NCBI RefSeq assembly: GCF_000504305.1
Contig: NZ_KI632512.1
Span: forward strand, 213,307 to 277,306
From: Nitratidesulfovibrio termitidis HI1
GTDB lineage: Bacteria; Desulfobacterota; Desulfovibrionia; Desulfovibrionales; Desulfovibrionaceae
Direction: 5' to 3'
DNA length: 64,000 bases
In this document: in pieces, positions 1-64,000 of the stretch
How the letters are laid out: each line of letters starts with the position of its first letter
How positions within the stretch are numbered: the stretch's first letter is position 1
The notes under the pieces: generated by a model
Told to the model about the DNA's origin: nothing
Database searches by the model: none
What the model saw: only the letters and a program-made list of their open reading frames with translations
Position numbers and translations under genes: made by a program

Positions 1-462
1 CGCCTCGAATTCGTGGAGGTGGGCAGCCTGCCGCTGTACAATCAGGATCTGGACGACGAAGGCACCCCGCCTGCCGCCTGGGGTGATTTTCGCAAGACCC
101 TCAAGGGGATGGACGCCGTATTGTTTCTGACGCCGGAATACAACCGCTCCATGCCGGCCACCATCAAGAACGCGCTGGACGTAGGTTCGCGCCCGTACGG
201 CAGCAGCGTGTGGAACGGCAAGCCCGCTGCCGTCGTCAGCGTGTCGCCGGGCAACATCGGCGGCTTCGGCGCCAACCATCACCTGCGCCAGTCGCTGGTG
301 TTCCTGAACATGCCCCCGTTGCAGCAGCCGGAAGCGTACATCGGCGGCGCGGACAAGCTGTTCGGTCCCGATGGCGCCCTTACCGATGCTTCCATGCGCG
401 AGTTCGGCGCCAAGTTCATGAACGCCTTTGCGGGGTGGGTGGCCACCAACGTCAAGCGCTGA
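1..462 (+). CDS. NADPH-dependent FMN reductase, C-terminal part
   Basis: The open frame enters from the window edge, so the true start lies outside. The visible 153 codons carry the family signature LTPEYNRSMPATIKNALD, the loop that closes over the flavin in NAD(P)H:FMN reductases and quinone/chromate reductases of the flavodoxin-like fold, followed by a VSVSPGNIGGFGA segment typical of the next strand. Such enzymes are soluble FMN-binding homodimers that transfer electrons from NAD(P)H to flavin, quinones or metals; the physiological substrate cannot be told from sequence. A strong hairpin follows 70 bases after the stop. Family assignment is firm, exact function is not. Confidence 0.85.
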   Translation, partial: RLEFVEVGSLPLYNQDLDDEGTPPAAWGDFRKTLKGMDAVLFLTPEYNRSMPATIKNALDVGSRPYGSSVWNGKPAAVVSVSPGNIGGFGANHHLRQSLVFLNMPPLQQPEAYIGGADKLFGPDGALTDASMREFGAKFMNAFAGWVATNVKR

Positions 463-530
463 CGAAGAGTTTTGGCATGGGGTGAACTGCCCTGATGCCG
501 TGCGCCGCGACCGCGTGACCTGACGAAACG

Positions 531-564
531 ACGGCCCGCGCTCCTTTTGAGGGGCGCGGGCCGT
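531..564. terminator. Hairpin after FMN reductase gene
   Basis: Fourteen-base arms ACGGCCCGCGCTCC and GGGGCGCGGGCCGT pair with one weak position around a six-base loop. There is no T-run on the plus strand, so it may be a Rho-assisted terminator or an mRNA 3' end stabiliser. Confidence 0.5.
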
Positions 565-685
565 CATGCGTTTGCGGGTATTCTTCACCCCGCACGGGCA
601 GTACAGGAAGTGGCGATGTGGCTGTGGACTGCGGCGTCCGAAGGCGAGGCAGGGCGGACGGGGTTGCAGCCGCGCCATGCTTCGC

Positions 686-901
686 TCAGGCCCCTTCGGC
701 CACCAGCCTGGCGTACAGGTCTTCGTGTTCCGGGTACTTCAGCCCTGCGCCGGTCACGATGACGCTGGGGCGCAACTGGTCGGAGCGGGCATCGGTGATG
801 GGCACGATCTCCCAGCGTCCGTCCTCGCGGCCGACGACCAGTTCCTGCTGCTGCCGGTGGGCAAGCTTGATGGCGAGGATGACGGTTTCCTTGAAGGTCA
901 T
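686..901 (-). CDS. Small conserved-looking hypothetical protein
   Basis: Encodes about 71 residues beginning MTFKETVILAIKLAHRQQQ. The start is chosen because a GGAG sits six bases before this ATG; an upstream in-frame ATG has no such site. The protein is soluble, has no cysteines, no signal peptide and no motif I recognise. The ribosome site plus spacer GGAGCCACC is the same as that of the 162-residue hypothetical gene at 8977-9465. Probably real; function unknown. Confidence 0.6.
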   Translation of the reverse strand: MTFKETVILAIKLAHRQQQELVVGREDGRWEIVPITDARSDQLRPSVIVTGAGLKYPEHEDLYARLVAEGA

Positions 902-1053
902 GGTGGCTCCGTGGCGTTCCTGGGTGCGTGATGCGCGAAGATGCCCGTGCACCCGGCATCGCGTCAAGTACGGCAGGCGTGGAAACAGGGAGAATCCGGC
1001 GGCACGCTGCCGCGCCTGTGCCTCAGTGCAGGCCGGTTGTCCTGCAGCAAATG

Positions 1054-1078
1054 AAAACGGCCCTCCGAAGAGGGCCGT
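1054..1078 (-). terminator. Rho-independent terminator of the selenoprotein gene
   Basis: Nine-base arms ACGGCCCTC and GAGGGCCGT with a tetraloop; on the minus strand the hairpin is followed by TTTT. It lies 30 bases beyond the TAA stop of the HesB-like gene. Confidence 0.75.
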
Positions 1079-1107
1079 TCGTATGCGTATGACTGGATTC
1101 CGAGAGG

Positions 1108-1428
1108 TTACGAACCGCAGCTGCCAGCGCTGCCGCAGCCGCCGCAGCTGCTGCCGCCGCCAAGCGGCTTGCCGGATTCCACCGAGAACCCCATGTAGCT
1201 GATGTCGATGCGGATGGATTCCGCCATGGTCAGAAGTTCGGCGTTCACGCAGAAGGTGTAGCCGCCTTCTTCGAAGACGTTGTCGGTATCGTTAGGCTCA
1301 TCCAGAGCCAGGGCCAGCCGGGGACCGCTTCAGCCGCCGGGGGCAAGGTAGACCCGGATGGGGTTCTTCTGCTTGTCCGCAAAGTAGGCATCAAGCTCCT
1401 TGCGGGCGTTTTCGGTGATTTCGAACAT
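1108..1428 (-). CDS. HesB/IscA-like selenoprotein (in-frame TGA = Sec33)
   Basis: Read from ATG at 1428 (GGAGG six bases upstream) to TAA at 1108-1110, the frame gives 106 residues with one internal TGA at codon 33. Sequence before it (ITENARKELDAYF, NPIRVYLAPGG) and after it (SGPRLALALDEPND, YTFC) is one continuous HesB/IscA fold, and the TGA falls exactly where IscA-type proteins have their first conserved cysteine. The C-terminus holds Cys95, Cys98 and Cys104 in a glycine-rich tail, the counterpart of the IscA CGC motif. HesB-related selenoproteins are an established family in anaerobes, thought to act in Fe-S cluster assembly or carriage. The selenocysteine reading is inference from alignment position and intact flanks. 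A paralogue without Sec lies immediately upstream. Standard translation would give only a 32-residue stub or call the gene broken. Confidence 0.85.
1285..1332 (-). promoter_or_regulatory. Selenocysteine codon and candidate bacterial SECIS
   Basis: The TGA codon occupies 1330-1332. A bacterial SECIS must be a stem-loop starting a few bases after the UGA; here the following minus-strand sequence is GC-rich with complementary blocks (GGTC with GGCC, or GGCT with AGCC). I could not fold it, so the exact element is not assigned. Confidence 0.45.
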
Positions 1429-1570
1429 GTGTCCTCCACTGTTGGATGTGCGGAGAGCAACAAGTACGTATCCGAGGTGTGTTTGTCAATGAACAGGCCT
1501 TAGGTCCATAGTGATTATCTATGGAACGCTGGGGGCAACGCGAAATCTGGCTCGGCGTTCGCGCGTGAAA

Positions 1571-1597
1571 AAGGGGCTGCATAGCGTGCAACCCCTT
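1571..1597 (-). terminator. Rho-independent terminator after second HesB-like gene
   Basis: Arms AAGGGGCTGCA and TGCAACCCCTT with a five-base loop; the minus-strand hairpin runs straight into TTTTTCA. It ends the transcript of the gene at 1672-1965 and separates it from the selenoprotein gene. Confidence 0.75.
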
Positions 1598-1671
1598 GAA
1601 TTCGTGCGTATGAGAATGGAGCAGGCGTGCCCGGAGCACGGCAGTTGGTGGTGGGCGTCGGCGGGCCAGTC

Positions 1672-1965
1672 TCAGGATGCTTCGGATGTGCGTGCGCTGA
1701 GGGGGCGTTCGCAAATCACTTCGAATCCGGCGTTGCGCGCCTTGATGCGCACGGCGCCTACCTGCTGGGCCAGTCGCTGGCTGATGCAGAAGGTGTAGCC
1801 TTCCACCTGCACCACGTGGTCGCGTTCCGTGGGGGCGTCGGGTCCCAGTACGAGGTGCGGTCCCTTGCTGCCGCGCGGCGAAACGTAGATGCGGATGGGG
1901 CTTTGGGGGTTCTCCGAAAAGTATTCTTCCAGAATGCCCCGCGCGTCGTGTTCGAGGGTGATCAT
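1672..1965 (-). CDS. HesB/IscA-like protein lacking the catalytic Cys/Sec
   Basis: Ninety-seven residues starting MITLEHDARGILEEYF, preceded by AAGGAAAC. It aligns without gaps over its first 33 residues to the neighbouring selenoprotein (NPQSPIRIYVSPRG against NPIRVYLAPGG), but the position of Sec33 is Ser33 and the C-terminal Cys cluster is missing. Cys60 in YTFC is shared by both proteins; one more Cys is at 85. With only these thiols it is unlikely to bind a cluster in the IscA manner, so it may be a partner, scaffold or diverged regulator. The upstream in-frame codons are not used because they lack a ribosome site. Confidence 0.8.
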   Translation of the reverse strand: MITLEHDARGILEEYFSENPQSPIRIYVSPRGSKGPHLVLGPDAPTERDHVVQVEGYTFCISQRLAQQVGAVRIKARNAGFEVICERPLSARTSEAS

Positions 1966-2184
1966 GTCCGTTTCCTTGCGGCCAGTGGCGACGTTAAGGC
2001 ATACCCTACCGCAGAACTGGTGAAAAGGCCAACCGAATGACCGCGCAATGACCGCGCATGGCATGCGGCGCCACAGGAGGGCGTAACAGGGGCATGCCGT
2101 TGCCCCAAAGGGGGCCATGGACGGTTTGCCAAGCCGTCGGAAACCGGTTAGCAATGAAGATAGCTACCAATTCGCACCGGACGG

Positions 2185-2727
2185 GTGAACCCGATGGAAC
2201 AGACCATTCTGCTGACGGACGAGGAAATGCGCCGGGCGCTGGAGCGCTTGGCCTATCAGGTGCTGGAACGCCACGGCGATTGCGCTGGCCTTGTGCTGGT
2301 GGGTATCCAGCGGCGTGGCGCCGACATCGCCGTGCGCCTTGGGCGCATCATTGCCGAACGCCTTGGCTGCGCATTGCCCTCGGGCGCGCTGGACATCAAC
2401 CTGTATCGCGACGACTGGACCACCCTGTCCGCCAAGCCCGCCATCGGGCCGTCGGACATTCCCGTGGATCTGGACGGGCGCGACGTGCTGCTGGTGGACG
2501 ACGTGCTGTTCACCGGGCGCACCATTCGCGCCGCGCTGGAAGCCCTGCTGGACTACGGCAGACCCCGCCGCGTGGAACTGCTGGTGCTGGTGGACCGGGG
2601 GCACCGCGAACTGCCCATCCACGCCGACTACGTGGGCCGCACCGTGAACACGGGCCGCAACGAGCAGGTGGACGTGCTGCTGCGCGAGCGCGACGGACGG
2701 GACCAGGTGTTGCTTTCGTCACACTAG
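2185..2727 (+). CDS. pyrR: PyrR: pyr regulator / uracil phosphoribosyltransferase
   Basis: A phosphoribosyltransferase of 180 residues with the PRPP-binding motif VDDVLFTGRT at 104-113 and the PyrR-typical GIQRRGADIA near residue 40 and DINLYRDD near 70. PyrR binds pyr mRNA leaders in response to UMP in many bacteria and also makes UMP from uracil and PRPP. No other pyr gene is adjacent and I see no PyrR-type leader nearby, so enzyme or trans-regulatory role cannot be separated. GTG at 2185 or ATG at 2194 are both possible starts; neither has a strong ribosome site. The stop codon TAG is the first triplet of a long palindromic repeat. Confidence 0.9.
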   Translation: MNPMEQTILLTDEEMRRALERLAYQVLERHGDCAGLVLVGIQRRGADIAVRLGRIIAERLGCALPSGALDINLYRDDWTTLSAKPAIGPSDIPVDLDGRDVLLVDDVLFTGRTIRAALEALLDYGRPRRVELLVLVDRGHRELPIHADYVGRTVNTGRNEQVDVLLRERDGRDQVLLSSH

Positions 2728-2874
2728 GGGCTGTTTCTAACTTGTCCTTTCGCCCGTTGGCATCGTCAAACTTCACCTGCCATATCGGTCGAATACGATA
2801 AGAGTATGCTCCCTTATGGCAGGCTTGTTTTCCTTGCCAACGAACGAAAATCCTAAGTTAGAAACAGCCCCTAG
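2724..2874. repeat. Stop-codon-anchored palindromic repeat, copy A
   Basis: A 151-base near-perfect palindrome bounded on both sides by CTAG. The outermost 20 bases, CTAGGGGCTGTTTCTAACTT, are exactly repeated in inverted form at the other end, and complementarity continues through a GTTGGC / GCCAAC block and an inner CCTGCCAT / ATGGCAGG block to a centre containing GAATACG and TAAGAG. The left CTAG contains the TAG stop codon of pyrR. Related copies lie at 12757, 15645, 28688 and 53102. The CTAG at both ends could be a 4-base target duplication (IS5-family elements favour YTAR targets), which would make this a MITE; a terminator role is also possible. Confidence 0.85.
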
Positions 2875-2920
2875 GGGCGTCGAGTTTTTACAGTTCCGCG
2901 CCGCCTGCGTGCGGTGCACG

Positions 2921-2955
2921 AAAAACGGGGCGATGCCGGTACGGCATCGCCCCGT
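2921..2955 (-). terminator. Rho-independent terminator of the MprF-like gene
   Basis: Thirteen-base arms ACGGGGCGATGCC and GGCATCGCCCCGT; the minus-strand hairpin is followed by TTTTT. Located 34 bases past the stop of the gene at 2989-4716. Confidence 0.85.
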
Positions 2956-2988
2956 TGTCGCGTCGTGCGCGGGAAATGTACGGGGAGC

Positions 2989-4716
2989 CTAGACGCTCCC
3001 GGGCTTTCCGGTCTGGTGCGTCTGCCCCGGCCTCTTGCGGCGCAGGGCGTTTTCGCGGATGCGCTGTGCCGCGCGGTAGATGCGCCGGAACCGTTCGCGC
3101 CGCGCTGCCGTGAACACGCCGAATCGCCCGTGCAGCGGGAAGGCCAGCCGACGGATCATGAACACCGCCAGCACCACGGCGATGCCGCCAAAGGCGCGCA
3201 GCAGGCGGGCGGCATCATTTTCCGCGGCGAACGTCCACCACAATTCGTTGGTGTAGGGCACGCGGCCGTGCACGAACAGCCCCAGCAGCAGGGCGCAGCC
3301 CACCACCAGCAGCACCGCCACCATCCAGCGTGCGGTAAACCGCTCGCGCAGCAGCGAGGTGCGGCGGAAAAAACGCCGCCGGGTCACGCACAGCGAGGCC
3401 AGCACCAGCGCCAGCAGGATGGCTTCCTGCCAGTCCAGGCCCTTCAGCACGCAACTGCCGATGCCCAGCACCACCAGTGCCGTCACCAGCCGCCAGGCCG
3501 AGGCCAGGCGGCGTTGCAGCCCGCGTGAAAGCAGCAGCAGGCCGACACCAGCAACGCCCCCCAGGAAGTGGGCCGACTCCATGGCCCACAGCGGCACGCT
3601 GGCCATGAGCACTGCGCGGTTGTCCGCCGCCAGGGGGATGGCGCTGGAAAACAGCAGGATCAGCCCTGCGGCAAAGGCCAGATAGGCCATCAATGTGTGC
3701 GAAAGGGCGTCGGTCCAGTGGCCCGCCTCGTCCAGCATCCGTTCCGCCTCGTGGCGGCGCAGGTGCAGTTCGTGGCCGCCCAGAAGCACGGCGGCAAAGA
3801 GCAGCGGCAGCAGGTAGTAGATGAACCGGAAGCAGATCAGCGCGGCAATGACCGTTTGCGGCGAACTGGTGTGCGACAGGCTGAGAATGACCAGTTCGAA
3901 CACGCCCGCACCGCCGGGCACGTGGCTGAGCACCACGGCCACGATGGCCATCAGGTACACGGACAGGAACTGGACAAAGTCCAGCCCGAGGTCGGCGGGC
4001 ATCAGCACGTACAGGCAGGCCGCCGCCACTACCAGGTCCAGCCCGGCCACCATGGTCTGCATGATGGCCAGCCGGAAGGGCGGCAGCGCGAATTCCTTGC
4101 CCATGATCCGGATGGGGTGCTTCGCCACCAGCGTCAGGATGTGGTAGCCGACGGTCAGCCCCAGCAGCACCACGCCCAGCAGGCGCACGTCGCGCATGGG
4201 GATGTCGAGCGATTCGGGCACCGGCAGCGGCTGGATGATGAACACGGCCCCGGCCACGCCCAGCGCGCCCACCCAGAAGGTGATGGCCAGCATGACCACC
4301 AGGCGCACCACGTCCACCACGGAAAATCCCCAAGCCGAATAGAATCGGTAGCGCACCGAACTGCCGCCCAGCAGCGCCCCGAAGTTGTAGCTGGTCACGC
4401 AGCCAACGAACGAGACAAGGGCGGTGCGGGCCATGGACAGCGGCTTGTTGATGGCGCGCAGGGCCAGCGCGTCGTATCCCACCAGCACCATGTAGTTGAA
4501 CACCATCAGCACCATGGAGGCCACGATGCTGGTCATGGGCATCTGGCGCATGCTCTCGCGGATTTCGTCGATGTGGTATTTGCTGACTTCGTTGTACAGC
4601 AGCCACACGGCCCCGCAGAAAACGGCGAACACCGCAACCTTGCCCAGTGAACGCAGGTGCTTCTTCCACGGTGAAGGATGGTTGGGGGCGGCGGATTCGA
4701 CGTCTGTGTGCTTCAT
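2989..4716 (-). CDS. Integral membrane protein, MprF flippase-domain family
   Basis: A 575-residue polytopic membrane protein of the lysylphosphatidylglycerol synthase transmembrane (UPF0104) family. A short cytoplasmic N-terminus is followed by a helix near 25-45 and many more hydrophobic spans. The family hallmark SHVPGGAGVFE is present near residue 265 and SYNFGALLGGSSVRYRF near 110. In MprF this region moves aminoacylated lipids across the membrane; the C-terminal aminoacyl-transferase domain is absent, and instead there are further membrane spans and a basic tail rich in Arg. So the lipid substrate is unknown. It stands alone, convergent with pyrR, and ends at its own terminator. Confidence 0.8.
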   Translation of the reverse strand: MKHTDVESAAPNHPSPWKKHLRSLGKVAVFAVFCGAVWLLYNEVSKYHIDEIRESMRQMPMTSIVASMVLMVFNYMVLVGYDALALRAINKPLSMARTALVSFVGCVTSYNFGALLGGSSVRYRFYSAWGFSVVDVVRLVVMLAITFWVGALGVAGAVFIIQPLPVPESLDIPMRDVRLLGVVLLGLTVGYHILTLVAKHPIRIMGKEFALPPFRLAIMQTMVAGLDLVVAAACLYVLMPADLGLDFVQFLSVYLMAIVAVVLSHVPGGAGVFELVILSLSHTSSPQTVIAALICFRFIYYLLPLLFAAVLLGGHELHLRRHEAERMLDEAGHWTDALSHTLMAYLAFAAGLILLFSSAIPLAADNRAVLMASVPLWAMESAHFLGGVAGVGLLLLSRGLQRRLASAWRLVTALVVLGIGSCVLKGLDWQEAILLALVLASLCVTRRRFFRRTSLLRERFTARWMVAVLLVVGCALLLGLFVHGRVPYTNELWWTFAAENDAARLLRAFGGIAVVLAVFMIRRLAFPLHGRFGVFTAARRERFRRIYRAAQRIRENALRRKRPGQTHQTGKPGSV

Positions 4717-5498
4717 GCGGAGATGGTGCCGTCAGGGATGAAGGTGTTTGCGTGTGCCGCGTTGCCACACCTGTTGGCGCGGCGGAACGCAGCCTACACT
4801 GGAGACCCGGTTACGGCAAGGCGGTGAAGCATGAATTCCCGTGCGGGGCATGTCGTTGTCGCAGGGGGAAGGACGCGGCTTTGCGCGCGGTGCGTGCGGC
4901 TGAACATGCGGGACTGGCTGCGGGGACAGGTTCCGTACGCGGTTTCCGTTTTATCGGCGAGAGGGGTGCGGAACTGGCCGCGTGGCTGCCGCCATGCCGC
5001 AGGGCGGGCGACGCGGTTGGCGGATCGGCAGGGTGTTGCATATGGACCGTGAACCCCATGTTTCAGTTGCGAGGTCTGTTCCGCATGTTTCACGGTTTCG
5101 GGAAACGTGGCGCATCCCGCCTATCCATGGGTGGTGCATGAATATTTTCTCCTGTCGCATGGGTGTGTTGTGCCAAGAAGTCGGTTCAGTAGCATTTCTG
5201 TCACTTGAACACGTTTCAACGGTGCAGTAGAAGGACGTTCCGCAGGGGGACTGTGCCCCGGCTGCATGGCGCCTTGCATGTGCGAGGCGCCCGTTTGGCG
5301 TGTCCGCAGCCGTAGTGCGGACAGACGCGCGCCGCATTCGGCAAGGGGTTGCCCGGGGGCGTCGCGTCGGTACCTTTTCATGCCGCATCGCGCTGCCGCA
5401 GTGTGTCGGGGGCGATGCCGGGCGGGGGGCCTTTGACGGCGCAGGAGGATGGTGTCAGGCGTCACCACCCGATATGTCGTGCGGGCCGAAGGAAGAAC
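4717..5498. other. Long intergenic region without recognisable gene
   Basis: About 780 bases between divergent genes. Small frames exist on both strands but none has a ribosome site plus protein-like composition. AT content rises around 5130-5230 (AATATTTTCTCC, AGTAGCATTTCTGTCACTTG), where promoters for either gene could lie; I cannot assign one with confidence. Confidence 0.4.
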
Positions 5499-6788
5499 AT
5501 GCACACAGTGAGTGTTGGGCAGGAGATGTACCGCTGGATGACGGACCTCTTTCCCATCTGCAGAAGCCTTACCGGTGACGGGGTGCGCGAGACGCTGGGC
5601 TATCTGGGCGGGTTGCTGCCGGGCCTGCGCCTGCACGAGGTGTCCAGCGGCACGCAGTGTTTCGACTGGACCGTGCCGGACGAATGGAACATCCGCGACG
5701 CCTACGTGGCCGACATGCAGGGCAACCGGCTGATCGACTTCAAGGCCAGCAACCTGCACGTGGTGGGCTATTCCGAGCCGGTGGACGCCGTAGTGACCCG
5801 CGAGGAACTGGATTCCCGGCTCTATTCGCTGCCCGATCAGCCGGACGCCATTCCCTACGTCACCTCGTACTACAAGCGCACCTGGGGTTTCTGCATCGCG
5901 CACGACAAGCGCGAGGCGCTTGGCCCCGGCCCGTTCCGGGTGGTGATAGATTCCACCCTGGCCCCCGGCCACATGACCTGCGCCGACCTGTTCCTGCCTG
6001 GCCGTTCGGAAAAGACGGTGGTGCTGTCCACCTACGTCTGCCATCCTTCCATGGCCAACAACGAGCTTTCCGGCCCGGTGCTGCAAACGGCCATGGCCCG
6101 CCACCTGATGCAGCGCGACCGCGAACTGTCGTACCTGCTGGTGTTCGTGCCGGAAACCATCGGCACCATCTGGTATCTCAGCCAGCATCTGGCCGAAATG
6201 CAGCGCAACGTGGTGGCCGGTTTCGTGCTGAGCTGTACGGGCGACGACCGGGAATGGTCGTACCTGCCCTCGCGCCAGGGCAACACGTTGTCCGACCGCG
6301 CACTGCTGCACGTGCTGGGCGCCTACCACCCCGATTTCAAACGCTACACCTTTCTGGACCGGGCCAGCGACGAGCGCCAGTACAACAGCCCCGGCGTGGA
6401 CCTGCCCATCATTCCCTTTGCGCGCAGCCTGTACCGGCACTATCCGGAGTACCACACCTCTCTGGACGATCTTTCCGTGGTGTCGCCCGCAGGGCTGGAC
6501 AATTCGTTCACCACGCTGGCGCGCTGTCTGGACATCATCGAGAACAACCGCACCTGGCGCGCCAACTGTCTGTGCGAGCCGCAACTGGGCAAGCGCGGCC
6601 TGTACCCCACCACGTCGATGAAGAACGGGTACTGCAACAAGGTGAACATCATCATCGACTACCTGGCCTACGCCGACGGCACGCTGGACCTTGTGCAGAT
6701 TGCCGACCGCATCGGCGTGCCCGCCGACGAGTGCATCCCCGTGGTGCGCGAACTGGTGGCGGCGGGCGTGCTGGCCCCGGTGGACTAA
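5499..6788 (+). CDS. DUF4910-type aminopeptidase-like protein with C-terminal winged helix
   Basis: The 429-residue protein starts at an ATG preceded by GAAGGAAG. It matches the aminopeptidase-like DUF2172/DUF4910 family, a relative of M28 zinc peptidases: a conserved N-terminus (MYRWMTDLFPICRSLTGDGV), SSTLAPGHMTCAD-like and STYVCHPSMANNELSGP segments, then PETIGTIWYLSQH and YHTSLDD. The His, Asn-Glu and Asp residues in CHPSMANNELSG and HTSLDD are the likely metal ligands. The last ~80 residues look like the small winged helix often fused to this family. Members usually sit in polysaccharide or O-antigen gene clusters, where their role is unproven; this copy is alone. A terminator follows. 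Confidence 0.8.
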   Translation: MHTVSVGQEMYRWMTDLFPICRSLTGDGVRETLGYLGGLLPGLRLHEVSSGTQCFDWTVPDEWNIRDAYVADMQGNRLIDFKASNLHVVGYSEPVDAVVTREELDSRLYSLPDQPDAIPYVTSYYKRTWGFCIAHDKREALGPGPFRVVIDSTLAPGHMTCADLFLPGRSEKTVVLSTYVCHPSMANNELSGPVLQTAMARHLMQRDRELSYLLVFVPETIGTIWYLSQHLAEMQRNVVAGFVLSCTGDDREWSYLPSRQGNTLSDRALLHVLGAYHPDFKRYTFLDRASDERQYNSPGVDLPIIPFARSLYRHYPEYHTSLDDLSVVSPAGLDNSFTTLARCLDIIENNRTWRANCLCEPQLGKRGLYPTTSMKNGYCNKVNIIIDYLAYADGTLDLVQIADRIGVPADECIPVVRELVAAGVLAPVD

Positions 6789-6952
6789 GGCTGGGGTAGT
6801 GCCGTGAAGGGCGGGCGGGGGTATCGGAAGATGCGTCCCGTGCCTGCAGCATGGGCTGGATCGGTGCGCGGCGGCTGCCGGTAGCCCCGCGCCGGAGTTG
6901 CCCACTCCGCCAGCTTTCGTCCGATGCAAACCCAAATTCCCACGAACAACGA

Positions 6953-6981
6953 GGCCCCCGGCACAACGCCGGGGGCCTTTT
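6953..6981. terminator. Bidirectional terminator between convergent genes
   Basis: GGCCCCCGGC and GCCGGGGGCC arms around ACAAC, followed by TTTT on the plus strand. It closes the aminopeptidase-like gene and lies downstream of the minus-strand DUF336 gene. Confidence 0.85.
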
Positions 6982-7007
6982 GCATGCTGTGATGAGTGTG
7001 CGCGGCG

Positions 7008-7571
7008 CTAGTTCAGCCCGGCCACACCAGCCTTGGCGACCGCCATGTCGTTTTCCACCGAGCTGCCGCTGACGCCCACGGCCCCGATGATGGTGCCGTC
7101 CTTGGCGCGCAGCAGTTCACCCCCGCCGAAGATGACCAGATTGCCGTTGGTCACCTCTATGCCGTACAGCGGCTGGCCCGGCTGGGCCGCGTCCCCCAGT
7201 TCCTTGGTGGACATGTTGAAGAAGCGCGCCGTGCGGGCCTTGCCGATGGAAATGTCGATGCTGCCCAGGAACGCCCCTTCCATGCGGGCGAAGGCCTTCA
7301 GGTTGCCCCCGGCGTCCACCACGGCGATGTTCATCAGCGTGCCCTGTTCCACGGCCCTGGCCTGCGCGGCGGCAATGACCTTCTGCGCCTGGGCCAGGGT
7401 GATGTCGCCGGGCAGAACCAGCTTGGCCGCGTCCGCCGGTGCCGCCTGCGCGGGAGCGGCCACGGCCATGCAGCAGCCCACGGCCAGCAGGGCCGCCAGC
7501 AGCAGCCCGCCGATGCACCGGATGTTCACGCTGTTCCGGAAATTCACGGTGCCCCGAGTGTCGTGTGTCAT
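7008..7571 (-). CDS. Secreted DUF336 (HbpS/GlcG-like) protein
   Basis: About 187 residues from the ATG that follows GGAGG by five bases. Residues 1-43 form a signal peptide (basic start, hydrophobic LLLAALLAVGCCMAVA, AxA-type site). The mature part is a single HbpS/GlcG domain: DITLAQAQKVIAAA, IAVVDAGGNLKAFARM, SIDISIGKARTA, GGGELLR, IGAVGVSG. Known members bind haem or corrinoids or have unknown roles in diol and glycolate loci. No partner genes are adjacent, so ligand and pathway are open. Confidence 0.85.
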   Translation of the reverse strand: MTHDTRGTVNFRNSVNIRCIGGLLLAALLAVGCCMAVAAPAQAAPADAAKLVLPGDITLAQAQKVIAAAQARAVEQGTLMNIAVVDAGGNLKAFARMEGAFLGSIDISIGKARTARFFNMSTKELGDAAQPGQPLYGIEVTNGNLVIFGGGELLRAKDGTIIGAVGVSGSSVENDMAVAKAGVAGLN

Positions 7572-7826
7572 TGCAGCCTCCTTGTCGGTCACGCCAAGCG
7601 TGAGTGCTTGCCGTTATAGGCTTTGGTGCCGCATAGCATATTTTTCGTGACTGTACACGTGCGCGATGGGGCCCGGCGGCCCAAGGACGGGGGGGCGGTG
7701 CTGGTCAGCGCATGGGGGGAGGGCAGGGGCCAGCGGGCGGCGGCAGATGGCGATAGGGGGGAGAGGGAGACGGGACAGCGATGCGGTGAAAGGATGTGGA
7801 GAGCGGCAATGGAAAAGGGGGTGTAA

Positions 7827-8939
7827 TGCCCCCCTTAAATCAAGCGGCCTTTAAGGGAGAATTCCTCCAGGTTTTGTTTGCCTGCTGATGGACGCCTTGC
7901 GGAGTCTTCCAGCCAAGCGCCGAATGCAGGTATGTGGTGTTGAAGTTTTCTATCCAGTCAGAGAGGGCGCGGTCGAGGTGTTCCAGGCTACGCCATTCGT
8001 GCAGCCAGAAGAGCTCTTCCTTGATCGTACGCATTGTCCGCTCGGTATCCGCGTTCCCTTTGGGATTGTTGTAGCTGGTAAACGCCTGCGTGATGCCGAG
8101 AGTCGCGCAGTCGCGCATAAAAGCCGTTCCTGTCGGTTGGCAGCCGTTGTCGCTCATCAGGCTCAGGCCGTGCCCCCGGACGCCTCCGGGAAAGTGCGTC
8201 TGGATAGCCGTATCCAGAGCTTGCAGCCACTCATGGCTCCGGCTCCGGTAGTCGGCATGGTGGCCCACGATCTTCTTTGGAAACCAGTCCACCACCAGCA
8301 CGATATACACCCAGCCGCCTTCCGTCATGACCTTGGTCATGTCGATGCCCCACCACTGACACGGGCGGACGGGGCGCGGCTTGCTTCCGGAAGGGGTGCG
8401 CTTTGCCCGCAAGGCTGCGCGCTTCACCCCAAGGCCATGCAGACGCATCAGGCGTGCCACTCGTTTGACGTTGATGATCAGGCCGTTTTTATACCGAAGG
8501 GTGGCCCATACGCGGCGATAGCCCCAAAAGGGATGTTCCATTTTCAGGGACTCGATCAACGGCAAGAGTTCGGCATCGCGCTGAAGCTGGGCCTGGCCGG
8601 ATCGGCGCTTGCCGCTTACCAGTCGTTTTTTTAACTCCAGCGTCAGTTCGCCAACGGCTTGCTTGAGTTTTTGGTTCTCTGTCGCAAGGCGTTCTTCTCG
8701 TCGGTTAGTGGCGCCCACCTCAAAAGCCAGGGCGGCATTGGCCAACAACGTGTCGCGCCAGCGGTAATACATACCCTGAGTGATTTGATACTCACTGCAA
8801 ATGCTTGCCACAGAGCGACCCTGCAATCCCTCAAGCACAATGCGGGCCTTGCTTTTGCTGTCCCAGACTCGGCGTTTCATGCTTCCTCCAAGGATGGAAG
8901 AAAACTACCTTAACAGGGCCACCTTGTTAATGGGGGGCA
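7827..8939 (-). mobile_element. IS3-family insertion sequence, apparently intact
   Basis: A 1.1-kb element with imperfect terminal inverted repeats starting TGCCCCCC at the left and, read inward from the right, TGCCCCCCATTAA, with further matches (AAG, GGCC, TTAAGG). It holds one full-length transposase frame. No clean target duplication is visible; GTA occurs near both junctions but is offset by a base. It lies between genes and disrupts none that I recognise. Confidence 0.85.
7840..8880 (-). CDS. IS3-family transposase, single fused frame
   Basis: The 346-residue protein joins an OrfA-like helix-turn-helix (SVASICSEYQITQGMYYRWRD, residues 23-43) and a leucine-zipper-like stretch to an OrfB-like integrase core. 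Catalytic residues are D180 (WWGID), D244 (LMSDNG) and E280 (NADTER); the 35-residue spacing between the last two is the classic DD(35)E arrangement. Many IS3 members make the fusion by programmed frameshifting, whereas here OrfA and OrfB are already in one frame. No stop or frameshift is seen, so it is probably active. Confidence 0.9.
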   Translation of the reverse strand: MKRRVWDSKSKARIVLEGLQGRSVASICSEYQITQGMYYRWRDTLLANAALAFEVGATNRREERLATENQKLKQAVGELTLELKKRLVSGKRRSGQAQLQRDAELLPLIESLKMEHPFWGYRRVWATLRYKNGLIINVKRVARLMRLHGLGVKRAALRAKRTPSGSKPRPVRPCQWWGIDMTKVMTEGGWVYIVLVVDWFPKKIVGHHADYRSRSHEWLQALDTAIQTHFPGGVRGHGLSLMSDNGCQPTGTAFMRDCATLGITQAFTSYNNPKGNADTERTMRTIKEELFWLHEWRSLEHLDRALSDWIENFNTTYLHSALGWKTPQGVHQQANKTWRNSPLKAA

Positions 8940-8976
8940 GTATAGGGGCACGACCCCCCTTCGCGTTCTGGTGAAA

Positions 8977-9465
8977 TCAGTCCAGTTCCTCGTCTTCCAT
9001 GTCTTCGCCAAAGCCGTGGTAGTCGGCAAGGCGGCGCGCCTTTTTCAGGGCTTCCGCGCATTCCTTGGCGATGGCCTGAATACCCTTGGCGGACACGGCA
9101 TCGGGCTTGGGGGCTTCGGCCTGTTGAGCGACGTCGTCCTGATCCGCGCCGTCCCCCATATCCGTGTCGGCACTGCCCATGGCGTTGGCGCGCATGGCGT
9201 CGGTGAAAATCCAGACGCGGTTGGTGAGGTAGCGGCTGTCACCCGCCGTCCACGTAGCGCTGCCGCTCTTGCACGCGGCGGGAATGATGCCGCGCGTGCC
9301 CGGCCTGTCCGTGAAGCACTGGACGTACAGGCTGTAGTCCGCTTCGCGCCGCACCTCCACGAAGGCGCACAGGGCGTGCTCGTCCTCTTTGTCCATGCCC
9401 TTGGAGGTGGTGGGAATGGCCCCTTCTTCGAGAAGATCGTGTGGTGTAAGGTGGAAGACGTTCAT
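8977..9465 (-). CDS. Hypothetical acidic cytoplasmic protein
   Basis: The 162-residue product starts MNVFHLTPHDLLEEG after a GGAGCCACC leader. It has no signal peptide or membrane span; the N-terminal half is ordered (LCAFVEVRREADYSLYVQCF, RYLTNRVWIFTDAMRA), the middle is low in complexity and Asp/Ala-rich, and the end is helical and acidic. I do not recognise a family. Codon use matches the surrounding genome, so it is native rather than part of the neighbouring IS or AT-rich gene. Confidence 0.6.
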   Translation of the reverse strand: MNVFHLTPHDLLEEGAIPTTSKGMDKEDEHALCAFVEVRREADYSLYVQCFTDRPGTRGIIPAACKSGSATWTAGDSRYLTNRVWIFTDAMRANAMGSADTDMGDGADQDDVAQQAEAPKPDAVSAKGIQAIAKECAEALKKARRLADYHGFGEDMEDEELD

Positions 9466-9535
9466 GGTGGCTCCGGCTTATCTTTGGGGGGAGGGGCCGC
9501 AATCGGCCTCGCTTTCGCTGGCTGGCATCATAACG

Positions 9536-9569
9536 AAAGAAGGGGCCGGACTGTGTCCAACCCCTTGAA
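9536..9569 (-). terminator. Hairpin downstream of tRNA-Ser
   Basis: AAGAAGGGG and CCCCTTGAA blocks pair across a GGACTGTGTCC inner stem; the minus-strand copy ends in CCCCTTCTTT. It lies just past the tRNA 3' end. Confidence 0.6.
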
Positions 9570-9572
9570 ATA

Positions 9573-9666
9573 TGGCGGAGAGGGTGGGATTCGAACCCAC
9601 GTACCGGCTACTAACCGATAACTCGATTTCGAGTCGAGCGCGTTACGGCCACTTCGCTACCTCTCC
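9573..9666 (-). tRNA. tRNA-Ser(CGA)
   Basis: The minus strand folds as a class II tRNA of 94 bases: acceptor GGAGAGG/CCTCTCC, anticodon stem CTCGA/TCGAG with loop CTCGAAA (anticodon CGA), a long variable arm, T-loop GTTCGAATC, discriminator G and an encoded CCA. It reads UCG codons. The AT-rich GHKL gene begins about 270 bases from its 5' end. Confidence 0.95.
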
Positions 9667-9939
9667 GCGTGCCAATCGGGGCTTGCCCGTGGCGGAGTGA
9701 CCTTTTAGGAAATTTCGGAAAGGAAAGCAAGCCCAAAGAGGGGGACTGGAGGACGGGGCGTGCGGCTTCGGCTGTAGGGATAGTTCTTGAGGCTTCGCAC
9801 CTGTCTCGTTATAATATTAATTGGGTTCAAAAAGTACCTGCGTTGATTTTTCATAACTGCGGTATCCTCGCGTGGTTAGCGAGTAGAAATGGGCATCCAG
9901 TCGGATAGTTCGCTCAACGATTAAAAAGATAGGGCGCAG

Positions 9940-12045
9940 ATGAGTCTAACAACCAACCTGTCGGGAAGATTAAGGAATACTACTCTTCCTAGAACTCATG
10001 CCTTATTGCCTCTCTTTGAAGCGGTTGTAAACTCTATACACGCGTGCGAAGACCTGCCTGGAAAGAGCATTACAGATGGGTCGATATGTGTACATATTCT
10101 GCGTGAGCCTAAGTCTGAAGAGCAAACAAACTTGCTTGGCGATGACGGTGCAAAAAAAACTGGCCCGGAAGCTTTGCCAGAAATTGTGGGCTTCAAAATT
10201 GATGATAACGGGGTAGGGTTCAATGATGAAAATATGATGTCTTTCAAGGAGCTTGATAGCGACTACAAAGAAGAGAAAGGCTGCCGTGGTATCGGACGTC
10301 TGCTCTGGCTAAAGGCGTTTAAAGATGTCAGCGTGAAGAGTAGTTATTTCTCTAAAGATGGAAAAATTTTTCAGCGGGTTTTTACGTTTGACAAACAAAA
10401 TGGAGTGAAACCGGGATCTCCCGAAGGAAAGATCGGGTCGCATATAAGAGAGCCTCAGACTGAAGTCGTGTTGTCTGGATTTGTTCCCGGGTATCGAAAG
10501 TATGCTCCGAAAACTATTAATAAAATAGCACATAGCATGCTTGAACATTGTCTCTGGTACTTTATCCGCGAAGGGGGCAGGCCAAGGATTAGCCTCGTTG
10601 ACGGAGACAATGCTGTTTTTTTGGATGATTTGTTTGACGGGTTTACTTTGGGGAATATTGAGCATGAGTCGATAAATATTAAAGGATGCAAATTTGAACT
10701 TACATATATAAAAGCAAGAAATCCCAGTCTGAGTAGTCATGAAGTGTGTTATTGCGCTGCTGATAGATTGGTTAGAAAAGAGAATATTACAAATAAAATT
10801 CCTGGATTGTATCGGAGGATATCAGACGCCTCCGGTCAATTCGCATATCTCTGCTTTGTTGTTTCCCCCTTTTTAAACGAGCGGGTTCGTTCTGAAAGGA
10901 CAGGGTTTGACATTGAAGAGAGTAAGAATTGTAGCGGAGAGGATGCTGTTAATCAGTTGGGGCTTTTTGATGATAATGCCGATGATGAAATCGTTTTCGA
11001 CGAAATTAATGATGTTGTGCTGAGGCAAATAGCTACACAGCTAGGTCCTATTCTTGATAAAAACAAAGAAGGCGGACGCAAACGTGTAGATACTTTCGTT
11101 TCGACTACTGCTCCAAAATATAAACCAATACTACGTCATTATCCTGAACTGACTGTTGATCCAGACACGTCTGACAAAGAGCTTGACATTATTCTTTACA
11201 AAAAGCTGTCAGATCTTGAAGTGAGCATGATATCCACGGGGCATGATTTGTCAAACACTCAGGATGATGAGCCCTTTGGGAATTATAAAAAGAGATTGGG
11301 GCAATATCTTGCAGTGGCGAGTGATATAAAAAAGTCGGACTTAGCAAGTTACGTTTCGCATAGAAAAGTGGTGCTAGATTTCTTTGAAGGGGTCATTAAG
11401 CGGCATAGAGATGGAAAGTATTCCCAAGAGAATATTGTTCATCAGCTAATCATGCCTATGCAGGTAGAATCCGGCGACATTAGGTTCGATGATGCAAATC
11501 TTTGGCTGATAGATGAACGACTTGCTTTTCATAACTTTCTTGCTTCAGATAAAACATTGTTCTCGATGCCAATAACAGGGGCGACGGAGGCTCTTGAGCC
11601 AGATATAGCATGCGTTAATATCTACGACAATCCATTGTTGGTTAATGAAGGACAGAAGTTGCCGTTGGCTAGCATAACCGTCATAGAAATTAAACACCCC
11701 ATGCGTAATGATTTCTCGGAGGGCGAGAAAGATAATCCGATTGAGCAAGCACTGCTGTATGTTCAAAAAATTCGCAAAGGACAAGTTAAAACGTTAGAAG
11801 GTAGACCGATTCCTCAGTCGGAACCTATTCCCGCATTTTGTTACATCCTTGCTGACTTAACACCTAAGATGATTGAAAGGGCAGCGTTGATGGCACTGAA
11901 ACCAACTAGCGATTATATGGGGTACTTTGGGTACAATGATAACTATAAGGCCTACATTGAGGTTGTAGGCTTTGATAGATTGATTTTAGCAGCTAAAGAG
12001 CGCAATAGAGCCTTTTTTGACAAGCTTGGGCTTCCCTCTAATTAA
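9940..12045 (+). CDS. GHKL ATPase with C-terminal PD-(D/E)xK-like domain; candidate defence gene
   Basis: This 701-residue protein is encoded by distinctly AT-rich DNA inside a GC-rich genome, a sign of recent transfer. The N-terminus is a GHKL ATPase of the Hsp90/MutL/MORC kind: E27 and N31 in LFEAVVNSIHA, D89-N-G-V-G93 in the IDDNGVGF motif, and the lid motif GCRGIG at 114-119. The middle (about 230-500) I do not recognise. The C-terminus has D555 in EPDIACVN, then E583-I-K585 in ITVIEIKHP and a conserved QALLYVQKI helix, the order expected of PD-(D/E)xK nucleases. Prokaryotic MORC/MutL-like ATPases are known near restriction systems, so an antiviral role is a reasonable inference. No partner gene is adjacent; it lies between tRNA-Ser and tadA. 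ATG at 9940 is six bases after a poor AGGGCGC site. Confidence 0.75.
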   Translation: MSLTTNLSGRLRNTTLPRTHALLPLFEAVVNSIHACEDLPGKSITDGSICVHILREPKSEEQTNLLGDDGAKKTGPEALPEIVGFKIDDNGVGFNDENMMSFKELDSDYKEEKGCRGIGRLLWLKAFKDVSVKSSYFSKDGKIFQRVFTFDKQNGVKPGSPEGKIGSHIREPQTEVVLSGFVPGYRKYAPKTINKIAHSMLEHCLWYFIREGGRPRISLVDGDNAVFLDDLFDGFTLGNIEHESINIKGCKFELTYIKARNPSLSSHEVCYCAADRLVRKENITNKIPGLYRRISDASGQFAYLCFVVSPFLNERVRSERTGFDIEESKNCSGEDAVNQLGLFDDNADDEIVFDEINDVVLRQIATQLGPILDKNKEGGRKRVDTFVSTTAPKYKPILRHYPELTVDPDTSDKELDIILYKKLSDLEVSMISTGHDLSNTQDDEPFGNYKKRLGQYLAVASDIKKSDLASYVSHRKVVLDFFEGVIKRHRDGKYSQENIVHQLIMPMQVESGDIRFDDANLWLIDERLAFHNFLASDKTLFSMPITGATEALEPDIACVNIYDNPLLVNEGQKLPLASITVIEIKHPMRNDFSEGEKDNPIEQALLYVQKIRKGQVKTLEGRPIPQSEPIPAFCYILADLTPKMIERAALMALKPTSDYMGYFGYNDNYKAYIEVVGFDRLILAAKERNRAFFDKLGLPSN

Positions 12046-12119
12046 CTGAATAGGACTTCGTTTATCCAGTATTTTCGGTGGCGAGAGGCAAAGGTAGGTT
12101 GTTAGTCTGTGCGCTGCCC

Positions 12120-12647
12120 CTACCTCCGCTCCCGGAAAAACTCCTGCAACAGCGCCCCGCACTCTGCCGCGCGCACATGGCCCATGTGCCACACCCGGTG
12201 GTTGTGGAAGGGCTGGTCCAGCGCGTCCAGGCAGGAGGTAACGGCCCCGGCCTTCAGGTCGGGCGCGCCGTACACCACGCCCGCCACGCGGGCATGCACC
12301 ATGGCCCCGGCGCACATCAGGCAGGGTTCCAGCGTCACCACTAGCACCGCGCCGTCCAGCCGGTAGTTGCCGGTGGTGCGGCAGGCCTCGCGCAGGGCCA
12401 TCATTTCCGCGTGGGCGGACGGGTCGTGCGTGGCCACGGGGGTGTTGTGCCCCGTACCGATGATGCGCCCCTGCCGGTCCACCACCACCGCGCCCACGGG
12501 CACTTCGCCTAGGCCTGCGGCCTTGCGGGCCTGCGCAAGTGCGGCATCCATCAGCACATCCCACGTCCAGCCGGGCGGGGCAGGGGGGACTGGGCCAGCC
12601 GGTCCGCGCAGGGCGTAGGGCGGCAGGATGAAGGCGTCGTCCGTCAC
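12120..12647 (-). CDS. tadA: tRNA-specific adenosine deaminase
   Basis: Zinc-dependent deaminase that converts the wobble adenosine of tRNA-Arg(ACG) to inosine; three tRNA-Arg(ACG) genes occur in this window. The catalytic HAE (79-81) and PCLMC (108-112) motifs are intact and the 175-residue length is normal. The start is set at a GTG 7 bases after GGAG; longer upstream frames would run into a terminator. An N-terminal Pro-rich stretch of about 20 residues precedes the domain. The gene is monocistronic on the minus strand. Confidence 0.9.
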   Translation of the reverse strand: MTDDAFILPPYALRGPAGPVPPAPPGWTWDVLMDAALAQARKAAGLGEVPVGAVVVDRQGRIIGTGHNTPVATHDPSAHAEMMALREACRTTGNYRLDGAVLVVTLEPCLMCAGAMVHARVAGVVYGAPDLKAGAVTSCLDALDQPFHNHRVWHMGHVRAAECGALLQEFFRERR

Positions 12648-12660
12648 GATACTGCTCCGA

Positions 12661-12699
12661 AAAATATCCGGCCCGGTTGCCGTCTGGTGGCCGGGCCGG
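12661..12699 (-). terminator. Terminator between LOG gene and tadA
   Basis: Perfect nine-base arms CCGGCCCGG and CCGGGCCGG; the minus-strand hairpin is followed by ATATTTTT. It separates tadA from the upstream LOG gene. Confidence 0.75.
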
Positions 12700-12756
12700 T
12701 TTCTGTTGCGTCCTTGGCGCGGCGAAGGCCCGCAAGCCTCGTCTGTCGCGCCTTTG

Positions 12757-12957
12757 GGTGGTGTCGTCACGAGCGGGAATTTTGTTCTCTGCCAAGGAAG
12801 AACTATTTTTTATGTAGGGAGTGCGGCAGCCGTTAGGCGAGCCTGTGAGCCATACGGATGGCGACCGCACCGCGTACTCTTTTTGTACTCGACCGAAATA
12901 AAAAATGGTTCTGACGCAGGCAGAGGGCAAAAGGACGCTCGTGACGGCACCCCCTAG
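12757..12957. repeat. Stop-codon-anchored palindromic repeat, copy E (compound)
   Basis: About 200 bases with inverted outer arms (GGTGTCGTCACGAGCG against GGTGCCGTCACGAGCG, then TCTGCC, AGAAC and ATTTTTTAT blocks on both sides). The right end is CTAG at 12954-12957 and includes the TAG stop of the LOG gene. Its centre carries a nested small hairpin (CCGTTAGGCGAG ... GCCATACGG) followed by GACCGCA and GTACTCGACCG, the same modules as in copy D at 53102. The outer arms are diverged from copies A and B but keep the TCCTTTTGCC-like block. Confidence 0.7.
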
Positions 12958-13610
12958 ATGATCACATGCTTCCTTATGTAACTCACCACCTGCTCGGGGG
13001 TGTCCAGCACGGTGAAGAGTTCCATTTCTTCTTCGCGGATGAAGTTGTACGAGACCATCTTGTCGCGAATCCAGTCCAGCAGGCCGTTCCAGTAGTCACT
13101 TTTGTACAGGATGATGGGGAACGGCTTGATGCGGTGGGTCTGCGTCAGCACAAAGGCCTCGGTCAGTTCGTCCAGCGTGCCCACGCCGCCAGGCATGACC
13201 ACGTAGGCCATGGCGTACTTGATGAACATCAGCTTGCGCACGAAAAAGTAGCGGAAGTCGCAGCGCGTCTTCACGAACTGGTTGGCGCCCTGTTCCATGG
13301 GCAGGTGGATGTGCAGCCCCACGGATGTGCCGCCCGCGTCGGCCGCGCCCTTGTTGCCCGCTTCCATAAGGCCGGGGCCGCCGCCGGTGATGACGCCGTA
13401 TCCGGCCTCCACCAGCTTGCGGGCAATGGTTTCCGTTTCCGTGTACAGGGGATTGTCGGGCTTCACCCGCGCGGACCCGAAAATGGACACGCAGCGGTCC
13501 AGGTCGCTCAGGGTTTCGAAGCCGTCCACCAGTTCGGCCATTATCTTGAAGAGCCGCCACGACTCCTTTATGGACAGGTTGTCAATCACGTACTGCTTGG
13601 AAGAACCCAT
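12954..13610 (-). CDS. LOG-family nucleotide phosphoribohydrolase
   Basis: The 218-residue protein has both LOG/lysine-decarboxylase-like motifs, GGGPGLMEA at 76-84 and PGGVGTLDELTE at 140-151, which form the nucleotide-binding and catalytic site. LOG enzymes hydrolyse nucleoside 5'-monophosphates to free base and ribose 5-phosphate; bacterial substrates vary (cytokinin nucleotides, AMP, or pyrimidine/purine monophosphates). AAGGAG precedes the ATG. Its stop codon is part of a palindromic repeat. Confidence 0.85.
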   Translation of the reverse strand: MGSSKQYVIDNLSIKESWRLFKIMAELVDGFETLSDLDRCVSIFGSARVKPDNPLYTETETIARKLVEAGYGVITGGGPGLMEAGNKGAADAGGTSVGLHIHLPMEQGANQFVKTRCDFRYFFVRKLMFIKYAMAYVVMPGGVGTLDELTEAFVLTQTHRIKPFPIILYKSDYWNGLLDWIRDKMVSYNFIREEEMELFTVLDTPEQVVSYIRKHVII

Positions 13611-14036
13611 TGCACACTCCTTGAGTTTTGCGCACTATACGGGTTCCGCGCAGCCCGCGCAACGCTTGGAAATCGTTTGCGGGATTGGTATGCGGGGCGG
13701 ATGGCTCCCGGCTTGGTGCGTTCTGCCGCCCGGCGGGCCTTCCCGCAGTCCTTCCAGGCTGACGGGTTCTTACGGCATGGTGTCGTCCGGTCACGCAGGG
13801 GGGCCTGTCACGCCCGTTCCGCCTGTCGCGCCCGTTCCGCCAGTCGCGCGTGCCCAGAGAAACGGTTACACACCCGGCGGCTGGTACCCCCGTCGTGTCC
13901 CGCACATTCGCAGCCACTCCAACGCAATCCCGACGCTTCGTTACGCGTTCAACCGCCCCGACTACCCGGCGCTTCCGGCATTTCCGCATCGCACGCCATC
14001 CGCGCCTTCACCACTCACCGGAACCAGAGGAACGGC
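13611..14036. other. Intergenic region between divergent genes
   Basis: About 425 bases holding the start regions of the LOG gene (minus) and the MBL gene (plus). At 13802-13850 there are three imperfect copies of a 15-base CGCCCGTTCCGCC(T/A)GT unit. No coding frame with a ribosome site is seen. Confidence 0.4.
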
Positions 14037-15647
14037 ATGAACATACAGTTTCTGGGAGCCGCGCAAACCGTCACCGGCTCGTGCTACATGCTGGAAGCCA
14101 ACGGCACCCGCTTCGCCGTCGATTGCGGCATGCATCAGGGCAACTCCGAAATCGAAAAACGCAACGCCGATACGGAAATCTATCGCCCCGGCGACATTGC
14201 CTTCTTTCTCGTCACTCACGCCCACATCGACCACACCGGCCTTCTGCCGCGCATGACGCGCGAAGGCTTCAAGGGCGACATCTACTGCACCCCGCCTACG
14301 CGCGACCTGATGGACATCATGTTGCAGGATTCCGCGCATATCCAGGAAATGGAAGCGGAGTGGGAAACCCGCAAGCAAAGCCGCTTTGGCAAGCGCAAGC
14401 CGGTGGAACCCCTGTACACCATGGCCGACGCCCAAAGCGCCGTGCGCAGGCTGCGCCCCGTGGAATACAACGCCCCGTTCGAACCCGCGCCGGGCATCCG
14501 CGTAACCTACAAGGACGCCGGGCACATTCTGGGTTCCGCCTTTCTTGAAATAGAGGTGACGGAAAACGGCACCCCCACGCGGCTGGTGTTTTCCGGCGAC
14601 CTGGGGCGGCCCAACCAGCTTATCGTCAACGACCCCGACCATCCCGCCCGGCCCGACTACCTGTTCATGGAATCCACCTACGGCGACCGTGACCACAAGG
14701 ATTCCGAAAACAGCCGCGCCGAACTGGCGGAAGCCATCGCCTACAGCCACAGCCACGGCGAAAAGGTAATCATTCCCGCCTTTGCGGTGGAGCGCACCCA
14801 GCAGGTGCTGTACACCCTGCACATGCTGTGGAAGGACGGCAAACTGCCCGCCGACATGCCGGTGTACATCGACAGCCCGCTGGCCATCCGCGCCACGGAA
14901 ATCTTTCGCAAGCACCCGCGTTTCTACGATGACGACCTGAAGGCCGCCTACGCGCGCGGCGATGACCCGCTGTCCCTGCCCAACCTGCGCTACACCCTGA
15001 GCAGCCAGGAATCGCAGGCGCTTAACGGCATGAAGGGTTCGGCGGTGATCATTTCCGCCAGCGGCATGTGCAACGCGGGCCGCATCAAGCACCACCTGCG
15101 CCACAACCTGTGGCGGCAGGGGGCGGCCATCGTGTTCGTGGGCTATCAGGGCGTGGGCACGCCGGGCCGCAAGATCGTGGACGGCGCGCAGACCATCCGC
15201 CTGTTCAACGAAGACGTGGCGGTGAACGCCAAGGTGTTCACCATCGGCGGCTTTTCGGCCCATGCCGGGCAAAGCCACCTGCTCGACTGGGTGGGTGCCT
15301 TCCAGCACAAGGACATGGAAGTGTTTCTGGTGCATGGCGAAGAAAAGGCCCAGGCCACCCTTTCGGAAAAGCTGCACGAGCGCTACGGTCTTACCGTGCA
15401 CATTCCCACCTACATGGAAGAGGTGACGCTGAAGCCGGGCCGTACCATGCTGACCGCGCCCGACGAAAGCCGTGCCCACCCGCGCGTGGACTGGGAGTTT
15501 CTGCTGGGCGACACCGAGGCCAAGGTGGCCATGCTGCGCCAGCGTCTGGCCGGGGTGGAAAAGCGCCCGTGGGTGGAGCAGGTGGACATTCGCGACCGGA
15601 TGGCCGACCTGAATCGGGAGATATTGAGCCTGCTGTCGCAGGTGTAG
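14037..15647 (+). CDS. Metallo-beta-lactamase/beta-CASP hydrolase (RNA-processing type)
   Basis: The 536-residue protein starts at the ATG following AGAGGAAC. It shows the zinc motif HAHIDH at 61-66, FSGDLGR and MESTYGDRDH in the core, a beta-CASP insert (IIPAFAVERTQQVLY, ISASGMCNAGRIKHHL) and a C-terminal RMMBL motif (GGFSAHAGQ, VFLVHGE). This is the CPSF-73/RNase J-like domain set of bacterial RNA exonuclease/endonucleases. No KH domain is present. Specific substrate is unknown. The TAG stop coincides with the start of a half copy of the palindromic repeat. Confidence 0.85.
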   Translation: MNIQFLGAAQTVTGSCYMLEANGTRFAVDCGMHQGNSEIEKRNADTEIYRPGDIAFFLVTHAHIDHTGLLPRMTREGFKGDIYCTPPTRDLMDIMLQDSAHIQEMEAEWETRKQSRFGKRKPVEPLYTMADAQSAVRRLRPVEYNAPFEPAPGIRVTYKDAGHILGSAFLEIEVTENGTPTRLVFSGDLGRPNQLIVNDPDHPARPDYLFMESTYGDRDHKDSENSRAELAEAIAYSHSHGEKVIIPAFAVERTQQVLYTLHMLWKDGKLPADMPVYIDSPLAIRATEIFRKHPRFYDDDLKAAYARGDDPLSLPNLRYTLSSQESQALNGMKGSAVIISASGMCNAGRIKHHLRHNLWRQGAAIVFVGYQGVGTPGRKIVDGAQTIRLFNEDVAVNAKVFTIGGFSAHAGQSHLLDWVGAFQHKDMEVFLVHGEEKAQATLSEKLHERYGLTVHIPTYMEEVTLKPGRTMLTAPDESRAHPRVDWEFLLGDTEAKVAMLRQRLAGVEKRPWVEQVDIRDRMADLNREILSLLSQV

Positions 15648-15675
15648 ACTCAAAATTGTCTTTTTGCCCGTTGGC
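15645..15675. repeat. Stop-codon-anchored repeat, half copy C
   Basis: TAGACTCAAAATTGTC followed by TTTTTGCCCGTTGGC matches the left arm of copies A and B (ATTGTCCTTTCGCCCGYTGGC), but the right arm is missing and is replaced by a G-run and CCTGCCTCCCCCC. The TAG is again the stop codon of the upstream gene. It looks like a truncated element. Confidence 0.65.
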
Positions 15676-15756
15676 TGTGGGGGCGGGGGGTGCGTTCATA
15701 CGCACTTCCTGCCTCCCCCCAAGGGCGGATGAACGTTTAGCGGATGCAGGAGTTTC

Positions 15757-16329
15757 ATGCGCATCATCGCAGGTGAATACGGCGGCCGCGTGCTGAAGAC
15801 GGCCGAAGGGCCGGGCTACAGGCCCGCCATGAGCAGGGTGCGTGAAGCGCTCTTTTCCATGCTGGAATCGCGCGGGGTGGTCTGGCCCGGCCTGCGCGTG
15901 CTGGACCTGTTCGCGGGCAGCGGCAGCCTGGCCTTCGAGGCGCTGAGCCGGGGCGCGGCGGAGGCGTGGTTTGTGGAAACCGCCCCCAAGGCGGCGGAAC
16001 TGATCCGCAAGAACGCCCAGACGCTGGGCATTGCCCAGGAACGCTGGCAGGTGGTGCAGGAAGACTGCAACAAGCTGCTGGCGCGCCGGGCGCGCACCAC
16101 CTTCGACGTGGTGTTCATAGACCCGCCCTACGGCGCGGGGCAGCTGTCGCCCACGCTGCGCAACGCGGTGCGCAACGGCTGGCTGGCGGACGGGGGTATC
16201 GTGGCCGTGGAGGTGGAGGCGCGCCTGCCGCTGGACCCGGAACGGGAAAACGCGGCGCTCGTGCCCATCGTGGACCGGACCTACGGACAGACAAGGATCG
16301 TGCTATGGACCACGCGCGAGAACGGGTAG
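15757..16329 (+). CDS. rsmD: 16S rRNA (guanine-966 N2)-methyltransferase
   Basis: A 190-residue SAM methyltransferase with the RsmD order of motifs: RPAMSRVREALF substrate loop at 22-33, LDLFAGSGS SAM-binding loop at 49-57 and catalytic DPPY at 122-125. It methylates G966 of 16S rRNA. It opens an overlapping operon with coaD (25-base overlap) and miaA, a common rsmD-coaD pairing. Confidence 0.93.
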   Translation: MRIIAGEYGGRVLKTAEGPGYRPAMSRVREALFSMLESRGVVWPGLRVLDLFAGSGSLAFEALSRGAAEAWFVETAPKAAELIRKNAQTLGIAQERWQVVQEDCNKLLARRARTTFDVVFIDPPYGAGQLSPTLRNAVRNGWLADGGIVAVEVEARLPLDPERENAALVPIVDRTYGQTRIVLWTTRENG

Positions 16330-17060
16330 GGCGTCTTGCCATCTATCCCGGCACCTTCGACCCGCTGACCAACGGCCATGTCAGCCTCATCCGCCGGGGC
16401 TGCCAGATATTCGACAACGTGGTGGTGGCCGTGGCCGCCGACACGCCGAAAACGCCGCTGTTCTCGCTGGACGAGCGGGTGCGCATGGCGGAGGACGTGT
16501 TTGCCGGGCACCCCTCCATCACCGTGGAGCCGTTCACCGGCCTGCTGGTGGACTATGTGGAGCGGCGCGGGGCCAACGTGATTCTGCGCGGGCTGCGCGC
16601 GGTGTCCGACTTCGAGTACGAATTCCAGCTGGCCCTGATGAACCGCAAGCTCAAGCGGCACATCCAGACCGTGTTCCTGATGACGGACTACCAGTGGCTG
16701 TACATCAGTTCCACCATCATCAAGGCGGCGGCCAGCCTGGGCGGCGACATCAAGGGGCTGGTGCCGGAAAACATCTACCGCAAGCTGCGCGAAAAGTACG
16801 GCTATCCCTATCCGCTGGGCGATGACATCGACCTTGGAGTGGGCGGGCCCGGTGGGCCGGGCGGGGCTGGCGGCAGGTCGGGCGGCGTGGGCTCTGCGGG
16901 GTCAGCCTTTGGAGCGGGCCTTGGCAACGGGGGCTTTCTGCCGCGCGGCCTGGGCGCGGGCCTGAGCGCCGAGTGTGACGATGCGCTACGCAACGGCGGC
17001 CTCGACCCCGACGACGACGGCTATGGGGGCGGGACGCCGCCCATGGCGCCGACTTTTTGA
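16305..17060 (+). CDS. coaD: Phosphopantetheine adenylyltransferase with long glycine-rich tail
   Basis: CoaD makes dephospho-CoA from 4'-phosphopantetheine and ATP. The catalytic core, residues about 10-172, is complete: YPGTFDPLTNGH (TxGH at 22-25), RGLRAVSDFEYEFQ and ISSTIIK (134-140). Usual length is near 160-170 residues; here 251, with a tail from about 178 that is almost only Gly, Ala, Ser, Pro and Asp (GVGGPGGPGGAGGRSGG). The tail has normal GC-rich codons and reaches right to the overlapping start of miaA, so it is translated unless a frameshift error exists. It is probably disordered. Confidence 0.9.
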   Translation: MDHARERVGRLAIYPGTFDPLTNGHVSLIRRGCQIFDNVVVAVAADTPKTPLFSLDERVRMAEDVFAGHPSITVEPFTGLLVDYVERRGANVILRGLRAVSDFEYEFQLALMNRKLKRHIQTVFLMTDYQWLYISSTIIKAAASLGGDIKGLVPENIYRKLREKYGYPYPLGDDIDLGVGGPGGPGGAGGRSGGVGSAGSAFGAGLGNGGFLPRGLGAGLSAECDDALRNGGLDPDDDGYGGGTPPMAPTF

Positions 17061-18040
17061 AGATTGCGACCGTGACTGAGCACTCTGTTTTGCATTCGGC
17101 GCACGACATCGCCCCCCCCATCCGCGTGATCTGTCTGGTTGGCCCCACGGGGGCGGGCAAGACGGCTGCGGCGCTGCACCTGGCCCGCACCTTCCGGGGC
17201 GGGGTGGTCAACGCCGATTCGCGGCAGGTCTACCGCGACTTTCCCATCATCACTGCGCAGCCCTCGCCGGAAGAACGCGCGGTGTGCCCGCACCTGCTGT
17301 ACGGTTTTCTGCCAAGCACGGAAAAGATCAGCGCGGGGGTGTGGACCGACAAGGCCACGCAAGCCATCAACGACCTACTAGGCGGCGGGCTGCTGCCCCT
17401 GCTGGTGGGCGGCACCGGCCTGTACCTGAAGACCCTGCTGGACGGCATTGCCGACATTCCCCGCGTGGACCCGGCCATCGGCGCGCGGCTGGAGCGCGAA
17501 TGCGACGCGCTGGGCGCGCCTGCCCTGCATGCCCGGCTGGCGGTCATCGATCCGGACTATGCCACGCGCATCCATCCCAATGATCGCCAGCGCGCCGTGC
17601 GCGCGCTGGAGGTGCACGAGGGCACCGGGCACACCCTGTCGTGGTGGCACGCCCGGCCAGTGCCGCCGCCGCGTTACGCGGCGCTGCGCATCGGCATGGA
17701 CATGAACCTCGACGAACTGACGCCCCGGCTCGACCACCGCATCGACCTGATGCTGGCTGCGGGCGCACTGGACGAGGCCCGCGCCGCCCGCGCCGTGTGC
17801 GACGACCCCGCCGCGCCCGGCTGGTCAGGCATCGGTTGCGCCGAACTGTACCGCCACCTTGTGGGCGAACTGCCCTGGGCCGAGGCCCGGCTGTTGTGGC
17901 TGCGCAACACCCGCGCCTACGCCAAGCGGCAGCTTACGTGGTTCCGGGCCGACAGGCGCATCCACTGGATCAGGCCCGACGACCTCGACGCCATGACCGC
18001 GCTGGCCGCCGCCTTTCTGCGCGGCGAGGCAGCGGAGTAG
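17057..18040 (+). CDS. miaA: tRNA dimethylallyltransferase
   Basis: MiaA adds a dimethylallyl group to A37 of tRNAs reading UNN codons. The P-loop GPTGAGKT at 29-36, NADSRQVYRDFPIITAQPS, GGTGLYLKTLLDGIA and SGIGCAELYRHL are all present. The frame starts with TTG at 17057, overlapping the coaD stop; GTG at 17072 with GAAG upstream is an alternative start that gives a more usual N-terminus. Third gene of the rsmD-coaD-miaA operon. Confidence 0.9.
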   Translation: MKIATVTEHSVLHSAHDIAPPIRVICLVGPTGAGKTAAALHLARTFRGGVVNADSRQVYRDFPIITAQPSPEERAVCPHLLYGFLPSTEKISAGVWTDKATQAINDLLGGGLLPLLVGGTGLYLKTLLDGIADIPRVDPAIGARLERECDALGAPALHARLAVIDPDYATRIHPNDRQRAVRALEVHEGTGHTLSWWHARPVPPPRYAALRIGMDMNLDELTPRLDHRIDLMLAAGALDEARAARAVCDDPAAPGWSGIGCAELYRHLVGELPWAEARLLWLRNTRAYAKRQLTWFRADRRIHWIRPDDLDAMTALAAAFLRGEAAE

Positions 18041-18148
18041 GGCGCACGCTTCCGGCTGCATCGCTACCTCTTCATCCCCTCCTTGCCTCTTCCTCTCGCG
18101 GACGCCAGCCGTCTGGCTGTCACGCGCACTGAAAAACAGCCGCGTCAG

Positions 18149-18177
18149 TTGTCACATACTCACATGCGGTGTAGCAT
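18149..18177 (+). promoter_or_regulatory. Sigma-70-like promoter for the YeeE-type pair
   Basis: TTGTCA, a 17-base spacer and TAGCAT lie 24 bases upstream of the first gene's ATG. Spacing is ideal and both boxes match four or more consensus bases. Confidence 0.55.
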
Positions 18178-18200
18178 GCGCCAAACCTCAGGGAGGCGTC

Positions 18201-18731
18201 ATGAACGCACAAGATATGGAGAATTCGGGTCGCAAGCCGTGGAGCCCCTATGTGGGCGGCGCGCTGAGCGGCCTTCTGGTGGTGGCCTCGGTGTGGGTGG
18301 CGGGCAAGTACTTTGGCGCGTCCACCACCTTTGTTCGATCGGCGGGCTTCGTGGAGCGGGTGTTTTCGCCCGAACGCGTGGCCGCGCTGGATTACTTCAT
18401 CAAGGAAGTCCCCAAGGTGGACTGGCAGTGGATGTTCGTGGCCGGGATATTCGTGGGGGCGCTGCTGGCGTCGCTGGCCTCCGGCTCCTTTCGCTGGCAG
18501 GCGGTGCCGCCCGGCTGGGCTGGGCGTTTCGGTCCGTCACGGCTGCGGCGCGGCGTGACGGCCTTCTGCGGTGGCGTGCTGTCCATGTTCGGCGCGCGCC
18601 TGGCCGACGGCTGCCCCAGCGGGCATGGCCTGAGCGGTTCGTTGCAGCTTGCGGCAAGCGGGTTCGTGGCGCTGGCCTGCTTTTTCGCGGGCGGGCTGGT
18701 GACGGCATACATCCTGTACAGGGGGAGGTAG
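18201..18731 (+). CDS. YeeE/YedE family sulfur transporter, first subunit
   Basis: A 176-residue membrane protein with about four hydrophobic spans and the family motif DGCPSGHGLSG (Cys138) near the end. YeeE/YedE (TsuA-like) proteins move thiosulfate or related sulfur compounds through a path lined by conserved cysteines. Here, as in the PmpA/PmpB arrangement, the transporter is split into two short proteins encoded back to back, with only 2 bases between them. GGGAGGCGTC precedes the ATG. Confidence 0.8.
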   Translation: MNAQDMENSGRKPWSPYVGGALSGLLVVASVWVAGKYFGASTTFVRSAGFVERVFSPERVAALDYFIKEVPKVDWQWMFVAGIFVGALLASLASGSFRWQAVPPGWAGRFGPSRLRRGVTAFCGGVLSMFGARLADGCPSGHGLSGSLQLAASGFVALACFFAGGLVTAYILYRGR

Positions 18732-18733
18732 CC

Positions 18734-19258
18734 ATGGACCTTACCTACGGGCTCGTCACGGGCATCCTGTTCGGCATCTTCCTGCAACGCTCCGAAGTGC
18801 TGCGCTACGACAAGCAACTGGGCGCGCTGCGCCTGCGCGACATGACCATCGTCAAGTTCATGCTTTCCACCGTGGTGGTGGGTATGGTGGGCGTGTACCT
18901 GCTGGTGGATCTGGAACTGGCGAAGCTGTCGGTAAAGCCGCTGGTGCTGGGCGGCAACATCGTGGGCGGGCTGGCCTTCGGTCTTGGGTGGGGGCTGCTG
19001 GGGTACTGCCCCGGCACCTCGCTGGGCGCGCTGGGCGAAGGGCGCTGGGATGCCCTGTGGGGCATTCTGGGCAGCCTGTGCGGCGCGGCCCTGTACGCAG
19101 AAGCCTACCCGAGCATGAAGGCCACCCTGCTGACCTGGGGCGACTACGGAAAGGTCACCCTGCCGCAATTGCTGGGAATCAACCACTGGGTGCTCATCAT
19201 GCCGCTGGTGGCGGGCGCGCTGCTGCTGTTCCGGTGGTTCGAGCGCAAGGGGCTGTAG
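18734..19258 (+). CDS. YeeE/YedE family sulfur transporter, second subunit
   Basis: The 174-residue product has four to five membrane spans and the partner motif GYCPGTSLGALGEGR (Cys92), with VLGGNIVGGLAFGLGWGLLG before it. The GGGGGAGG ribosome site lies inside the end of the upstream gene, indicating coupled translation. The two halves likely assemble into one channel. No TusA-like or rhodanese gene is adjacent, so whether sulfur enters assimilation or dissimilation is not shown. Confidence 0.8.
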   Translation: MDLTYGLVTGILFGIFLQRSEVLRYDKQLGALRLRDMTIVKFMLSTVVVGMVGVYLLVDLELAKLSVKPLVLGGNIVGGLAFGLGWGLLGYCPGTSLGALGEGRWDALWGILGSLCGAALYAEAYPSMKATLLTWGDYGKVTLPQLLGINHWVLIMPLVAGALLLFRWFERKGL

Positions 19259-19280
19259 ATACGGGATGAAATTCGGGCTT

Positions 19281-19324
19281 CGGGCCGCCGTTCCTGCGCA
19301 GGGATGGCGGCCCGCTTCGTTTTT
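19281..19324 (+). terminator. Rho-independent terminator after the YeeE pair
   Basis: CGGGCCGCC and GGCGGCCCG arms with a 16-base loop, followed by CTTCGTTTTT. Confidence 0.8.
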
Positions 19325-19741
19325 CCGGGGGCGGCGGGCAGCGCGGCATGCGGCCACGCCGTCAGGCGTCTCCGCCCGGAATATGGCCGCAGGACTTGCC
19401 CGCCGGGCCGTCACCCCCTATGCTGGGCAAAACGGGGCGTCGGCTTTCCGACTGCGGCGCTCGTCCCGGCTGGCCGTGGTCCGTTTCCGGACGGTTCCGG
19501 GCGTGCCGGGACGCCGGGCTGGCGCGCATCGCATGGTCCTTGGCGCGGAATTTGCTTTTTGCCGGGCATGGATCAGCCACGGAAAACGATGCACACGGCA
19601 GCATGCACGCATGCAGGGGCGCAAGGGGTGCTCCGCATGGCATGCGAGCCGGGCACGTCATGTGCGCCGAGTGAATCGAGGGAACCGAGTGAGCTGGGCG
19701 AGTTGGGCGCGCCTGGGAGCATCGGCAACGGAGGATGGTGG
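19325..19741. other. Intergenic region before the transglycosylase gene
   Basis: About 415 bases, GC-rich, no credible gene. Around 19660-19735 there is a purine-rich run of GAG-containing words (GAATCGAGGGAACCGAGTGAG). No clear promoter seen. Confidence 0.35.
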
Positions 19742-21049
19742 GTGAAGCGCAAACGCACGGCATGCAGCGGCCTGATGGCCGTGGTCGCACTGGCGGTGGG
19801 CGTGCTCGGCCTGGTGGCCGGGTTCGTGCCCGACGCGGGCAGCCCGTTCGTGCGCGCCCCGCTGAGCGACAGGGTGCTGCGCGCCAGGCCTGCCGTCGAA
19901 CGTCCGGTGGCCGTGGGTGAACAGTGGCGCATGCGCGCCACCGTTGCCCGACCCGGCGATGCGCCCCTTGCTGCTGAACCGGCTGAACCGGCCCTGCCCG
20001 CGTTGTCGGCCATGCCGTCCGCCATGGTTTCCGCAGATGTCGCGGACGGCGGGGCACAGGCCGTGGCGCTGCCTGCCTCGGTGCATGCGGCGGTGGCCGC
20101 CTCGCTGGGCGGGGCTGGTCTCTCCGGCATGTTGAGCGGCACGGCGGAGGAATTCCCGCCTTTTCATGCCGTTCCCTCGGTCAGCTTCGCCGGGGGCGGC
20201 GTGGCCGTATCCACCGTGGACGGGCACCGCCCCGTGGATGCCATGGCCGATGCCTCTCCCATGATCCTGCTCGGGCTCGACCCCATGCGTGTCGACGGTG
20301 GGCGCGCGGGAGAGCCGACGTTGGTGGCCGAGCCGGCTTTCTACGGCGAGGCCCTGGACCAGACCGGGCGCCCGTTGCGCTGGACGCGCGGCGAAACGAC
20401 CCAACTGCTGGCCAGGGAATGCGCCGCCACACGTCGTTCCGTCGTGGCAGGGGTACGGCGACCGGTGTACGGCGGCGCCTCGCGCGAGGTGCTGGTGGCC
20501 GCGACGCCCGAGCAGATGTTGCTGCGCGCCCGCCAGTACCGTGACATGGTGGACCGCTACGCCCGGCGCTACAACCTTTCCCCGCGCCTGGTGCTGGCCA
20601 TCATGCATGCCGAGAGCGGCTTCAACCCCAATGCGGTCAGCCCGGCGCAGGCCCTGGGGCTGATGCAGATCGTGCCGGAAACCGCCGGGGGCGAAGTGCA
20701 CGCCTACCTGCACGGCACGCCCGGCCAGCCGCCGCGCGATGCCCTGTTCGACCCCGGCACCAATATCCGCTACGGCACGGTATACCTGCATCTGCTGGCC
20801 AACCGCCATTTCCCCGACATCGTCAACCCCTCCACTCGCGAACTGTGCGTCATCGCCGCCTACAACGGCGGCCCCAACGCCCTGCTGCGCGTGTTCGATG
20901 CCGATCGGGACAAGGCCGTGGCCATGATCAACGCCATGACCACCCAGCAGGTGTATGACAAACTGGTGCGTCACATGCCCGCCGACGAGTCGCGCAAGTA
21001 TGTGGACAAGGTACTTGCCTCGTTGGAGAATTTTTCATCCCTGCATTGA
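19742..21049 (+). CDS. MltC-like lytic murein transglycosylase
   Basis: A 435-residue exported protein that begins at GTG after GGAGG. A basic N-terminus and hydrophobic stretch (about 8-28) form a signal peptide or anchor. Residues 30-260 are Ala/Pro/Val-rich and poorly conserved-looking. The C-terminal SLT domain starts near 265: YNLSPRLVLAIMHAESGFNP with catalytic E291, ALGLMQIVP, GTNIRYGTVYLHLL and IAAYNGGPNALLRVFD. The order and the final QVYDKLVRHMPADESRKYVDKV match MltC-type enzymes that cleave peptidoglycan to 1,6-anhydroMurNAc products. MltC is a lipoprotein; here no lipobox is seen. Confidence 0.85.
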   Translation: MKRKRTACSGLMAVVALAVGVLGLVAGFVPDAGSPFVRAPLSDRVLRARPAVERPVAVGEQWRMRATVARPGDAPLAAEPAEPALPALSAMPSAMVSADVADGGAQAVALPASVHAAVAASLGGAGLSGMLSGTAEEFPPFHAVPSVSFAGGGVAVSTVDGHRPVDAMADASPMILLGLDPMRVDGGRAGEPTLVAEPAFYGEALDQTGRPLRWTRGETTQLLARECAATRRSVVAGVRRPVYGGASREVLVAATPEQMLLRARQYRDMVDRYARRYNLSPRLVLAIMHAESGFNPNAVSPAQALGLMQIVPETAGGEVHAYLHGTPGQPPRDALFDPGTNIRYGTVYLHLLANRHFPDIVNPSTRELCVIAAYNGGPNALLRVFDADRDKAVAMINAMTTQQVYDKLVRHMPADESRKYVDKVLASLENFSSLH

Positions 21050-21216
21050 TGTGCACCGTCGGGCCCGTGGCGTCTCCCGGCGTTGTATTGCGAACCGAAA
21101 GGGCGTAAGGGAGTTTGGCTGCGCCATCCGGCGCGCCGCCATGCCCAGCGGGCACGGCATTTCAGTCCGTGGTCGCCCCCGCGCGGGGCCAACCGTTCCG
21201 AACACAGGAGTCGTTC

Positions 21217-21726
21217 ATGAAGAGATATGCCCTCGTACTGCTGGCCCTTGCCGCCGTGGTGGCGCTTGCCGGGTGCAACCAGCCCAAGTCCGGCGGCATC
21301 GCCGTGGTGAATACCGCTCGCGTCTATCAGGAAAGCGAGGCGGGCAAAGCCGGGGTGAAGCACCTCGAAACGCTGCACGAGGAAATGCAGAACCAGCTCA
21401 ACCAGATGCAGGAATCGCTGCAGAAGGACCAGAGCGACGACAACAAGCGCAAGTTCCAGGAAGCCTTTGCCGACTACCAGAAGCGCATGGGCGCCGAACA
21501 GCAGCAGGTCATCTCCGTGCTGAACGAGAACCTGCAGAAGGTGCTGGATTCCTACCGCGAAAAGAACGGCCTTGACGTCATCGTGGGCAACGACAACGTG
21601 CTCTCCGCCGGTCCCAGCGCCGACGTTACCGGCAACATCGTGGCCGAACTGAACAAGCTGAACATCACCTTCAAGCCTCTTGAAGCGGAAGCCCCGGCCA
21701 AGCCGGCGGAAGCTCCCAAGCAGTAG
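21217..21726 (+). CDS. OmpH/Skp-like lipoprotein
   Basis: A protein of 169 residues with a lipoprotein signal ending VVALAGC (Cys20), so lipid-anchored in the envelope. After IAVVNTARVYQESEAGKAG comes a long coiled coil (about 55-120: EEMQNQLNQMQESLQKDQ), then GLDVIVGNDNVLSAGPSADVT, the strand-forming part of Skp/OmpH. Skp is normally a soluble periplasmic chaperone for outer-membrane proteins; a lipoprotein form is less common. ACAGGAG precedes ATG; terminator at 21788. Confidence 0.8.
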   Translation: MKRYALVLLALAAVVALAGCNQPKSGGIAVVNTARVYQESEAGKAGVKHLETLHEEMQNQLNQMQESLQKDQSDDNKRKFQEAFADYQKRMGAEQQQVISVLNENLQKVLDSYREKNGLDVIVGNDNVLSAGPSADVTGNIVAELNKLNITFKPLEAEAPAKPAEAPKQ

Positions 21727-21787
21727 CACTTGCGGGCACAGGGCGTACGCCCGCCATGCCCGCATCCGACAGGTATTCGGTAACGAC

Positions 21788-21822
21788 AGGGACGCTCCGG
21801 CAGGCCGGGGCGTCCCTTTTTT
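21788..21822 (+). terminator. Rho-independent terminator after OmpH-like gene
   Basis: AGGGACGC and GCGTCCCT arms with inner pairing (CCGGCAGGCCGGG), followed by six T. Confidence 0.85.
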
Positions 21823-21900
21823 GCGCCCGGCATGGGGCAGGGCGGGCACCCGGCGCGGAAGACGGTCGCGCCGGGCGGCGCAGGACCGTTGCGCGGCACG

Positions 21901-22752
21901 TCATTCGTGGCGCAACGACCGCACAATTTCGCGGTAGCGCGGCGTTTCCGCCAGTTCGCTCAGTGCGGCATCGATGCGTGCGGCCGTGGCGGCATCCACC
22001 CCTCGTGCGACCATAAGGTAGCGTGGTTCTGCTGTGGGGTTGCCCGGCACCGGGCGCAAGGTCAGGCTGGAACCAAGGTCGGGGTGGGTGCGCAGCAGGT
22101 GGGCCGCCTCTTCGTGGCTCATGAAGGATATGTCGTGGGCGCCGTCCATGATGGATCGCAGCATCCGGGCGTTTTCATCGCGGGTGCGGGTGGGCGAGGT
22201 GCCGGTGCGTTCCAGCGCCTGCGCCAGCCAGGCGCCGTACCAGTAGCCGTCGCCCAGCACCACCCGCAGCCCCCCGGCCAGCAGCGAATCGAGAGACCGG
22301 GCGGAAGCGGCCAGCCCCGCATCAGTGCGTCGCACGACGATGACCGGCGGCAGTGGAACATACAGGGGGCCGATGAAGCGGGCGAAGGTTTCGCGTTCCG
22401 GCGTTCGGTACACGCCGGGCGTGCAGGCGAAGGGCGCACCGGCGCGGAAGGTTGCGAGGATTTCGGTGAAGGTGCTGGTGACAAGGCGGGGCTTAAGGCC
22501 CGCGCGCTCCAGTGCGAGCAGGGTCATTTCCACCAGCGGCCCGCCCCGGGTCTCGGGGGTTGCCGTGAAGAACGGTGGCCGGTGGTAGATAAACACCGTG
22601 ATTTCGCGTGGCGGTGGGGTGGCGGTGGCGGCATGCCCGGCGTGCCACGGTGCGGTGCATGCCGCCAGCACAAGCAGCAGAATGCCCAGCGGGCGCAGGC
22701 AGGGACGGACGGTGGTGAGGCAGGCGTGGGGCCGGACGTGAAGCAGGGCCAT
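21901..22752 (-). CDS. Periplasmic solute-binding protein family 3-like, paralogue 1
   Basis: The 283-residue exported protein has a long signal region (1-41) and the two-lobed fold of family 3 amino-acid-type binding proteins: EITVFIYHRPPFF, GGPLVEMTLLALERAGL, FARFIGPLYV, a hinge and a C-terminal lobe ending ETPRYREIVRSL. It contains FACTPGVYRT and SHEEAAHLLRTHP, both echoed in the next gene (ANACSPGWYRT, EQEEATELLRRSP), so the two are tandem paralogues. No permease or ATPase gene is near. Orphan proteins of this type may act as sensors or scavenging partners. GGAGG precedes ATG. Confidence 0.75.
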   Translation of the reverse strand: MALLHVRPHACLTTVRPCLRPLGILLLVLAACTAPWHAGHAATATPPPREITVFIYHRPPFFTATPETRGGPLVEMTLLALERAGLKPRLVTSTFTEILATFRAGAPFACTPGVYRTPERETFARFIGPLYVPLPPVIVVRRTDAGLAASARSLDSLLAGGLRVVLGDGYWYGAWLAQALERTGTSPTRTRDENARMLRSIMDGAHDISFMSHEEAAHLLRTHPDLGSSLTLRPVPGNPTAEPRYLMVARGVDAATAARIDAALSELAETPRYREIVRSLRHE

Positions 22753-23044
22753 GGCAACCTCCGGCTGTGGTCGGGGAGTGATACCTGACCACAGGGTGCC
22801 GCGATCATGGCTGGTGCTGAATGATTATCACGCAGGCGCGTGCGTCGCGGAACTTCCGGGGCGGATGCGTCCTCGGGAGGCAGTGCGCTCGTGAGGCTGG
22901 GTGACAGAGTGCTGGGGATGGGGCATGGCGTCGTGGGATGCGCAGAGGGGGCCGGGCGCGTGGTGCCGGACACATGGTGCCGGGCGCGTGGAACCTGCTC
23001 GCTGGGCAGCCCGCCTGCCCCGCCCGTGCGGCCCGCCGCGTCGA

Positions 23045-23911
23045 TCAGGGCGTGGCGGGGGCTGCGTCCGGCAGGGTGGTCGCAGCGTCACCAGGCATGT
23101 CCCCCAACACGGCTATGATGGCGTCGTCTATGTGGCGCATGGTGGCATCGTCCACGCCACCCCCGCACATCAGATGGCGGGTCTGGGGGTGGCCCGGCAG
23201 CGCATCCTGCCCGGTCAGGGGCACCAGCCGCAGCGCCTGGAGCAGCCGGGGTGATCGGCGCAGCAGTTCGGTCGCCTCTTCCTGTTCCATCAGGGTCATG
23301 TCGTAGCGGCCGGATGCCAGCATTTCCAGCAGGGCTGCGTTATCGGCCGTGCTGCGATAGACCGGCGCGCGAGATCGGGCCAGCGCTTCGTCCATGGCCG
23401 GGCCGTATGAAAATCCGTCGCGCAGCACCATGCGCAGCCCGGCGGCCAACAGCCCGGTCAGCCCCTTGCCATCGGCCACCCGGTGCGCGGTGTCTGCCCG
23501 CAGCACCGCAGCCGGAGGCTGGTTGCGATAAATGGGCACGCTGAACCGGGCGAACTGTTCGCGCTCGCGGGTGCGGTACCAGCCGGGGGAGCATGCGTTC
23601 GCCATGGGGTTCTGTTCGAACAGCGCCGTGATGCGCTTGGGCGGCATTTCCGCGACGTGGTACGGAATGCGAGCGGCGTCCAGCACGCGGCGCACGGCAT
23701 CGATGAGAAACCCTCCGGCCACGCCGTGGTCAAAGGTGTAGTAGGGCGGGCGATGAAAGGCGAGGATGGCCAGCTCGCGTTGCGAAGGCGCTGCCCCCTG
23801 CTCGGCTTCGGCGCGCGCAGGCGCGGGCAGGGCCAGCAGGCACCAGAACGTGGCTGCCAGGGCAAGGCCAGTGAACGTCGGAAGGCAAGGTGGGCAATGA
23901 CTGGCGTGCAT
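23045..23911 (-). CDS. Periplasmic solute-binding protein family 3-like, paralogue 2
   Basis: The 288-residue product starts at MHASHCPP (AAGGC before it) with a signal peptide to about residue 34 (LLALPAPARA). Mature part begins RELAILAFHRPPYYTFDHG and continues GGFLIDAVRRVLDAARIPYHV, matching paralogue 1 in order and spacing. Conserved Cys in the SPGWYRT/TPGVYRT context is shared. About 290 bases of gene-free GC-rich DNA separate the two; each probably has its own promoter. Ligand unknown. Confidence 0.75.
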   Translation of the reverse strand: MHASHCPPCLPTFTGLALAATFWCLLALPAPARAEAEQGAAPSQRELAILAFHRPPYYTFDHGVAGGFLIDAVRRVLDAARIPYHVAEMPPKRITALFEQNPMANACSPGWYRTREREQFARFSVPIYRNQPPAAVLRADTAHRVADGKGLTGLLAAGLRMVLRDGFSYGPAMDEALARSRAPVYRSTADNAALLEMLASGRYDMTLMEQEEATELLRRSPRLLQALRLVPLTGQDALPGHPQTRHLMCGGGVDDATMRHIDDAIIAVLGDMPGDAATTLPDAAPATP

Positions 23912-24123
23912 GGCTGCCTTTTCGGGTATGGCATGCGGTTGCCCGGCAGGAACTGCGGCAGATCCGGATGGGAAGTGCCGCAGGCAGGCCGCGTGTTCAT
24001 GGTGGAACGATGGTAGGCGGCACGAGGGAGGACGGTCAAGCGGCAAGGGGGCAACGGAGGTTGCATTGCTTCATGCCGCCGGAATGCAACCCCCTGTCCG
24101 TTTGGCGGAGGCCTTTCGGAAAT

Positions 24124-24158
24124 GCAAAAGTCCCCCGAAGCGGTGCTTCGGGGGACTT
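24124..24158 (-). terminator. Terminator of the tRNA-Arg array
   Basis: Fourteen-base perfect arms AAGTCCCCCGAAGC and GCTTCGGGGGACTT; on the minus strand the arm is followed by TTTTGCATTT. It lies 8 bases past the last tRNA. Confidence 0.85.
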
Positions 24159-24165
24159 GCTTGCG

Positions 24166-24242
24166 TGGCGCGCCAGGAAGGATTCGAACCTCCGACCTAC
24201 AGGTTCGTAGCCTGTTGCTCTATCCAGCTGGGCTACTGGCGC
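24166..24242 (-). tRNA. tRNA-Arg(ACG), copy 1
   Basis: Seventy-seven bases on the minus strand: acceptor GCGCCAG/CTGGCGC, anticodon stem ACAGG/CCTGT with loop CTACGAA (anticodon ACG, to be edited to ICG by TadA), T-loop GTTCGAATC, discriminator G, encoded CCA. Confidence 0.95.
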
Positions 24243-24319
24243 GCAAGGTGCGCTGTTTCGCGGGCTTTCGCCCGCCACGGAAGCGGCTGCCGTGGCGCAT
24301 GGTCCGGTGCATGCAAGAG

Positions 24320-24396
24320 TGGCGCGCCAGGAAGGATTCGAACCTCCGACCTACAGGTTCGTAGCCTGTTGCTCTATCCAGCTGGGCTACTGGCGC
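24320..24396 (-). tRNA. tRNA-Arg(ACG), copy 2
   Basis: Identical to copy 1 over the mature tRNA, including the G discriminator and CCA. The spacers between copies are unrelated, so these look like gene duplications kept by function or recombination. Confidence 0.95.
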
Positions 24397-24457
24397 GTGT
24401 CTCCGGAACACTACCGGAAAGGCGGGCGTATCGTCCTGCCAAATCCGGATTTTTTGC

Positions 24458-24534
24458 TGGTGCGCCAGGAAGGATTCGAACCTCCGACCTACAGGTTCGT
24501 AGCCTGTTGCTCTATCCAGCTGGGCTACTGGCGC
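24458..24534 (-). tRNA. tRNA-Arg(ACG), copy 3
   Basis: Same body as copies 1 and 2 but with discriminator A instead of G. It is the promoter-proximal copy if the three are co-transcribed on the minus strand. Confidence 0.95.
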
Positions 24535-25026
24535 AGCGAGAGAAGGCATATATGCCCGATGGGGTCGGATCGTCAAGCGATTTCGTGCGGGAAATGTTCT
24601 TCTTTTCCGGCGCGGCGGCAGGTTGCCCGCGAGACCGCGCCGAATGCGGATGAAAGGGGAATGCGTGGCTACAGGAAGGGCAGGTGTAACGTTGTTCCAC
24701 GTCTACAGGCTACGAACCTGTAGGTTGGAGGTTTTAGTCATTCATTATCATCAGCAAATGTGGTTGGTTATATTTTTGAAAGCGAGCCGCGAAAGAAATT
24801 TTCGTCAGCTATTCGTCAACTCGCGCGACATCACGCCAGTTCACGTACGGCAACTGACGAAAATCCGGCGCGACCGTAACCCCGTTGGATAGATCTCGAC
24901 GCTACGACCTGTGGGCGTTCTCTGCCCGGCAGACCGGTCGTTTCTCTTCCGCCTGTCGGCCACGGTTGCCCCGGCCTCGCGAAAGGGATAGACCGTCCGT
25001 CTCCGGCCCTGCCGGATGGAGGACCC
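24535..25026. other. Intergenic region with attachment-site scar
   Basis: About 490 bases. At 24735-24870 composition drops in GC, and an inverted repeat pairs ATTTTCGTCAG near 24800 with CTGACGAAAAT near 24855. A short tRNA-Arg fragment lies at 24705-24733. No coding frame is convincing. Together these look like the remains of an excised or decayed integrative element. Confidence 0.5.
24705..24733 (+). other. Detached tRNA-Arg fragment, candidate att remnant
   Basis: On the plus strand, ACAGGCTACGAACCTGTA and the following GGTTGGAGGTT repeat the anticodon arm to T-arm start of tRNA-Arg(ACG) with one mismatch, then diverge. It is inverted relative to the three intact genes. A fragment covering anticodon loop onward is what tyrosine-recombinase elements leave as att sites. 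Confidence 0.6.
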
Positions 25027-25719
25027 ATGAGTCTCGATGCCAAGATCGACGCTGCGCGCCAGCTGCTGCGCGAGGTGCTGGCCCAGCATGGGCCGGATCG
25101 GGTGGCCATGGCCTGGACCGGCGGCAAGGATTCCACCCTGGCGCTCGCCCTGTGGCGCGGCGTGCTGCACGAAAAGGCACCCGGCGCGCGTCCATTGGCC
25201 CTGAACCTGGACACGGGCTGCAAGTTTCCGGAAGTCATCGCCCTGCGCGACAGGCTGGCGGTGGAGTGGGGCGTAACCCTGCGCATCGCCCGACCCGACG
25301 TGCCCCCCGGCTATCCCGTGGCCGCGGACCGGACCGCCTGCTGCCGCGACCTGAAGGTGAGCCCGCTGCTGCGCGCACTGCGTGAACTGGACGTGGCCGT
25401 GCTGCTCACCGGCATCCGCCGCGACGAGCACCCCGACCGGGCCGCGCGGCCCATGCGCGAGCCCGTGGACGAACCGCCTCATCTGCGGGTGCACCCGGTG
25501 CTGGACTTCAGCGAGATGGACGTGTGGGCCGCCACCATGCAACTGGGGCTGCCCCATTGCGAACTGTACGACCGGGGGTACCGCTCGCTGGGCTGCATGC
25601 CGTGCACCCTGCCGCCGGAAGGTGTGCAGGGCGCGCAGGGTGTGGGAGCCGAGCGTGCCGGGCGCGCCGCCGACAAGGAGGCCATGCTGGCCTCGCTGCA
25701 TGCCTTGGGCTATTTTTGA
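25027..25719 (+). CDS. PP-loop protein with APS-reductase cluster cysteines but no ECGLH tail
   Basis: The 230-residue protein starts after GGAGG. The ATP-PPase loop AWTGGKDST is at 29-37, followed by LNLDTGCKFPEV. Cys105-Cys106 in ACCRDLKVSPLLRAL and Cys190-x-x-Cys193 in GYRSLGCMPCT match the four [4Fe-4S] ligands of plant/bacterial-type APS reductases, and TGIRRDEH is the substrate loop. However the C-terminal ECGxH motif carrying the catalytic cysteine of APS/PAPS reductases is absent; the protein ends in KEAMLASLHALGYF. So reductase activity by the usual mechanism is doubtful; an adenylyl-binding or sulfur-transfer role is possible. Often annotated as phosphoadenosine phosphosulfate reductase. 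Confidence 0.75.
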   Translation: MSLDAKIDAARQLLREVLAQHGPDRVAMAWTGGKDSTLALALWRGVLHEKAPGARPLALNLDTGCKFPEVIALRDRLAVEWGVTLRIARPDVPPGYPVAADRTACCRDLKVSPLLRALRELDVAVLLTGIRRDEHPDRAARPMREPVDEPPHLRVHPVLDFSEMDVWAATMQLGLPHCELYDRGYRSLGCMPCTLPPEGVQGAQGVGAERAGRAADKEAMLASLHALGYF

Positions 25720-25779
25720 AGGCTTCAGCCCGTCAGGGTTTGACCTGATGGTCTGACATTCTCCCCCCCTGCGCATACG

Positions 25780-25816
25780 AAAGGGGACGGAAGCCGCGCG
25801 GCTTCCGTCCCCTTTT
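25780..25816. terminator. Strong bidirectional terminator
   Basis: AAAGGGGACGGAAGCC and GGCTTCCGTCCCCTTT arms with a GCGC turn, T-run on both strands. It separates the PP-loop gene from the convergent dual-CXXC gene. Confidence 0.85.
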
Positions 25817-25878
25817 CGCGTGCCCGCCAACTCGGTCGGGTACGGCGGGTAGGGTCGATTTCGATCTGTTACGTCAGG

Positions 25879-26097
25879 CTATGTCCGGTCGCAGTACACG
25901 TTTTCCATGAACGATTCCAGGGCCTCGTCCATCTGGGCTACGTATTCGCCCACGTCGTGGGTGGAGCGGCAGGTGGTGCAGCGCAGGAACACCTCGTGGC
26001 AGGTGCGTTCCACGCGCAGCGCGGTGCCGCAGGTGCGGCAGGGAATGGTGGTCTGGGCGGCCCGGGCCTGGCCGAAGCCGTGGTTGGTGCTGTACAT
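25879..26097 (-). CDS. Dual-CXXC small zinc-ribbon-like protein
   Basis: Seventy-two residues from MYSTNHGFGQ, with IPCRTCGTALRVE and FLRCTTCRSTHDVGEY, two CXXC pairs 20 residues apart, then an acidic helix (EYVAQMDEALESFMENVYC). A rubredoxin-knuckle or zinc-ribbon fold is likely. I recall related desulfovibrio proteins in which one Cys is selenocysteine; here both pairs are Cys. AAGGAGACCAC leads to the ATG, the same leader as the divergent ferritin gene, which hints at shared control or a link to iron handling. Confidence 0.7.
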   Translation of the reverse strand: MYSTNHGFGQARAAQTTIPCRTCGTALRVERTCHEVFLRCTTCRSTHDVGEYVAQMDEALESFMENVYCDRT

Positions 26098-26353
26098 GTG
26101 GTCTCCTTGCGGCGCGTCCAGGACGTGGTGCCCGTTGAGCCGATGAAGGGCGGCGGGGCGGTCCCGCGCGTTGGCCGCGCAGGCGGGGCATACCGCATCG
26201 CGCCGGGACCGGCAATCCCTTTCCGCCTTCTTCCCCTTGCGCAAACCCGCCCTTCGTGTACTGTGGTAAATACTGCCGGTTATTGCGTGAACCGGTGCCC
26301 CTGGCCCGGCCCCGGCCCCGGCCCCGGCCAATTCCGCACTCAAGGAGACCACG

Positions 26354-26869
26354 ATGCTTTCCGAACGCATGAACCAGGCCCTGAACGATCAGGTCAAATG
26401 GGAAATGTACTCCAGCTACCTGTACCTCTCCATGTCCGCCTACTTCGCGGACATGGGCCTTGCCGGCTTCGCCAACTGGATGCGGGTGCAGGCGCAGGAA
26501 GAACTGTTCCACGCCATGAAGTTCTACGACTTCATCAACGAGCGCGGCGGCAGGGTGATCCTGCAACCCATCGACGCGCCCCCCTCGTCGTGGGACGGCG
26601 TGCTGGACGCCTTCCAGAAGACCCTGGAGCACGAACGCCACGTCACCGCGCGCATCAACGACCTGGTCAACGTGGCCATCGAAGAGCGCGATCACGCCAC
26701 CAACATCTTCCTGCAGTGGTTCGTCACCGAACAGGTGGAGGAAGAAGACGGCGTGAACGACCTGCTGCACAAGCTGCGGCTCATCAACGGCGAAGGCCAG
26801 GGCATGCTGCTGCTGGACAAGGATCTGGCGACGCGGGTGTTTACCATGCCTGCGGCAGCCACAGCCTAG
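26354..26869 (+). CDS. Ferritin
   Basis: The 171-residue product has the non-haem ferritin four-helix pattern: MNQALNDQVKWEMYSSYLYLSMSAYF, EELFHAMKFYDFINERGG, a central helix with EHERHVTARIN, and ERDHATNIFLQWFVTEQVEEE. The ferroxidase ligands (Glu in EMYSS, Glu and His in EELFHA, Glu in EQVEEE) are present. It stores iron as ferric mineral in a 24-mer. AAGGAGACCACG precedes the ATG. A 13-base run of alternating GGCCCC just upstream (26309-26331) is a simple repeat. Confidence 0.92.
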   Translation: MLSERMNQALNDQVKWEMYSSYLYLSMSAYFADMGLAGFANWMRVQAQEELFHAMKFYDFINERGGRVILQPIDAPPSSWDGVLDAFQKTLEHERHVTARINDLVNVAIEERDHATNIFLQWFVTEQVEEEDGVNDLLHKLRLINGEGQGMLLLDKDLATRVFTMPAAATA

Positions 26870-26999
26870 ACGGAAATCACACCGGGCGGGTGAACCGGCG
26901 GGGACTCTTCACGGCGTCTCGGGACCGGACGCCCGCCCACGCACGCGGCCAAACGGCGCGGCACAACGACGAGACGGCACACAAGCAAGGAGGTGCGGC

Positions 27000-28691
27000 G
27001 TGAGCCACACGGGCAGAAACATCGTCATCGGCGGCGAGGCCGGACAGGGTCTGGTCACCATCGGCCAGATGCTGACCAAGGCCCTGATCCGCAGCGGCTA
27101 TGAGGTTGTCGTGTCGCAGGACTACATGTCCCGCGTGCGCGGCGGCCACAACACCTACAGCATCCGCGTGCACGACGCGCCCATCGCCGCCCCTGCGGAA
27201 GTCATGGACGTGCTGGTGGCCCTGAACCAGGAAGCCATCAGTCTGCACACGCACGAACTGGCCGAGGGCGGCATCGTCATTCTGGACGCCGGGCTGGACC
27301 CCGAAGGGGCCAAGGCTGTGCCCGTGCCGTTCAAGGACCTGTCCCCGCGTCCCATTTTCGAGAACGTGGCCGCGCTGGGCGTGCTGGGGTCGCTGCTGGG
27401 CGTGGACCGCCCCACCATGGAAGGGCTGGTGCGCGAAACCTTCGGCAAGAAGGGCGACGAGGTGGTCGGCCAGAACATGAAGGTGCTGGACGACGCCTGG
27501 AAATGGGCGGAAACCCACCGCGCCAGTTGCGCCGCCCTGCCCGCGCCCAAGGGGCCCAAGGGCCGCATGATGCTGCACGGCAACGAGGCCATCGCCCTCG
27601 GCGCGCTGGCGGCCGGGGTGAAGTTCTGTTCCTTCTACCCCATGACCCCGGCCACCTCGGTGGCGCAGGAGCTGATTTCCAAGGGGCGCAAGCTGGGCGT
27701 GGTGGTGGAGCAGGCCGAAGACGAGATTGCCGCCATCAACATGGCCCTGGGGGCCACATACACGGGCGCCAGGGCGCTGGTGCCCACCTCCGGCGGCGGC
27801 TTTGCCCTGATGACCGAAGGCGTCAGCCTTGCGGGCGTCATGGAGGCCCCGGTGGTCATCGTGCTGGCCCAGCGGCCCGGCCCGGCCACCGGCCTGCCCA
27901 CCCGCACCGAACAGGCGGACCTGAACCTGGCCCTGTACGCGGGCCACGGCGAATTCCCCCGCGCCATCCTGGCCCCGGCCACCATCGAGGACTGCTTCCA
28001 TCTCACCCACGCGGCCTTCGACCTGACCGAGCGCTTCCAGACGCCGGTCTTCGTGCTGACCGACCAGTACCTCTCCGATTCGTACCGCGCGGTGGTTCCT
28101 TTTGATCTGGATGCGCTGCCCCCTGTGGCCGAGCCGGACTTCAGCCCCGGCGGCGGCCCGAAGTTCAAGCGCTACAAGCGCTACGAGCTGACCGAAAGCG
28201 GCGTGTCGCCCCGCAAGGTGCCGGGCTTTACCGAAACCCTGGTGCTGGCCGACTGCCACGAGCATACCGAGCAGGGCAACATCACCGAGGACGCCGGCCT
28301 GCGCACCGCCATGAACGACAAGCGGCTGCGCAAGGGCGAGGGGCTGCACAAACTGGTCATCCCGCCGCGCGTATCCGGCGATGCCAAGCCCGACCTGCTG
28401 CTGGTCTGCTGGGGCTCCAGCGAGGGGCCGGTGGCCGAGGCGGCGGAAATGCTGCGCGCCAAGGGCCGCACCGTGGGCGTCATGAGCTTCACCCAGGTCT
28501 GGCCGCTGGACCCCGCACAGTTCCTGCCCGCCCTTCGGGCGGCCAAGGAAGTGGTGTGCGTGGAAGGCAACGCCACGGGCCAGTTCGCCCGCCTGCTGCG
28601 GCAGGAGACCGGGTTCGAGGTGTCGCGCACGTTGCTGCGCTATGACGGGCGCATCTTTACGCCGAATTGGCTTGCGGAACGCTTGGGCTAG
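27000..28691 (+). CDS. 2-oxoacid:ferredoxin oxidoreductase, fused gamma-alpha subunit
   Basis: A 563-residue protein starting at GTG after AAGGAGG. Residues about 5-180 are the gamma domain (IVIGGEAGQGLVTIGQML, VSQDYMSRVRGGHNTYSI); from about 190 comes the alpha domain (GNEAIALGALAAGVKFCSFYPMTP, EDEIAAINMALGATYTGARA). This KorA/VorA-type fusion works with the beta subunit gene that follows to oxidise 2-oxoglutarate or another 2-oxoacid to acyl-CoA, reducing ferredoxin. Substrate cannot be told by eye. No separate delta ferredoxin subunit is adjacent. The gene ends in CTAG, the left end of a palindromic repeat. Confidence 0.9.
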   Translation: MSHTGRNIVIGGEAGQGLVTIGQMLTKALIRSGYEVVVSQDYMSRVRGGHNTYSIRVHDAPIAAPAEVMDVLVALNQEAISLHTHELAEGGIVILDAGLDPEGAKAVPVPFKDLSPRPIFENVAALGVLGSLLGVDRPTMEGLVRETFGKKGDEVVGQNMKVLDDAWKWAETHRASCAALPAPKGPKGRMMLHGNEAIALGALAAGVKFCSFYPMTPATSVAQELISKGRKLGVVVEQAEDEIAAINMALGATYTGARALVPTSGGGFALMTEGVSLAGVMEAPVVIVLAQRPGPATGLPTRTEQADLNLALYAGHGEFPRAILAPATIEDCFHLTHAAFDLTERFQTPVFVLTDQYLSDSYRAVVPFDLDALPPVAEPDFSPGGGPKFKRYKRYELTESGVSPRKVPGFTETLVLADCHEHTEQGNITEDAGLRTAMNDKRLRKGEGLHKLVIPPRVSGDAKPDLLLVCWGSSEGPVAEAAEMLRAKGRTVGVMSFTQVWPLDPAQFLPALRAAKEVVCVEGNATGQFARLLRQETGFEVSRTLLRYDGRIFTPNWLAERLG

Positions 28692-28835
28692 GGGCTGCTC
28701 CAAATTGTCCTTTCGCCCGCTGGCGTCGTCAAACGTCACCGGCCATTTCAGTCGAATACGATAAGAGTATACTCCTTCATGGCCGGTTCGTTTTCCTCGC
28801 CAGCGAACGAAAATCCTAATTTGGAAACAGCCCCT
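28688..28835. repeat. Stop-codon-anchored palindromic repeat, copy B
   Basis: About 148 bases closely related to copy A: GGGGCTG and CAGCCCC at the ends, AAATTGTCCTTTCGCCCG against CGAACGAAAATCCTAATTT, GCTGGC/GCCAGC, CCGGCCAT/ATGGCCGG and the same centre GTCGAATACGATAAGAGTAT. Its left CTAG includes the TAG stop of the gamma-alpha gene. Compensating changes (GTTGGC here GCTGGC with partner GCCAGC) show the hairpin is maintained. It separates the two subunit genes of one enzyme. Confidence 0.85.
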
Positions 28836-28962
28836 CCGGAGCGCGGGCTTCACCAAAGTGGGAAAGTATGACCGACTCCCACAGTTCCGAGCAGGAATGG
28901 TGACCACCGACCGGACAACAGAATCCCGTAGGGAATTTCACAGGGAATTTCCAGGAGCGATC

Positions 28963-29814
28963 ATGGATATCGAAGTCTACGGCGAATACAAGAAGACCGC
29001 GTGGTGCCCCGGCTGCGGCAACCACGACGTGATGAAGGCCGTGCGGCAGGCGCTGGCCGGGCTGGACCTTGCCCCCAACAAGGTGGCGCATGTTGCCGGC
29101 ATCGGGCAGGCGGCCAAGGCTCCGCACTACATCGACCTCAACGGCTTCAACGGCCTGCACGGGCGCGGACTGCCCCCGGCGCAGGCCATCAAGCTGTGCA
29201 ACCCGGAGCTGACCGTCATCGCCCAGAGCGGCGACGGCTGCAACTACGGCGAGGGCGGCAACCACTTCCTGGCGGCCATCCGCCGCAACGTGGACATGAC
29301 CCTGCTGGTGCACGACAACCAGATTTACGGGTTGACCAAGGGGCAGGCCAGCCCCACCACTCCTGAAGGGCAGGTCACCAAAAGCCAGCCCGACGGGGTG
29401 CGCAATGCGCCGTTCAACCCCATTGCCGTGGCCGTGGCCATGAAGTGCTCGTTCGTGGCGCGTTCGTTCTCGGGCAACACCCCGCACCTGGTGAAGATGA
29501 TCCAGCTGGCCATCCAGCACAAGGGCTTTGCGCTTGTGGACCTGTTCTCGCCGTGCGTGTCGTTCAACAAGGTCAATACCTTCGGTTGGTACAAGCAGCG
29601 CTGCCAGGAACTGCCGGAAGACTATGACCCCACCGACTGGGCCGCTGCCATGCAGGTGGCCCAGGAATTCGGCGAACGCATTCCCATCGGCGTCATTTAC
29701 CGCAACGACAGGCCTTCGCTGGATGCCAGCCTGCCCGTGCTGCAAAAGGGGCCGCTGGCCCGCCAGCCCGTTGACAAGGACGGGTTGCGGGCATTGATGC
29801 AGTCATACGCGTAA
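28963..29814 (+). CDS. 2-oxoacid:ferredoxin oxidoreductase, beta subunit
   Basis: The 283-residue thiamine-pyrophosphate subunit starts at MDIEVYGEYKKTAW after CCAGGAG. WCPGCGNHDVMKA is the start of the beta fold, and SGDGCNYGEGGNHFLAAIRRN with LLVHDNQIYGLTKGQASPTT is the TPP/Mg binding region. Cysteines in CPGCG and in FSPCVSFNK are cluster-type ligands of this subunit. It pairs with the gamma-alpha gene 270 bases upstream across palindromic repeat B. Confidence 0.9.
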   Translation: MDIEVYGEYKKTAWCPGCGNHDVMKAVRQALAGLDLAPNKVAHVAGIGQAAKAPHYIDLNGFNGLHGRGLPPAQAIKLCNPELTVIAQSGDGCNYGEGGNHFLAAIRRNVDMTLLVHDNQIYGLTKGQASPTTPEGQVTKSQPDGVRNAPFNPIAVAVAMKCSFVARSFSGNTPHLVKMIQLAIQHKGFALVDLFSPCVSFNKVNTFGWYKQRCQELPEDYDPTDWAAAMQVAQEFGERIPIGVIYRNDRPSLDASLPVLQKGPLARQPVDKDGLRALMQSYA

Positions 29815-29890
29815 GCCGGATCCGGCTTCCAGATGGCGTGACCGTCTGCACACCCGTGTCGGCCACGTCCAAAAATATGTCGCAACCCGT

Positions 29891-29928
29891 CTGCCGGGTC
29901 GGCCGCCACCGCGCGACCGGCCCGGCAG
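29891..29928 (+). terminator. GC-rich hairpin after the beta subunit gene
   Basis: CTGCCGGGTCGG and CCGGCCCGGCAG arms; no T-run. It lies 22 bases before the DsrE-like start, so it could dampen read-through or stabilise the upstream message. Confidence 0.35.
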
Positions 29929-29949
29929 GATACGCAAGGGAGGGGCGTC

Positions 29950-30297
29950 ATGCACAAGGTCGTGTTGTATGCCATTCAGGGCGAGGTGCCCTGTTTCGTG
30001 CACGTGATGCTGAACGCGCTGGACATGCATGCGCGCGGGTGGGACGTGCGCGTGGTTGTGGAAGGGCAGGCCATCAAGGTTGTGCCTGTGGTGGCGGGTA
30101 CCGGGCACACCATGCGCCCGCTGTTCGAGAAGGCGCGCGACGCCGGGCTGTTCGCCGGGGCCTGCTGGGCCTGCGCAGCCACGCAGCGCATGGCCGAAGA
30201 GGTGCAGGCCACCGGGCTTAAGTTCATCGGCGACATGAGCGGCCACCCGGCCATGGGTGACTGGATCGAACGAGGCTACACGGTGATCACCATGTAG
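29950..30297 (+). CDS. DsrE/DsrF-like family protein
   Basis: The 115-residue cytoplasmic protein has the DsrE-like fold pattern: KVVLYAIQGEVPCFVHVMLNALDMHARGWDV, GQAIKVVPVV, then FAGACWACAATQRMAEE and MSGHPAMGDWIERGYTVITM. Cys72 and Cys75 form a CxxC at the position where DsrE-type sulfur-transfer proteins have their active cysteine. It follows the oxidoreductase genes by 135 bases and has its own GGGAGGGG site; a functional link is not shown. Confidence 0.75.
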   Translation: MHKVVLYAIQGEVPCFVHVMLNALDMHARGWDVRVVVEGQAIKVVPVVAGTGHTMRPLFEKARDAGLFAGACWACAATQRMAEEVQATGLKFIGDMSGHPAMGDWIERGYTVITM

Positions 30298-30372
30298 ATC
30301 ACCATGTGCGTGGATGTGGTGTGAACACCCGCCTGCCCACCCCCTGTCAGGGCAGCCGGGCTGCACACGCGG

Positions 30373-30406
30373 CGCGCCCCGTCGGAAGGAGTTCCGGCGG
30401 GGCGCG
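30373..30406. terminator. Hairpin between convergent genes
   Basis: CGCGCCCCGTCGGAA and TTCCGGCGGGGCGCG arms around GGAG (one mismatch). No T-run on either strand, but its strength and place after the DsrE-like gene suit a terminator. Confidence 0.5.
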
Positions 30407-30538
30407 ATGCGTTGTCATGGATGTGGCGAGAGCGGCGAGGCAAACGGGGCTGCGGGGTGTCGTCCCGGAGGGACAGGCTACGGGCGGCCCGTAGGGCTAT
30501 GTGGTGCAGCGCGCGGCGCAAGGAGGGCGCAGCGGCTG

Positions 30539-31018
30539 CTATTCGCCCATCACGGCGCGCAGCAGCGAGGCCAGCTGACGGCGCACCAGTTCGGTCTCCG
30601 TCGGGGTAACCTGCGGCATGTCGACGGGGCGGTTGGCCCCGGCCAGCGCGTCGCCTTCCTCTATGTCGGCCAGCGCCGCCGCCGAGCGGCCCATGATGCA
30701 GAAGAACCGTTCCGGCTTCCAGCCCATGCGCTCCACCTCTGCAGCCGTCGCAGGCGAATACTCGAAGCCGGGCAGGCCGTCCGTCCCCACGGCGGGGTGA
30801 GGAGCTTCGCCCTTCTGTTTTGTCCAGTCGCGGAAGCGGGGAAAGTCGTCGATGAAGCGGGTCAGTTCTGCATTGTCGAACGGGGGCTGATCGTAGAACC
30901 CCGCCGCACGGGCTTCCGGCGCGGCCACCAGAAGCAGCGCAAGGCAGAGGCAGGCAAGGGGCGCGGCCAGGCCGAAGGCGCGGCGGAACGCGACAAGGCG
31001 CGATGCATGCGTGAACAT
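30539..31018 (-). CDS. Exported hypothetical protein
   Basis: Encodes 159 residues. A signal peptide (FGLAAPLACLCLALLLVAAPEARA) is cleaved near residue 39. The mature part, about 120 residues, begins GFYDQPPFDNAELTRFIDDFPRFRDWTKQKGE and ends in helices; a single Cys remains in FFCIMGRSAAALADIEEG. I recognise no family. AAGGATTTCC precedes ATG. Confidence 0.6.
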   Translation of the reverse strand: MFTHASRLVAFRRAFGLAAPLACLCLALLLVAAPEARAAGFYDQPPFDNAELTRFIDDFPRFRDWTKQKGEAPHPAVGTDGLPGFEYSPATAAEVERMGWKPERFFCIMGRSAAALADIEEGDALAGANRPVDMPQVTPTETELVRRQLASLLRAVMGE

Positions 31019-31286
31019 GGAAATCCTTTGGTTGCGGTAGGGGGGCGGGGAGTGGCGGCGGATGTGCCAAACTGGCCCGTATATGGGCAGTCTGGCCAGT
31101 CTGGGCCAGACGCGTCAGACGCGTCAGGCACCTAGGCACACTCCGGATACACTACCTGTCTACAGGCGGCGCCGGTGAAAGGAAAGCCCGGAGAGGAACC
31201 GTTATGATGCAGGTCGTTACGGCGTGCGCCAGGTGTGCCTGTGCGCCGCAGGTCCACGTGTTCAAAACGTCGGCGCGGGAACGAAA

Positions 31287-31312
31287 CGGCCGGTGCGTTG
31301 CCGCACCGGCCG
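31287..31312 (-). terminator. Terminator downstream of glpX
   Basis: CGGCCGGTGCG and CGCACCGGCCG arms with a TTGC loop; minus-strand continuation is TTTCGTTCC. The rest of 31019-31369 holds no gene. Confidence 0.7.
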
Positions 31313-31369
31313 GATGGAGCATGGGGACCGCATCGCCCGAGAGCGGGCGGCATGCGGAGGTGCCCGCTG

Positions 31370-32353
31370 CTAGTCGTACTTCACCGAGCTGATCTTCATC
31401 AGGCGGTCCCAGTTGTGGTACGATTCGATGTAGCGGATGGTGCCGGTCTTGCCGCGAATGACCACCGAGTGGGTGATGGCGCCAACGCCCGTGTACTGCA
31501 CCCCGCGCAGGAAGGTGCCGCCGGAGATGCCCGTGGCGGCAAAGAATACCTCGTCGCTGCGCACCAGGGTGTCCACGGTGTGGATCTCGCGCAGGTCAAG
31601 GCCCGCGTCGTGCAGGGCTTCCTTTTCGGGGTAGGACTGCGGGTCCAGGCGGGCCAGCATCTGGCCGCCCACGCCCTTGATGGCGCAGGCCGCCAGCACG
31701 CCCTCGGGGGTGCCGCCGGTGCCCATCATCACGTCCACTTCCGAGCGCGGGTCAACGGCCATCAGCGCACCGGCCACGTCGCCGTCGGTGTGCAGCTGGA
31801 TGCGCGCGCCCGATTCGCGGATGCGCTGGATGAGCTTTTCGTGGCGGGGCTTGTCCAGCACGAAGACCACCAGGTCGTCCACGTCCTTGCCCAGCGCCTT
31901 CGCGATCTTCTGAAGATTTTCCTTCACCGGGGCGTCGATGTCGATGACGTCGCGCGCGGCCGGGCCCACCACCAGCTTCTGCATGTAGAAGCTGGGACCG
32001 GGGTTGTACATGGTGCCCGCAGGGGCCACGCCCACCACGGAAATGGCGTTGGGGCGGCCATAGGCCAAAAGCTTGGTGCCTTCCACGGGGTCCACGGCAA
32101 CGTCGATGGCCGGGCCGCGACCGGTGCCCACCTTCTCGCCGTTGTGCAGCATGGGGGCGTGGTCCTTCTCGCCTTCGCCGATGATCACGTGGCCAGCCAC
32201 GTTCAGCGAATTGAAGGACAGACGCATGGCGTCAACGGCAGCGCCGTCGCCCGCGTCGTTGTTGCCCTTGCCCAGCCAGCGGGCGGATGCCAGCGCGGCG
32301 GCTTCGGTGACGCGCACGAGATCGAGGGCGAGATTCTTTTGCGGGGCTTCCAT
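31370..32353 (-). CDS. glpX: Fructose-1,6-bisphosphatase class II
   Basis: The 327-residue GlpX protein starts MEAPQKNLALDLVRVTEAAA after GGAGG. Metal and phosphate motifs GEGEKD (59-64) and DPVEGT (88-93) are intact, with DGDVAGAL, MMGTGGTPEGVLAACA and GISGGTFLRGV further on. It hydrolyses fructose 1,6-bisphosphate in gluconeogenesis and belongs to the lithium-sensitive phosphatase superfamily. It is alone, not in a glycerol operon. An upstream in-frame extension lacks a ribosome site and was excluded. Confidence 0.93.
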   Translation of the reverse strand: MEAPQKNLALDLVRVTEAAALASARWLGKGNNDAGDGAAVDAMRLSFNSLNVAGHVIIGEGEKDHAPMLHNGEKVGTGRGPAIDVAVDPVEGTKLLAYGRPNAISVVGVAPAGTMYNPGPSFYMQKLVVGPAARDVIDIDAPVKENLQKIAKALGKDVDDLVVFVLDKPRHEKLIQRIRESGARIQLHTDGDVAGALMAVDPRSEVDVMMGTGGTPEGVLAACAIKGVGGQMLARLDPQSYPEKEALHDAGLDLREIHTVDTLVRSDEVFFAATGISGGTFLRGVQYTGVGAITHSVVIRGKTGTIRYIESYHNWDRLMKISSVKYD

Positions 32354-32647
32354 CAACGGTCCTCCAGTGGGGGTGGTGCTTCTTGCTTCGGAAACGCGAC
32401 GCGCCGCGTGAGCCCGCGCGGCACAAGGCCGTGCGGGGCGCGGGGCTCGGGCTGCCTCCGGCGGTCGAAGGGGTGGCCCGGCAGGGCGACGAAGAGTGCG
32501 CGCCGTGCGTCCGGTGGGGACTCTAGCGCAGGCCCTTTGCGGCTTCAAGACAAAACACGGGCCGTTGCGAGACGGCGTGGGGTGGCTCTTGCTGCGGAGG
32601 GATAAAACAGGCACCGGGCAAGCACGCAGGAAAACAGGGAGAGAAGG

Positions 32648-32682
32648 AAAAACGCGCCCGGAGGCGATGGCTTCCGGGCGCG
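32648..32682 (-). terminator. Rho-independent terminator of purU
   Basis: CGCGCCCGGA and TCCGGGCGCG arms; the minus-strand hairpin is followed by TTTTT. The remaining 300 bases to glpX show no gene. Confidence 0.85.
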
Positions 32683-32719
32683 GTGCGTGCAGGGGCGGCG
32701 GTGTCCGGAGACGGTGTGT

Positions 32720-33574
32720 CTACCGGAACACCACGGTCTTGCTGCCGTTGAGCAGCACACGGTGTTCGATGTGAAAGCGTACCGCCCGGGCCAGAGCCAG
32801 GCATTCCACGTCGCGGCCCACGGCCACCAGGTCGTCGGGCATGTGCGAATGGTCCACCCGCGCCACTTCCTGCTCGATGATCGGGCCTTCGTCCAGGTTT
32901 TCGGTGACGTAGTGGGCGGTGGCGCCGATCAGCTTGACGCCGCGCGCGAAGGCCTGGTGATAGGGCGAGGCCCCCTTGAAGCTGGGCAGGAAGGAGTGGT
33001 GGATGTTGATCACCCGGCCCTTGAACCGGGCACAGAATTCCGGCGAGAGAATTTGCATGTACCGGGCCAGCACAACGAGGTCGATGGCCTGCTCCTCGAT
33101 GATCTTCGCGATGCACTCTTCCTGCTCCGCCTTGTTTTCCTTGGAAATGGGCAGGTAGTGGAAGGGAATGTCGTGCATCTCGGCGATGCGCTGGAAATCA
33201 TGGTGGTTGGAGACGATGGCCGGAATGGTGGCGTTCAGTGCGCCCGTCTCGCAGCGGAACATGATATCGTTCAGGCAGTGCCCGAAGCGCGAAACCAGCA
33301 CCAGGATGCGTGCGGTGCTGCCCGCGTCGAACAGCTGCCACTCCATGTCGAAGGTGGCGGCCACGCCCGCGAACAGGCGCTCCAGTTCCGGGCGACCGGG
33401 GCCGTCGGCGGGCATTTCGAAATGGATGCGCAGGAAGAAGCGCTTGCTTTCGCGGTCGCCGAACTGGGCGCTGTCCAGAATGTTGCAGCGCTGCACGGCG
33501 AGAAAGGTGGAAACCGTGGCCACGATGCCGATGCGGTCGGGGCAGGAGATGGTCAGAATGTACGGAGAGGCCAT
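32720..33574 (-). CDS. purU: Formyltetrahydrofolate deformylase
   Basis: PurU, 284 residues: an N-terminal ACT domain (YILTISCPDRIGIVATVSTFLAVQRCNI) and a formyltransferase-fold domain with RYMQILSPEF, NIHHSFLPSFKGASPYHQA and TAHYVTENLDEGPIIEQ. It hydrolyses 10-formyl-THF to THF and formate, balancing one-carbon pools and feeding formate to PurT-type purine synthesis. purM is also in this window but not linked. AAGGACCACGC precedes ATG. Confidence 0.95.
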   Translation of the reverse strand: MASPYILTISCPDRIGIVATVSTFLAVQRCNILDSAQFGDRESKRFFLRIHFEMPADGPGRPELERLFAGVAATFDMEWQLFDAGSTARILVLVSRFGHCLNDIMFRCETGALNATIPAIVSNHHDFQRIAEMHDIPFHYLPISKENKAEQEECIAKIIEEQAIDLVVLARYMQILSPEFCARFKGRVINIHHSFLPSFKGASPYHQAFARGVKLIGATAHYVTENLDEGPIIEQEVARVDHSHMPDDLVAVGRDVECLALARAVRFHIEHRVLLNGSKTVVFR

Positions 33575-33760
33575 GCGTGGTCCTTGTGCGACGGTGCCCG
33601 GTGCACGGGCGCGATGCGGTTTGGTCTCCTGCGGCTGTGGTGGCTGGTCATGTGGTGTGATGGGTTGCCTTACGACAGAACCGCGCGCGCTTCAACAGGA
33701 TTGAAGAAGCACACGCGGCTGCGGGGCTGTGGCGCGGCAGGGTGGGGCAGGCTGGCGGCC

Positions 33761-34165
33761 CTACAGGCAGGTGCCGATGCCGTCCATGTAGAAGCGGGTG
33801 ACCTGGGGCAGGCTGGCGTGGTCGCCTTCGCGGCGGCGGGCCCAGCGGCGGCGGAACATGCGCGCCGCCTTGCGGAACCGGCCCGATTCGAAGCCCAGCA
33901 TGTTCAGGGCCATCAGGGCATCGTCTATGGTCAGGCGTCCCTTTTCGATGAAGGCGTCCAGTTGGCGGCACACGGCATAGAAGCACTGCACCCGCCGCCG
34001 GGGCGAGAAGAAGCCGATGGAGGGCATGCGCGCACGCAGGGCGTCCACCGCTTCGCGCAGGGCGTCGAAATCGTCGATGCAGCGGATGGCCTCGTGCATG
34101 GGCATGCACTTGCGGTTCAGGAACTCCGCGAATTCGTTCAGGGTGCTGAAGCGGCGGCGGGACAT
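33761..34165 (-). CDS. Hypothetical basic helical protein
   Basis: The 134-residue product starts MSRRRFSTLNEFAEFLNRKC after GGGAGG. It is all-helical in appearance, Arg-rich (RFRKAARMFRRRWARRREGD) and has three Cys. No signal or membrane span. I do not recognise a family; charge suggests nucleic-acid binding but that is only a guess. Confidence 0.55.
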   Translation of the reverse strand: MSRRRFSTLNEFAEFLNRKCMPMHEAIRCIDDFDALREAVDALRARMPSIGFFSPRRRVQCFYAVCRQLDAFIEKGRLTIDDALMALNMLGFESGRFRKAARMFRRRWARRREGDHASLPQVTRFYMDGIGTCL

Positions 34166-34292
34166 GACGCACCTCCCGGCCGGTGAAGGCCCGCGATGAA
34201 GGACGTGGATACGACATTCTGCGTCATTTGTCGGCAAAGGACAAGCGCATGCCGTCCACGGCGCGTGCGAAGGGGGCGGACCCCGGAGCTGG

Positions 34293-34328
34293 AAAAGGGA
34301 CGGGGCCGGGCAGCACGCCCGGCCCCGT
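34293..34328 (-). terminator. Terminator after the Lys-rich small protein gene
   Basis: CGGGGCCGGGC and GCCCGGCCCCG arms with a five-base loop; minus-strand sequence continues TCCCTTTTCC. Seven bases from the stop of the gene at 34335. Confidence 0.75.
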
Positions 34329-34334
34329 GCGGCC

Positions 34335-34574
34335 CTACTGGTTCTGGTACTTGCCGGTCTTCTTGGACGCCTTGGCGACCTTGGTCTGCTTCTTGGCGGC
34401 GGTCTGCTTGGTGTTCTTCTTTTTCACGGCCGCCTTCTTGGGGGCCTTCTTCTTCTGCGTCTGCTGGGCTTCGATGGTCTGGGGCTTCTTCACCGTGGCG
34501 GCTTCGCCAGCGGCGGGCAGGGCCAGAAACGACACGCACAGGGCGGCGAGAAGGGCTTTGGTCAGGGTCTTCAT
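34335..34574 (-). CDS. Small exported lysine-rich protein
   Basis: Seventy-nine residues after AGGAGG. MKTLTKALLAALCVSFLALPAAGEA is a signal peptide; the mature ~54 residues are almost entirely Lys, Ala, Thr and Gln (KKKAPKKAAVKKKNTKQTA), histone-tail-like. Such peptides are likely disordered and may bind nucleic acid, lipid or cell-wall anions outside the membrane. No family recognised. Confidence 0.65.
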   Translation of the reverse strand: MKTLTKALLAALCVSFLALPAAGEAATVKKPQTIEAQQTQKKKAPKKAAVKKKNTKQTAAKKQTKVAKASKKTGKYQNQ

Positions 34575-35088
34575 GGTATGCAGCCTCCTGCAAGGGATTG
34601 TTTGCGCCTTCTCTGCGCTCATGGCTGTAAAAGTCAACATAAAAATGCCGATGGATTGTGCAACTGTGGATACGTGCAGGAAGAAACGGGAAATATCCCG
34701 CAAAGTAGATAGGCATGAAGGGTGAGAAGCATATAGTGGAAGCAGGGGTGTGGTTCAAAATTCTTGCTTGAATTTCAAACTATATGTGCCAAAAGTTGCA
34801 CTGTGCGCATGTGGCATATCAAGAATGAAGCAAAATGTGACATGCTGAAAGATGATACATGCTATAACTGCTGCTTGATTGCGGCATGACTGGGCGTCAC
34901 GTGTGAATCCATGCGGAAAGCTGGGTCACGTGCGGCTGGGCGTGCACCATGCCCTGGCATGTGGCCTGTTGCGGCGTGTGCGTTGTCATTGTGGACACTT
35001 TTCCATAGCCGTGTCAGACCACGGAGCACCCGCATGCCGCATGCCGTCTGCTTGTAGTGTCATTTGTCACCCCAAACCCCACGAGATC
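34575..35088. other. AT-richer intergenic region upstream of hrpB
   Basis: About 510 bases, with 34600-34880 clearly lower in GC than the flanks. It holds an inverted pair TTGAATTTCAAA and several TATA-like words but no coding frame. Promoters for both flanking divergent genes are expected here; none can be fixed. Confidence 0.4.
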
Positions 35089-37947
35089 ATGTCCGCATCT
35101 CCTCCGTCCGGTGCTTCGGAACATCCCGCCTGCCATCCGCTCATCCATCTGCTGGCCACAGGCACGGCGTTGCCTGGCGCGCCGGAACTGCCCCCGCTTC
35201 CGGTGGACACCGAACTGCCGCGCTTGCTCGGGGTGCTGGCCGGTGGCATGCGCGCGGTGTTGCAGGCTCCGCCCGGCGCGGGCAAGACCACCCGCGTGCC
35301 GCTGGCCTTGCTGGCGGCCCCGTGGCTGGACGGGCGCAAGGTGGTGTTGCTGGAGCCCCGGCGGCTCGCCGCGCGGGCGGCGGCACGGCGCATGGCCGCC
35401 ACCCTGGGCGAGGCGGCGGGCGAGACGGTTGGCTACCGCATGCGGCTGGATACCCGCGTGGGGCCGCGCACCCGCGTGGAGGTGGTGACCGAAGGCGTGC
35501 TGACGCGCATGCTTCAGACCGACCCGGAACTGGCCGACGTGGGCTGCGTGATCTTTGACGAATTTCACGAACGCAGCCTGCATGCGGACCTGGGGCTGGC
35601 CTTGTGCCTGGATTGCCAGGAAGGGCTGCGGCCCGACCTGCGGCTGGTGGTCATGTCGGCCACGCTGGATTGCGGCCCGGTGGCCACGCTGCTGGACGAC
35701 TGTCCGGTCATCGAAAGTGCGGGGCGCGCCTTCCCGGTGGCAACCCGCCACCTGCCCCCCGCGCGCAACTGGCTGCCCTACGAGACAACTCCGCCCGGCG
35801 TGCTGGAGGACGCGGTGGCCGACGCCGTGCGCCGCGCCCTGCACGAGGAGCCGGGCAGCCTGCTGGTGTTCCTGCCAGGGACGGGTGAGATACGCCGCAC
35901 GGCGGAAAGGCTGGCGGGGCTGGCAGGCACGCCGCACGGGGCTGTGACGGTGCATGCCCTGTACGGTGACCTGCACCCGGAGCTTCAGGACGCGGCCATC
36001 GCCCCCGCACCGCCCGGTACGCGCAAGGTGGTGCTGGCCACGGCCATTGCCGAAACCAGTCTGACCATTGACGGCGTGCGGGTGGTCATCGACGCCGGGC
36101 TGGCGCGGGTGCCGCGCTTCGACCCGCGTTCCGGCATGTCGCGGCTGGTGACCGAGCGGGTGTCGCTGGCCGGGGCGGACCAGCGCCAGGGCCGCGCCGG
36201 GCGTACCGGGCCGGGCGTGTGCTGGCGGCTGTGGCGCGAGGGTGAAGAGGCCACGTTGCGCCCCTTTGCCCGCCCGGAGATTCTGGACGCCGACCTTGCG
36301 CCGCTTCTGCTGGAACTGGCCCTGTGGGGCGTACCGGATGCGTCGGCCCTGCGTTGGCTGGATGGACCGCCGCAGGCCAACCTGGCCCAGGCGCGTGAGT
36401 TGCTGACCCTGCTGGGCGCGCTGGACGCTGCCGGGCGCATCACGCCGCATGGCAGGCGGGTGGCCGCGTTGCCCCTGCATCCTCGTCTGGCGCACATGGT
36501 GGTGCGGGCCGGGGAGCTTGGGCTGGGTTCCACTGCCTGCTGCGTGGCGGCCCTGCTGGAAGAGCGCGACCCGCTGCGCGATGCGGACGCGGATCTGCGG
36601 CTGCGGGTGGCCCTGCTGGCAAGTGGTGGGGGCGGTACGGGCAACAGGGGTAATGGCCCAATGCTGACCCGCCTGCGCGAGGCGGCCCGCCAGGTGGCCC
36701 GTCTGGCCGGTGTAGACCTTGATGCTGCCGCAAGCAGGGGGAAGGAGGCACGTGCGGGAGCTCGTTCGGGGGCACGTCCGGACGCGCGGCCCGACCCGGA
36801 GGCCACGGGCGAGGTGCTGGCCCTGGCCTATCCGGACCGGGTGGCCGGGGGGCGCGGGCAGGGTCAGTTCCGTCTGGCCTGCGGGCGCGGGGCGTATCTG
36901 CCGCCGGAAGACCCGTTGTCGCGCGAATCCTTTCTGGCCGTGGGCGACATGGACGGCGACGCGGCGCGTGGGCGCATCCGCCGTTGCGCGCCGTTGGCGC
37001 GGGCGCACATCGAAGAGGCTTTCGCCGCGTCCATCGTCGAGGGGGCCTTCGTGGTCTGGGACGACCGGGCCGAGGCCGTGGCCGCGCGGCGACAGCGGCG
37101 GCTGGGCGCGCTGGTGCTGGACGACGTTCCCCACGACGCGGCGGACCCGGAGGCGGTCACGGCGGCGGTGGTGGCGGGCGTCCGGTCCATCGGGCTGCAC
37201 TGCCTGCCGTGGACGCCGGAACTGGAGCAATGGCGTGCGCGGGTGAACTTTCTGCGCGGGCTGGAAGCATGCGAGACGGACCGGACGGCGGAGGATGTAC
37301 CACCCACTCCATCCTTTCCGCGCGAGCCTGTCAGTATGGGCGAGTCTGCCTGCCCGGACCTGTCCATCTGGCCTGACCTGTCCATCTGGCCTGACGTGTC
37401 CGATGCGGCCCTGCTGGCCGGGCTGGAGCAATGGCTGGCCCCGTTCCTGTCCGGCATTACCCGGCGTACGCAGTTTTCGCGCATCGACCTTGCGGGCGCG
37501 CTGGCGGCCCTGCTGCCGTGGGAACTGGCGCGACGGCTGGATGCCGAGGCGCCGGAGCGCATCGAGGCGCCGTCCGGCTCGCAGGTGCTGGTGGACTACG
37601 CGGCGGAAGGCGGCCCGGTGCTGGCGGTGAAGTTGCAGGAAATGTTCGGCGCACGGGAAACGCCCCGCGTGGGCGGGGGGCGCGTGCCGGTGGTGGTGCA
37701 CCTGCTGTCGCCCGCCGGGCGGTCGTTGCAGGTCACGCGTGACCTGGCCGGGTTCTGGCGCACCGGGTACCCTGCGGTGCGGGCGGAGATGCGTGGCCGC
37801 TACCCCAGGCACCCCTGGCCGGAAGACCCCTTGGCCGCACCACCCACCCGGCTGACCACCCGGCGCATGCAGCAGGCGGCCACGGCGGTCGCAACGCCGC
37901 GGAACGGCGAAAATGGCGGGGGAAAGGGTGGTGGCCGCACCCGCTGA
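35089..37947 (+). CDS. hrpB: ATP-dependent helicase HrpB
   Basis: A 952-residue DExH-box helicase. Walker A PPGAGKTT at 61-68, DEFH at 157-160, SATL, ATAIAETSLTIDGVRVVIDAG and QRQGRAGRTGPG mark the two RecA folds; the HA2/ratchet region and the HrpB-specific C-terminal domain (PAVRAEMRGRYPRHPWPEDP) follow. Function in bacteria is poorly defined. Two low-complexity insertions appear, AGARSGARPDARPD near 560 and a tandem DLSIWP repeat near 757-768 encoded by two exact 18-base units. ATG at 35089 has only a weak GAGAT site; an upstream start cannot be excluded. Confidence 0.9.
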   Translation: MSASPPSGASEHPACHPLIHLLATGTALPGAPELPPLPVDTELPRLLGVLAGGMRAVLQAPPGAGKTTRVPLALLAAPWLDGRKVVLLEPRRLAARAAARRMAATLGEAAGETVGYRMRLDTRVGPRTRVEVVTEGVLTRMLQTDPELADVGCVIFDEFHERSLHADLGLALCLDCQEGLRPDLRLVVMSATLDCGPVATLLDDCPVIESAGRAFPVATRHLPPARNWLPYETTPPGVLEDAVADAVRRALHEEPGSLLVFLPGTGEIRRTAERLAGLAGTPHGAVTVHALYGDLHPELQDAAIAPAPPGTRKVVLATAIAETSLTIDGVRVVIDAGLARVPRFDPRSGMSRLVTERVSLAGADQRQGRAGRTGPGVCWRLWREGEEATLRPFARPEILDADLAPLLLELALWGVPDASALRWLDGPPQANLAQARELLTLLGALDAAGRITPHGRRVAALPLHPRLAHMVVRAGELGLGSTACCVAALLEERDPLRDADADLRLRVALLASGGGGTGNRGNGPMLTRLREAARQVARLAGVDLDAAASRGKEARAGARSGARPDARPDPEATGEVLALAYPDRVAGGRGQGQFRLACGRGAYLPPEDPLSRESFLAVGDMDGDAARGRIRRCAPLARAHIEEAFAASIVEGAFVVWDDRAEAVAARRQRRLGALVLDDVPHDAADPEAVTAAVVAGVRSIGLHCLPWTPELEQWRARVNFLRGLEACETDRTAEDVPPTPSFPREPVSMGESACPDLSIWPDLSIWPDVSDAALLAGLEQWLAPFLSGITRRTQFSRIDLAGALAALLPWELARRLDAEAPERIEAPSGSQVLVDYAAEGGPVLAVKLQEMFGARETPRVGGGRVPVVVHLLSPAGRSLQVTRDLAGFWRTGYPAVRAEMRGRYPRHPWPEDPLAAPPTRLTTRRMQQAATAVATPRNGENGGGKGGGRTR

Positions 37948-38135
37948 CGGCGGTCCGCCGTCAGCCAGATGAGCGGCATGGCCGGTTGGCGGGCACCGTC
38001 CATATGCCCTCGGCAGCCTCGCGGCTGTGCCCCGGTGTCGCCAGTTGTTGCAGGTCGCTCGCAGTTGCCCATGGCTGCCCAAGGTTGCCCAGGCGGGCGC
38101 GGGTCTGCTATCGCGGAAAAAAGGAGACACACGAG

Positions 38136-38834
38136 ATGACACATCAACGCCGTGCGCGGTCCGCACCGGATGCCGGGCCTGTCTGCGGGTCCGCCACCTT
38201 TTCGGGATTGCTGCCAATCCCGCTGCCGATCCCGCTGTTGATCCTGCTGCTGGCGGCCCTGCTGCTGGGCGGTTGCGGCCCCAAACGCTCCATCACCGGC
38301 TTTCCCGGCGAATCCTCGCAAGAGGCGCGGCCAGCCCAGCAACAGGCCGAACCGCAGCGGCCCCGTATCGTTACGTTGAACACTCCGTATGATTCCAAGG
38401 AGGCGCGCCGCAAGCTGGCCCCTGGCAGGAACACCATCCGGGGTACGGCTTCGGCCAGGACGCCCGGCGGCGAGGTGGTGACCTGCGCGGGCAAGCCGGT
38501 GACGCTGGTGCCGGTGACGGCCTATTCCAGCGAACGCATGTTCGCCATCTACGGCAGCGACGGCAGCCAGGACAGGGGCACCCTGCGCCTGGGGCAGGGG
38601 GCGGCTCCGCCGCCGGTCATCACCAACGACGACCCGCGCTACCTTGCCGACCACCCGCAGACGGTGTGCACAGACAGCGGCACCTTCGTCTTCAGGGATA
38701 TCGCCGACGGACAGTTCTTCATCGTCACCGGGTTCACCTGGCTGACCGACGACAAGAAGCCGCAAGGCGTCGGTCTGATGCAGCGGGTTTCCGTGTCCGG
38801 CGGGCAGACGCGCAAGATCGACATGAAGCCGTAG
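38136..38834 (+). CDS. Hypothetical lipoprotein
   Basis: Encodes 232 residues from the ATG after GGAGACACACGAG. A long basic N-terminus leads to LLILLLAALLLGGC, a lipobox with Cys near residue 45. The mature part has a Gln/Ala/Pro linker and then a beta-rich domain (NTIRGTASARTPGGEVVTCAGKPVTLVPVTAYSSERM, GTFVFRDIADGQFFIVTGFTW) resembling carboxypeptidase-regulatory/transthyretin-like folds. Function unknown. Confidence 0.65.
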   Translation: MTHQRRARSAPDAGPVCGSATFSGLLPIPLPIPLLILLLAALLLGGCGPKRSITGFPGESSQEARPAQQQAEPQRPRIVTLNTPYDSKEARRKLAPGRNTIRGTASARTPGGEVVTCAGKPVTLVPVTAYSSERMFAIYGSDGSQDRGTLRLGQGAAPPPVITNDDPRYLADHPQTVCTDSGTFVFRDIADGQFFIVTGFTWLTDDKKPQGVGLMQRVSVSGGQTRKIDMKP

Positions 38835-39425
38835 CCGCCGACGGCATGCGGCCCCGTCCGGTCCGCATTCGATTCGCATTCGGTCTGCATCCGATTCGCA
38901 TCCGATTCGCATCCGATTCGCACCCGGGGCACATTCGATGTGCATTGGGGCCGGTAATGGCTGGGGGGCTCCGCCCGGCGCGTCCCCCCTCCGGCCTTTA
39001 CATTGCGCTGTTTGCAACTTTTGCCGAAAGGTGGGAAGTTGCCGTTCCGGCAACACATGCAGGTACTGTTACCGGCCAGGGGAAGCGCCATGCGCTTCTC
39101 ACGGCCGTTTTTGCGTTTTGTGGCCCGCGATGTCTGCTGTATCTCGGCGTCAGTCTTGCGGATTGGGTGGATTGGGCAGATTGGGCCGTGGCGCCTGTGG
39201 CGCCTGTGGCGCCAGTCGCGACTGGCGCGACTGGCGCGACTGGCGCACCGGGCATGCCCGCCGTGCGCAGCACCCCGCCCCGTCCGCCCCACCTGGCCTG
39301 TCCGGCCCGCTTGGCCCGTCCGCCACCTTCCGGTCCGCTTTGTCGCGTCCGTCAGGCCTGGGCACGCGGATGGAGGCAGGCATCGCATCCGCCGTCCTGG
39401 CTCACCTGAACTGATGGAAGTTTTC
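38835..39425. other. Repeat-rich intergenic region
   Basis: About 590 bases with two minisatellites: an 11-base CATCCGATTCG-type array (38865-38922) and GACTGGCGC/GTGGCGCCT blocks at 39186-39246 that are also self-complementary. No convincing gene; long frames here exist on several strands because of GC bias. Confidence 0.45.
38865..38922. repeat. Minisatellite of about 11 bases
   Basis: Five imperfect tandem units of CAT(T/C)CG(A)TTCG, starting just after the lipoprotein gene. Copies 3 to 5 are identical, suggesting recent slippage. Confidence 0.8.
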
Positions 39426-40070
39426 ATGGATAGAACAAAGGCCTTGAAAAGATATCTGGTCTTCGGGGGCTCGCTGTTTCTGTGCGCCTTCGGCATTGCC
39501 CTGGTCACCAATGCCCGGTTGGGCACCACGCCCATCACCAGCGTGCCGTACGTGCTCTCGCTGTTGTCGGGCCTGTCGCTGGGCATGCTTACCCTGCTGG
39601 TGAACATCGTGTTCGTTGCCCTGCAAATGCTGGTGATGCGTGAAGGGCTGTCGCGCAAGTACCTGGTGCAGATGCCCGTGGTGCTGGTGTTCAGCGTGTT
39701 CATCGACATCGCCATGGCCCTGACGAAGTTTCTGCCGCTGGACGGCTATCTGCTGCAGATGGCGGCGGTGGTGGTGGGCAGCGCCGTCCTGGGGCTGGGC
39801 ATAGCCTTCGAGATCATCTGCCAGGTGGGCATACTGCCCGGAGAAGGGCTGGTGGTGGCCATCGCCTACCGCACGCGGCTGATCGTGGGCAACGTGAAGA
39901 CCCTGTTCGACTGCGGGCACGTGGTGGTGGCGGTCATCCTCAGCCTGATATTCGCGGGCGTGGTGCTGGGGCTGCGCGAGGGTACGGTGGTGTCTGCCCT
40001 GCTGGTGGGCAATTTCGTGCGCCTGAGCGGGCCGCTGGCCCAGCGGTCCACGCGGCTGTGGGAGGGATAA
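39426..40070 (+). CDS. YczE/YitT-type membrane protein
   Basis: The 214-residue protein has about five membrane helices. YLVFGGSLFLCAFGIALVTNARLGTTPITSVPYVLSLLSGLSLG is the typical N-terminal half of YczE/YyaS/YitT-like proteins, and ILPGEGLVVAIAYRT with VKTLFDCGHVVVAVILSL the second half. Transport function is not established for the family. ATG 39426 is preferred for the GGAAG six bases before; ATG 39414 is an alternative. Confidence 0.75.
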   Translation: MDRTKALKRYLVFGGSLFLCAFGIALVTNARLGTTPITSVPYVLSLLSGLSLGMLTLLVNIVFVALQMLVMREGLSRKYLVQMPVVLVFSVFIDIAMALTKFLPLDGYLLQMAAVVVGSAVLGLGIAFEIICQVGILPGEGLVVAIAYRTRLIVGNVKTLFDCGHVVVAVILSLIFAGVVLGLREGTVVSALLVGNFVRLSGPLAQRSTRLWEG

Positions 40071-40189
40071 GGGGCCGTTTGGGCGTGTGAACCTGCACGC
40101 CCGTGCAAGCAGGATGGGCAGTGCGCGACAGGGGAGCATCAGATGGCGGGTGCTCCCTTGTCATTTGGCGGGGTGCATGAAGGCGAAGC

Positions 40190-40656
40190 ATTGCGGATGC
40201 CGTGCTGGTGCTGAACGCCGCCATGGAGGCGGCCCGCGCGCGTGAAGGGGGGCGTGGTGTTGCCGTCGTGGCCGACGAAGTGCGCAAGATGGCGGAAAAG
40301 ACCATGACGGCCACCAGGGAAGGGGCGACGCCATACGCGACATCCAGGCTGAAACGCGCAAGAGCATGGACAGCGTGGACCAGCCTTCCCGACCATCAAG
40401 GATGCGATGCCCCTGGCGGCCAAGGGGGTGAGGCGTTGCGGCAGATCGTGCGGCAGATCGTGCGGCTGGTGGAGCAGGCGTCGGACCCGGTGTGTTCCAT
40501 AGCCACGGCGTCGGAACAGCAGTCTTCCACCAGCGAGGAAATCAACCGCGCCGTGAGCAGGTGGCGGGCATGCCGTCGGAGACCTCGCAGGCCATGGGGC
40601 AGGCGTTGATGGCCATGTCGGAGCTGGCCCGACAGTGGCAGATACTGCACGCCTGA
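40190..40656 (+). pseudogene. Decayed methyl-accepting chemotaxis protein fragment
   Basis: The frame opens with [33 protein letters not shown], the hallmark hairpin tip of MCP signalling domains, then breaks. Shifting frame recovers [19 protein letters not shown], then [27 protein letters not shown], then [24 protein letters not shown] before TGA. At least three frameshifts and no N-terminal sensor or start. A 12-base duplication (CAGATCGTGCGG) lies in it. Confidence 0.85.
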
Positions 40657-40802
40657 TCGGGGACATGAAGTAGGCGGGCTGCCGCCCCCCCGTACGGCAT
40701 GGTGCGCTGGCAGGCGGGGGCTGGCGGGCATCTGGCGGATAACGCCGGGTGCCCGCCGTTCTTTCGGGCTGGCAATGGCTGTCAGTCGCGCGCCATCCAT
40801 GT

Positions 40803-42377
40803 TCAGGGTATCCCCGCGCTGGGCGTGTCGTCGGCCTGCCACAGTTCCACCCTGTTGCGGCCATTGTTCTTGGCCCGGTAGAGCGCACGGTCGGCCTGGC
40901 CGATCATTTCTTCCAGCGTGACGGGGCCGCCCGACCCGGCAACGCCTATGCTGACAGTCATGGAAAACCGGGTGTCGCCGTGGACCACGGTAGCCCGTTG
41001 CACGGCGGTGCGCACTCTTTCCGCAAGGTGCTCGGCCTGGGCCATGGATGTGTTGGCCGCGATGATGACGAATTCTTCGCCTCCCATGCGTGCAAGAAAG
41101 TCTGACTTGCGGGCGTGCTCGCGCAGTACCTCGCCCAGTTTGCGCAGAGCGGCATCGCCGGTCTGGTGACCGTACGTGTCGTTGATGGACTTGAAGCGGT
41201 CGATGTCCAGCACCAGACAGGCGTATTCCGTACCTGCGCGCAGGCAGGTTTCCGCGATGCGCGCGCCGTCTTCCTCCAGGCTGCGCCGGTTGGCGAGGCC
41301 GGTGAGCATGTCGGTGGACGTGAAGACCCGCAACTGCTCCAGATAGGCGGCCGTGCGTGCGGCCATGCTGCAGAAGTTGTCGTACAGCCGGGCCAGTTCC
41401 ACGGGCATCTTGCGGGTGTCGATGTGTTGGCAGGTGGTGTCATATTCGCCCGACAACATGCGGGTGGACATTTCGGACATGGCCTTGACCGGTTTGGTGA
41501 TGCCGGAGGCAAAACGCAGCATGAAAGGGGTAAGCACCGCCAGCGTCACCAGCGACGTGCCCATGAGTGTCAGCAGCATCCTGTGCATGTGCCCGAGAAT
41601 TTCGGAAAGCGGCGTCTCGCGCACCAGCAGCCAGTCGCCCGCCGTGATCAGGCGGCTGGTGCCGATGACGTCCACCCCGTCGTTGTTGGTGTATACCTGC
41701 GGCGTGCGCAACCCGTTGGAGGCGGGCGGGGTGATGATGATGGTGTCCGGCTTCGAACTGTCCAGCAGCATGTGATCCTTGTTTCGCAGCAGGAACGGGG
41801 ACCAGTCCTTCGTGGAGAACGACAGGGAAAACGTTTGTGCTATTGTATCGATGCGTATGGCGCCGGCAGCAACGCCAAGAAAGGTGCCCTCCGTGTCGCG
41901 GATGGGGCAGGTTACGATGACGGCGTTCGAACTGCTGACGCGGTTGTTGAAGATGGTGGTGATGGTGGACGTGCCGCTTCTGGCACTGGCGAAATACGCC
42001 CTGTCCGACACGTCGATACGCATTGATCCGTTGGGGTCGACGGTGACGATGCCTTTGGCGTCGATGAACACGAGATTGCTGAAATCACCATGCGATTCCA
42101 TGAACAGCGTGGCGATTTCTCGCAGTTTCTCCTGGTCGCCCCGGGTTGTGGCAGCCAATTTCGCCACGTGCGCGATGTCGCCCATACGGTGGGTGAGCCA
42201 ACGTTCGATGGATACGTGCAGGGCGTCCGTTTCTTCGGTGATGTAGGCGTAGGTGTCCGCGATGCTGCTGCTGCGCATGAAGCTGTAGTAGCCGATCAGC
42301 ATGGCGCACGCGGGAAGGATGATGAGCACGGCGGTGTACGCGTGCAGTTTTCCTTCGATGGTGGAAAGTGTCGCCAT
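40803..42377 (-). CDS. Cache-HAMP-GGDEF diguanylate cyclase
   Basis: The 524-residue membrane protein starts MATLSTIEGK after AGGAAG. One helix (about 12-32) leads to an extracytoplasmic double-Cache-like sensor (FIDAKGIVTVDPNGSMRIDVSDRAYF, GTFLGVAAGAIRIDTIA), a second helix near 265-290, a HAMP-like linker (GITKPVKAMSEMS) and a GGDEF domain. The active site is GGEEF at 432-436, a functional variant, and RxxD (RKSD) just before it is a c-di-GMP inhibitory site. It should make c-di-GMP in response to a small extracellular ligand. Confidence 0.9.
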   Translation of the reverse strand: MATLSTIEGKLHAYTAVLIILPACAMLIGYYSFMRSSSIADTYAYITEETDALHVSIERWLTHRMGDIAHVAKLAATTRGDQEKLREIATLFMESHGDFSNLVFIDAKGIVTVDPNGSMRIDVSDRAYFASARSGTSTITTIFNNRVSSSNAVIVTCPIRDTEGTFLGVAAGAIRIDTIAQTFSLSFSTKDWSPFLLRNKDHMLLDSSKPDTIIITPPASNGLRTPQVYTNNDGVDVIGTSRLITAGDWLLVRETPLSEILGHMHRMLLTLMGTSLVTLAVLTPFMLRFASGITKPVKAMSEMSTRMLSGEYDTTCQHIDTRKMPVELARLYDNFCSMAARTAAYLEQLRVFTSTDMLTGLANRRSLEEDGARIAETCLRAGTEYACLVLDIDRFKSINDTYGHQTGDAALRKLGEVLREHARKSDFLARMGGEEFVIIAANTSMAQAEHLAERVRTAVQRATVVHGDTRFSMTVSIGVAGSGGPVTLEEMIGQADRALYRAKNNGRNRVELWQADDTPSAGIP

Positions 42378-43072
42378 GGTCGCTTCCTGCGTTCGTGGCC
42401 CGTTGGAGGGGCGGGATGGGCCCATGATATACACAAGGGGGCACGGCGGGAATTATACCATGCGAAATGAGGGGGCGGCAGCGCTTGGCCCGCCGCTGGC
42501 TCTTTGCCCGAGGGGACATGCATGAATGCACTCGGGTTCGATGGGTGGCGATGTATATCGGGGAATGCTTTGTGACTATATTGTTATTTTATGGTGGATT
42601 GAAGGGAGGCGTGTGTTTGTTGGTAGAATAAATATTTGCTGTTTTGCTAATATGGGTATCTGTCGAGATGTGGTATGATTGGTGTGCTGGTGGAAGATGT
42701 GTTGAGTAATTGAATGCGTTTTGTATGTGTATTTATTGATGGTTGTATAGCGCTTGTTGATTGTCATAATTTCAAGAAAATGAATAGAACATAACTGTGT
42801 TGTGTGATTATGTAATTGATGTCTTTAGAATGCAGTATATTGAATCTGGAAGAATTACGATACAATGAAGAATGCATATATAGATTTGAATGAGGATGTG
42901 ATGTGATGTGATGTGATGAAAGGATATTCTGTGGTAAGTTGAAATGCGAGCTATGGTGTGAAGAAGTAGGAAGTATTGTTTTGAGAACATAAAGCATGAC
43001 GGACATGTCAGATTATCATCGATGCATTGTCAAATACGGCGTGAAGTCGTTACATTTGTATGTAAGCGTGGT
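42378..43072. other. AT-rich region with no recognisable gene
   Basis: About 700 bases whose composition turns strongly AT-rich from about 42540. Short frames on the minus strand are low in complexity (His, Ser, Tyr, Ile-rich) and lack ribosome sites. A pentamer GTGAT repeats about four times at 42898-42918. It looks like acquired or decayed DNA at the edge of the tct island. Confidence 0.5.
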
Positions 43073-43345
43073 TTAAGAAGACGCATTAGTGCGCAGAGAA
43101 TTGAAAGAATCGTGCGATATTTGAGGGTCGGTGATTGCGTGATGGGCCGTAAGTAACATGGCAGCACCAAATATCATAACTGCATCAATTGAATTGAATA
43201 TTTCTATGTTTGCGTTAAAATCTGGATTTATACATTGCGATATGGCGGGAATGCTTTCAACTTCTTGATCGATGAAGTCGTTTATTGTTTTAAACGCCGA
43301 GAAGTGGATTTGCTCCCCATGCTCTTGAAGATGGTAAGTGTTATT
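43073..43345 (-). pseudogene. Gene remnant, unidentified
   Basis: A 91-codon stop-free minus-strand frame in AT-rich DNA ends at TAA (43073-43075) and reads like real protein (HFSAFKTINDFIDQEVESIP, AVMIFGAAMLLTAHHAITDP). It has no start codon near its beginning and an in-frame TGA just upstream, so it is probably the 3' end of a lost gene. Family not recognised. Chance openness in AT-rich sequence is the alternative. Confidence 0.4.
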
Positions 43346-43509
43346 TCAGGCAGTGATATTGCAACGGGTTGGCCCGGTTTGGCTGGGCCTTGTCAGGGTT
43401 ATTGAGGAGAGGGGAGGCCCTTTTTACGCTTGCGGATGTCTTTGTGTGGCCCGCCGCGCAAAAGGGCCCCCCTGGAAGAGTTCGGGTTCGTCAACCGCTC
43501 ATGCCGGAC

Positions 43510-44586
43510 TTAACGCCCTGTCGAGCGGATTTTGGTGATGATCTCGTCCGTGACTTCCATTGTCTTCGACGTGCCGCCAAGGTCGGGGGTGCGCACCCTC
43601 CCTTCGGCGGTAACGTCCTTGATGGCCCCGACGATGCGTTGGGCCTCTTGTTTGTGTCCCAGAAAATCAAGCATGAGGGCTCCAGTCCAGATCATGGCGA
43701 TGGGGTTTGCGATGCCCATGCCGATGATGTCGGGGGCCGAGCCGTGCACGGGCTCGAACATGGAGGGGAACTTCCGCTCCGGGTTGATGTTCACGCTGGG
43801 AGAGAGTCCCAGGCTGCCGCTGATGGCGCCTCCGATGTCCGTGAGAATGTCGCCGAACATGTTGGATGCCACGGCCACGTCCACGGACTCGGGCTTGAGC
43901 ACAAGGCGGGCTGCCATGGCATCCACGAGCATATGCTCGGTGCGTACGTCGGGGAATTCGCCCGCCAAGCGTTCGAAGCACTCATCCCATAGGGTCATGG
44001 TGTGTCGCTGGACGTTGGATTTTGTTACGCAGATGAGGTGGTTGCGGCGGGTGCGCGCCAATTCGAAGGCGTAGCGGATGATGCGCTCCACCCCGACCCT
44101 GGTGAAGACCGACGTCTCCATGGCTACTTCAAAGGGCATGCCGGGGTGGGACCGGCCACCAGCGCCGGAGTATTCACCTTCGGTGTTTTCACGCACGATA
44201 ACAAAGTCTATGTCCCCGTATTTTTTGTCCGCAAGGGGGCTTTTGACGCCCGGCAGCAAAAGGCTTGGCCGGGTGCAGACGAACTGGTCGAAGCCGAGGC
44301 GGATCTTGATGAGCAGGCCATGCAGGGAGACATGGTCTGGAACCTGCTTTGGCAACCCCACGGCGCCGAAGTAGATGGCGTCGAAAGGCCGCAAGATATC
44401 CAGGCCGTTCTCGGGCATCATCAAACCGTGCTGCAGGTAGTAATCGCATCCCCAAGGGAAATATTCATAGTGCATCTTGTACGTTCCGCAGGCCTCGCTG
44501 ACCGCGTCCAGCACACGCACTCCTTCGGGCGTCACCTCCTGTCCAATGCCGTCGCCGGGGATGACTGCGACCCTGTACTCCTTCAT
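43510..44586 (-). CDS. ttuC: Tartrate/D-malate-type dehydrogenase
   Basis: A 358-residue NAD-dependent beta-decarboxylating dehydrogenase of the isocitrate/isopropylmalate family. VIPGDGIGQEVTPEG is the N-terminus, VRENTEGEYSGAGGR, VTKSNVQRHTM and SNMFGDILTDIGGAISGSLGLSPS supply nucleotide, metal and substrate residues, and EPVHGSAPDIIG is near the end. The form and length fit tartrate dehydrogenase/decarboxylase (TtuC) or D-malate dehydrogenase. It is the last gene of the tctC-tctA-tctB operon, which suggests the transporter brings in its substrate, a C4 hydroxy acid. The symbol is by similarity. Confidence 0.85.
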   Translation of the reverse strand: MKEYRVAVIPGDGIGQEVTPEGVRVLDAVSEACGTYKMHYEYFPWGCDYYLQHGLMMPENGLDILRPFDAIYFGAVGLPKQVPDHVSLHGLLIKIRLGFDQFVCTRPSLLLPGVKSPLADKKYGDIDFVIVRENTEGEYSGAGGRSHPGMPFEVAMETSVFTRVGVERIIRYAFELARTRRNHLICVTKSNVQRHTMTLWDECFERLAGEFPDVRTEHMLVDAMAARLVLKPESVDVAVASNMFGDILTDIGGAISGSLGLSPSVNINPERKFPSMFEPVHGSAPDIIGMGIANPIAMIWTGALMLDFLGHKQEAQRIVGAIKDVTAEGRVRTPDLGGTSKTMEVTDEIITKIRSTGR

Positions 44587-44750
44587 GGCCAAACCTCGCT
44601 CCTGTTTTTCCTGTTTCCACGTGATTGCATTGATAATGCGCACTTGCTGATTTTGCAGCTGCACTGTGCCTGGTGTCGGTGACGATGCTTGGGCGGGATG
44701 AACTTTATCCGGACAATGTCAGGTGCATGGCCAGGTATCCTTTGTTGTGC

Positions 44751-45233
44751 CTATATGATGCCATCAAATACGTGGCCCACTGGAAGAGTGACGCCAAGCA
44801 ACCTTGAGAAGACAAAGTAGAATACAATGACGCATGCCATTGTTCCCAGGCAATTCATTAAAATACAAGATGATGTCCGTTTTTCTTTTGGGATATACCT
44901 GATAATCAGGATTGAAATGCTTATGAAGCTGGCAAGAATAAATCCCAAGATATTCAAGAGAAGAGCCCATGCCGCGCCCACTACCATCGATAGCATCATG
45001 GTGTCGTTTATCTTGAATATGACCCTATTGCTTTCCTTTTTTTTCAATACACCCTTGATGACAAGGATTACGCCCAAGAAGGCAAGAAAGGGCAAGATGA
45101 TTTCTGGAAAGAATGCACCGAAGGGCGTGAAGTCGTCATTCAGCTGGAAGTAGAAAAACGATGAGATGGCCAGAACGGCAACGCCGCCCACCGCATCGGT
45201 ATTTGTATTAACTTGCATGAGAATTTTCTCCAT
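44751..45233 (-). CDS. tctB: Tripartite tricarboxylate transporter, small membrane subunit TctB
   Basis: The 160-residue protein has four membrane helices (AVLAISSFFYFQL, FFPEIILPFLAFLGVILVI, MLSMVVGAAWALLLNILGFILA, MACVIVFYFVFSRLLG), typical of TctB. It overlaps the 3' end of tctA. Starts at 45233 (AGGGA close by) or at 45218 (GGAG nine bases upstream) are both possible. With TctA and TctC it forms a secondary uptake system driven by ion gradients. Confidence 0.85.
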   Translation of the reverse strand: MEKILMQVNTNTDAVGGVAVLAISSFFYFQLNDDFTPFGAFFPEIILPFLAFLGVILVIKGVLKKKESNRVIFKINDTMMLSMVVGAAWALLLNILGFILASFISISILIIRYIPKEKRTSSCILMNCLGTMACVIVFYFVFSRLLGVTLPVGHVFDGII

Positions 45234-46746
45234 TCCCTGCCGTATGCAGTTTGGAACTGACTTTTTTGATCAGGGGCCAGCACAGCGACAACGCACAGCA
45301 GGCCGCCAGCACGATGCAGATTGGACGTGTGAGGAAGATCAGCCAGGGGGCAGACTGGCTGACAGCCCCTCCCATGATTATGCCTTGCACGAAGCCGCGC
45401 TCTGCGATCGGGCCAAGGATCAGACCCAGCACGATCGGCCCCGGGTCGAATTCAAGCTCTTTCAGGCAATAGCCTAAAAGACCGCTGCCGAACATGATCA
45501 GCACATCAGCAGCATTGTTGCGTATGGCATAGGAGCCAACAACTGTAAGCAGCATGATGGCGGGGATCATGTAGCGGGAAGGAGTTTTTGTGACAACTTG
45601 AAATATAAATTTCCCTGCAAAAATACCGAGCACGGCCATGAGTATGTTGCAGAAGAAGAAAGAAAGCATGAATGCGTAGGTAATGTCGCCATTTTTACTG
45701 AAAAGTTCGGGGCCAGGTGTAATGCCTTGCATGAGCAGGGCGCCAAAGATGATGGCGGCGGGGGGTGATCCGGGGATTCCCATGGCAAGAAGAGGAACCA
45801 AGGCGCCTTCAACAGTAGCGTTGTTTGCTGATTCCGTGGCTACAATGCCCTGTGCATTGCCATTGCCGAAGGTTTCGGGATCCATTGCGGCGCGTTTGGC
45901 CTCGTTATAGGCGACAATGTTGGATATATTGCCGCCAGCACCGGGAAGGATGCCTATCAGTGCACCAAGGACGGATGAGCGCATGGTGTTGCCCATGTGA
46001 TGCGTCACGTTCTTCCAGGCCTGTCGCAATGCATGGGAACTGCCGCTCAGCTTGCCCATGATGACAAGTTTCTGGTTGGGGGTGGCCGCCATGTTGAATA
46101 CTTCGGGAATACAGAAAAAGCCGATCAAAACTGAAACAAGTTCCATTCCGCCCTGTAGCGACGCGACGTTGAGCGTAAAGCGGATGTCGCCGCCGATCGG
46201 GGCTATTCCGATCATGCTGAGCATTACGCCGATAAGCCCGCCAGCCACGCCTTTGATCAAGGATTTGTCCGACAGGCTGGTGATGATGGTCATGCCGAAG
46301 ACTGCGGTCCAAAAGAATTCCGGGGGCCCGAATTTCAATGATACCTGCGCGAGAGGCAGTGCAAACATGATCAGGATGGCGGTGCCGATGAGTCCCCCGA
46401 AACTCGACGCCACAGAGGCCGTGTACAGCGCCTCCTCGCCGCGCCCCTGCCGAGCCATGGGGTAGCCATCAAAACACGTGGCGATCGAAGACGGCGTGCC
46501 CGGTGTATTGAGCAGTATCGCCGAGAAAGCGCCGCCAAAAATGGTTGAGGAATAGAGTGCGCCGATGGTTACAAGCGCCGGAATTGGATCCATGGTAAAT
46601 GTGAATGGCACCAGTAAGGCAACTGCCATGGTTGCTGAAAAGCCAGGAAGGGCTCCGGCGATGATTCCCAGAAAGCATGCTATCAGCATGAAAAGCATAT
46701 TTTGAAATGTAACAACATTGCTGAAAGCGGTTACTATTATGTCCAT
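45208..46746 (-). CDS. tctA: Tripartite tricarboxylate transporter, large membrane subunit TctA
   Basis: A 512-residue permease with about 11-12 membrane helices. Family motifs are GIIAGALPGFSATMAVALLVPFTF, GALYSSTIFGGAFSAILLNTPGTPSSIATCFDGYP, and the second-half repeat GILPGAGGNISNIVAYNEAKR and LLAMGIPGSPPAAIIFGALL. GGAGG precedes the ATG. GC content is lower than in the genome backbone, as for its neighbours. Confidence 0.92.
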   Translation of the reverse strand: MDIIVTAFSNVVTFQNMLFMLIACFLGIIAGALPGFSATMAVALLVPFTFTMDPIPALVTIGALYSSTIFGGAFSAILLNTPGTPSSIATCFDGYPMARQGRGEEALYTASVASSFGGLIGTAILIMFALPLAQVSLKFGPPEFFWTAVFGMTIITSLSDKSLIKGVAGGLIGVMLSMIGIAPIGGDIRFTLNVASLQGGMELVSVLIGFFCIPEVFNMAATPNQKLVIMGKLSGSSHALRQAWKNVTHHMGNTMRSSVLGALIGILPGAGGNISNIVAYNEAKRAAMDPETFGNGNAQGIVATESANNATVEGALVPLLAMGIPGSPPAAIIFGALLMQGITPGPELFSKNGDITYAFMLSFFFCNILMAVLGIFAGKFIFQVVTKTPSRYMIPAIMLLTVVGSYAIRNNAADVLIMFGSGLLGYCLKELEFDPGPIVLGLILGPIAERGFVQGIIMGGAVSQSAPWLIFLTRPICIVLAACCALSLCWPLIKKVSSKLHTAGNGENSHAS

Positions 46747-46974
46747 TTCTGCCTCCTTCTGTCTTGACATAGAATAGTAGGCATATCGTTTTTGTAGCCA
46801 TTGGCGCAGAAGTAATTTGACGATAGTCCACTTGCTGCATCATCTATTCAGCTGTTCACCCTTTGCATGCATCTGTGCGCAGAACTATCCAGGTTATTTG
46901 TACATGATTGCAGAGGGTGAACAGTTTGTTGTCGTCTTGTGAAAGTCAGGATGCAAGGCTGATATTTGCTGTTG

Positions 46975-47925
46975 CTACTTGCTGAGCTCGTCAAGGATGT
47001 TCTTGTACTCTTCGAATTTTCGATTGATATAGTTCTGGCTTTCCTGTGGATTCATGTCGAGCAGGGTGAAACCCATTGGCGTCATCTTTGCGGAAAAATC
47101 AGGATCGGCGTTTATCTTGGCGCATGCCTCGTAAAGAATTTGCGTGATATTGTCTGGCGTCTGCGGGGGGACTGCAAGCCCGCGAACAGAGCCTTCAATG
47201 ATGTCATATCCAAGCTCCTTGAACGTAGGCGCGTCGATGTTGTGCGCACGCTCTTCAGAAGCCACCGCCAGCACCCGCATGTCATTGGGGTATGGTCCAG
47301 ATGTTGTGGTGAAGCCCATGACGGCTGTCACGTGCTTGCCCAAAAGCGCCGGGGGAAGGTCTGCCGTTCCGGGGAAGGGGATGTAGGCGAACTTGGCGGA
47401 AGTGTGCTTGTTCAACAGCACGGTTGCGATATGCCCCGCAGTCGCGTTGCCTACCCCGCCGATGATGATGCTGCCTGGGTTTTCCTTCTGGGCTTTGATG
47501 AGATCGTCGAGGGTTTTGTAGGGGCTGTCGGCTCGTACCACCAGCGCGCAAGGAGTAATCATGAATATCATGGCCGGTTTGATGTCGCTGGTCTTATAGC
47601 CGGCGTTCTTTCGCTGCAAAGGTTGCAGGATGATGTGCGGTATGTTGAATCCGGCCGTGTAATAGCCAGAAGGTTTGCTGTTGGCCAGTTCACTCCAGGC
47701 GACAGCACCACCAGCTCCAACTTTGTAGCTAATGAGAATCTTTTGCTTCAGTTCTTTTTCAAGGTAAGGTTGCTGTGCTCTGGCAAAAATATCAGATTCT
47801 CCACCGGGACTGAACGGGATCAGATAGTTGATGGGTTCTTCCTTGGGGTATTGGTCTGCTGCGAAAGCGTGTGTCGTTGCGATCATGAAAAATGAAAGAA
47901 ATACAACTGAGAATAAACGTTTCAT
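46975..47925 (-). CDS. tctC: TctC/Bug-family periplasmic binding protein
   Basis: The 316-residue product starts MKRLFSVVFLSFFMIATTHAFA, a signal peptide cleaved before ADQYPKEE. The mature protein begins with INYLIPFSPGGESDIFAR, the ligand-binding loop of Bug proteins, and has the GGAVAWSELANSKPSGYYTA and GVGNATAGHIA segments. It delivers a carboxylate to TctAB. First gene of the operon; 228 bases separate it from tctA. GGAGG precedes ATG. Confidence 0.92.
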   Translation of the reverse strand: MKRLFSVVFLSFFMIATTHAFAADQYPKEEPINYLIPFSPGGESDIFARAQQPYLEKELKQKILISYKVGAGGAVAWSELANSKPSGYYTAGFNIPHIILQPLQRKNAGYKTSDIKPAMIFMITPCALVVRADSPYKTLDDLIKAQKENPGSIIIGGVGNATAGHIATVLLNKHTSAKFAYIPFPGTADLPPALLGKHVTAVMGFTTTSGPYPNDMRVLAVASEERAHNIDAPTFKELGYDIIEGSVRGLAVPPQTPDNITQILYEACAKINADPDFSAKMTPMGFTLLDMNPQESQNYINRKFEEYKNILDELSK

Positions 47926-48330
47926 TCTTTCCTCCATTGATAGTGAAGATCGTTCAATGACGCATGTGTCGACAGCAGATGATAAACCGGCTGTCTAACC
48001 ATTGTTGCATTTTCTTCGCCCCCTCACGTCCATGCCGTCGTATTTGGAGGTTGGAATTCCAGCATAGGGCACGTGCGTTTTTTTGGGCAAATCAAAAAAA
48101 CGCATACTCCAGATAAGTTTTTGCAAGGATGGTGGCGAACCGCCCACGGGAATGTTTTGCGGGCGCCAGTGGGCAGTGGAAGCCCCCTTGTGGCTGTCTG
48201 CTTCCTCATTCTTGATGATAAAAAGCGACCCGGCGGGTGCCGGGCTTGTCTGGTTTCTGGAAAGCTGGACAGTCACAAGGTTTTTGGGGAATGCTTGCGC
48301 GGGGATCGAGATAAACGAACGGAGTTGGCC
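47926..48330. other. Divergent control region of the tct operon and LysR gene
   Basis: About 405 bases between divergent tctC and the regulator, where LysR-type proteins usually bind (T-N11-A sites). A palindrome GCACGTGC is at about 48068-48075, followed by TTTTTTTGGGC and an A-run. No gene seen. I cannot fix the operator. Confidence 0.45.
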
Positions 48331-49281
48331 ATGAACATTTCACGCCTCAGGACGTACCTTAAGGTCGCTTCCACCGGGAGTTTTACGCGGGCTGCACAAG
48401 AGCTGTTCGTAACGCAGCCAACAGTGACGCATCATATTCAATCTCTTGAGGAAGAACTGGGATATCAGCTGATTGTCAGGTCAAGCGCGCACATACGCCT
48501 GACCGCGGAGGGGAAGCGGCTTGTCCAGAAGGCCAATGAATTGTTTCAGATTATAGATGAAATAAAAGGAACTGCGGCAGAGCAGGAAAAAGGAATAAGC
48601 GGCACGTTGAACATCGCTGCTTCATCTGTGATGGGTGCTCATTTTTTGCCTAAAGCGCTGAATGCAATTATTTCAGAATACCCTAATGTAGACATAAGAC
48701 TTCATTTTGGTACGGCATATTCCATTGCCACATGGGTTCAGAATGCTTTTGTGGATATGGGGTTTGCCCCGCGTTCGCCTGGGTTTGAAAAACTCAGGTT
48801 TGCGCCACTCCTTGTTGAGCCATGCGTTCTCGCAATAAGCTCATCACGCTATGCCATGTGGAATTCAGAATTGGACAGAGAAGACTTTACCAATCAGCCG
48901 TTCATCCTTCGTGAAAAAGGAACAAAAGCTCACGATATAGCTATGAGGTGGCTTAAAAAGCAGGCGTGGTATTCATCTTTTCGGCAGCCGGCGATTCTCT
49001 CTAGCATGGAGTCAATAAAGAACTTGGTGCTTGAGGATGCCGGGATGACCATTCTGCCACGTTGCTGTGTGGAATATGAATTTCAACAAGGTCGAATGAA
49101 AGAAATTAAAACGGATACGGGATTGGAGGACATTACGTACTTCATGATAGAACGGATTCATGAAAATGACAGTGAACCGATACGGATATTCAAACAGGTG
49201 CTTGGTATCAACATAAAGGCTTTCATATGCGTATGTTGCGGCCATTGGACGCCGTATGGCCCAAATAGAAATGGGCTGTGA
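48331..49281 (+). CDS. LysR-family transcriptional regulator
   Basis: The 316-residue regulator begins MNISRLRTYLKVASTGSFTRAAQELFVTQPTVTHHIQSLEEELG, the LysR winged helix-turn-helix, followed by a substrate-binding domain (GTLNIAASSVMGAHFLPKALNAIISEYPNVDIRL, AISSSRYAMW). ACGGAG precedes the ATG; longer upstream frame is discarded. Divergent orientation to tctC makes it the likely activator of the tct-ttuC genes in response to the transported acid. Its TGA stop lies inside a terminator hairpin. Confidence 0.9.
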   Translation: MNISRLRTYLKVASTGSFTRAAQELFVTQPTVTHHIQSLEEELGYQLIVRSSAHIRLTAEGKRLVQKANELFQIIDEIKGTAAEQEKGISGTLNIAASSVMGAHFLPKALNAIISEYPNVDIRLHFGTAYSIATWVQNAFVDMGFAPRSPGFEKLRFAPLLVEPCVLAISSSRYAMWNSELDREDFTNQPFILREKGTKAHDIAMRWLKKQAWYSSFRQPAILSSMESIKNLVLEDAGMTILPRCCVEYEFQQGRMKEIKTDTGLEDITYFMIERIHENDSEPIRIFKQVLGINIKAFICVCCGHWTPYGPNRNGL

Positions 49282-49304
49282 CCTAAGATCACAGCCCATT
49301 GTTT
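49270..49304. terminator. Terminator overlapping the LysR stop codon
   Basis: Twelve-base perfect arms AATGGGCTGTGA and TCACAGCCCATT followed by GTTTT. It serves the LysR gene and sits at the 3' side of tRNA-Pro on the other strand. Confidence 0.85.
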
Positions 49305-49308
49305 TACT

Positions 49309-49385
49309 TGGTCGGAACGACTGGATTCGAACCAGCGACCCCCTGCTCCCAAGGCAGGTGCGCTACCAGGCTGCGCTACGTTCCG
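49309..49385 (-). tRNA. tRNA-Pro(UGG)
   Basis: Seventy-seven bases: acceptor CGGAACG/CGTTCCG, anticodon stem CCTGC/GCAGG with loop CTTGGGA (anticodon TGG), T-loop GTTCGAATC, discriminator A, encoded CCA. Its 3' end faces the low-GC tct block, the usual orientation for an island integrated at a tRNA, but no second copy of the tRNA end was found. Confidence 0.95.
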
Positions 49386-50001
49386 GTGGGCCACGGCGGT
49401 GGTGTCGTGGCGTACGGTGGTCAGATAGTCGAAAGCGTGTCGCGGTGCAAGGGGAAATGGCGATGAGGTAGATTGGCGAGACGAACCGGTGATGCCGCGG
49501 CTGAGTGGCAGACGAGGGCGGTGAGAAGAACAGAGGCAGGTGAGATGCGGACGGGGCAGCTTCCCTGCCCATATCGACATGGGGGGACATGGCATGGATG
49601 TGGCCCCGGCAATGCTTGGGACAGGGCAGGATGAAGTCGGGCGGCAAGGGCGCGACAGGGGTGCGATAGGGGGGCGGCAGGGGGGCGGCAATCCGGTCCC
49701 CGTTCGTGCGCGTTCGCCCATCATTTGCCTCCCTGTTTTTTTGCAGTATTCTTGTATTGTTTGATTTCCATAACACGATGTAATCAAAAGTTTTTTTTGG
49801 CATTTGTTCGTCCCTGCGGCAAACTTTTCTGAAGCCGCGGATTATTTTGCGTGCGGCCCGCTTGACGACAGGGGGCAAGGTGCGTATTTACGCATCTCCT
49901 TACCAATTGGCAGCGTTCTTGTTTCCCTCGTTCGATCTTCGCATGTGCAAAGCTCCGGACAGATGAAAAGAAGAGCCTGAGAAAATTCCGGAGTATTTCA
50001 C
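49386..50001. other. Long leader and intergenic region before the RRM gene
   Basis: About 615 bases with no credible gene. From 49740 it becomes AT-rich, with an eight-T run, then the promoter at 49862. The transcript would have an untranslated leader of roughly 100 bases that includes a small hairpin (GCGTATTTACGC) and inverted words CTCCGGA/TTCCGGAG near 49950-49990. Confidence 0.5.
49862..49890 (+). promoter_or_regulatory. Sigma-70 promoter for the RRM gene
   Basis: TTGACG, 17-base spacer, TATTTA. The -10 box lies in a palindrome AAGGTGCGTATTTACGCATCTCCTT-like segment, which could be an operator. Predicted start about 105 bases before the ATG. Confidence 0.6.
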
Positions 50002-50268
50002 ATGTCCAAGAAGCTCTACGTCGGCAACCTTCCCTTCTCCAGCAGCGAAAGCGACCTGCGCGCCCTGTTCTCCAACCACGGCGAAGTGCAGTCCGTCGCC
50101 CTGATCATGGACCGCGAAACCGGTCGTCCCCGTGGCTTCGGCTTCGTGGAAATGGACGACGACGGCGCCCGCGCCGCCATGGAAGCCCTTGATGGCCGCG
50201 ACTTCCAGGGCCGCAGCCTGAAGGTGAACGAAGCGCAGGAACGCGCTCCCCGCCAGCCCCGCTGGTAG
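50002..50268 (+). CDS. RNA-binding protein with single RRM
   Basis: Eighty-eight residues forming one RRM: RNP2 KLYVGNLPF at 4-12 and RNP1 RGFGFVEM at 44-51, then a short basic tail (ERAPRQPRW). Proteins of this kind are abundant in some bacteria and often cold- or stress-responsive; the long leader here would fit post-transcriptional control. It is followed by a terminator and then infA. Confidence 0.9.
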
Positions 50269-50295
50269 GTCTTCGCTCCCCCTATCGTCTGGACC

Positions 50296-50330
50296 GGGTC
50301 CCGCCCATTTCGGGCGGGACCCTTTCTTTT
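50296..50330 (+). terminator. Rho-independent terminator after the RRM gene
   Basis: GGGTCCCGCCC and GGGCGGGACCC arms with ATTTC loop, then TTTCTTTT. Confidence 0.9.
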
Positions 50331-50365
50331 CGGCGCGGTGCGCGCCACAAGCAGGAGGAGACCCC

Positions 50366-50584
50366 ATGGCCAAGGACGATTATTTCGAAGTGGCGGGCGT
50401 GGTGCAGGAAGCCCTGCCCAGCACGCTGTTCCGTGTGGAACTGGAAACGGGCCACACCGTACTCAGCCACCTGTGCGGCAAGATGCGCAAGTTCCGCATC
50501 CGCATCCTGCCCGGTGACAAGGTGCGTGTCGCCATGTCCCCCTACGACCTGACCAAGGGCCGCATCGTTTTCCGCGAACGCTAG
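50366..50584 (+). CDS. infA: Translation initiation factor IF-1
   Basis: Seventy-two residues, an OB-fold protein of exact IF-1 length. [48 protein letters not shown] matches IF-1, which binds the 30S A site during initiation. The N-terminus ([10 protein letters not shown]) and HTVLSHL in place of the common HxVLAHI are slightly diverged, so a second infA elsewhere is possible. AGGAGGAG precedes the ATG. Confidence 0.9.
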
Positions 50585-50924
50585 GCGGCCCGCCACGGCC
50601 CCGCGCCGTGTCCCGTAGCCTGAAGGCCCCTGCCGGCATCGTGCCCGTGGGGGCTTTTCGTTTGCGGAAGATGTGGAGGCCAGACCGGCGGCGGACAGAA
50701 GTGACGTGCCCTGGCTTCCGGTTGCCCCGGTGACGTCGCCGTGGTCGTTGGGTTCGCCGGATCGCCCTGCCGGATGTCCCCAAGGTGCCCGCCAGATCAT
50801 TAACCGTCCCGCTGCCTGCGCACCCCCCATGCCTTTGACACCCCCGTCGGCATGGGGCATTGCGGTGGCTAGGGGCGTCGGTCCGCCGCGCTTTCCCGTT
50901 TTTCGCACTCTCTCCGGAGCCGTC
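50585..50924. other. Intergenic region after infA
   Basis: About 340 bases. A terminator-like hairpin (AAGGCCCC ... GGGGGCTTTT, 50623-50658) follows infA. The rest, to the Fe-S gene, holds no gene or clear promoter. Confidence 0.45.
50623..50658 (+). terminator. Terminator of infA
   Basis: GGCCCC and GGGGGC arms around an inner GCCGGCATCGTGCCCG, followed by TTTT. Confidence 0.65.
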
Positions 50925-52385
50925 ATGGGACACATCGCCGCCAGGGACATCTACCGTCGTCTCGGCCACGCCATCGACAACACCCCCGTGCGCACGCCGT
51001 GGAACGATGCCTTCCACGCCATGCTGCGCGAACTGTACACCCCGGAAGAAGCGGAACTGGTGGTGCGCATGCCATACCGCCCGTCGTCCATCGGGCGGCT
51101 GGAACGGGTCACCGGCATGGACCGCGTCCGGTTGCAGCTGTTGCTGGACCGGCTGTGCGACAAGGGGCTGGTGCTGGACATCCGCGAGGATGGCGACCAC
51201 GCTGCCGAATCCGCCGAGCGTCATGCCGCATCGGCGCACGGGCATGACAGGCATGACGGGCATGGGCATGATACCTATACGGATCGCGCACATCCGCACG
51301 ACCACTCCCACTCCCCGTCCGCCCACGGCCATTCCTCCCTCGGCTCTCCCGCTTCACCGGCCCACGATCATTCCGACAACAGCTGCCTGTACATGATCAG
51401 CCCCATCGTCATCGGCATCTTCGAATTCACCATGATGCGCACCGGTGGGGCGCTGCCCAGCAAGCGCTGGGCGGAACTGTTCCACGACTACATGTTCGGC
51501 GACCGGGCCTTTCTGGACGCCAACTTTGGCGACGGGCAGCGCGTTTCGGTCATGCGCGCTCTGCCGCACCAGCAGACTCTGGGCGATCATGTGGAAATCC
51601 TGGACTACGAGCGCGCCGCCGCGCTGGTGGAGCAGAACCGCACCTTTGCCGTGGGGCTGTGCTCGTGCCGCCATGAAAAGCACCATCTGGGCACCCGGCA
51701 GTGCGACGTGGACATGGAAACCTGCACCTCCATGGGCACCGGCGCGGAATACCTGATCCGGCACGGCTTTGCCCGGCGCATCGACAAGGCGGCCATGCAC
51801 GACACCCTGGCCCGCTCGCGCGACCTCGGCTTCACCCTGTCCGCCGACAACGTGCAGCAGGGCGTGGGGTTCATCTGCCATTGCTGCGGCTGCTGCTGCA
51901 ACCTCATGCAAGGCATCCGCCAGTGGGGGCACACCGGGATACTGGTCACCTCGTCGTTCATCGCCCGGTGCGACGCCAGCCTGTGCAACGGCTGCGGCCT
52001 GTGCGAACGGGCCTGCCCCATCGACGCGGTGTCGTTGCCGGTGCCGCCCGATGGCCGCAAGCGCGACCGGCGCTGTCTGGTGGACGAAGACTATTGTCTG
52101 GGCTGCGGGGCTTGCGCCCTGAAGTGTCCCACCGGGGCGTTGTGGCTGCACCCGCGCGAGCGCAAGGTGCTGCACCCGGCGGACAGCTTCGAACGGGTCA
52201 TTTTGCAAAGCCTGGAGCGCGGCACCCTGCAAAACCTTGTGTTCGACAACCCAAACAGCCGCACCCAGGAATTCATGCGCGGGCTGGTGGGAGGTTTTCT
52301 GCGGCTTGCCCCGGTGACACGGGCGCTGATGGGGGATGCGCTGCGCTCGCGCTTTCTCGATGCCGTGCGCCGCATGGCCGAATAG
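50925..52385 (+). CDS. 4Fe-4S protein with histidine-rich insert
   Basis: The 486-residue cytoplasmic protein starts after CCGGAG. Residues 1-88 look like a winged-helix-type domain (SSIGRLERVTGMDRVRLQLLLDRLCDKGLVLDI). Residues 91-150 form a low-complexity insert with 14 His (HGHDRHDGHGHD, HPHDHSHSPSAHGH). Then come LCSCRHEKHHLGTRQC, a Cys knot CHCCGCCCN, and two ferredoxin clusters, CNGCGLCERACPID and CLGCGACALKCPTGAL. The family is known from strict anaerobes as an uncharacterised 4Fe-4S dicluster protein. Electron transfer or cluster-dependent sensing is likely; the His stretch may bind nickel or zinc. Confidence 0.8.
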   Translation: MGHIAARDIYRRLGHAIDNTPVRTPWNDAFHAMLRELYTPEEAELVVRMPYRPSSIGRLERVTGMDRVRLQLLLDRLCDKGLVLDIREDGDHAAESAERHAASAHGHDRHDGHGHDTYTDRAHPHDHSHSPSAHGHSSLGSPASPAHDHSDNSCLYMISPIVIGIFEFTMMRTGGALPSKRWAELFHDYMFGDRAFLDANFGDGQRVSVMRALPHQQTLGDHVEILDYERAAALVEQNRTFAVGLCSCRHEKHHLGTRQCDVDMETCTSMGTGAEYLIRHGFARRIDKAAMHDTLARSRDLGFTLSADNVQQGVGFICHCCGCCCNLMQGIRQWGHTGILVTSSFIARCDASLCNGCGLCERACPIDAVSLPVPPDGRKRDRRCLVDEDYCLGCGACALKCPTGALWLHPRERKVLHPADSFERVILQSLERGTLQNLVFDNPNSRTQEFMRGLVGGFLRLAPVTRALMGDALRSRFLDAVRRMAE

Positions 52386-52532
52386 GCGGAAACCGTTCGG
52401 CTGCATGTGGAGAGCTGGCAACTCTGCGAGCTGATTGCGTTCTGCAATGCGGGACGATGCTGCCCGAGAATCAGGTCGGGCGGGAGCCTGCGCCGACTCC
52501 CCTCCGCGCCATCCTTGTCCTTGCGAATGACG

Positions 52533-52563
52533 AAGCCCCCGCTGGCGATGCTGGCGGGGGCTT
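52533..52563. terminator. Bidirectional terminator
   Basis: AAGCCCCCGC and GCGGGGGCTT arms between the Fe-S gene and a convergent small gene, followed by GTTGT. Confidence 0.8.
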
Positions 52564-52639
52564 GTTGTCTGCAAAGCCGGAAGCGGAAACCGGACCGATG
52601 CCCGGCGTCACGGTGCGGCCTCCGGCTGGCCGCGTCGCA

Positions 52640-52963
52640 TCAGTTGCAGGGGGTGGGGTGCGACTTCAGAAGGTCGTCGGCAATGGCGGGGCTGTCCTCC
52701 GCATCGGCGGGGTGCACGCACAGGCAGTCCGCGCCCTGGCCCAGCGCGGCAGCGCGCTTGTCGTGCCTGCCAAGGTGGCTGCCCAACTCGGCGGAGTGCC
52801 CGATGAACAGGGGGCTGTACCCCGTGTCCAGCACCGCCTGAGGCTTGCGGGCGAACATGAATACCCCGCTGAAGTCCGCCAGGGTGGCGCCCAGCGGGTA
52901 CACCGCAAAGGTGTAGGCCTTGCCAGAAGCTCCGGTGAACGAGGTCATGGCGAGGGGTTCCAT
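52640..52963 (-). CDS. Hypothetical small cytoplasmic protein
   Basis: The 107-residue product starts MEPLAMTSFTGASGKAYTFAVYPLGATLADFSGVFMFARK after GGAGG. It ends with CLCVHPADAEDSPAIADDLLKSHPTPCN. The beta-rich start with a YxLGATLxDFSGVF pattern recurs in many uncharacterised bacterial proteins. No signal or membrane span. Function unknown. Confidence 0.65.
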   Translation of the reverse strand: MEPLAMTSFTGASGKAYTFAVYPLGATLADFSGVFMFARKPQAVLDTGYSPLFIGHSAELGSHLGRHDKRAAALGQGADCLCVHPADAEDSPAIADDLLKSHPTPCN

Positions 52964-53101
52964 AGTGCCTCCTTCGTGTTGCGGGAAATACAATACCCTT
53001 TGGCAACATATAGGCATGGAACGGCAGCGCCGCAATGATTTGCGCGGGGCCGCAGCGTCGTCGTGCCGTTCCGGAGCGCCGCCCCCCTGGGGGCTTTTCT
53101 C

Positions 53102-53408
53102 CAAATGAGGATTTTCGTTCGTTGGCAAGGAAAACGAGCCGCCATGAGGGAGTGCCCTAGCCGTTATGCGAGTCTTCGAGCATTACGGATGAGGACCGCA
53201 ACGCGCTCTTAACGTATTCGACCGAGCCTTAGCCGTCAGGTGAGCTTGCGAACCTTACGGATAAGGACGGCAGAGCCATGGCAGGCGAAGTTTGACCGCG
53301 TTGCGCACGATGTCCGTAGGGCTCGCAAGCTCGCCCAACGGACACGCTTCGCGCCCTTCGGGTCGGTCAGCAAACGGACGAAAAGACAATTCGGAGACCG
53401 CCCCCTAG
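53102..53408. repeat. Stop-codon-anchored palindromic repeat, copy D (compound)
   Basis: About 307 bases. The outer parts match copy A: GAGGATTTTCGTTCGTTGGC on the left, and inverted on the right TTGTCTTTTCGTCCG and GTCAAACTTCGCCTGCCAT. The centre GGTCGAATACGTTAAGAG is also shared. Into this frame three small hairpins are nested, two of the form AGCCGT..GCGAG..CTTACGGAT and one CCGTAGGGCTCGCAAGCTCGCC. Its right end is CTAG, containing the TAG stop of cobO (minus strand). Confidence 0.8.
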
Positions 53409-53908
53409 AACTCGATGCCCTTGGTCGCCTGCACCCCCTTCTGCCACGGGTGCTTCACCTCGTTCATTTCGGTAACCAGATCGGCCCGCTCGGCCAGCCA
53501 GTCGGGCAGGCCGCGCCCGGACAGCACCAGGTGCCTGCCCTGCGGTTCCGCCAGTTCGAGAAGGTGTTCCACCTCTTCGCGGGTCACGATGTCGTAGCCG
53601 AGGGCGTACAGCGTTTCGTCCAGCACCAGCATGTCCACCTGGGGCAGGGTGTCTTCCGCCCATTGCAGCAGTTCCTGCGCGGCCTTGCGGTGGGCGGGGC
53701 GGTCTTCCTCTCGGCGCAGAAAGCCCTTGCCCCCGGCGCGAAAGCGTTCGCCCAGCAACCGTTGCAGCATTTCCTGCTCGCCCGCCTGTCCGGGGCGTTT
53801 CATGAACTGGCCGAAGGCCACGGTCAGCCCCTGGCCCAGGGCGCGGATGGCCTGCCCCACGCAGGCGGATGTCTTTCCCTTGCCGTTGCCGGTGTATATC
53901 AGCAGCAT
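53405..53908 (-). CDS. cobO: Cob(I)yrinic acid a,c-diamide adenosyltransferase
   Basis: The 167-residue CobO/BtuR-type enzyme starts MLLIYTGNGKGKTSACVGQAIRA; the P-loop is GNGKGKT at 7-13. VDMLVLDETLYALGYDIV and LSGRGLPDWLAERADLVTEM are the family's core. It attaches the 5'-deoxyadenosyl group to corrinoids. Its ATG overlaps the stop of the radical SAM gene upstream (TGATG), with GGAG ahead, so the two are translationally coupled. TAG stop lies in repeat copy D. Confidence 0.93.
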   Translation of the reverse strand: MLLIYTGNGKGKTSACVGQAIRALGQGLTVAFGQFMKRPGQAGEQEMLQRLLGERFRAGGKGFLRREEDRPAHRKAAQELLQWAEDTLPQVDMLVLDETLYALGYDIVTREEVEHLLELAEPQGRHLVLSGRGLPDWLAERADLVTEMNEVKHPWQKGVQATKGIEF

Positions 53909-55059
53909 CAGTTCTCCGGGGTATCCCAGCCCACCCCGGGCATGGCGGCCCCGCAACGGGCGCACCGCGACGAGGCGGGCAGGTGGGTGTGAAAGCCCTC
54001 GCGCCGGGCGAACAGTGCGCCGCAGGCGGGACAGTGAGTAGATTCGGCGGGGTGGCCCGGCATGTTCCCAAGATAGACGAAGCGCAATCCTTCCGTCTGG
54101 CCGATTTCCCAGGCCCGCTCCAGCGTGGCGGGCGGGGTGGGGGGGCGGTCGGTCAGTTGGTAGGCCGGGTGAAAGCGCGAAAGGTGCCACGGCACGTCCG
54201 GGCCCAGTTCGTCGCGGATGAACCGGGCCATGTCGCGCAGTTCGTCCGGGGCGTCGTTCAGGCCGGGGATCAGCAGGGTGGTCACCTCCAGCCACCAGCC
54301 CATGCGGGCGATGGTGCGCAGTGTGTGCAGCACCGGCTTCAGTCGCGCGCCGCACTGGCTTGCGTAGAAATGCTCGGTGAACGCCTTCAGGTCGATGTTG
54401 GCCGCGTCGATGCGGTGTTCCAGTTCGGCAAGGCATTCCGGCGACTGGAACCCGTTGGAGACCATGATGGTGGCAAGCCCGGCGGCGCGGGCCGCGTCCG
54501 CCGTGTCGCTCATCAGTTCGAAAAAGATGGTGGGCTCGGAATAGGTGAACGACACCGACGCAGCCCCGCTGGCCTTGGCCTCGGCCACCAGCTTGGCCGG
54601 TGTGACGCGCTGGCCGCGCACCACGCCTTCTTCGGCGGGCGGGCGCGACAGCGACCAGTTCTGGCAAAAGCTGCACGCCAGGTTGCAGCCCATGGTGCCG
54701 AAGGACCAGGTAAGCGTGCCGGGCATGAAGTGGAACAGCGGTTTCTTTTCCACCGGGTCCAGGTTCACGGCGGCCACGTTGTCGCCCACCAGGGTGAACA
54801 GCCTGCCGACGGGGACATTCCCGTGCGCAACGCCTGGTCCAGAGGTGCCTAGTCCAGAGGTGTCTGGCCTAGCCGTGTCTGGCTCGGGCATGTCTGGCCG
54901 ATTCACCCGCACCCCGCAGCGGCCCGTGCCGCCCCCAGGAATGATGCAGTAATGGCTGCACAGGCGGCACTGCACGCGCGCCGTGTCCGCATCCGGCAAT
55001 GCGGCGGCGTCGAGGTCGCCGGACGGTGGCAGGGGCTTCCAGAGGCGTGCATCGAGCAT
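53908..55059 (-). CDS. amrS: AmmeMemoRadiSam-type radical SAM enzyme
   Basis: A 383-residue radical SAM protein. An N-terminal Cys pair region (CRLCSHYCIIPGGGTGRCGVR) precedes the catalytic C125-x3-C129-x2-C132 in GTMGCNLACSFCQNW, and the C-terminus adds two CxxC zinc-like pairs (CPACGALF, CARCGAAM). This is the AmrS type that goes with AMMECR1 and MEMO proteins; neither partner is visible here. A 20-residue insert at 56-77 (PDMPEP, DTARPDTSGLGTSGPG) comes from a short DNA repeat. Coupled to cobO. Biochemical product in bacteria is unsettled. A C-terminal extension beyond the stop was not taken. Confidence 0.85.
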   Translation of the reverse strand: MLDARLWKPLPPSGDLDAAALPDADTARVQCRLCSHYCIIPGGGTGRCGVRVNRPDMPEPDTARPDTSGLGTSGPGVAHGNVPVGRLFTLVGDNVAAVNLDPVEKKPLFHFMPGTLTWSFGTMGCNLACSFCQNWSLSRPPAEEGVVRGQRVTPAKLVAEAKASGAASVSFTYSEPTIFFELMSDTADAARAAGLATIMVSNGFQSPECLAELEHRIDAANIDLKAFTEHFYASQCGARLKPVLHTLRTIARMGWWLEVTTLLIPGLNDAPDELRDMARFIRDELGPDVPWHLSRFHPAYQLTDRPPTPPATLERAWEIGQTEGLRFVYLGNMPGHPAESTHCPACGALFARREGFHTHLPASSRCARCGAAMPGVGWDTPEN

Positions 55060-55165
55060 GGCGAAGGTCCTTGATGGATGGAGTGGCCCCGAAGGGCGCA
55101 GGCGAACGGGGGTCGGCCCGCAGGGCGTGCAGGCAAAGGTCTTTCGACAGCAACAGGCCGGTCTG

Positions 55166-55651
55166 CTATTGCCGCCTGCCCGTCCCTATGCCGCCGGGGG
55201 GCAGGGGAGTGGGCCGCATCACGCCGCCCCCGCTTCCGCTGCTGCCGCCATTTCCCCAATTTCCACTATTCCCGCCCTGGGGCTGGCCCCAGGTGCCGTT
55301 CACGTTGATCTCGGGCGCGATGATCATGGGCACCTGCTGTTGCGGCATGTCCTGATGGCGTGGCGGTCCCTTGGATTCCATGACCCGGTCGCCGGTGTCC
55401 GGATCGCGCCCGATGTACGACTGGTCGCCGCCGGTACCCATGAAGGTGTCGTTGCGCGGGCGTTCCTGTTGCGGGGGAATGCCGCCGCCCGTGTCGCTGG
55501 TTCCGGTCACGGATGCCGCCACGAGCGTGTGGTGTTCCGCCTGTGCGGGCGTGCCTTCGCGGGCAAAGGCAGTGTCCGGCAATACCGCTGTAGACAGCAT
55601 GCCCAGTACCAGTATACCATTGAATAAGGCCCGTGCCAGCAAGGGTTTCAT
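55166..55651 (-). CDS. Exported glycine/glutamine-rich hypothetical protein
   Basis: The 161-residue product starts MKPLLARALFNGILVLGMLSTAVLPDTAFA, a signal peptide, after AGAGGAAC. The mature protein is hydrophilic and low in complexity (PPQQERPRNDTFMGTGGDQSYIGRD, then NGGSSGSGGGVMRP), no Cys. Probably a disordered secreted or periplasmic protein. It is divergent from purM with about 90 bases between. Confidence 0.6.
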   Translation of the reverse strand: MKPLLARALFNGILVLGMLSTAVLPDTAFAREGTPAQAEHHTLVAASVTGTSDTGGGIPPQQERPRNDTFMGTGGDQSYIGRDPDTGDRVMESKGPPRHQDMPQQQVPMIIAPEINVNGTWGQPQGGNSGNWGNGGSSGSGGGVMRPTPLPPGGIGTGRRQ

Positions 55652-55739
55652 GGTGTGTTCCTCTTGCGCTTCGGGGGGTAAAAGCCTATGAAGGGCTTCC
55701 GGAAAATCCGAAGCCAGCCGATTCAAGGAGCCTACGTTA

Positions 55740-56792
55740 ATGTCTGAGGACCGTTCCAAAGCCTACACCGATGCGGGGGTGGATATCAACGCCGGCAATG
55801 CCCTCGTGTCGCGCATCAAGTCCATTGTCGCCCGCACGCACACCAATGGTGTGATATCCGACATCGGCGGCTTCGGCGGCCTGTTCAAGCCGGATCTCGC
55901 GGGGATGGACGAACCGGTCCTTGTTTCCTCCACCGATGGCGTGGGCACCAAGCTGAAATGCGCCTTCCAGTTCGGCAAGCATGATACCGTGGGCATCGAC
56001 CTGGTGGCCATGAGCGTCAACGACATTCTGGTGCAGGGCGCCAGGCCGCTGTTCTTCCTGGACTATTTCGCCACCGGCAAGCTGGACGTGGACGTGGCCG
56101 CCAGCGTCATTTCCGGCGTGGCCGAGGGCTGCCGCCGCGCAAGCTGCGCCCTGCTGGGCGGTGAAACCGCCGAAATGCCCGAAATGTACGCCCCCGGCGA
56201 ATACGACCTGGCGGGCTTCTGCGTGGGCCTTGTGGACAACACGCGCATCGTGGACGGTTCGTCCATCCGCGTGGGCGATTCCATCATCGGCATTGCCTCC
56301 ACCGGCCTGCATTCCAACGGATACAGCCTGGCCCGCAAGGTGCTGGCCCAAAGCGGCCTGAACGGCGCCGATCCGCTGCCCGGCTCGGACCGCACCGTGG
56401 CCGAGGTGCTGCTGGAACCCACCGCCATCTACGTGGACATCGTGCGCTCGGTGATGCGCGACTTCGACATCAAGGGCATGGTGCACGTGACAGGCGGCGG
56501 CTTCTACGACAACATTCCCCGCGTGCTGCCCGCCACGGTGGAAGCGCACATCGATTTCGGCTCGTGGACCGTGCCGCCGGTGTTCAACTGGCTGTTGGCC
56601 CAGGGCAACCTGACCTGGCCGGAAATGCTCCAGATCTTCAACTGCGGCATCGGCTACATAATGATCGTTTCGCCCGACGTGTGCGACGAGGTGCTGGGCC
56701 GCGTCAACGCCATGCATGCCCAGGCCTGGCGCATCGGCAGCATTGGCCGCCGCCGCGACAAGACGACGGAGCAGGTGCAGGTGGCTTTCTAG
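55740..56792 (+). CDS. purM: Phosphoribosylformylglycinamidine cyclo-ligase (AIR synthetase)
   Basis: PurM, 350 residues, normal length. AYTDAGVDINAGNALVSRIK, STDGVGTKLK, GIDLVAMSVNDILVQGARPLFFLDY, LLGGETAEMPEMY and HVTGGGFYDNIPRVLP are the conserved ATP and substrate segments. It makes aminoimidazole ribonucleotide in purine synthesis. It is monocistronic, between a small upstream gap and a strong terminator. Confidence 0.96.
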   Translation: MSEDRSKAYTDAGVDINAGNALVSRIKSIVARTHTNGVISDIGGFGGLFKPDLAGMDEPVLVSSTDGVGTKLKCAFQFGKHDTVGIDLVAMSVNDILVQGARPLFFLDYFATGKLDVDVAASVISGVAEGCRRASCALLGGETAEMPEMYAPGEYDLAGFCVGLVDNTRIVDGSSIRVGDSIIGIASTGLHSNGYSLARKVLAQSGLNGADPLPGSDRTVAEVLLEPTAIYVDIVRSVMRDFDIKGMVHVTGGGFYDNIPRVLPATVEAHIDFGSWTVPPVFNWLLAQGNLTWPEMLQIFNCGIGYIMIVSPDVCDEVLGRVNAMHAQAWRIGSIGRRRDKTTEQVQVAF

Positions 56793-56833
56793 GGCTTTCA
56801 GTCCCTGACTGCACGACTACATTGCATGCCATC

Positions 56834-56868
56834 GGGGCCGTTCCTTCGGGAGCGGCCCCGTTTTTTTT
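56834..56868 (+). terminator. Rho-independent terminator of purM
   Basis: GGGGCCGTTCC and GGAGCGGCCCC arms (one G-U pair) around TTCG, followed by eight T. Confidence 0.9.
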
Positions 56869-56976
56869 ACCGGTACTGGCCGGGATTGTCAGTAATGGCA
56901 TGGCATGGCAACGGGCCGGAACCTCGTGGTACCGGCCCGTTGCGGTGTCATTGGGATGATGGGGGCTGGCTGTATA

Positions 56977-58497
56977 TCAGTCCTCGCAGCCGCAGGCCTG
57001 ATCGTCGTCGTCCGGAACTCCCTCGTGCGGACCGGCTTCCAGGTGACCTTCGGGCAGGCCTTCGTCGGCGTCGTCCGGTTCGGTGTCTTCCACACCGGAC
57101 AGGTCTTCCGTCGTTTCCGGGCCGCGCGCGTCGGGCCGGGCCTCCGGCGCGTCGCGCAGCAGGTCGACCAGCGGCGTGGGCTGCCATTCACCGGGCATGG
57201 GGACGCCCCGTTCACTCAGGTCCCCCCGGTCACCCAGGTAGGGGTTGAAATAGCCGAAACCCAGCCACGGGCATTCCCGGCGCAACCGTTTGCGGAAGTT
57301 GACCAGGCCCATGTTGGGGCCGAACTCGATGCCTTCCAGCAGTTCCAGGTACATTTCCGGGTCGATGTTCAGGTTGCGCAACTGAATGAAGCTGACCCCA
57401 CAGGTGCGGATCATGTCCAGCAGGGCTTCCAGTTCCGGCTCGGTGTCGGTGATGCCGGGGAAATACAGCAGGTTCAGCGAAACGAACACCCCGTTCCGCC
57501 GCGCGGTGGCGATGCTTTCGCGCACGTCGGCCAGGGTATAGCCGTGCGGGCGGTAGTAACGGTTGTAGGATGCTTCGCGGGCGCTGTTCAGGCTGACCCG
57601 CAGCGAGGTAAGCCCCGCCTTGGCGATGCGGTCCACGGCGTCCGGCAGCGAGGCGTTGGAGTTCAGGTTCACCGTGCCGCGCCCGCCTTCGGCGCGGAAC
57701 AGGCGCACCGCTTCCTCGATCAGCGGGGCCTCTGTCAGCGGTTCGCCCTCGCAGCCCTGCCCGAAGGAAAAGACCGGCTCGGTCACTTCGTTGCGGGCGT
57801 GATGGCGCATCACTTCCACGATTTCCGCCGCCGTGGGGGTGAAGGCCATGCGGTTCTGCGGCGTGGCGCAAATGCGCGACCCGGCCTCCTGCTGCGAGAT
57901 GCAGCCCACGCAGCGGGCATTGCACGCGCGCGAGACGGGCAGCGGGGCCTCGTACCGGCCAAGGCACAGGTTGCGTGCGGCCGGGCAGGAATAGGTAAGG
58001 GCGCACTTGGCCGTCAGGTGCTGCATCAGCCGGTTGTCCGGGTAGCGGCGCATCAGTTCGCGGGCGGTCTGTTCCACCTTCTTGCGGTGGATGCCCCGGA
58101 ACACCTGGCGGTTGGATTCATCCACCCGCTTGGCGCAGACGTAGAAGCGCCCGTTGGCAAAGCCCACTGCCCCGTAAGCGAACAGGGGCAGGGTGGGGGC
58201 GTCCGCTTCGCTGACGTAGGCGGGGTGTGCGGTCAGGGTGTGCGCGGGCGCGGCGAACGCGGCCACGGCCAGTTCGTCCATGCCCACGGCCTCGCCGGTT
58301 TCCGGGTCAAGCCCGACGGCGCGGCGGCCCGGCAGCAGGAACAGTTCGCTCTCGTCGGGCAGGGGCATCAGTTCGTCGGGGCGGGGCAGGGCGAATTCGT
58401 GCCCGCGCCGACAGACCATCAGCAGGTCCGGGTGGTCGTAGATTTCGCCGTGTTCGTCGGCAACGACAAGGTGGGGGCGGATATTGGATGAGGCCAT
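56977..58497 (-). CDS. Radical SAM protein with acidic tail
   Basis: The 506-residue protein has its radical SAM cluster at C192-x3-C196-x2-C199 (SRACNARCVGCIS). Residues 1-185 form an N-terminal domain of unknown type (RRGHEFALPRPDELMPLPDESELFLLPGRRAVG) with Cys at 165, 171 and 178 that may hold another metal centre. SFGQGCEGEPL and LNSNASLPDAVDRIAKAGLTSLRVSLNS are in the SAM barrel. The last 60 residues are Asp/Glu-rich and end CGCED. Substrate unknown. Transcribed convergent to purM. Confidence 0.8.
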   Translation of the reverse strand: MASSNIRPHLVVADEHGEIYDHPDLLMVCRRGHEFALPRPDELMPLPDESELFLLPGRRAVGLDPETGEAVGMDELAVAAFAAPAHTLTAHPAYVSEADAPTLPLFAYGAVGFANGRFYVCAKRVDESNRQVFRGIHRKKVEQTARELMRRYPDNRLMQHLTAKCALTYSCPAARNLCLGRYEAPLPVSRACNARCVGCISQQEAGSRICATPQNRMAFTPTAAEIVEVMRHHARNEVTEPVFSFGQGCEGEPLTEAPLIEEAVRLFRAEGGRGTVNLNSNASLPDAVDRIAKAGLTSLRVSLNSAREASYNRYYRPHGYTLADVRESIATARRNGVFVSLNLLYFPGITDTEPELEALLDMIRTCGVSFIQLRNLNIDPEMYLELLEGIEFGPNMGLVNFRKRLRRECPWLGFGYFNPYLGDRGDLSERGVPMPGEWQPTPLVDLLRDAPEARPDARGPETTEDLSGVEDTEPDDADEGLPEGHLEAGPHEGVPDDDDQACGCED

Positions 58498-58652
58498 GTG
58501 GTGCCCTTTGTTCTCATGTATTGTGGTGCATCGTGGGATGTGCTAGGTGCCGGATGGTTACTGCAAGCGGGGTTCCCCGGCAAGTGCATATCCGGTCCGC
58601 TGGCCGGTGGCCGGGGAAATGCCGCCTTTTTTTTCCGGGAGAAAAAGGAACC

Positions 58653-59525
58653 ATGTTCGATAACGCCACCATGTTCATGATGTTCATCCTGCTGTGCTTT
58701 GCGGGATTGTTGGTGATGTTCTATTTCGTGCTGCGCGGCATGGAAGAACTTGCGCGCGGCATGCGCGACGAGCACGCGGCACTGGCCTCCGGCCTGCGCA
58801 CGCTGGAGACGAGGGTCAACGAACTGGCCCGCGCCCAGCGCGCGGTAGTCGCCGGGCTGCCCCCCACCCCTCACGCGGATGCAGGGGGCGACGCCTTCGA
58901 GGAACCGGCGGGCCAGTACCACGTGCAGTACGGCACCGGCCCGGATGCCCGCATCGACGCGGGCTACGGTGCCGGCGTCGATCCGCTGTACGGCCTGGTG
59001 CAGGAGGACGCGGAATCCGACCTGCCGGGCGGCCTGGGCATGGACTTCGAGGAACCCGTGGAACTCGTGGACCGTCAGCCTGCCGACGTGCCCGGCTTGA
59101 GATATGACGGCATGCACGATGGCGGCTCGGCCAGCGTGTCGCGCGCGGCAGACCTGCACGAGGTGGAACTGCCCAGCCTGGACCTGTCCTCCCCCGCAAA
59201 GGGCGTGTCGGGCGCTTCGCGCGGCAGGACCGCTGGTCTGGATACCTCCGCGTTGGACGCCTCTTCGCTGGATGCCTTCGGTGGCCCGGACCGTGGGGAC
59301 CGTGGGGACCGTGGGGACCGTGGGGACAGTGGGGACCGTGGGGACCGTGGGCACGACGACCACGAACCGCAACCCGCCCCACGCCTTTCTTCCGACACCG
59401 GAGGGACGGGGCTGCTCTCCTTTGGTGACGATGAAGCCGCCTACCGCGAAGCCCGCGAACGCCGGGCCGAGGCCCGTGCCTCGCGCGGCAAGGGGGGGCT
59501 GCCGGATCTCAAGCTGGACGACTAG
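58653..59525 (+). CDS. Membrane-anchored hypothetical protein with GDR repeats
   Basis: The 290-residue product starts MFDNATMFMMFILLCFAGLLVMFYFVLRGMEELARGM, one membrane helix (8-28) and a coiled coil to about 70. The rest is acidic and probably disordered, with six GDR/GDS triplets at about 212-232 encoded by a 9-base tandem repeat, and a charged end (REARERRAEARASRGKGG). AAAAAGGAA precedes ATG. Forms a pair with the next gene, also a membrane-anchored coiled coil. Confidence 0.65.
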   Translation: MFDNATMFMMFILLCFAGLLVMFYFVLRGMEELARGMRDEHAALASGLRTLETRVNELARAQRAVVAGLPPTPHADAGGDAFEEPAGQYHVQYGTGPDARIDAGYGAGVDPLYGLVQEDAESDLPGGLGMDFEEPVELVDRQPADVPGLRYDGMHDGGSASVSRAADLHEVELPSLDLSSPAKGVSGASRGRTAGLDTSALDASSLDAFGGPDRGDRGDRGDRGDSGDRGDRGHDDHEPQPAPRLSSDTGGTGLLSFGDDEAAYREARERRAEARASRGKGGLPDLKLDD

Positions 59526-59570
59526 CCGCGAGCACAGCGTGGCGAACCGTTGTTCAAGGGCGGATGGCGC

Positions 59571-60095
59571 ATGGACTTCGTCAACATACTGCTGGCCTGC
59601 TGCGTGGCGGGGGTGCTGCTGTACACCAGGCTGGGCGGCGGTGGCGGCGGTGCCGCGCGCGCGGTCGAGGCAGCCCTTGAGCGTGATATCCAGCTCATGG
59701 AAATGCGTCTGGCCAATCTGACCGAAGACTGCGGCACCCTTCAGGCCAGCGTGGCGTCCATGCGCGGACGCCTGCACACCCATGCCGAGCACGAGGCCGA
59801 CCGTGCCCGACAATTGCGCGAGGCCGCCGTGCAGTCCGCCACCGAACAGCGCGAAAGCCTGCCCGAACGCCTGGTGCGCAAGGGGCTGGTGAACGCCGAC
59901 CAGGTGGCCAAGGCCGAAGTCTACCGCCGTAACACCGGCAACCCCCTGCCGACGGAGGAGATACTGGCCCTGCTGGGCTTCATCGCCCCCGACGTGCTGC
60001 GCGCGGAGCGCGACGAGCACAAGCGTCAGGCCCGGGTGGCCGCTGCGCCGGAAGCCGGGGCCGCCACCACCGAAGGCGGTGAGGGCACGGCCTGA
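59571..60095 (+). CDS. Membrane-anchored coiled-coil protein
   Basis: The 174-residue product has an N-terminal helix MDFVNILLACCVAGVLLYTRL, a six-Gly hinge, then coiled coil from about 32 to 95 (LERDIQLMEMRLANLTEDCGTLQASVASM) and a small C-terminal domain (LPERLVRKGLVNADQVAKAEVYRRNTGNPLPTEEILALLGFI) resembling the N-terminal part of GspE/PilB-type folds. It starts 45 bases after the previous gene. Function unknown. Confidence 0.65.
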   Translation: MDFVNILLACCVAGVLLYTRLGGGGGGAARAVEAALERDIQLMEMRLANLTEDCGTLQASVASMRGRLHTHAEHEADRARQLREAAVQSATEQRESLPERLVRKGLVNADQVAKAEVYRRNTGNPLPTEEILALLGFIAPDVLRAERDEHKRQARVAAAPEAGAATTEGGEGTA

Positions 60096-60157
60096 GGGCG
60101 TCCACCGTAACCGGTGCTCCGGCGCATCACGCATTTCGAATCTTGCAGGATGGCATA

Positions 60158-60190
60158 CGCCCGGCACGCGCACAGGCTGCCGGGCGTTTT
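60158..60190 (+). terminator. Rho-independent terminator
   Basis: CGCCCGGCA and TGCCGGGCG arms, loop of 11, then TTTT. Ends the two-gene unit at 58653-60095. Confidence 0.8.
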
Positions 60191-60195
60191 CGCGT

Positions 60196-61197
60196 TCAGC
60201 GCGCTGCGGCCAGGTACGCCTTGCGCAGCAGGGGAGAAGGCATCTGCTCGGCCAGCAGCAGGTAGATCAGGCGCAGGTGGGTGCGGCGAATGTCGTCGGC
60301 CTGGGCGCATCGCTCTGCCACGATGCCCTGCGGCAGTCCGCGCAGCCGTTGGGTGAAGTCGCGTGCCCGGTGGCGTGCCCGGTGGGCGGCGTCCACCCTG
60401 GCCTGCCCGCTGGCGGCAATGCGCGCGCACCGTTCCGGATCGGCCAGCGCGGGCTGGACAACATCCAGCAGGCTGTCGATGTCGTCCGGTTCGTACAGCA
60501 GCAGGTCGCGCCCGTCCTCGAACAGGTCGGCAAGGCCATGGCCGATGCGCGGCGTGACCAGGCAGCCGCCGCAGCCCAGGGCCTCGAACACCCGGAAGTT
60601 CAGGTCGCCGTGCTCGCAGTAGTTCAGCAGCAGGCGTCCGCGCGGGTACAGCGCCCGGTAATCGCCCCTGGTCACGTGCAGGCCGGGCAGGCGCTGCGCC
60701 AGCCGTTGCAGGAAGGCGTGACGCGCCGGGGTGCGGGCCGCGTCCACGGTGCCCACGAACAGCAGGTCCCATTCCGGCGCGGGGGGGCGGGGCTGGTCCG
60801 CGTCCTTGGCGAAGGCGGGCGCCCACCAGATGCGCTCGTCGGGCAGGCGTCGCCCGGCCACCAGCGGAATGTGGTCGCGCAGGCTCATCAGGCACACGTC
60901 AAAGGCCTGGACGTACAGCGGGTACCAGCTGTGGATGTGCGAATCCACGCAGTAGAACACCGTCAGGCAGGGGAACGATTCCATGCCCAGCACGAAGGGC
61001 GGGCGGCTCTTGTCCGCCACCACCACCACGTCCGGCTCCCAGCCAGCCTCGCGCACGATGTCTTCCCAGCCGAACACCGCCACCTGCTGAAAGTCCATGG
61101 CGTGCACCTGCCAGCCCTGGTCGCGCAGGGCCTGCGCAAAGAACGGGCTGCCGATCCAGAACAGCCGGGGCATGCGGTTTTCGTGTTCGCCAGTCAT
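60196..61197 (-). CDS. CgeB-like glycosyltransferase
   Basis: The 333-residue cytoplasmic protein has a GT-B-like build: N-terminal Rossmann half (RLFWIGSPFFAQALRDQGWQVHAMD, DVVVVADKSRPPFVLGMESFPCLTVFYCVDSHIHSWY) and a C-terminal half with LLNYCEHGDLNFRVFEALGCGGCLVTPR and GRDLLLYEPDDIDSLLD, the nucleotide-sugar binding region of CgeB/DUF3880-type transferases. Acceptor unknown; such enzymes are often near flagellar or spore glycosylation genes, not here. ATG at 61197 or at MPRLFW eight codons later are both possible. Confidence 0.8.
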   Translation of the reverse strand: MTGEHENRMPRLFWIGSPFFAQALRDQGWQVHAMDFQQVAVFGWEDIVREAGWEPDVVVVADKSRPPFVLGMESFPCLTVFYCVDSHIHSWYPLYVQAFDVCLMSLRDHIPLVAGRRLPDERIWWAPAFAKDADQPRPPAPEWDLLFVGTVDAARTPARHAFLQRLAQRLPGLHVTRGDYRALYPRGRLLLNYCEHGDLNFRVFEALGCGGCLVTPRIGHGLADLFEDGRDLLLYEPDDIDSLLDVVQPALADPERCARIAASGQARVDAAHRARHRARDFTQRLRGLPQGIVAERCAQADDIRRTHLRLIYLLLAEQMPSPLLRKAYLAAAR

Positions 61198-61418
61198 GGC
61201 CGGGGTATACCGTGCCGGAGCGACGGGCGCAACGCACGCCTGATGGGCAATGGCGCAAGCCCGATCGGTAACGACGCGGCGTGCGGTCCGTCATGGCGGC
61301 GACCTTGCCAACCGCGCCCTTTCCCCCTTGCCAGCCGCCGTGCGAACGGATAGTGCTGGTACGTCGTGTTGTCGGCGTCACCGGCCCCTTCCCGTTGAGT
61401 CAGCAGCGGGGACCACCC

Positions 61419-62708
<1,290 letters not shown>

Positions 62709-62782
62709 CAGCGCGCGCCCAGGCCGCCTTGCCAAATCGGGCCAGGTCCCGAAGGAAGGGCCGGGCGGCGGATGGAATCCGG

Positions 62783-62818
62783 AAACGGGAGGGATGCCGA
62801 CATCCTTCCCGTTTTCTT
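62783..62818 (+). terminator. Rho-independent terminator of thiC
   Basis: AACGGGAGGGATG and CATCCTTCCCGTT arms with a CCGA loop, followed by TTCTTTT. Confidence 0.9.
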
Positions 62819-62962
62819 TTGCCGGTGGGGCGGCAGGGCATCCGGCGGGCCGGAACGGCAGGGGGAACGGACAGGGAAAGAGACAGGGAAAGGACAAGGG
62901 CGAGGCGGGGCAGGGAGCCCGGCCCACGTGCGGTGGCCGGGCCATCCCGCACTTGCCACGCC

Positions 62963-62986
62963 GTAGCGCGGATGTCCCCGCGCTAC
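62963..62986 (-). terminator. Short hairpin after the EAL gene
   Basis: GTAGCGCGG and CCGCGCTAC arms with a six-base loop, 4 bases past the stop of the minus-strand EAL gene; T-run is absent. Confidence 0.45.
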
Positions 62987-62989
62987 AGG

Positions 62990-64000
62990 CTAGGCCCCCG
63001 TCTCGCGGTCTGGGGCGGCCCGCTCCGGCGCAGCCGCGATGCCGTCCCATCCGGCCACCACTTCCAGGCATTGGGCGGCACTCACCGGGCGGCTGAACAG
63101 ATACCCCTGAAAGACCTGGCACCCCAGAGCGACGAAACGCTCGAACTGTTCCCGTCGTTCCACCCCTTCCACTACGGTGGTGATGTCCAGGCTGCGGGCC
63201 AGTTCCACGATGCTGCGCACGATGTGTTCGTTGATGTCCCCGTGGCTGGCCTCGGTGAGCGAGCGGTCGATCTTGACCGTGTCCACGGGAAAATCGCGCA
63301 GGTAGCGCAGCGATGCGTGCCCCATGCCGAAGTCGTCGATGGCCACGCGCACCCCGGCCGCGCGCAGGCGGCGCAGGGCCTTGACGGTGCGCGTGTCGGG
63401 CAGCAGCACGGTGGATTCGGTCAGTTCCAGTTCCAGCAGGTGCGGGGCAAGGCCGGTGCGTGCCAGCACGTCCAGCACGTCACGATCGAAGCGCGGGTTC
63501 AGCAACTGGCGCGGCGCCACGTTGACCGACATGACGAAGCCGTCGGGCACCTGCCCCGCCCACGCCACGCGGCGGGCACAGGCGCGGTGCAGCACGAACA
63601 TGCCCAGCCGGTCGATGATGCCGGTGTCTTCCGCCAGGGCCACGGTGATGGGCGGCGCGATGCGTCCGTAAGCGGGGTGGCGCCAGCGCAGCAGCGCCTC
63701 GGCCCCGTGCGGGCGGCCATCCACCCCGATCTGGGGCTGGTACTCCAGAAACACTTCGCCGTTGCGGCCCATGGCGGCGGACAGATCGTTGGCCAGCGAG
63801 GCGGCAAGACGCCCTTCTTCGCCGGGGCGGCCGATGCACTTGCGTCCGCCCGGCCCCACCTCGCTGCTGTTGGCGGTGCGCAGCAGTTCCGCCAGGATGT
63901 GCCTGCCGTGCCGTTCGCGCAGGGCGTCGGTTGCCCGCACGAAGGGCAGGTACAAGGCCATGCCGAGGCCCAGGTTGACGGCCTGCATCAGTGACCCCGC
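62990..64000 (-). CDS. EAL-domain c-di-GMP phosphodiesterase, N-terminus beyond window
   Basis: At least 336 codons; the frame stays open to the window edge. The EAL domain runs from about residue 70 of the visible part: FLEYQPQIGVDGRPHGAEALLRW (EAL at 97-99 counted from the first visible Met), LELTESTVL, IDDFGMGHASLRYLRDFPVDTVKIDRSL, VVEGVERREQ and GYLFSRPV, with the residues needed for hydrolysis of c-di-GMP to pGpG. The preceding segment QAVNLGLGMALYLPFVRATDALRERHG resembles the end of a polytopic EIIC-type membrane domain, so this may be a membrane-domain/EAL fusion. Confidence 0.88.
   Translation of the reverse strand, partial: AGSLMQAVNLGLGMALYLPFVRATDALRERHGRHILAELLRTANSSEVGPGGRKCIGRPGEEGRLAASLANDLSAAMGRNGEVFLEYQPQIGVDGRPHGAEALLRWRHPAYGRIAPPITVALAEDTGIIDRLGMFVLHRACARRVAWAGQVPDGFVMSVNVAPRQLLNPRFDRDVLDVLARTGLAPHLLELELTESTVLLPDTRTVKALRRLRAAGVRVAIDDFGMGHASLRYLRDFPVDTVKIDRSLTEASHGDINEHIVRSIVELARSLDITTVVEGVERREQFERFVALGCQVFQGYLFSRPVSAAQCLEVVAGWDGIAAAPERAAPDRETGA

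Follow-up and report, generated by a model that had tools for sequence, protein, structure and literature searches.

The low-GC gene lodged between tRNA-Ser(CGA) and tadA in Nitratidesulfovibrio termitidis HI1 is most probably a horizontally moved, single-gene nuclease of the paraMORC3 family, acting against phages or plasmids in the manner of VcSduA. This unannotated mobile gene, missed by Pfam, NCBIfam, PADLOC and PHROGs, joins a family with one tested anti-phage member, seen on Ti plasmids, on Rhodococcus and Vibrio plasmids and in prophages. Its kind is known already, paraMORC3 having been predicted in 2008 and phage defence by VcSduA having been shown in 2025; a sliding-clamp-type motif in one loop of the protein may be new.

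A mobile gene in a variable slot

Throughout, the window is the whole stretch of 64,000 nucleotides that was analysed. Its ORF list and translation give one plus-strand open reading frame with an ATG start, encoding 701 amino acids plus a stop codon. A reading made earlier from the sequence only had placed a single gene at 9780-12075; the single gene stands, but its left end lies 160 bases, and its right end 30 bases, inside that span. The gene and its surroundings are as follows.

9573..9666, minus strand: tRNA-Ser(CGA), left border of the cargo slot
9743..12115, no strand: inserted stretch (cargo slot); five sister genomes lack it or hold other cargo instead
9787..9815, plus strand: promoter-like site TTGAGG-17-TATAAT, upstream of the GHKL nuclease gene
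9940..12045, plus strand: GHKL nuclease gene, 701 aa (GHKL ATPase, S5-like domain, helical linker, PD-(D/E)xK nuclease)
12120..12770, minus strand: tadA, right border of the slot; HAE...PCLMC deaminase motif read directly

The slot between tRNA-Ser(CGA) and tadA, correctly named as the gene's setting in the earlier reading, spans about 2.4 kb, and tadA is kept beside it in six sister genomes. Promoter-like sites show no excess over shuffled sequence in the region, so that the TTGAGG-17-TATAAT site is only suggestive, and no direct repeats or att sites above chance matches flank the gene in the window. An IS3-type transposase (HTH_Tnp_1, HTH_21, rve) lies at 7840-8880 on the minus strand, just outside the block (from 8976) that is kept beside the tRNA-Ser gene in sister genomes.

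The gene has a GC content of 0.417 (41.7%) and a GC3 of 0.39, against a GC content of 0.635 (63.5%) for the window, and is the lowest-GC 2.1-kb stretch within it; the genes to its right have a GC3 of 0.84-0.86. To follow the slot through the genus, the tadA-side flank was located in other genomes, and six such sites were read. In sister genome L082, the sequence matches the window up to 9742, continues for about 13 bases, and matches again from 12120. Because L082 joins the two flanks almost directly, the GC jumps match real insertion borders, and the sharp shift in composition noted in the sequence-only reading coincides with the ends of the insertion. Three of the six sites, L082 included, are empty or nearly so, with 13, 170 and 171 bases between the flanks. 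Two others hold different cargo: about 1.3 kb with a 200-aa ORF that has no Pfam match in one case, and about 2.05 kb encoding a 527-aa alpha/beta-hydrolase-like protein in the other. The remaining site, in genome G401, contains an intact GHKL nuclease gene that is 90% identical. Counting the window together with these sites (L079-L084), two of the slots carry the GHKL nuclease, two carry other genes, and three are empty or nearly so. These data demonstrate that the GHKL nuclease gene is mobile and that its presence at the tRNA-Ser/tadA slot is polymorphic. Two near-empty sites contain, within the slot, 29 bases that copy the tRNA-Ser 3' end, perhaps the scar of an old attachment site.

Beyond the genus, the distribution is patchy, with a match in 14 of the 347 genomes of the order, and no similar DNA was found in E. 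coli genomes. One of the nearest relatives outside the genus, with 79% identity, is carried by an IMG/VR prophage contig, downstream of a phage integrase and on its strand, and is likewise AT-rich relative to its flanks (GC 0.384 versus 0.616). In the tree, the window protein falls inside a supported clade with proteins of Vibrio and Acinetobacter (Gammaproteobacteria) and of Rhodococcus plasmids, as lateral transfer would give.

This distribution bears on the reading of the protein as a MutL-like GHKL nuclease that serves the repair of host DNA, whether in mismatch repair or in genome maintenance. Such an enzyme would share with MutL and NucS the GHKL-nuclease logic and the clamp-type motif, and a role of this sort was allowed for some standalone paraMORC3 genes by Iyer, Abhiman and Aravind in 2008 (PMC2292703). 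However, the gene is missing from 333 of the 347 genomes in the order, sister species lack it at the very same slot, the MutL endonuclease motif DQHA is absent from the translated protein, and the genes beside the homologues belong to defence and mobile elements, all of which makes host repair highly improbable.

A GHKL ATPase joined to a Shedu-like nuclease domain

The protein is divided as follows, with residue numbers and window coordinates.

9958..10569, plus strand: GHKL ATPase domain, residues ~7-210; E27/N31, D89NGVG93, G114CRGIG119; Hsp90/MORC/topo VI-B fold
10585..10884, plus strand: S5/transducer-like domain, residues ~216-315; invariant R276, with R320 just after the domain
10915..10995, plus strand: presumably disordered loop, residues ~326-352; pLDDT 42-52, length and sequence variable
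10954..10968, plus strand: QLGLF, residues 339-343, motif of sliding-clamp-binding type inside the loop
10996..11397, plus strand: long helical linker, residues ~353-486, from the AlphaFold2 model
11428..12009, plus strand: PD-(D/E)xK nuclease domain, residues ~497-690; E497, H501, D555, E583, K585, Q603, Y607
11602-11604, 11686-11688 and 11692-11694, plus strand: nuclease codons of D555, E583 and K585

The GHKL motifs (E27, N31, D89-N-G-V-G93 and G114-C-R-G-I-G119) and the nuclease-like D555 and E583-x-K585 are found at the residues first given for them. Conservation was assessed over 42 homologues from plasmids, prophages and chromosomes, with identity down to 23%. Across this set, D89, G91, G93, G114, G117, G119 and R120 of the GHKL domain are invariant, as are E497, H501, D555, E583 and K585 of the nuclease domain, while E27, N31, Q603 and Y607 are conserved in at least 90%. 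Profile libraries recognise the protein poorly: the Pfam, NCBIfam and PADLOC HMMs gave no match to the window protein, and PHROGs gave chance-level matches only (E 0.06 and above). HATPase_c is matched by 16 of 22 homologues. In a family-profile search of PDB sequences, only histidine-kinase ATPase domains were retrieved (E 0.4-0.6), with nothing for the C-terminal domain. The names Tiamat (TmtA) and PD-Lambda-5 were also considered and dropped: the window protein had no PADLOC match, and each of the two was hit by one of the 22 homologues, at E 0.003-0.004.

The AlphaFold2 model has a mean pLDDT of 83 for the whole protein and of 85 when residues 455-701 are modelled alone. Residues 1-378 of the model match the ATPase modules of Hsp90, SMCHD1, MORC2/3/4 and topo VI-B with Z of 16-18.6, and a single alignment with the Hsp90, MORC3 and topo VI-B modules covers this whole range, indicating that the predicted fold includes the S5 domain. 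For the C-terminal model, the best solved structures (VIA-align among Foldseek candidates) are E. coli SduA (8ps4, 8ps5) and B. cereus Shedu (8ti9, 8ti8), at Z 8.9-9.8 over 160-172 residues, values that are modest and in a near tie with the structures that follow, namely Nt.BspD6I, NucS/EndoMS (Z 8.4), McrC and FokI, all of PD-(D/E)xK nuclease fold. Foldseek alone returned weak matches only for this domain, the best being FokI at E 0.028. The Z values for Shedu are modest, but the profile-profile comparison agrees with them: hhalign against an SduA_C alignment of eleven Shedu C-terminal domains gave a probability of 93% and an E of 2.9e-7 and aligned ExK with ExK and Q with Q. The Pfam SduA_C model (DUF4263 / PF14082) did not reach its cut-off, with one of 43 C-terminal domains matched at E 0.14, and HSDR_N was matched by five of the 43 (best 5e-4). 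Structure prediction and search, proposed at the outset as a check on the nuclease-like C-terminus, thus gave a nuclease-like domain whose best matches are SduA/Shedu.

The protein belongs to paraMORC3 and resembles VcSduA

The sequence-only reading could not match the gene to a named system, a view that no longer holds. The paraMORC3 family was defined by Iyer, Abhiman and Aravind in 2008 as proteins with GHKL, S5 and a C-terminal E-D-ExK nuclease, sporadic in their distribution and often encoded by standalone genes (PMC2292703). The window protein shares this composition: E27, N31, D89xG91xG93 and G114xxG117xG119 are invariant or nearly so in its GHKL domain, and E497, D555 and E583xK585 are invariant in its C-terminal nuclease of restriction-endonuclease (RE) fold. 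It also shares the sporadic occurrence and the frequent standalone position, and no feature was found that sets it apart from paraMORC3, whose named members were compared by description only.

One member of this kind has been tested. Adams et al. (2025) described VcSduA (V. cholerae A1552VC_00276) as a single protein with GHKL and PD-(D/E)xK domains that guards against Drexlerviridae and vibriophage X29, that works alone in E. coli, and whose defence is abolished by either E27A or K557A; the infected culture stays viable (PMC12137116). In the same paper, VcSduA-like proteins are taken to be paraMORC3 and are assigned to Shedu type I-D (PMC12137116). The window protein and VcSduA have in common an N-terminal GHKL domain with E27, a middle clamp region and a C-terminal PD-(D/E)xK domain, and VcSduA is likewise a single gene, on mobile islands. 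In homologues from Vibrio, Salinivibrio and Acinetobacter plasmids, E27 is accompanied by a lysine at K556 to K558, bracketing K557 of VcSduA, and the E27-to-K spacing is 529-531 in the Vibrionaceae and Acinetobacter homologues against 530 in VcSduA. The likeness to VcSduA is drawn from published architecture and residue spacing, and on these terms the window protein corresponds to it as a single protein with GHKL and PD-(D/E)xK domains, the catalytic E27 and the ExK lysine. It differs in being about 28 residues longer, largely in two loops predicted to be disordered, one of which holds QLGLF, so that the lysine is K585 rather than ~557. The host differs, too: the gene occurs patchily in a high-GC genus of another lineage.

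With classical Shedu (SduA of E. coli and B. cereus; 8ps4/8ti9), the nuclease core is common by fold and by profile, whereas Pfam SduA_C stays below its cut-off on the family of the window protein. SduA of E. coli and of B. cereus is not known to carry a GHKL domain. Since the Pfam SduA_C cut-off is not reached and VcSduA was compared by architecture, we file the window protein as paraMORC3 ('GHKL-Shedu', or Shedu type I-D), with an architecture and a probable action like those of VcSduA, and make no claim from Pfam that it is a classical Shedu. NucS/EndoMS has a related nuclease fold and a short clamp-docking motif, xxxLF in NucS (PMC8228993), but is a housekeeping mismatch-repair enzyme of Archaea and Actinobacteria with another N-terminal domain and with the motif at its C-terminus.

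For the window protein itself, we infer defence, dimerisation, DNA cutting and the trigger. As in other GHKL machines, ATP binding by the N-terminal domain would close the dimer, and the S5 and helical regions would clamp DNA or a protein partner. Once closed, the dimer would hold its pair of C-terminal Shedu-like PD-(D/E)xK domains against foreign DNA and cleave it, and ATP hydrolysis, dependent on E27, would reset the cycle.

Relatives lie among defence genes, on plasmids and in prophages

Homologues were found by tblastn in 55 plasmid records, including conjugative plasmids and Ti plasmids, and at 43 loci in viral contigs by a profile-guided search. In 14 of 18 annotated homologue neighbourhoods, genes for restriction, CBASS, Abi, Shedu, SIR2, TIR, HEPN or similar functions lie within ~12 kb, and on eight plasmids defence-type genes were near the homologue in 8/8 cases but in a distant control stretch in 2/8, counts that are indicative only, being coded by eye from annotated names over few loci. 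The neighbourhood survey suggested in the sequence-only reading therefore places the homologues among defence genes and not mostly in housekeeping contexts. Together with the conserved residues, the folds and the architecture shared with VcSduA, it bears out the original view of a GHKL ATPase fused to a PD-(D/E)xK domain and acting in defence. Because the paraMORC3 architecture is that of the phage-tested VcSduA and the relatives lie among defence genes, the role of the window protein is very probably anti-phage or anti-plasmid.

Some of these loci raise the question of whether the protein is part of a larger restriction system, as an accessory ATPase-nuclease dependent on a type I restriction-modification (RM) or other partner. 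In Salinivibrio and Vibrio (L006, L007), the homologue closes a type I RM operon, and in Celeribacter it overlaps a restriction-endonuclease gene by 4 bases. By contrast, the gene is alone in the window, in G401 and at many other loci, the partner varies from locus to locus, and VcSduA acts alone in E. coli; dependence on such a partner is accordingly unlikely. The operon of Salinivibrio and Vibrio fluvialis reads integrase, XRE regulator, PIN, type I RM, SMC/AAA-type ATPase and then the homologue, and in Vibrio fluvialis a separate Shedu gene directly precedes the homologue, placing two Shedu-fold nucleases side by side.

Another alternative concerns the beneficiary. The nuclease could be a prophage or plasmid weapon, used in superinfection exclusion or inter-plasmid competition to protect its carrier element and not the cell. 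Prophages and plasmids are where the closest relatives occur: the 79% homologue lies downstream of a phage integrase, that of phage PJN03 lies beside an integrase, and the viral-contig loci and plasmid records add to these. Yet no element genes are left around the window gene, and the mechanism would be the same with only the beneficiary changed, so that we regard protection of the element as possible but the less likely case, and defence by a horizontally moved nuclease of the paraMORC3 family as the better reading. The PJN03 homologue (L009 2485-4509) is annotated in GenBank as 'N-acetylmuramoyl-L-alanine amidase', a label that is very probably wrong.

A candidate sliding-clamp motif in the variable loop

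In the model, the loop at residues 326-352 holds QLGLF at 339-343 with a pLDDT of ~42, which places the motif in a segment predicted to be accessible. The consensus for beta-clamp motifs is QL[S/D]LF or Q-phi-x-[L/M]-[F/L] (PMC13254535), and DnaE of the host contains QVSLF in an internal region that seems to correspond. The window protein and its four closest relatives carry QLGLF, QFGLF, QSSLL, QSSLF and QGSLF, all of the form Q-x-x-L-[F/L], which recurs even though the surrounding loop is divergent and hard to align; a relative at 42-44% identity has QHNLL. A weaker form, x-x-[D/G/N/S]-[L/M/I]-F, is found in the same position in a large part of the family, and about one quarter of the family is without such a loop.

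Among the loops of all sequences examined, the strict motif was counted 7 times against 0.5 expected from shuffled loops, and the looser core [D/G/S/N][L/M/I][F/Y/L] was present in 20 of 39 non-redundant loops against 4.1 expected, a number reached in 0 of 3000 shuffles. This signal emerged after the fact, when the loop was taken alone and closer relatives, which are not independent, were added; over whole proteins of the first homologue set, the strict motif was not above chance (1 observed, 2.4 expected).

We tentatively propose, from the recurrence of the motif in these sequences, that this GHKL-Shedu branch may dock on the sliding clamp (beta, DnaN) through the loop, aiming cleavage at replicating DNA. 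A docked nuclease would target the replication forks of phages or plasmids, or clamps that stay behind on DNA. The proposed docking is likened to that of MutL and NucS in repair, and NucS binds DnaN through a similar [E/K]xxLF motif, which activates it (PMC8228993). Adams et al. make no mention of the sliding clamp, DnaN or the replisome for VcSduA (PMC12137116), and short hydrophobic motifs of the QLGLF type can instead serve contacts inside a protein. If the motif is real, foreign DNA would be found by riding the replication machinery, and the mismatch-repair enzymes MutL and NucS would be linked with antiviral nucleases through common parts.

Other features of the window

Between tadA and the next gene, at 12757-12958, lies a dispersed repeat with about 50 matching places per genome in eight genomes of the genus, at ~74-94% identity. 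It is bounded by a 19-nt inverted repeat (12757-12775 / 12936-12954), contains an inner 20-nt inverted pair, matches no Rfam family, and looks like a MITE- or REP-like intergenic element. A second low-GC stretch, of about 50%, extends from 44700 to 47900; its ORFs, read by eye, resemble a tripartite tricarboxylate transporter of TctABC type with a dehydrogenase beside it, and the stretch is probably acquired metabolism rather than defence.
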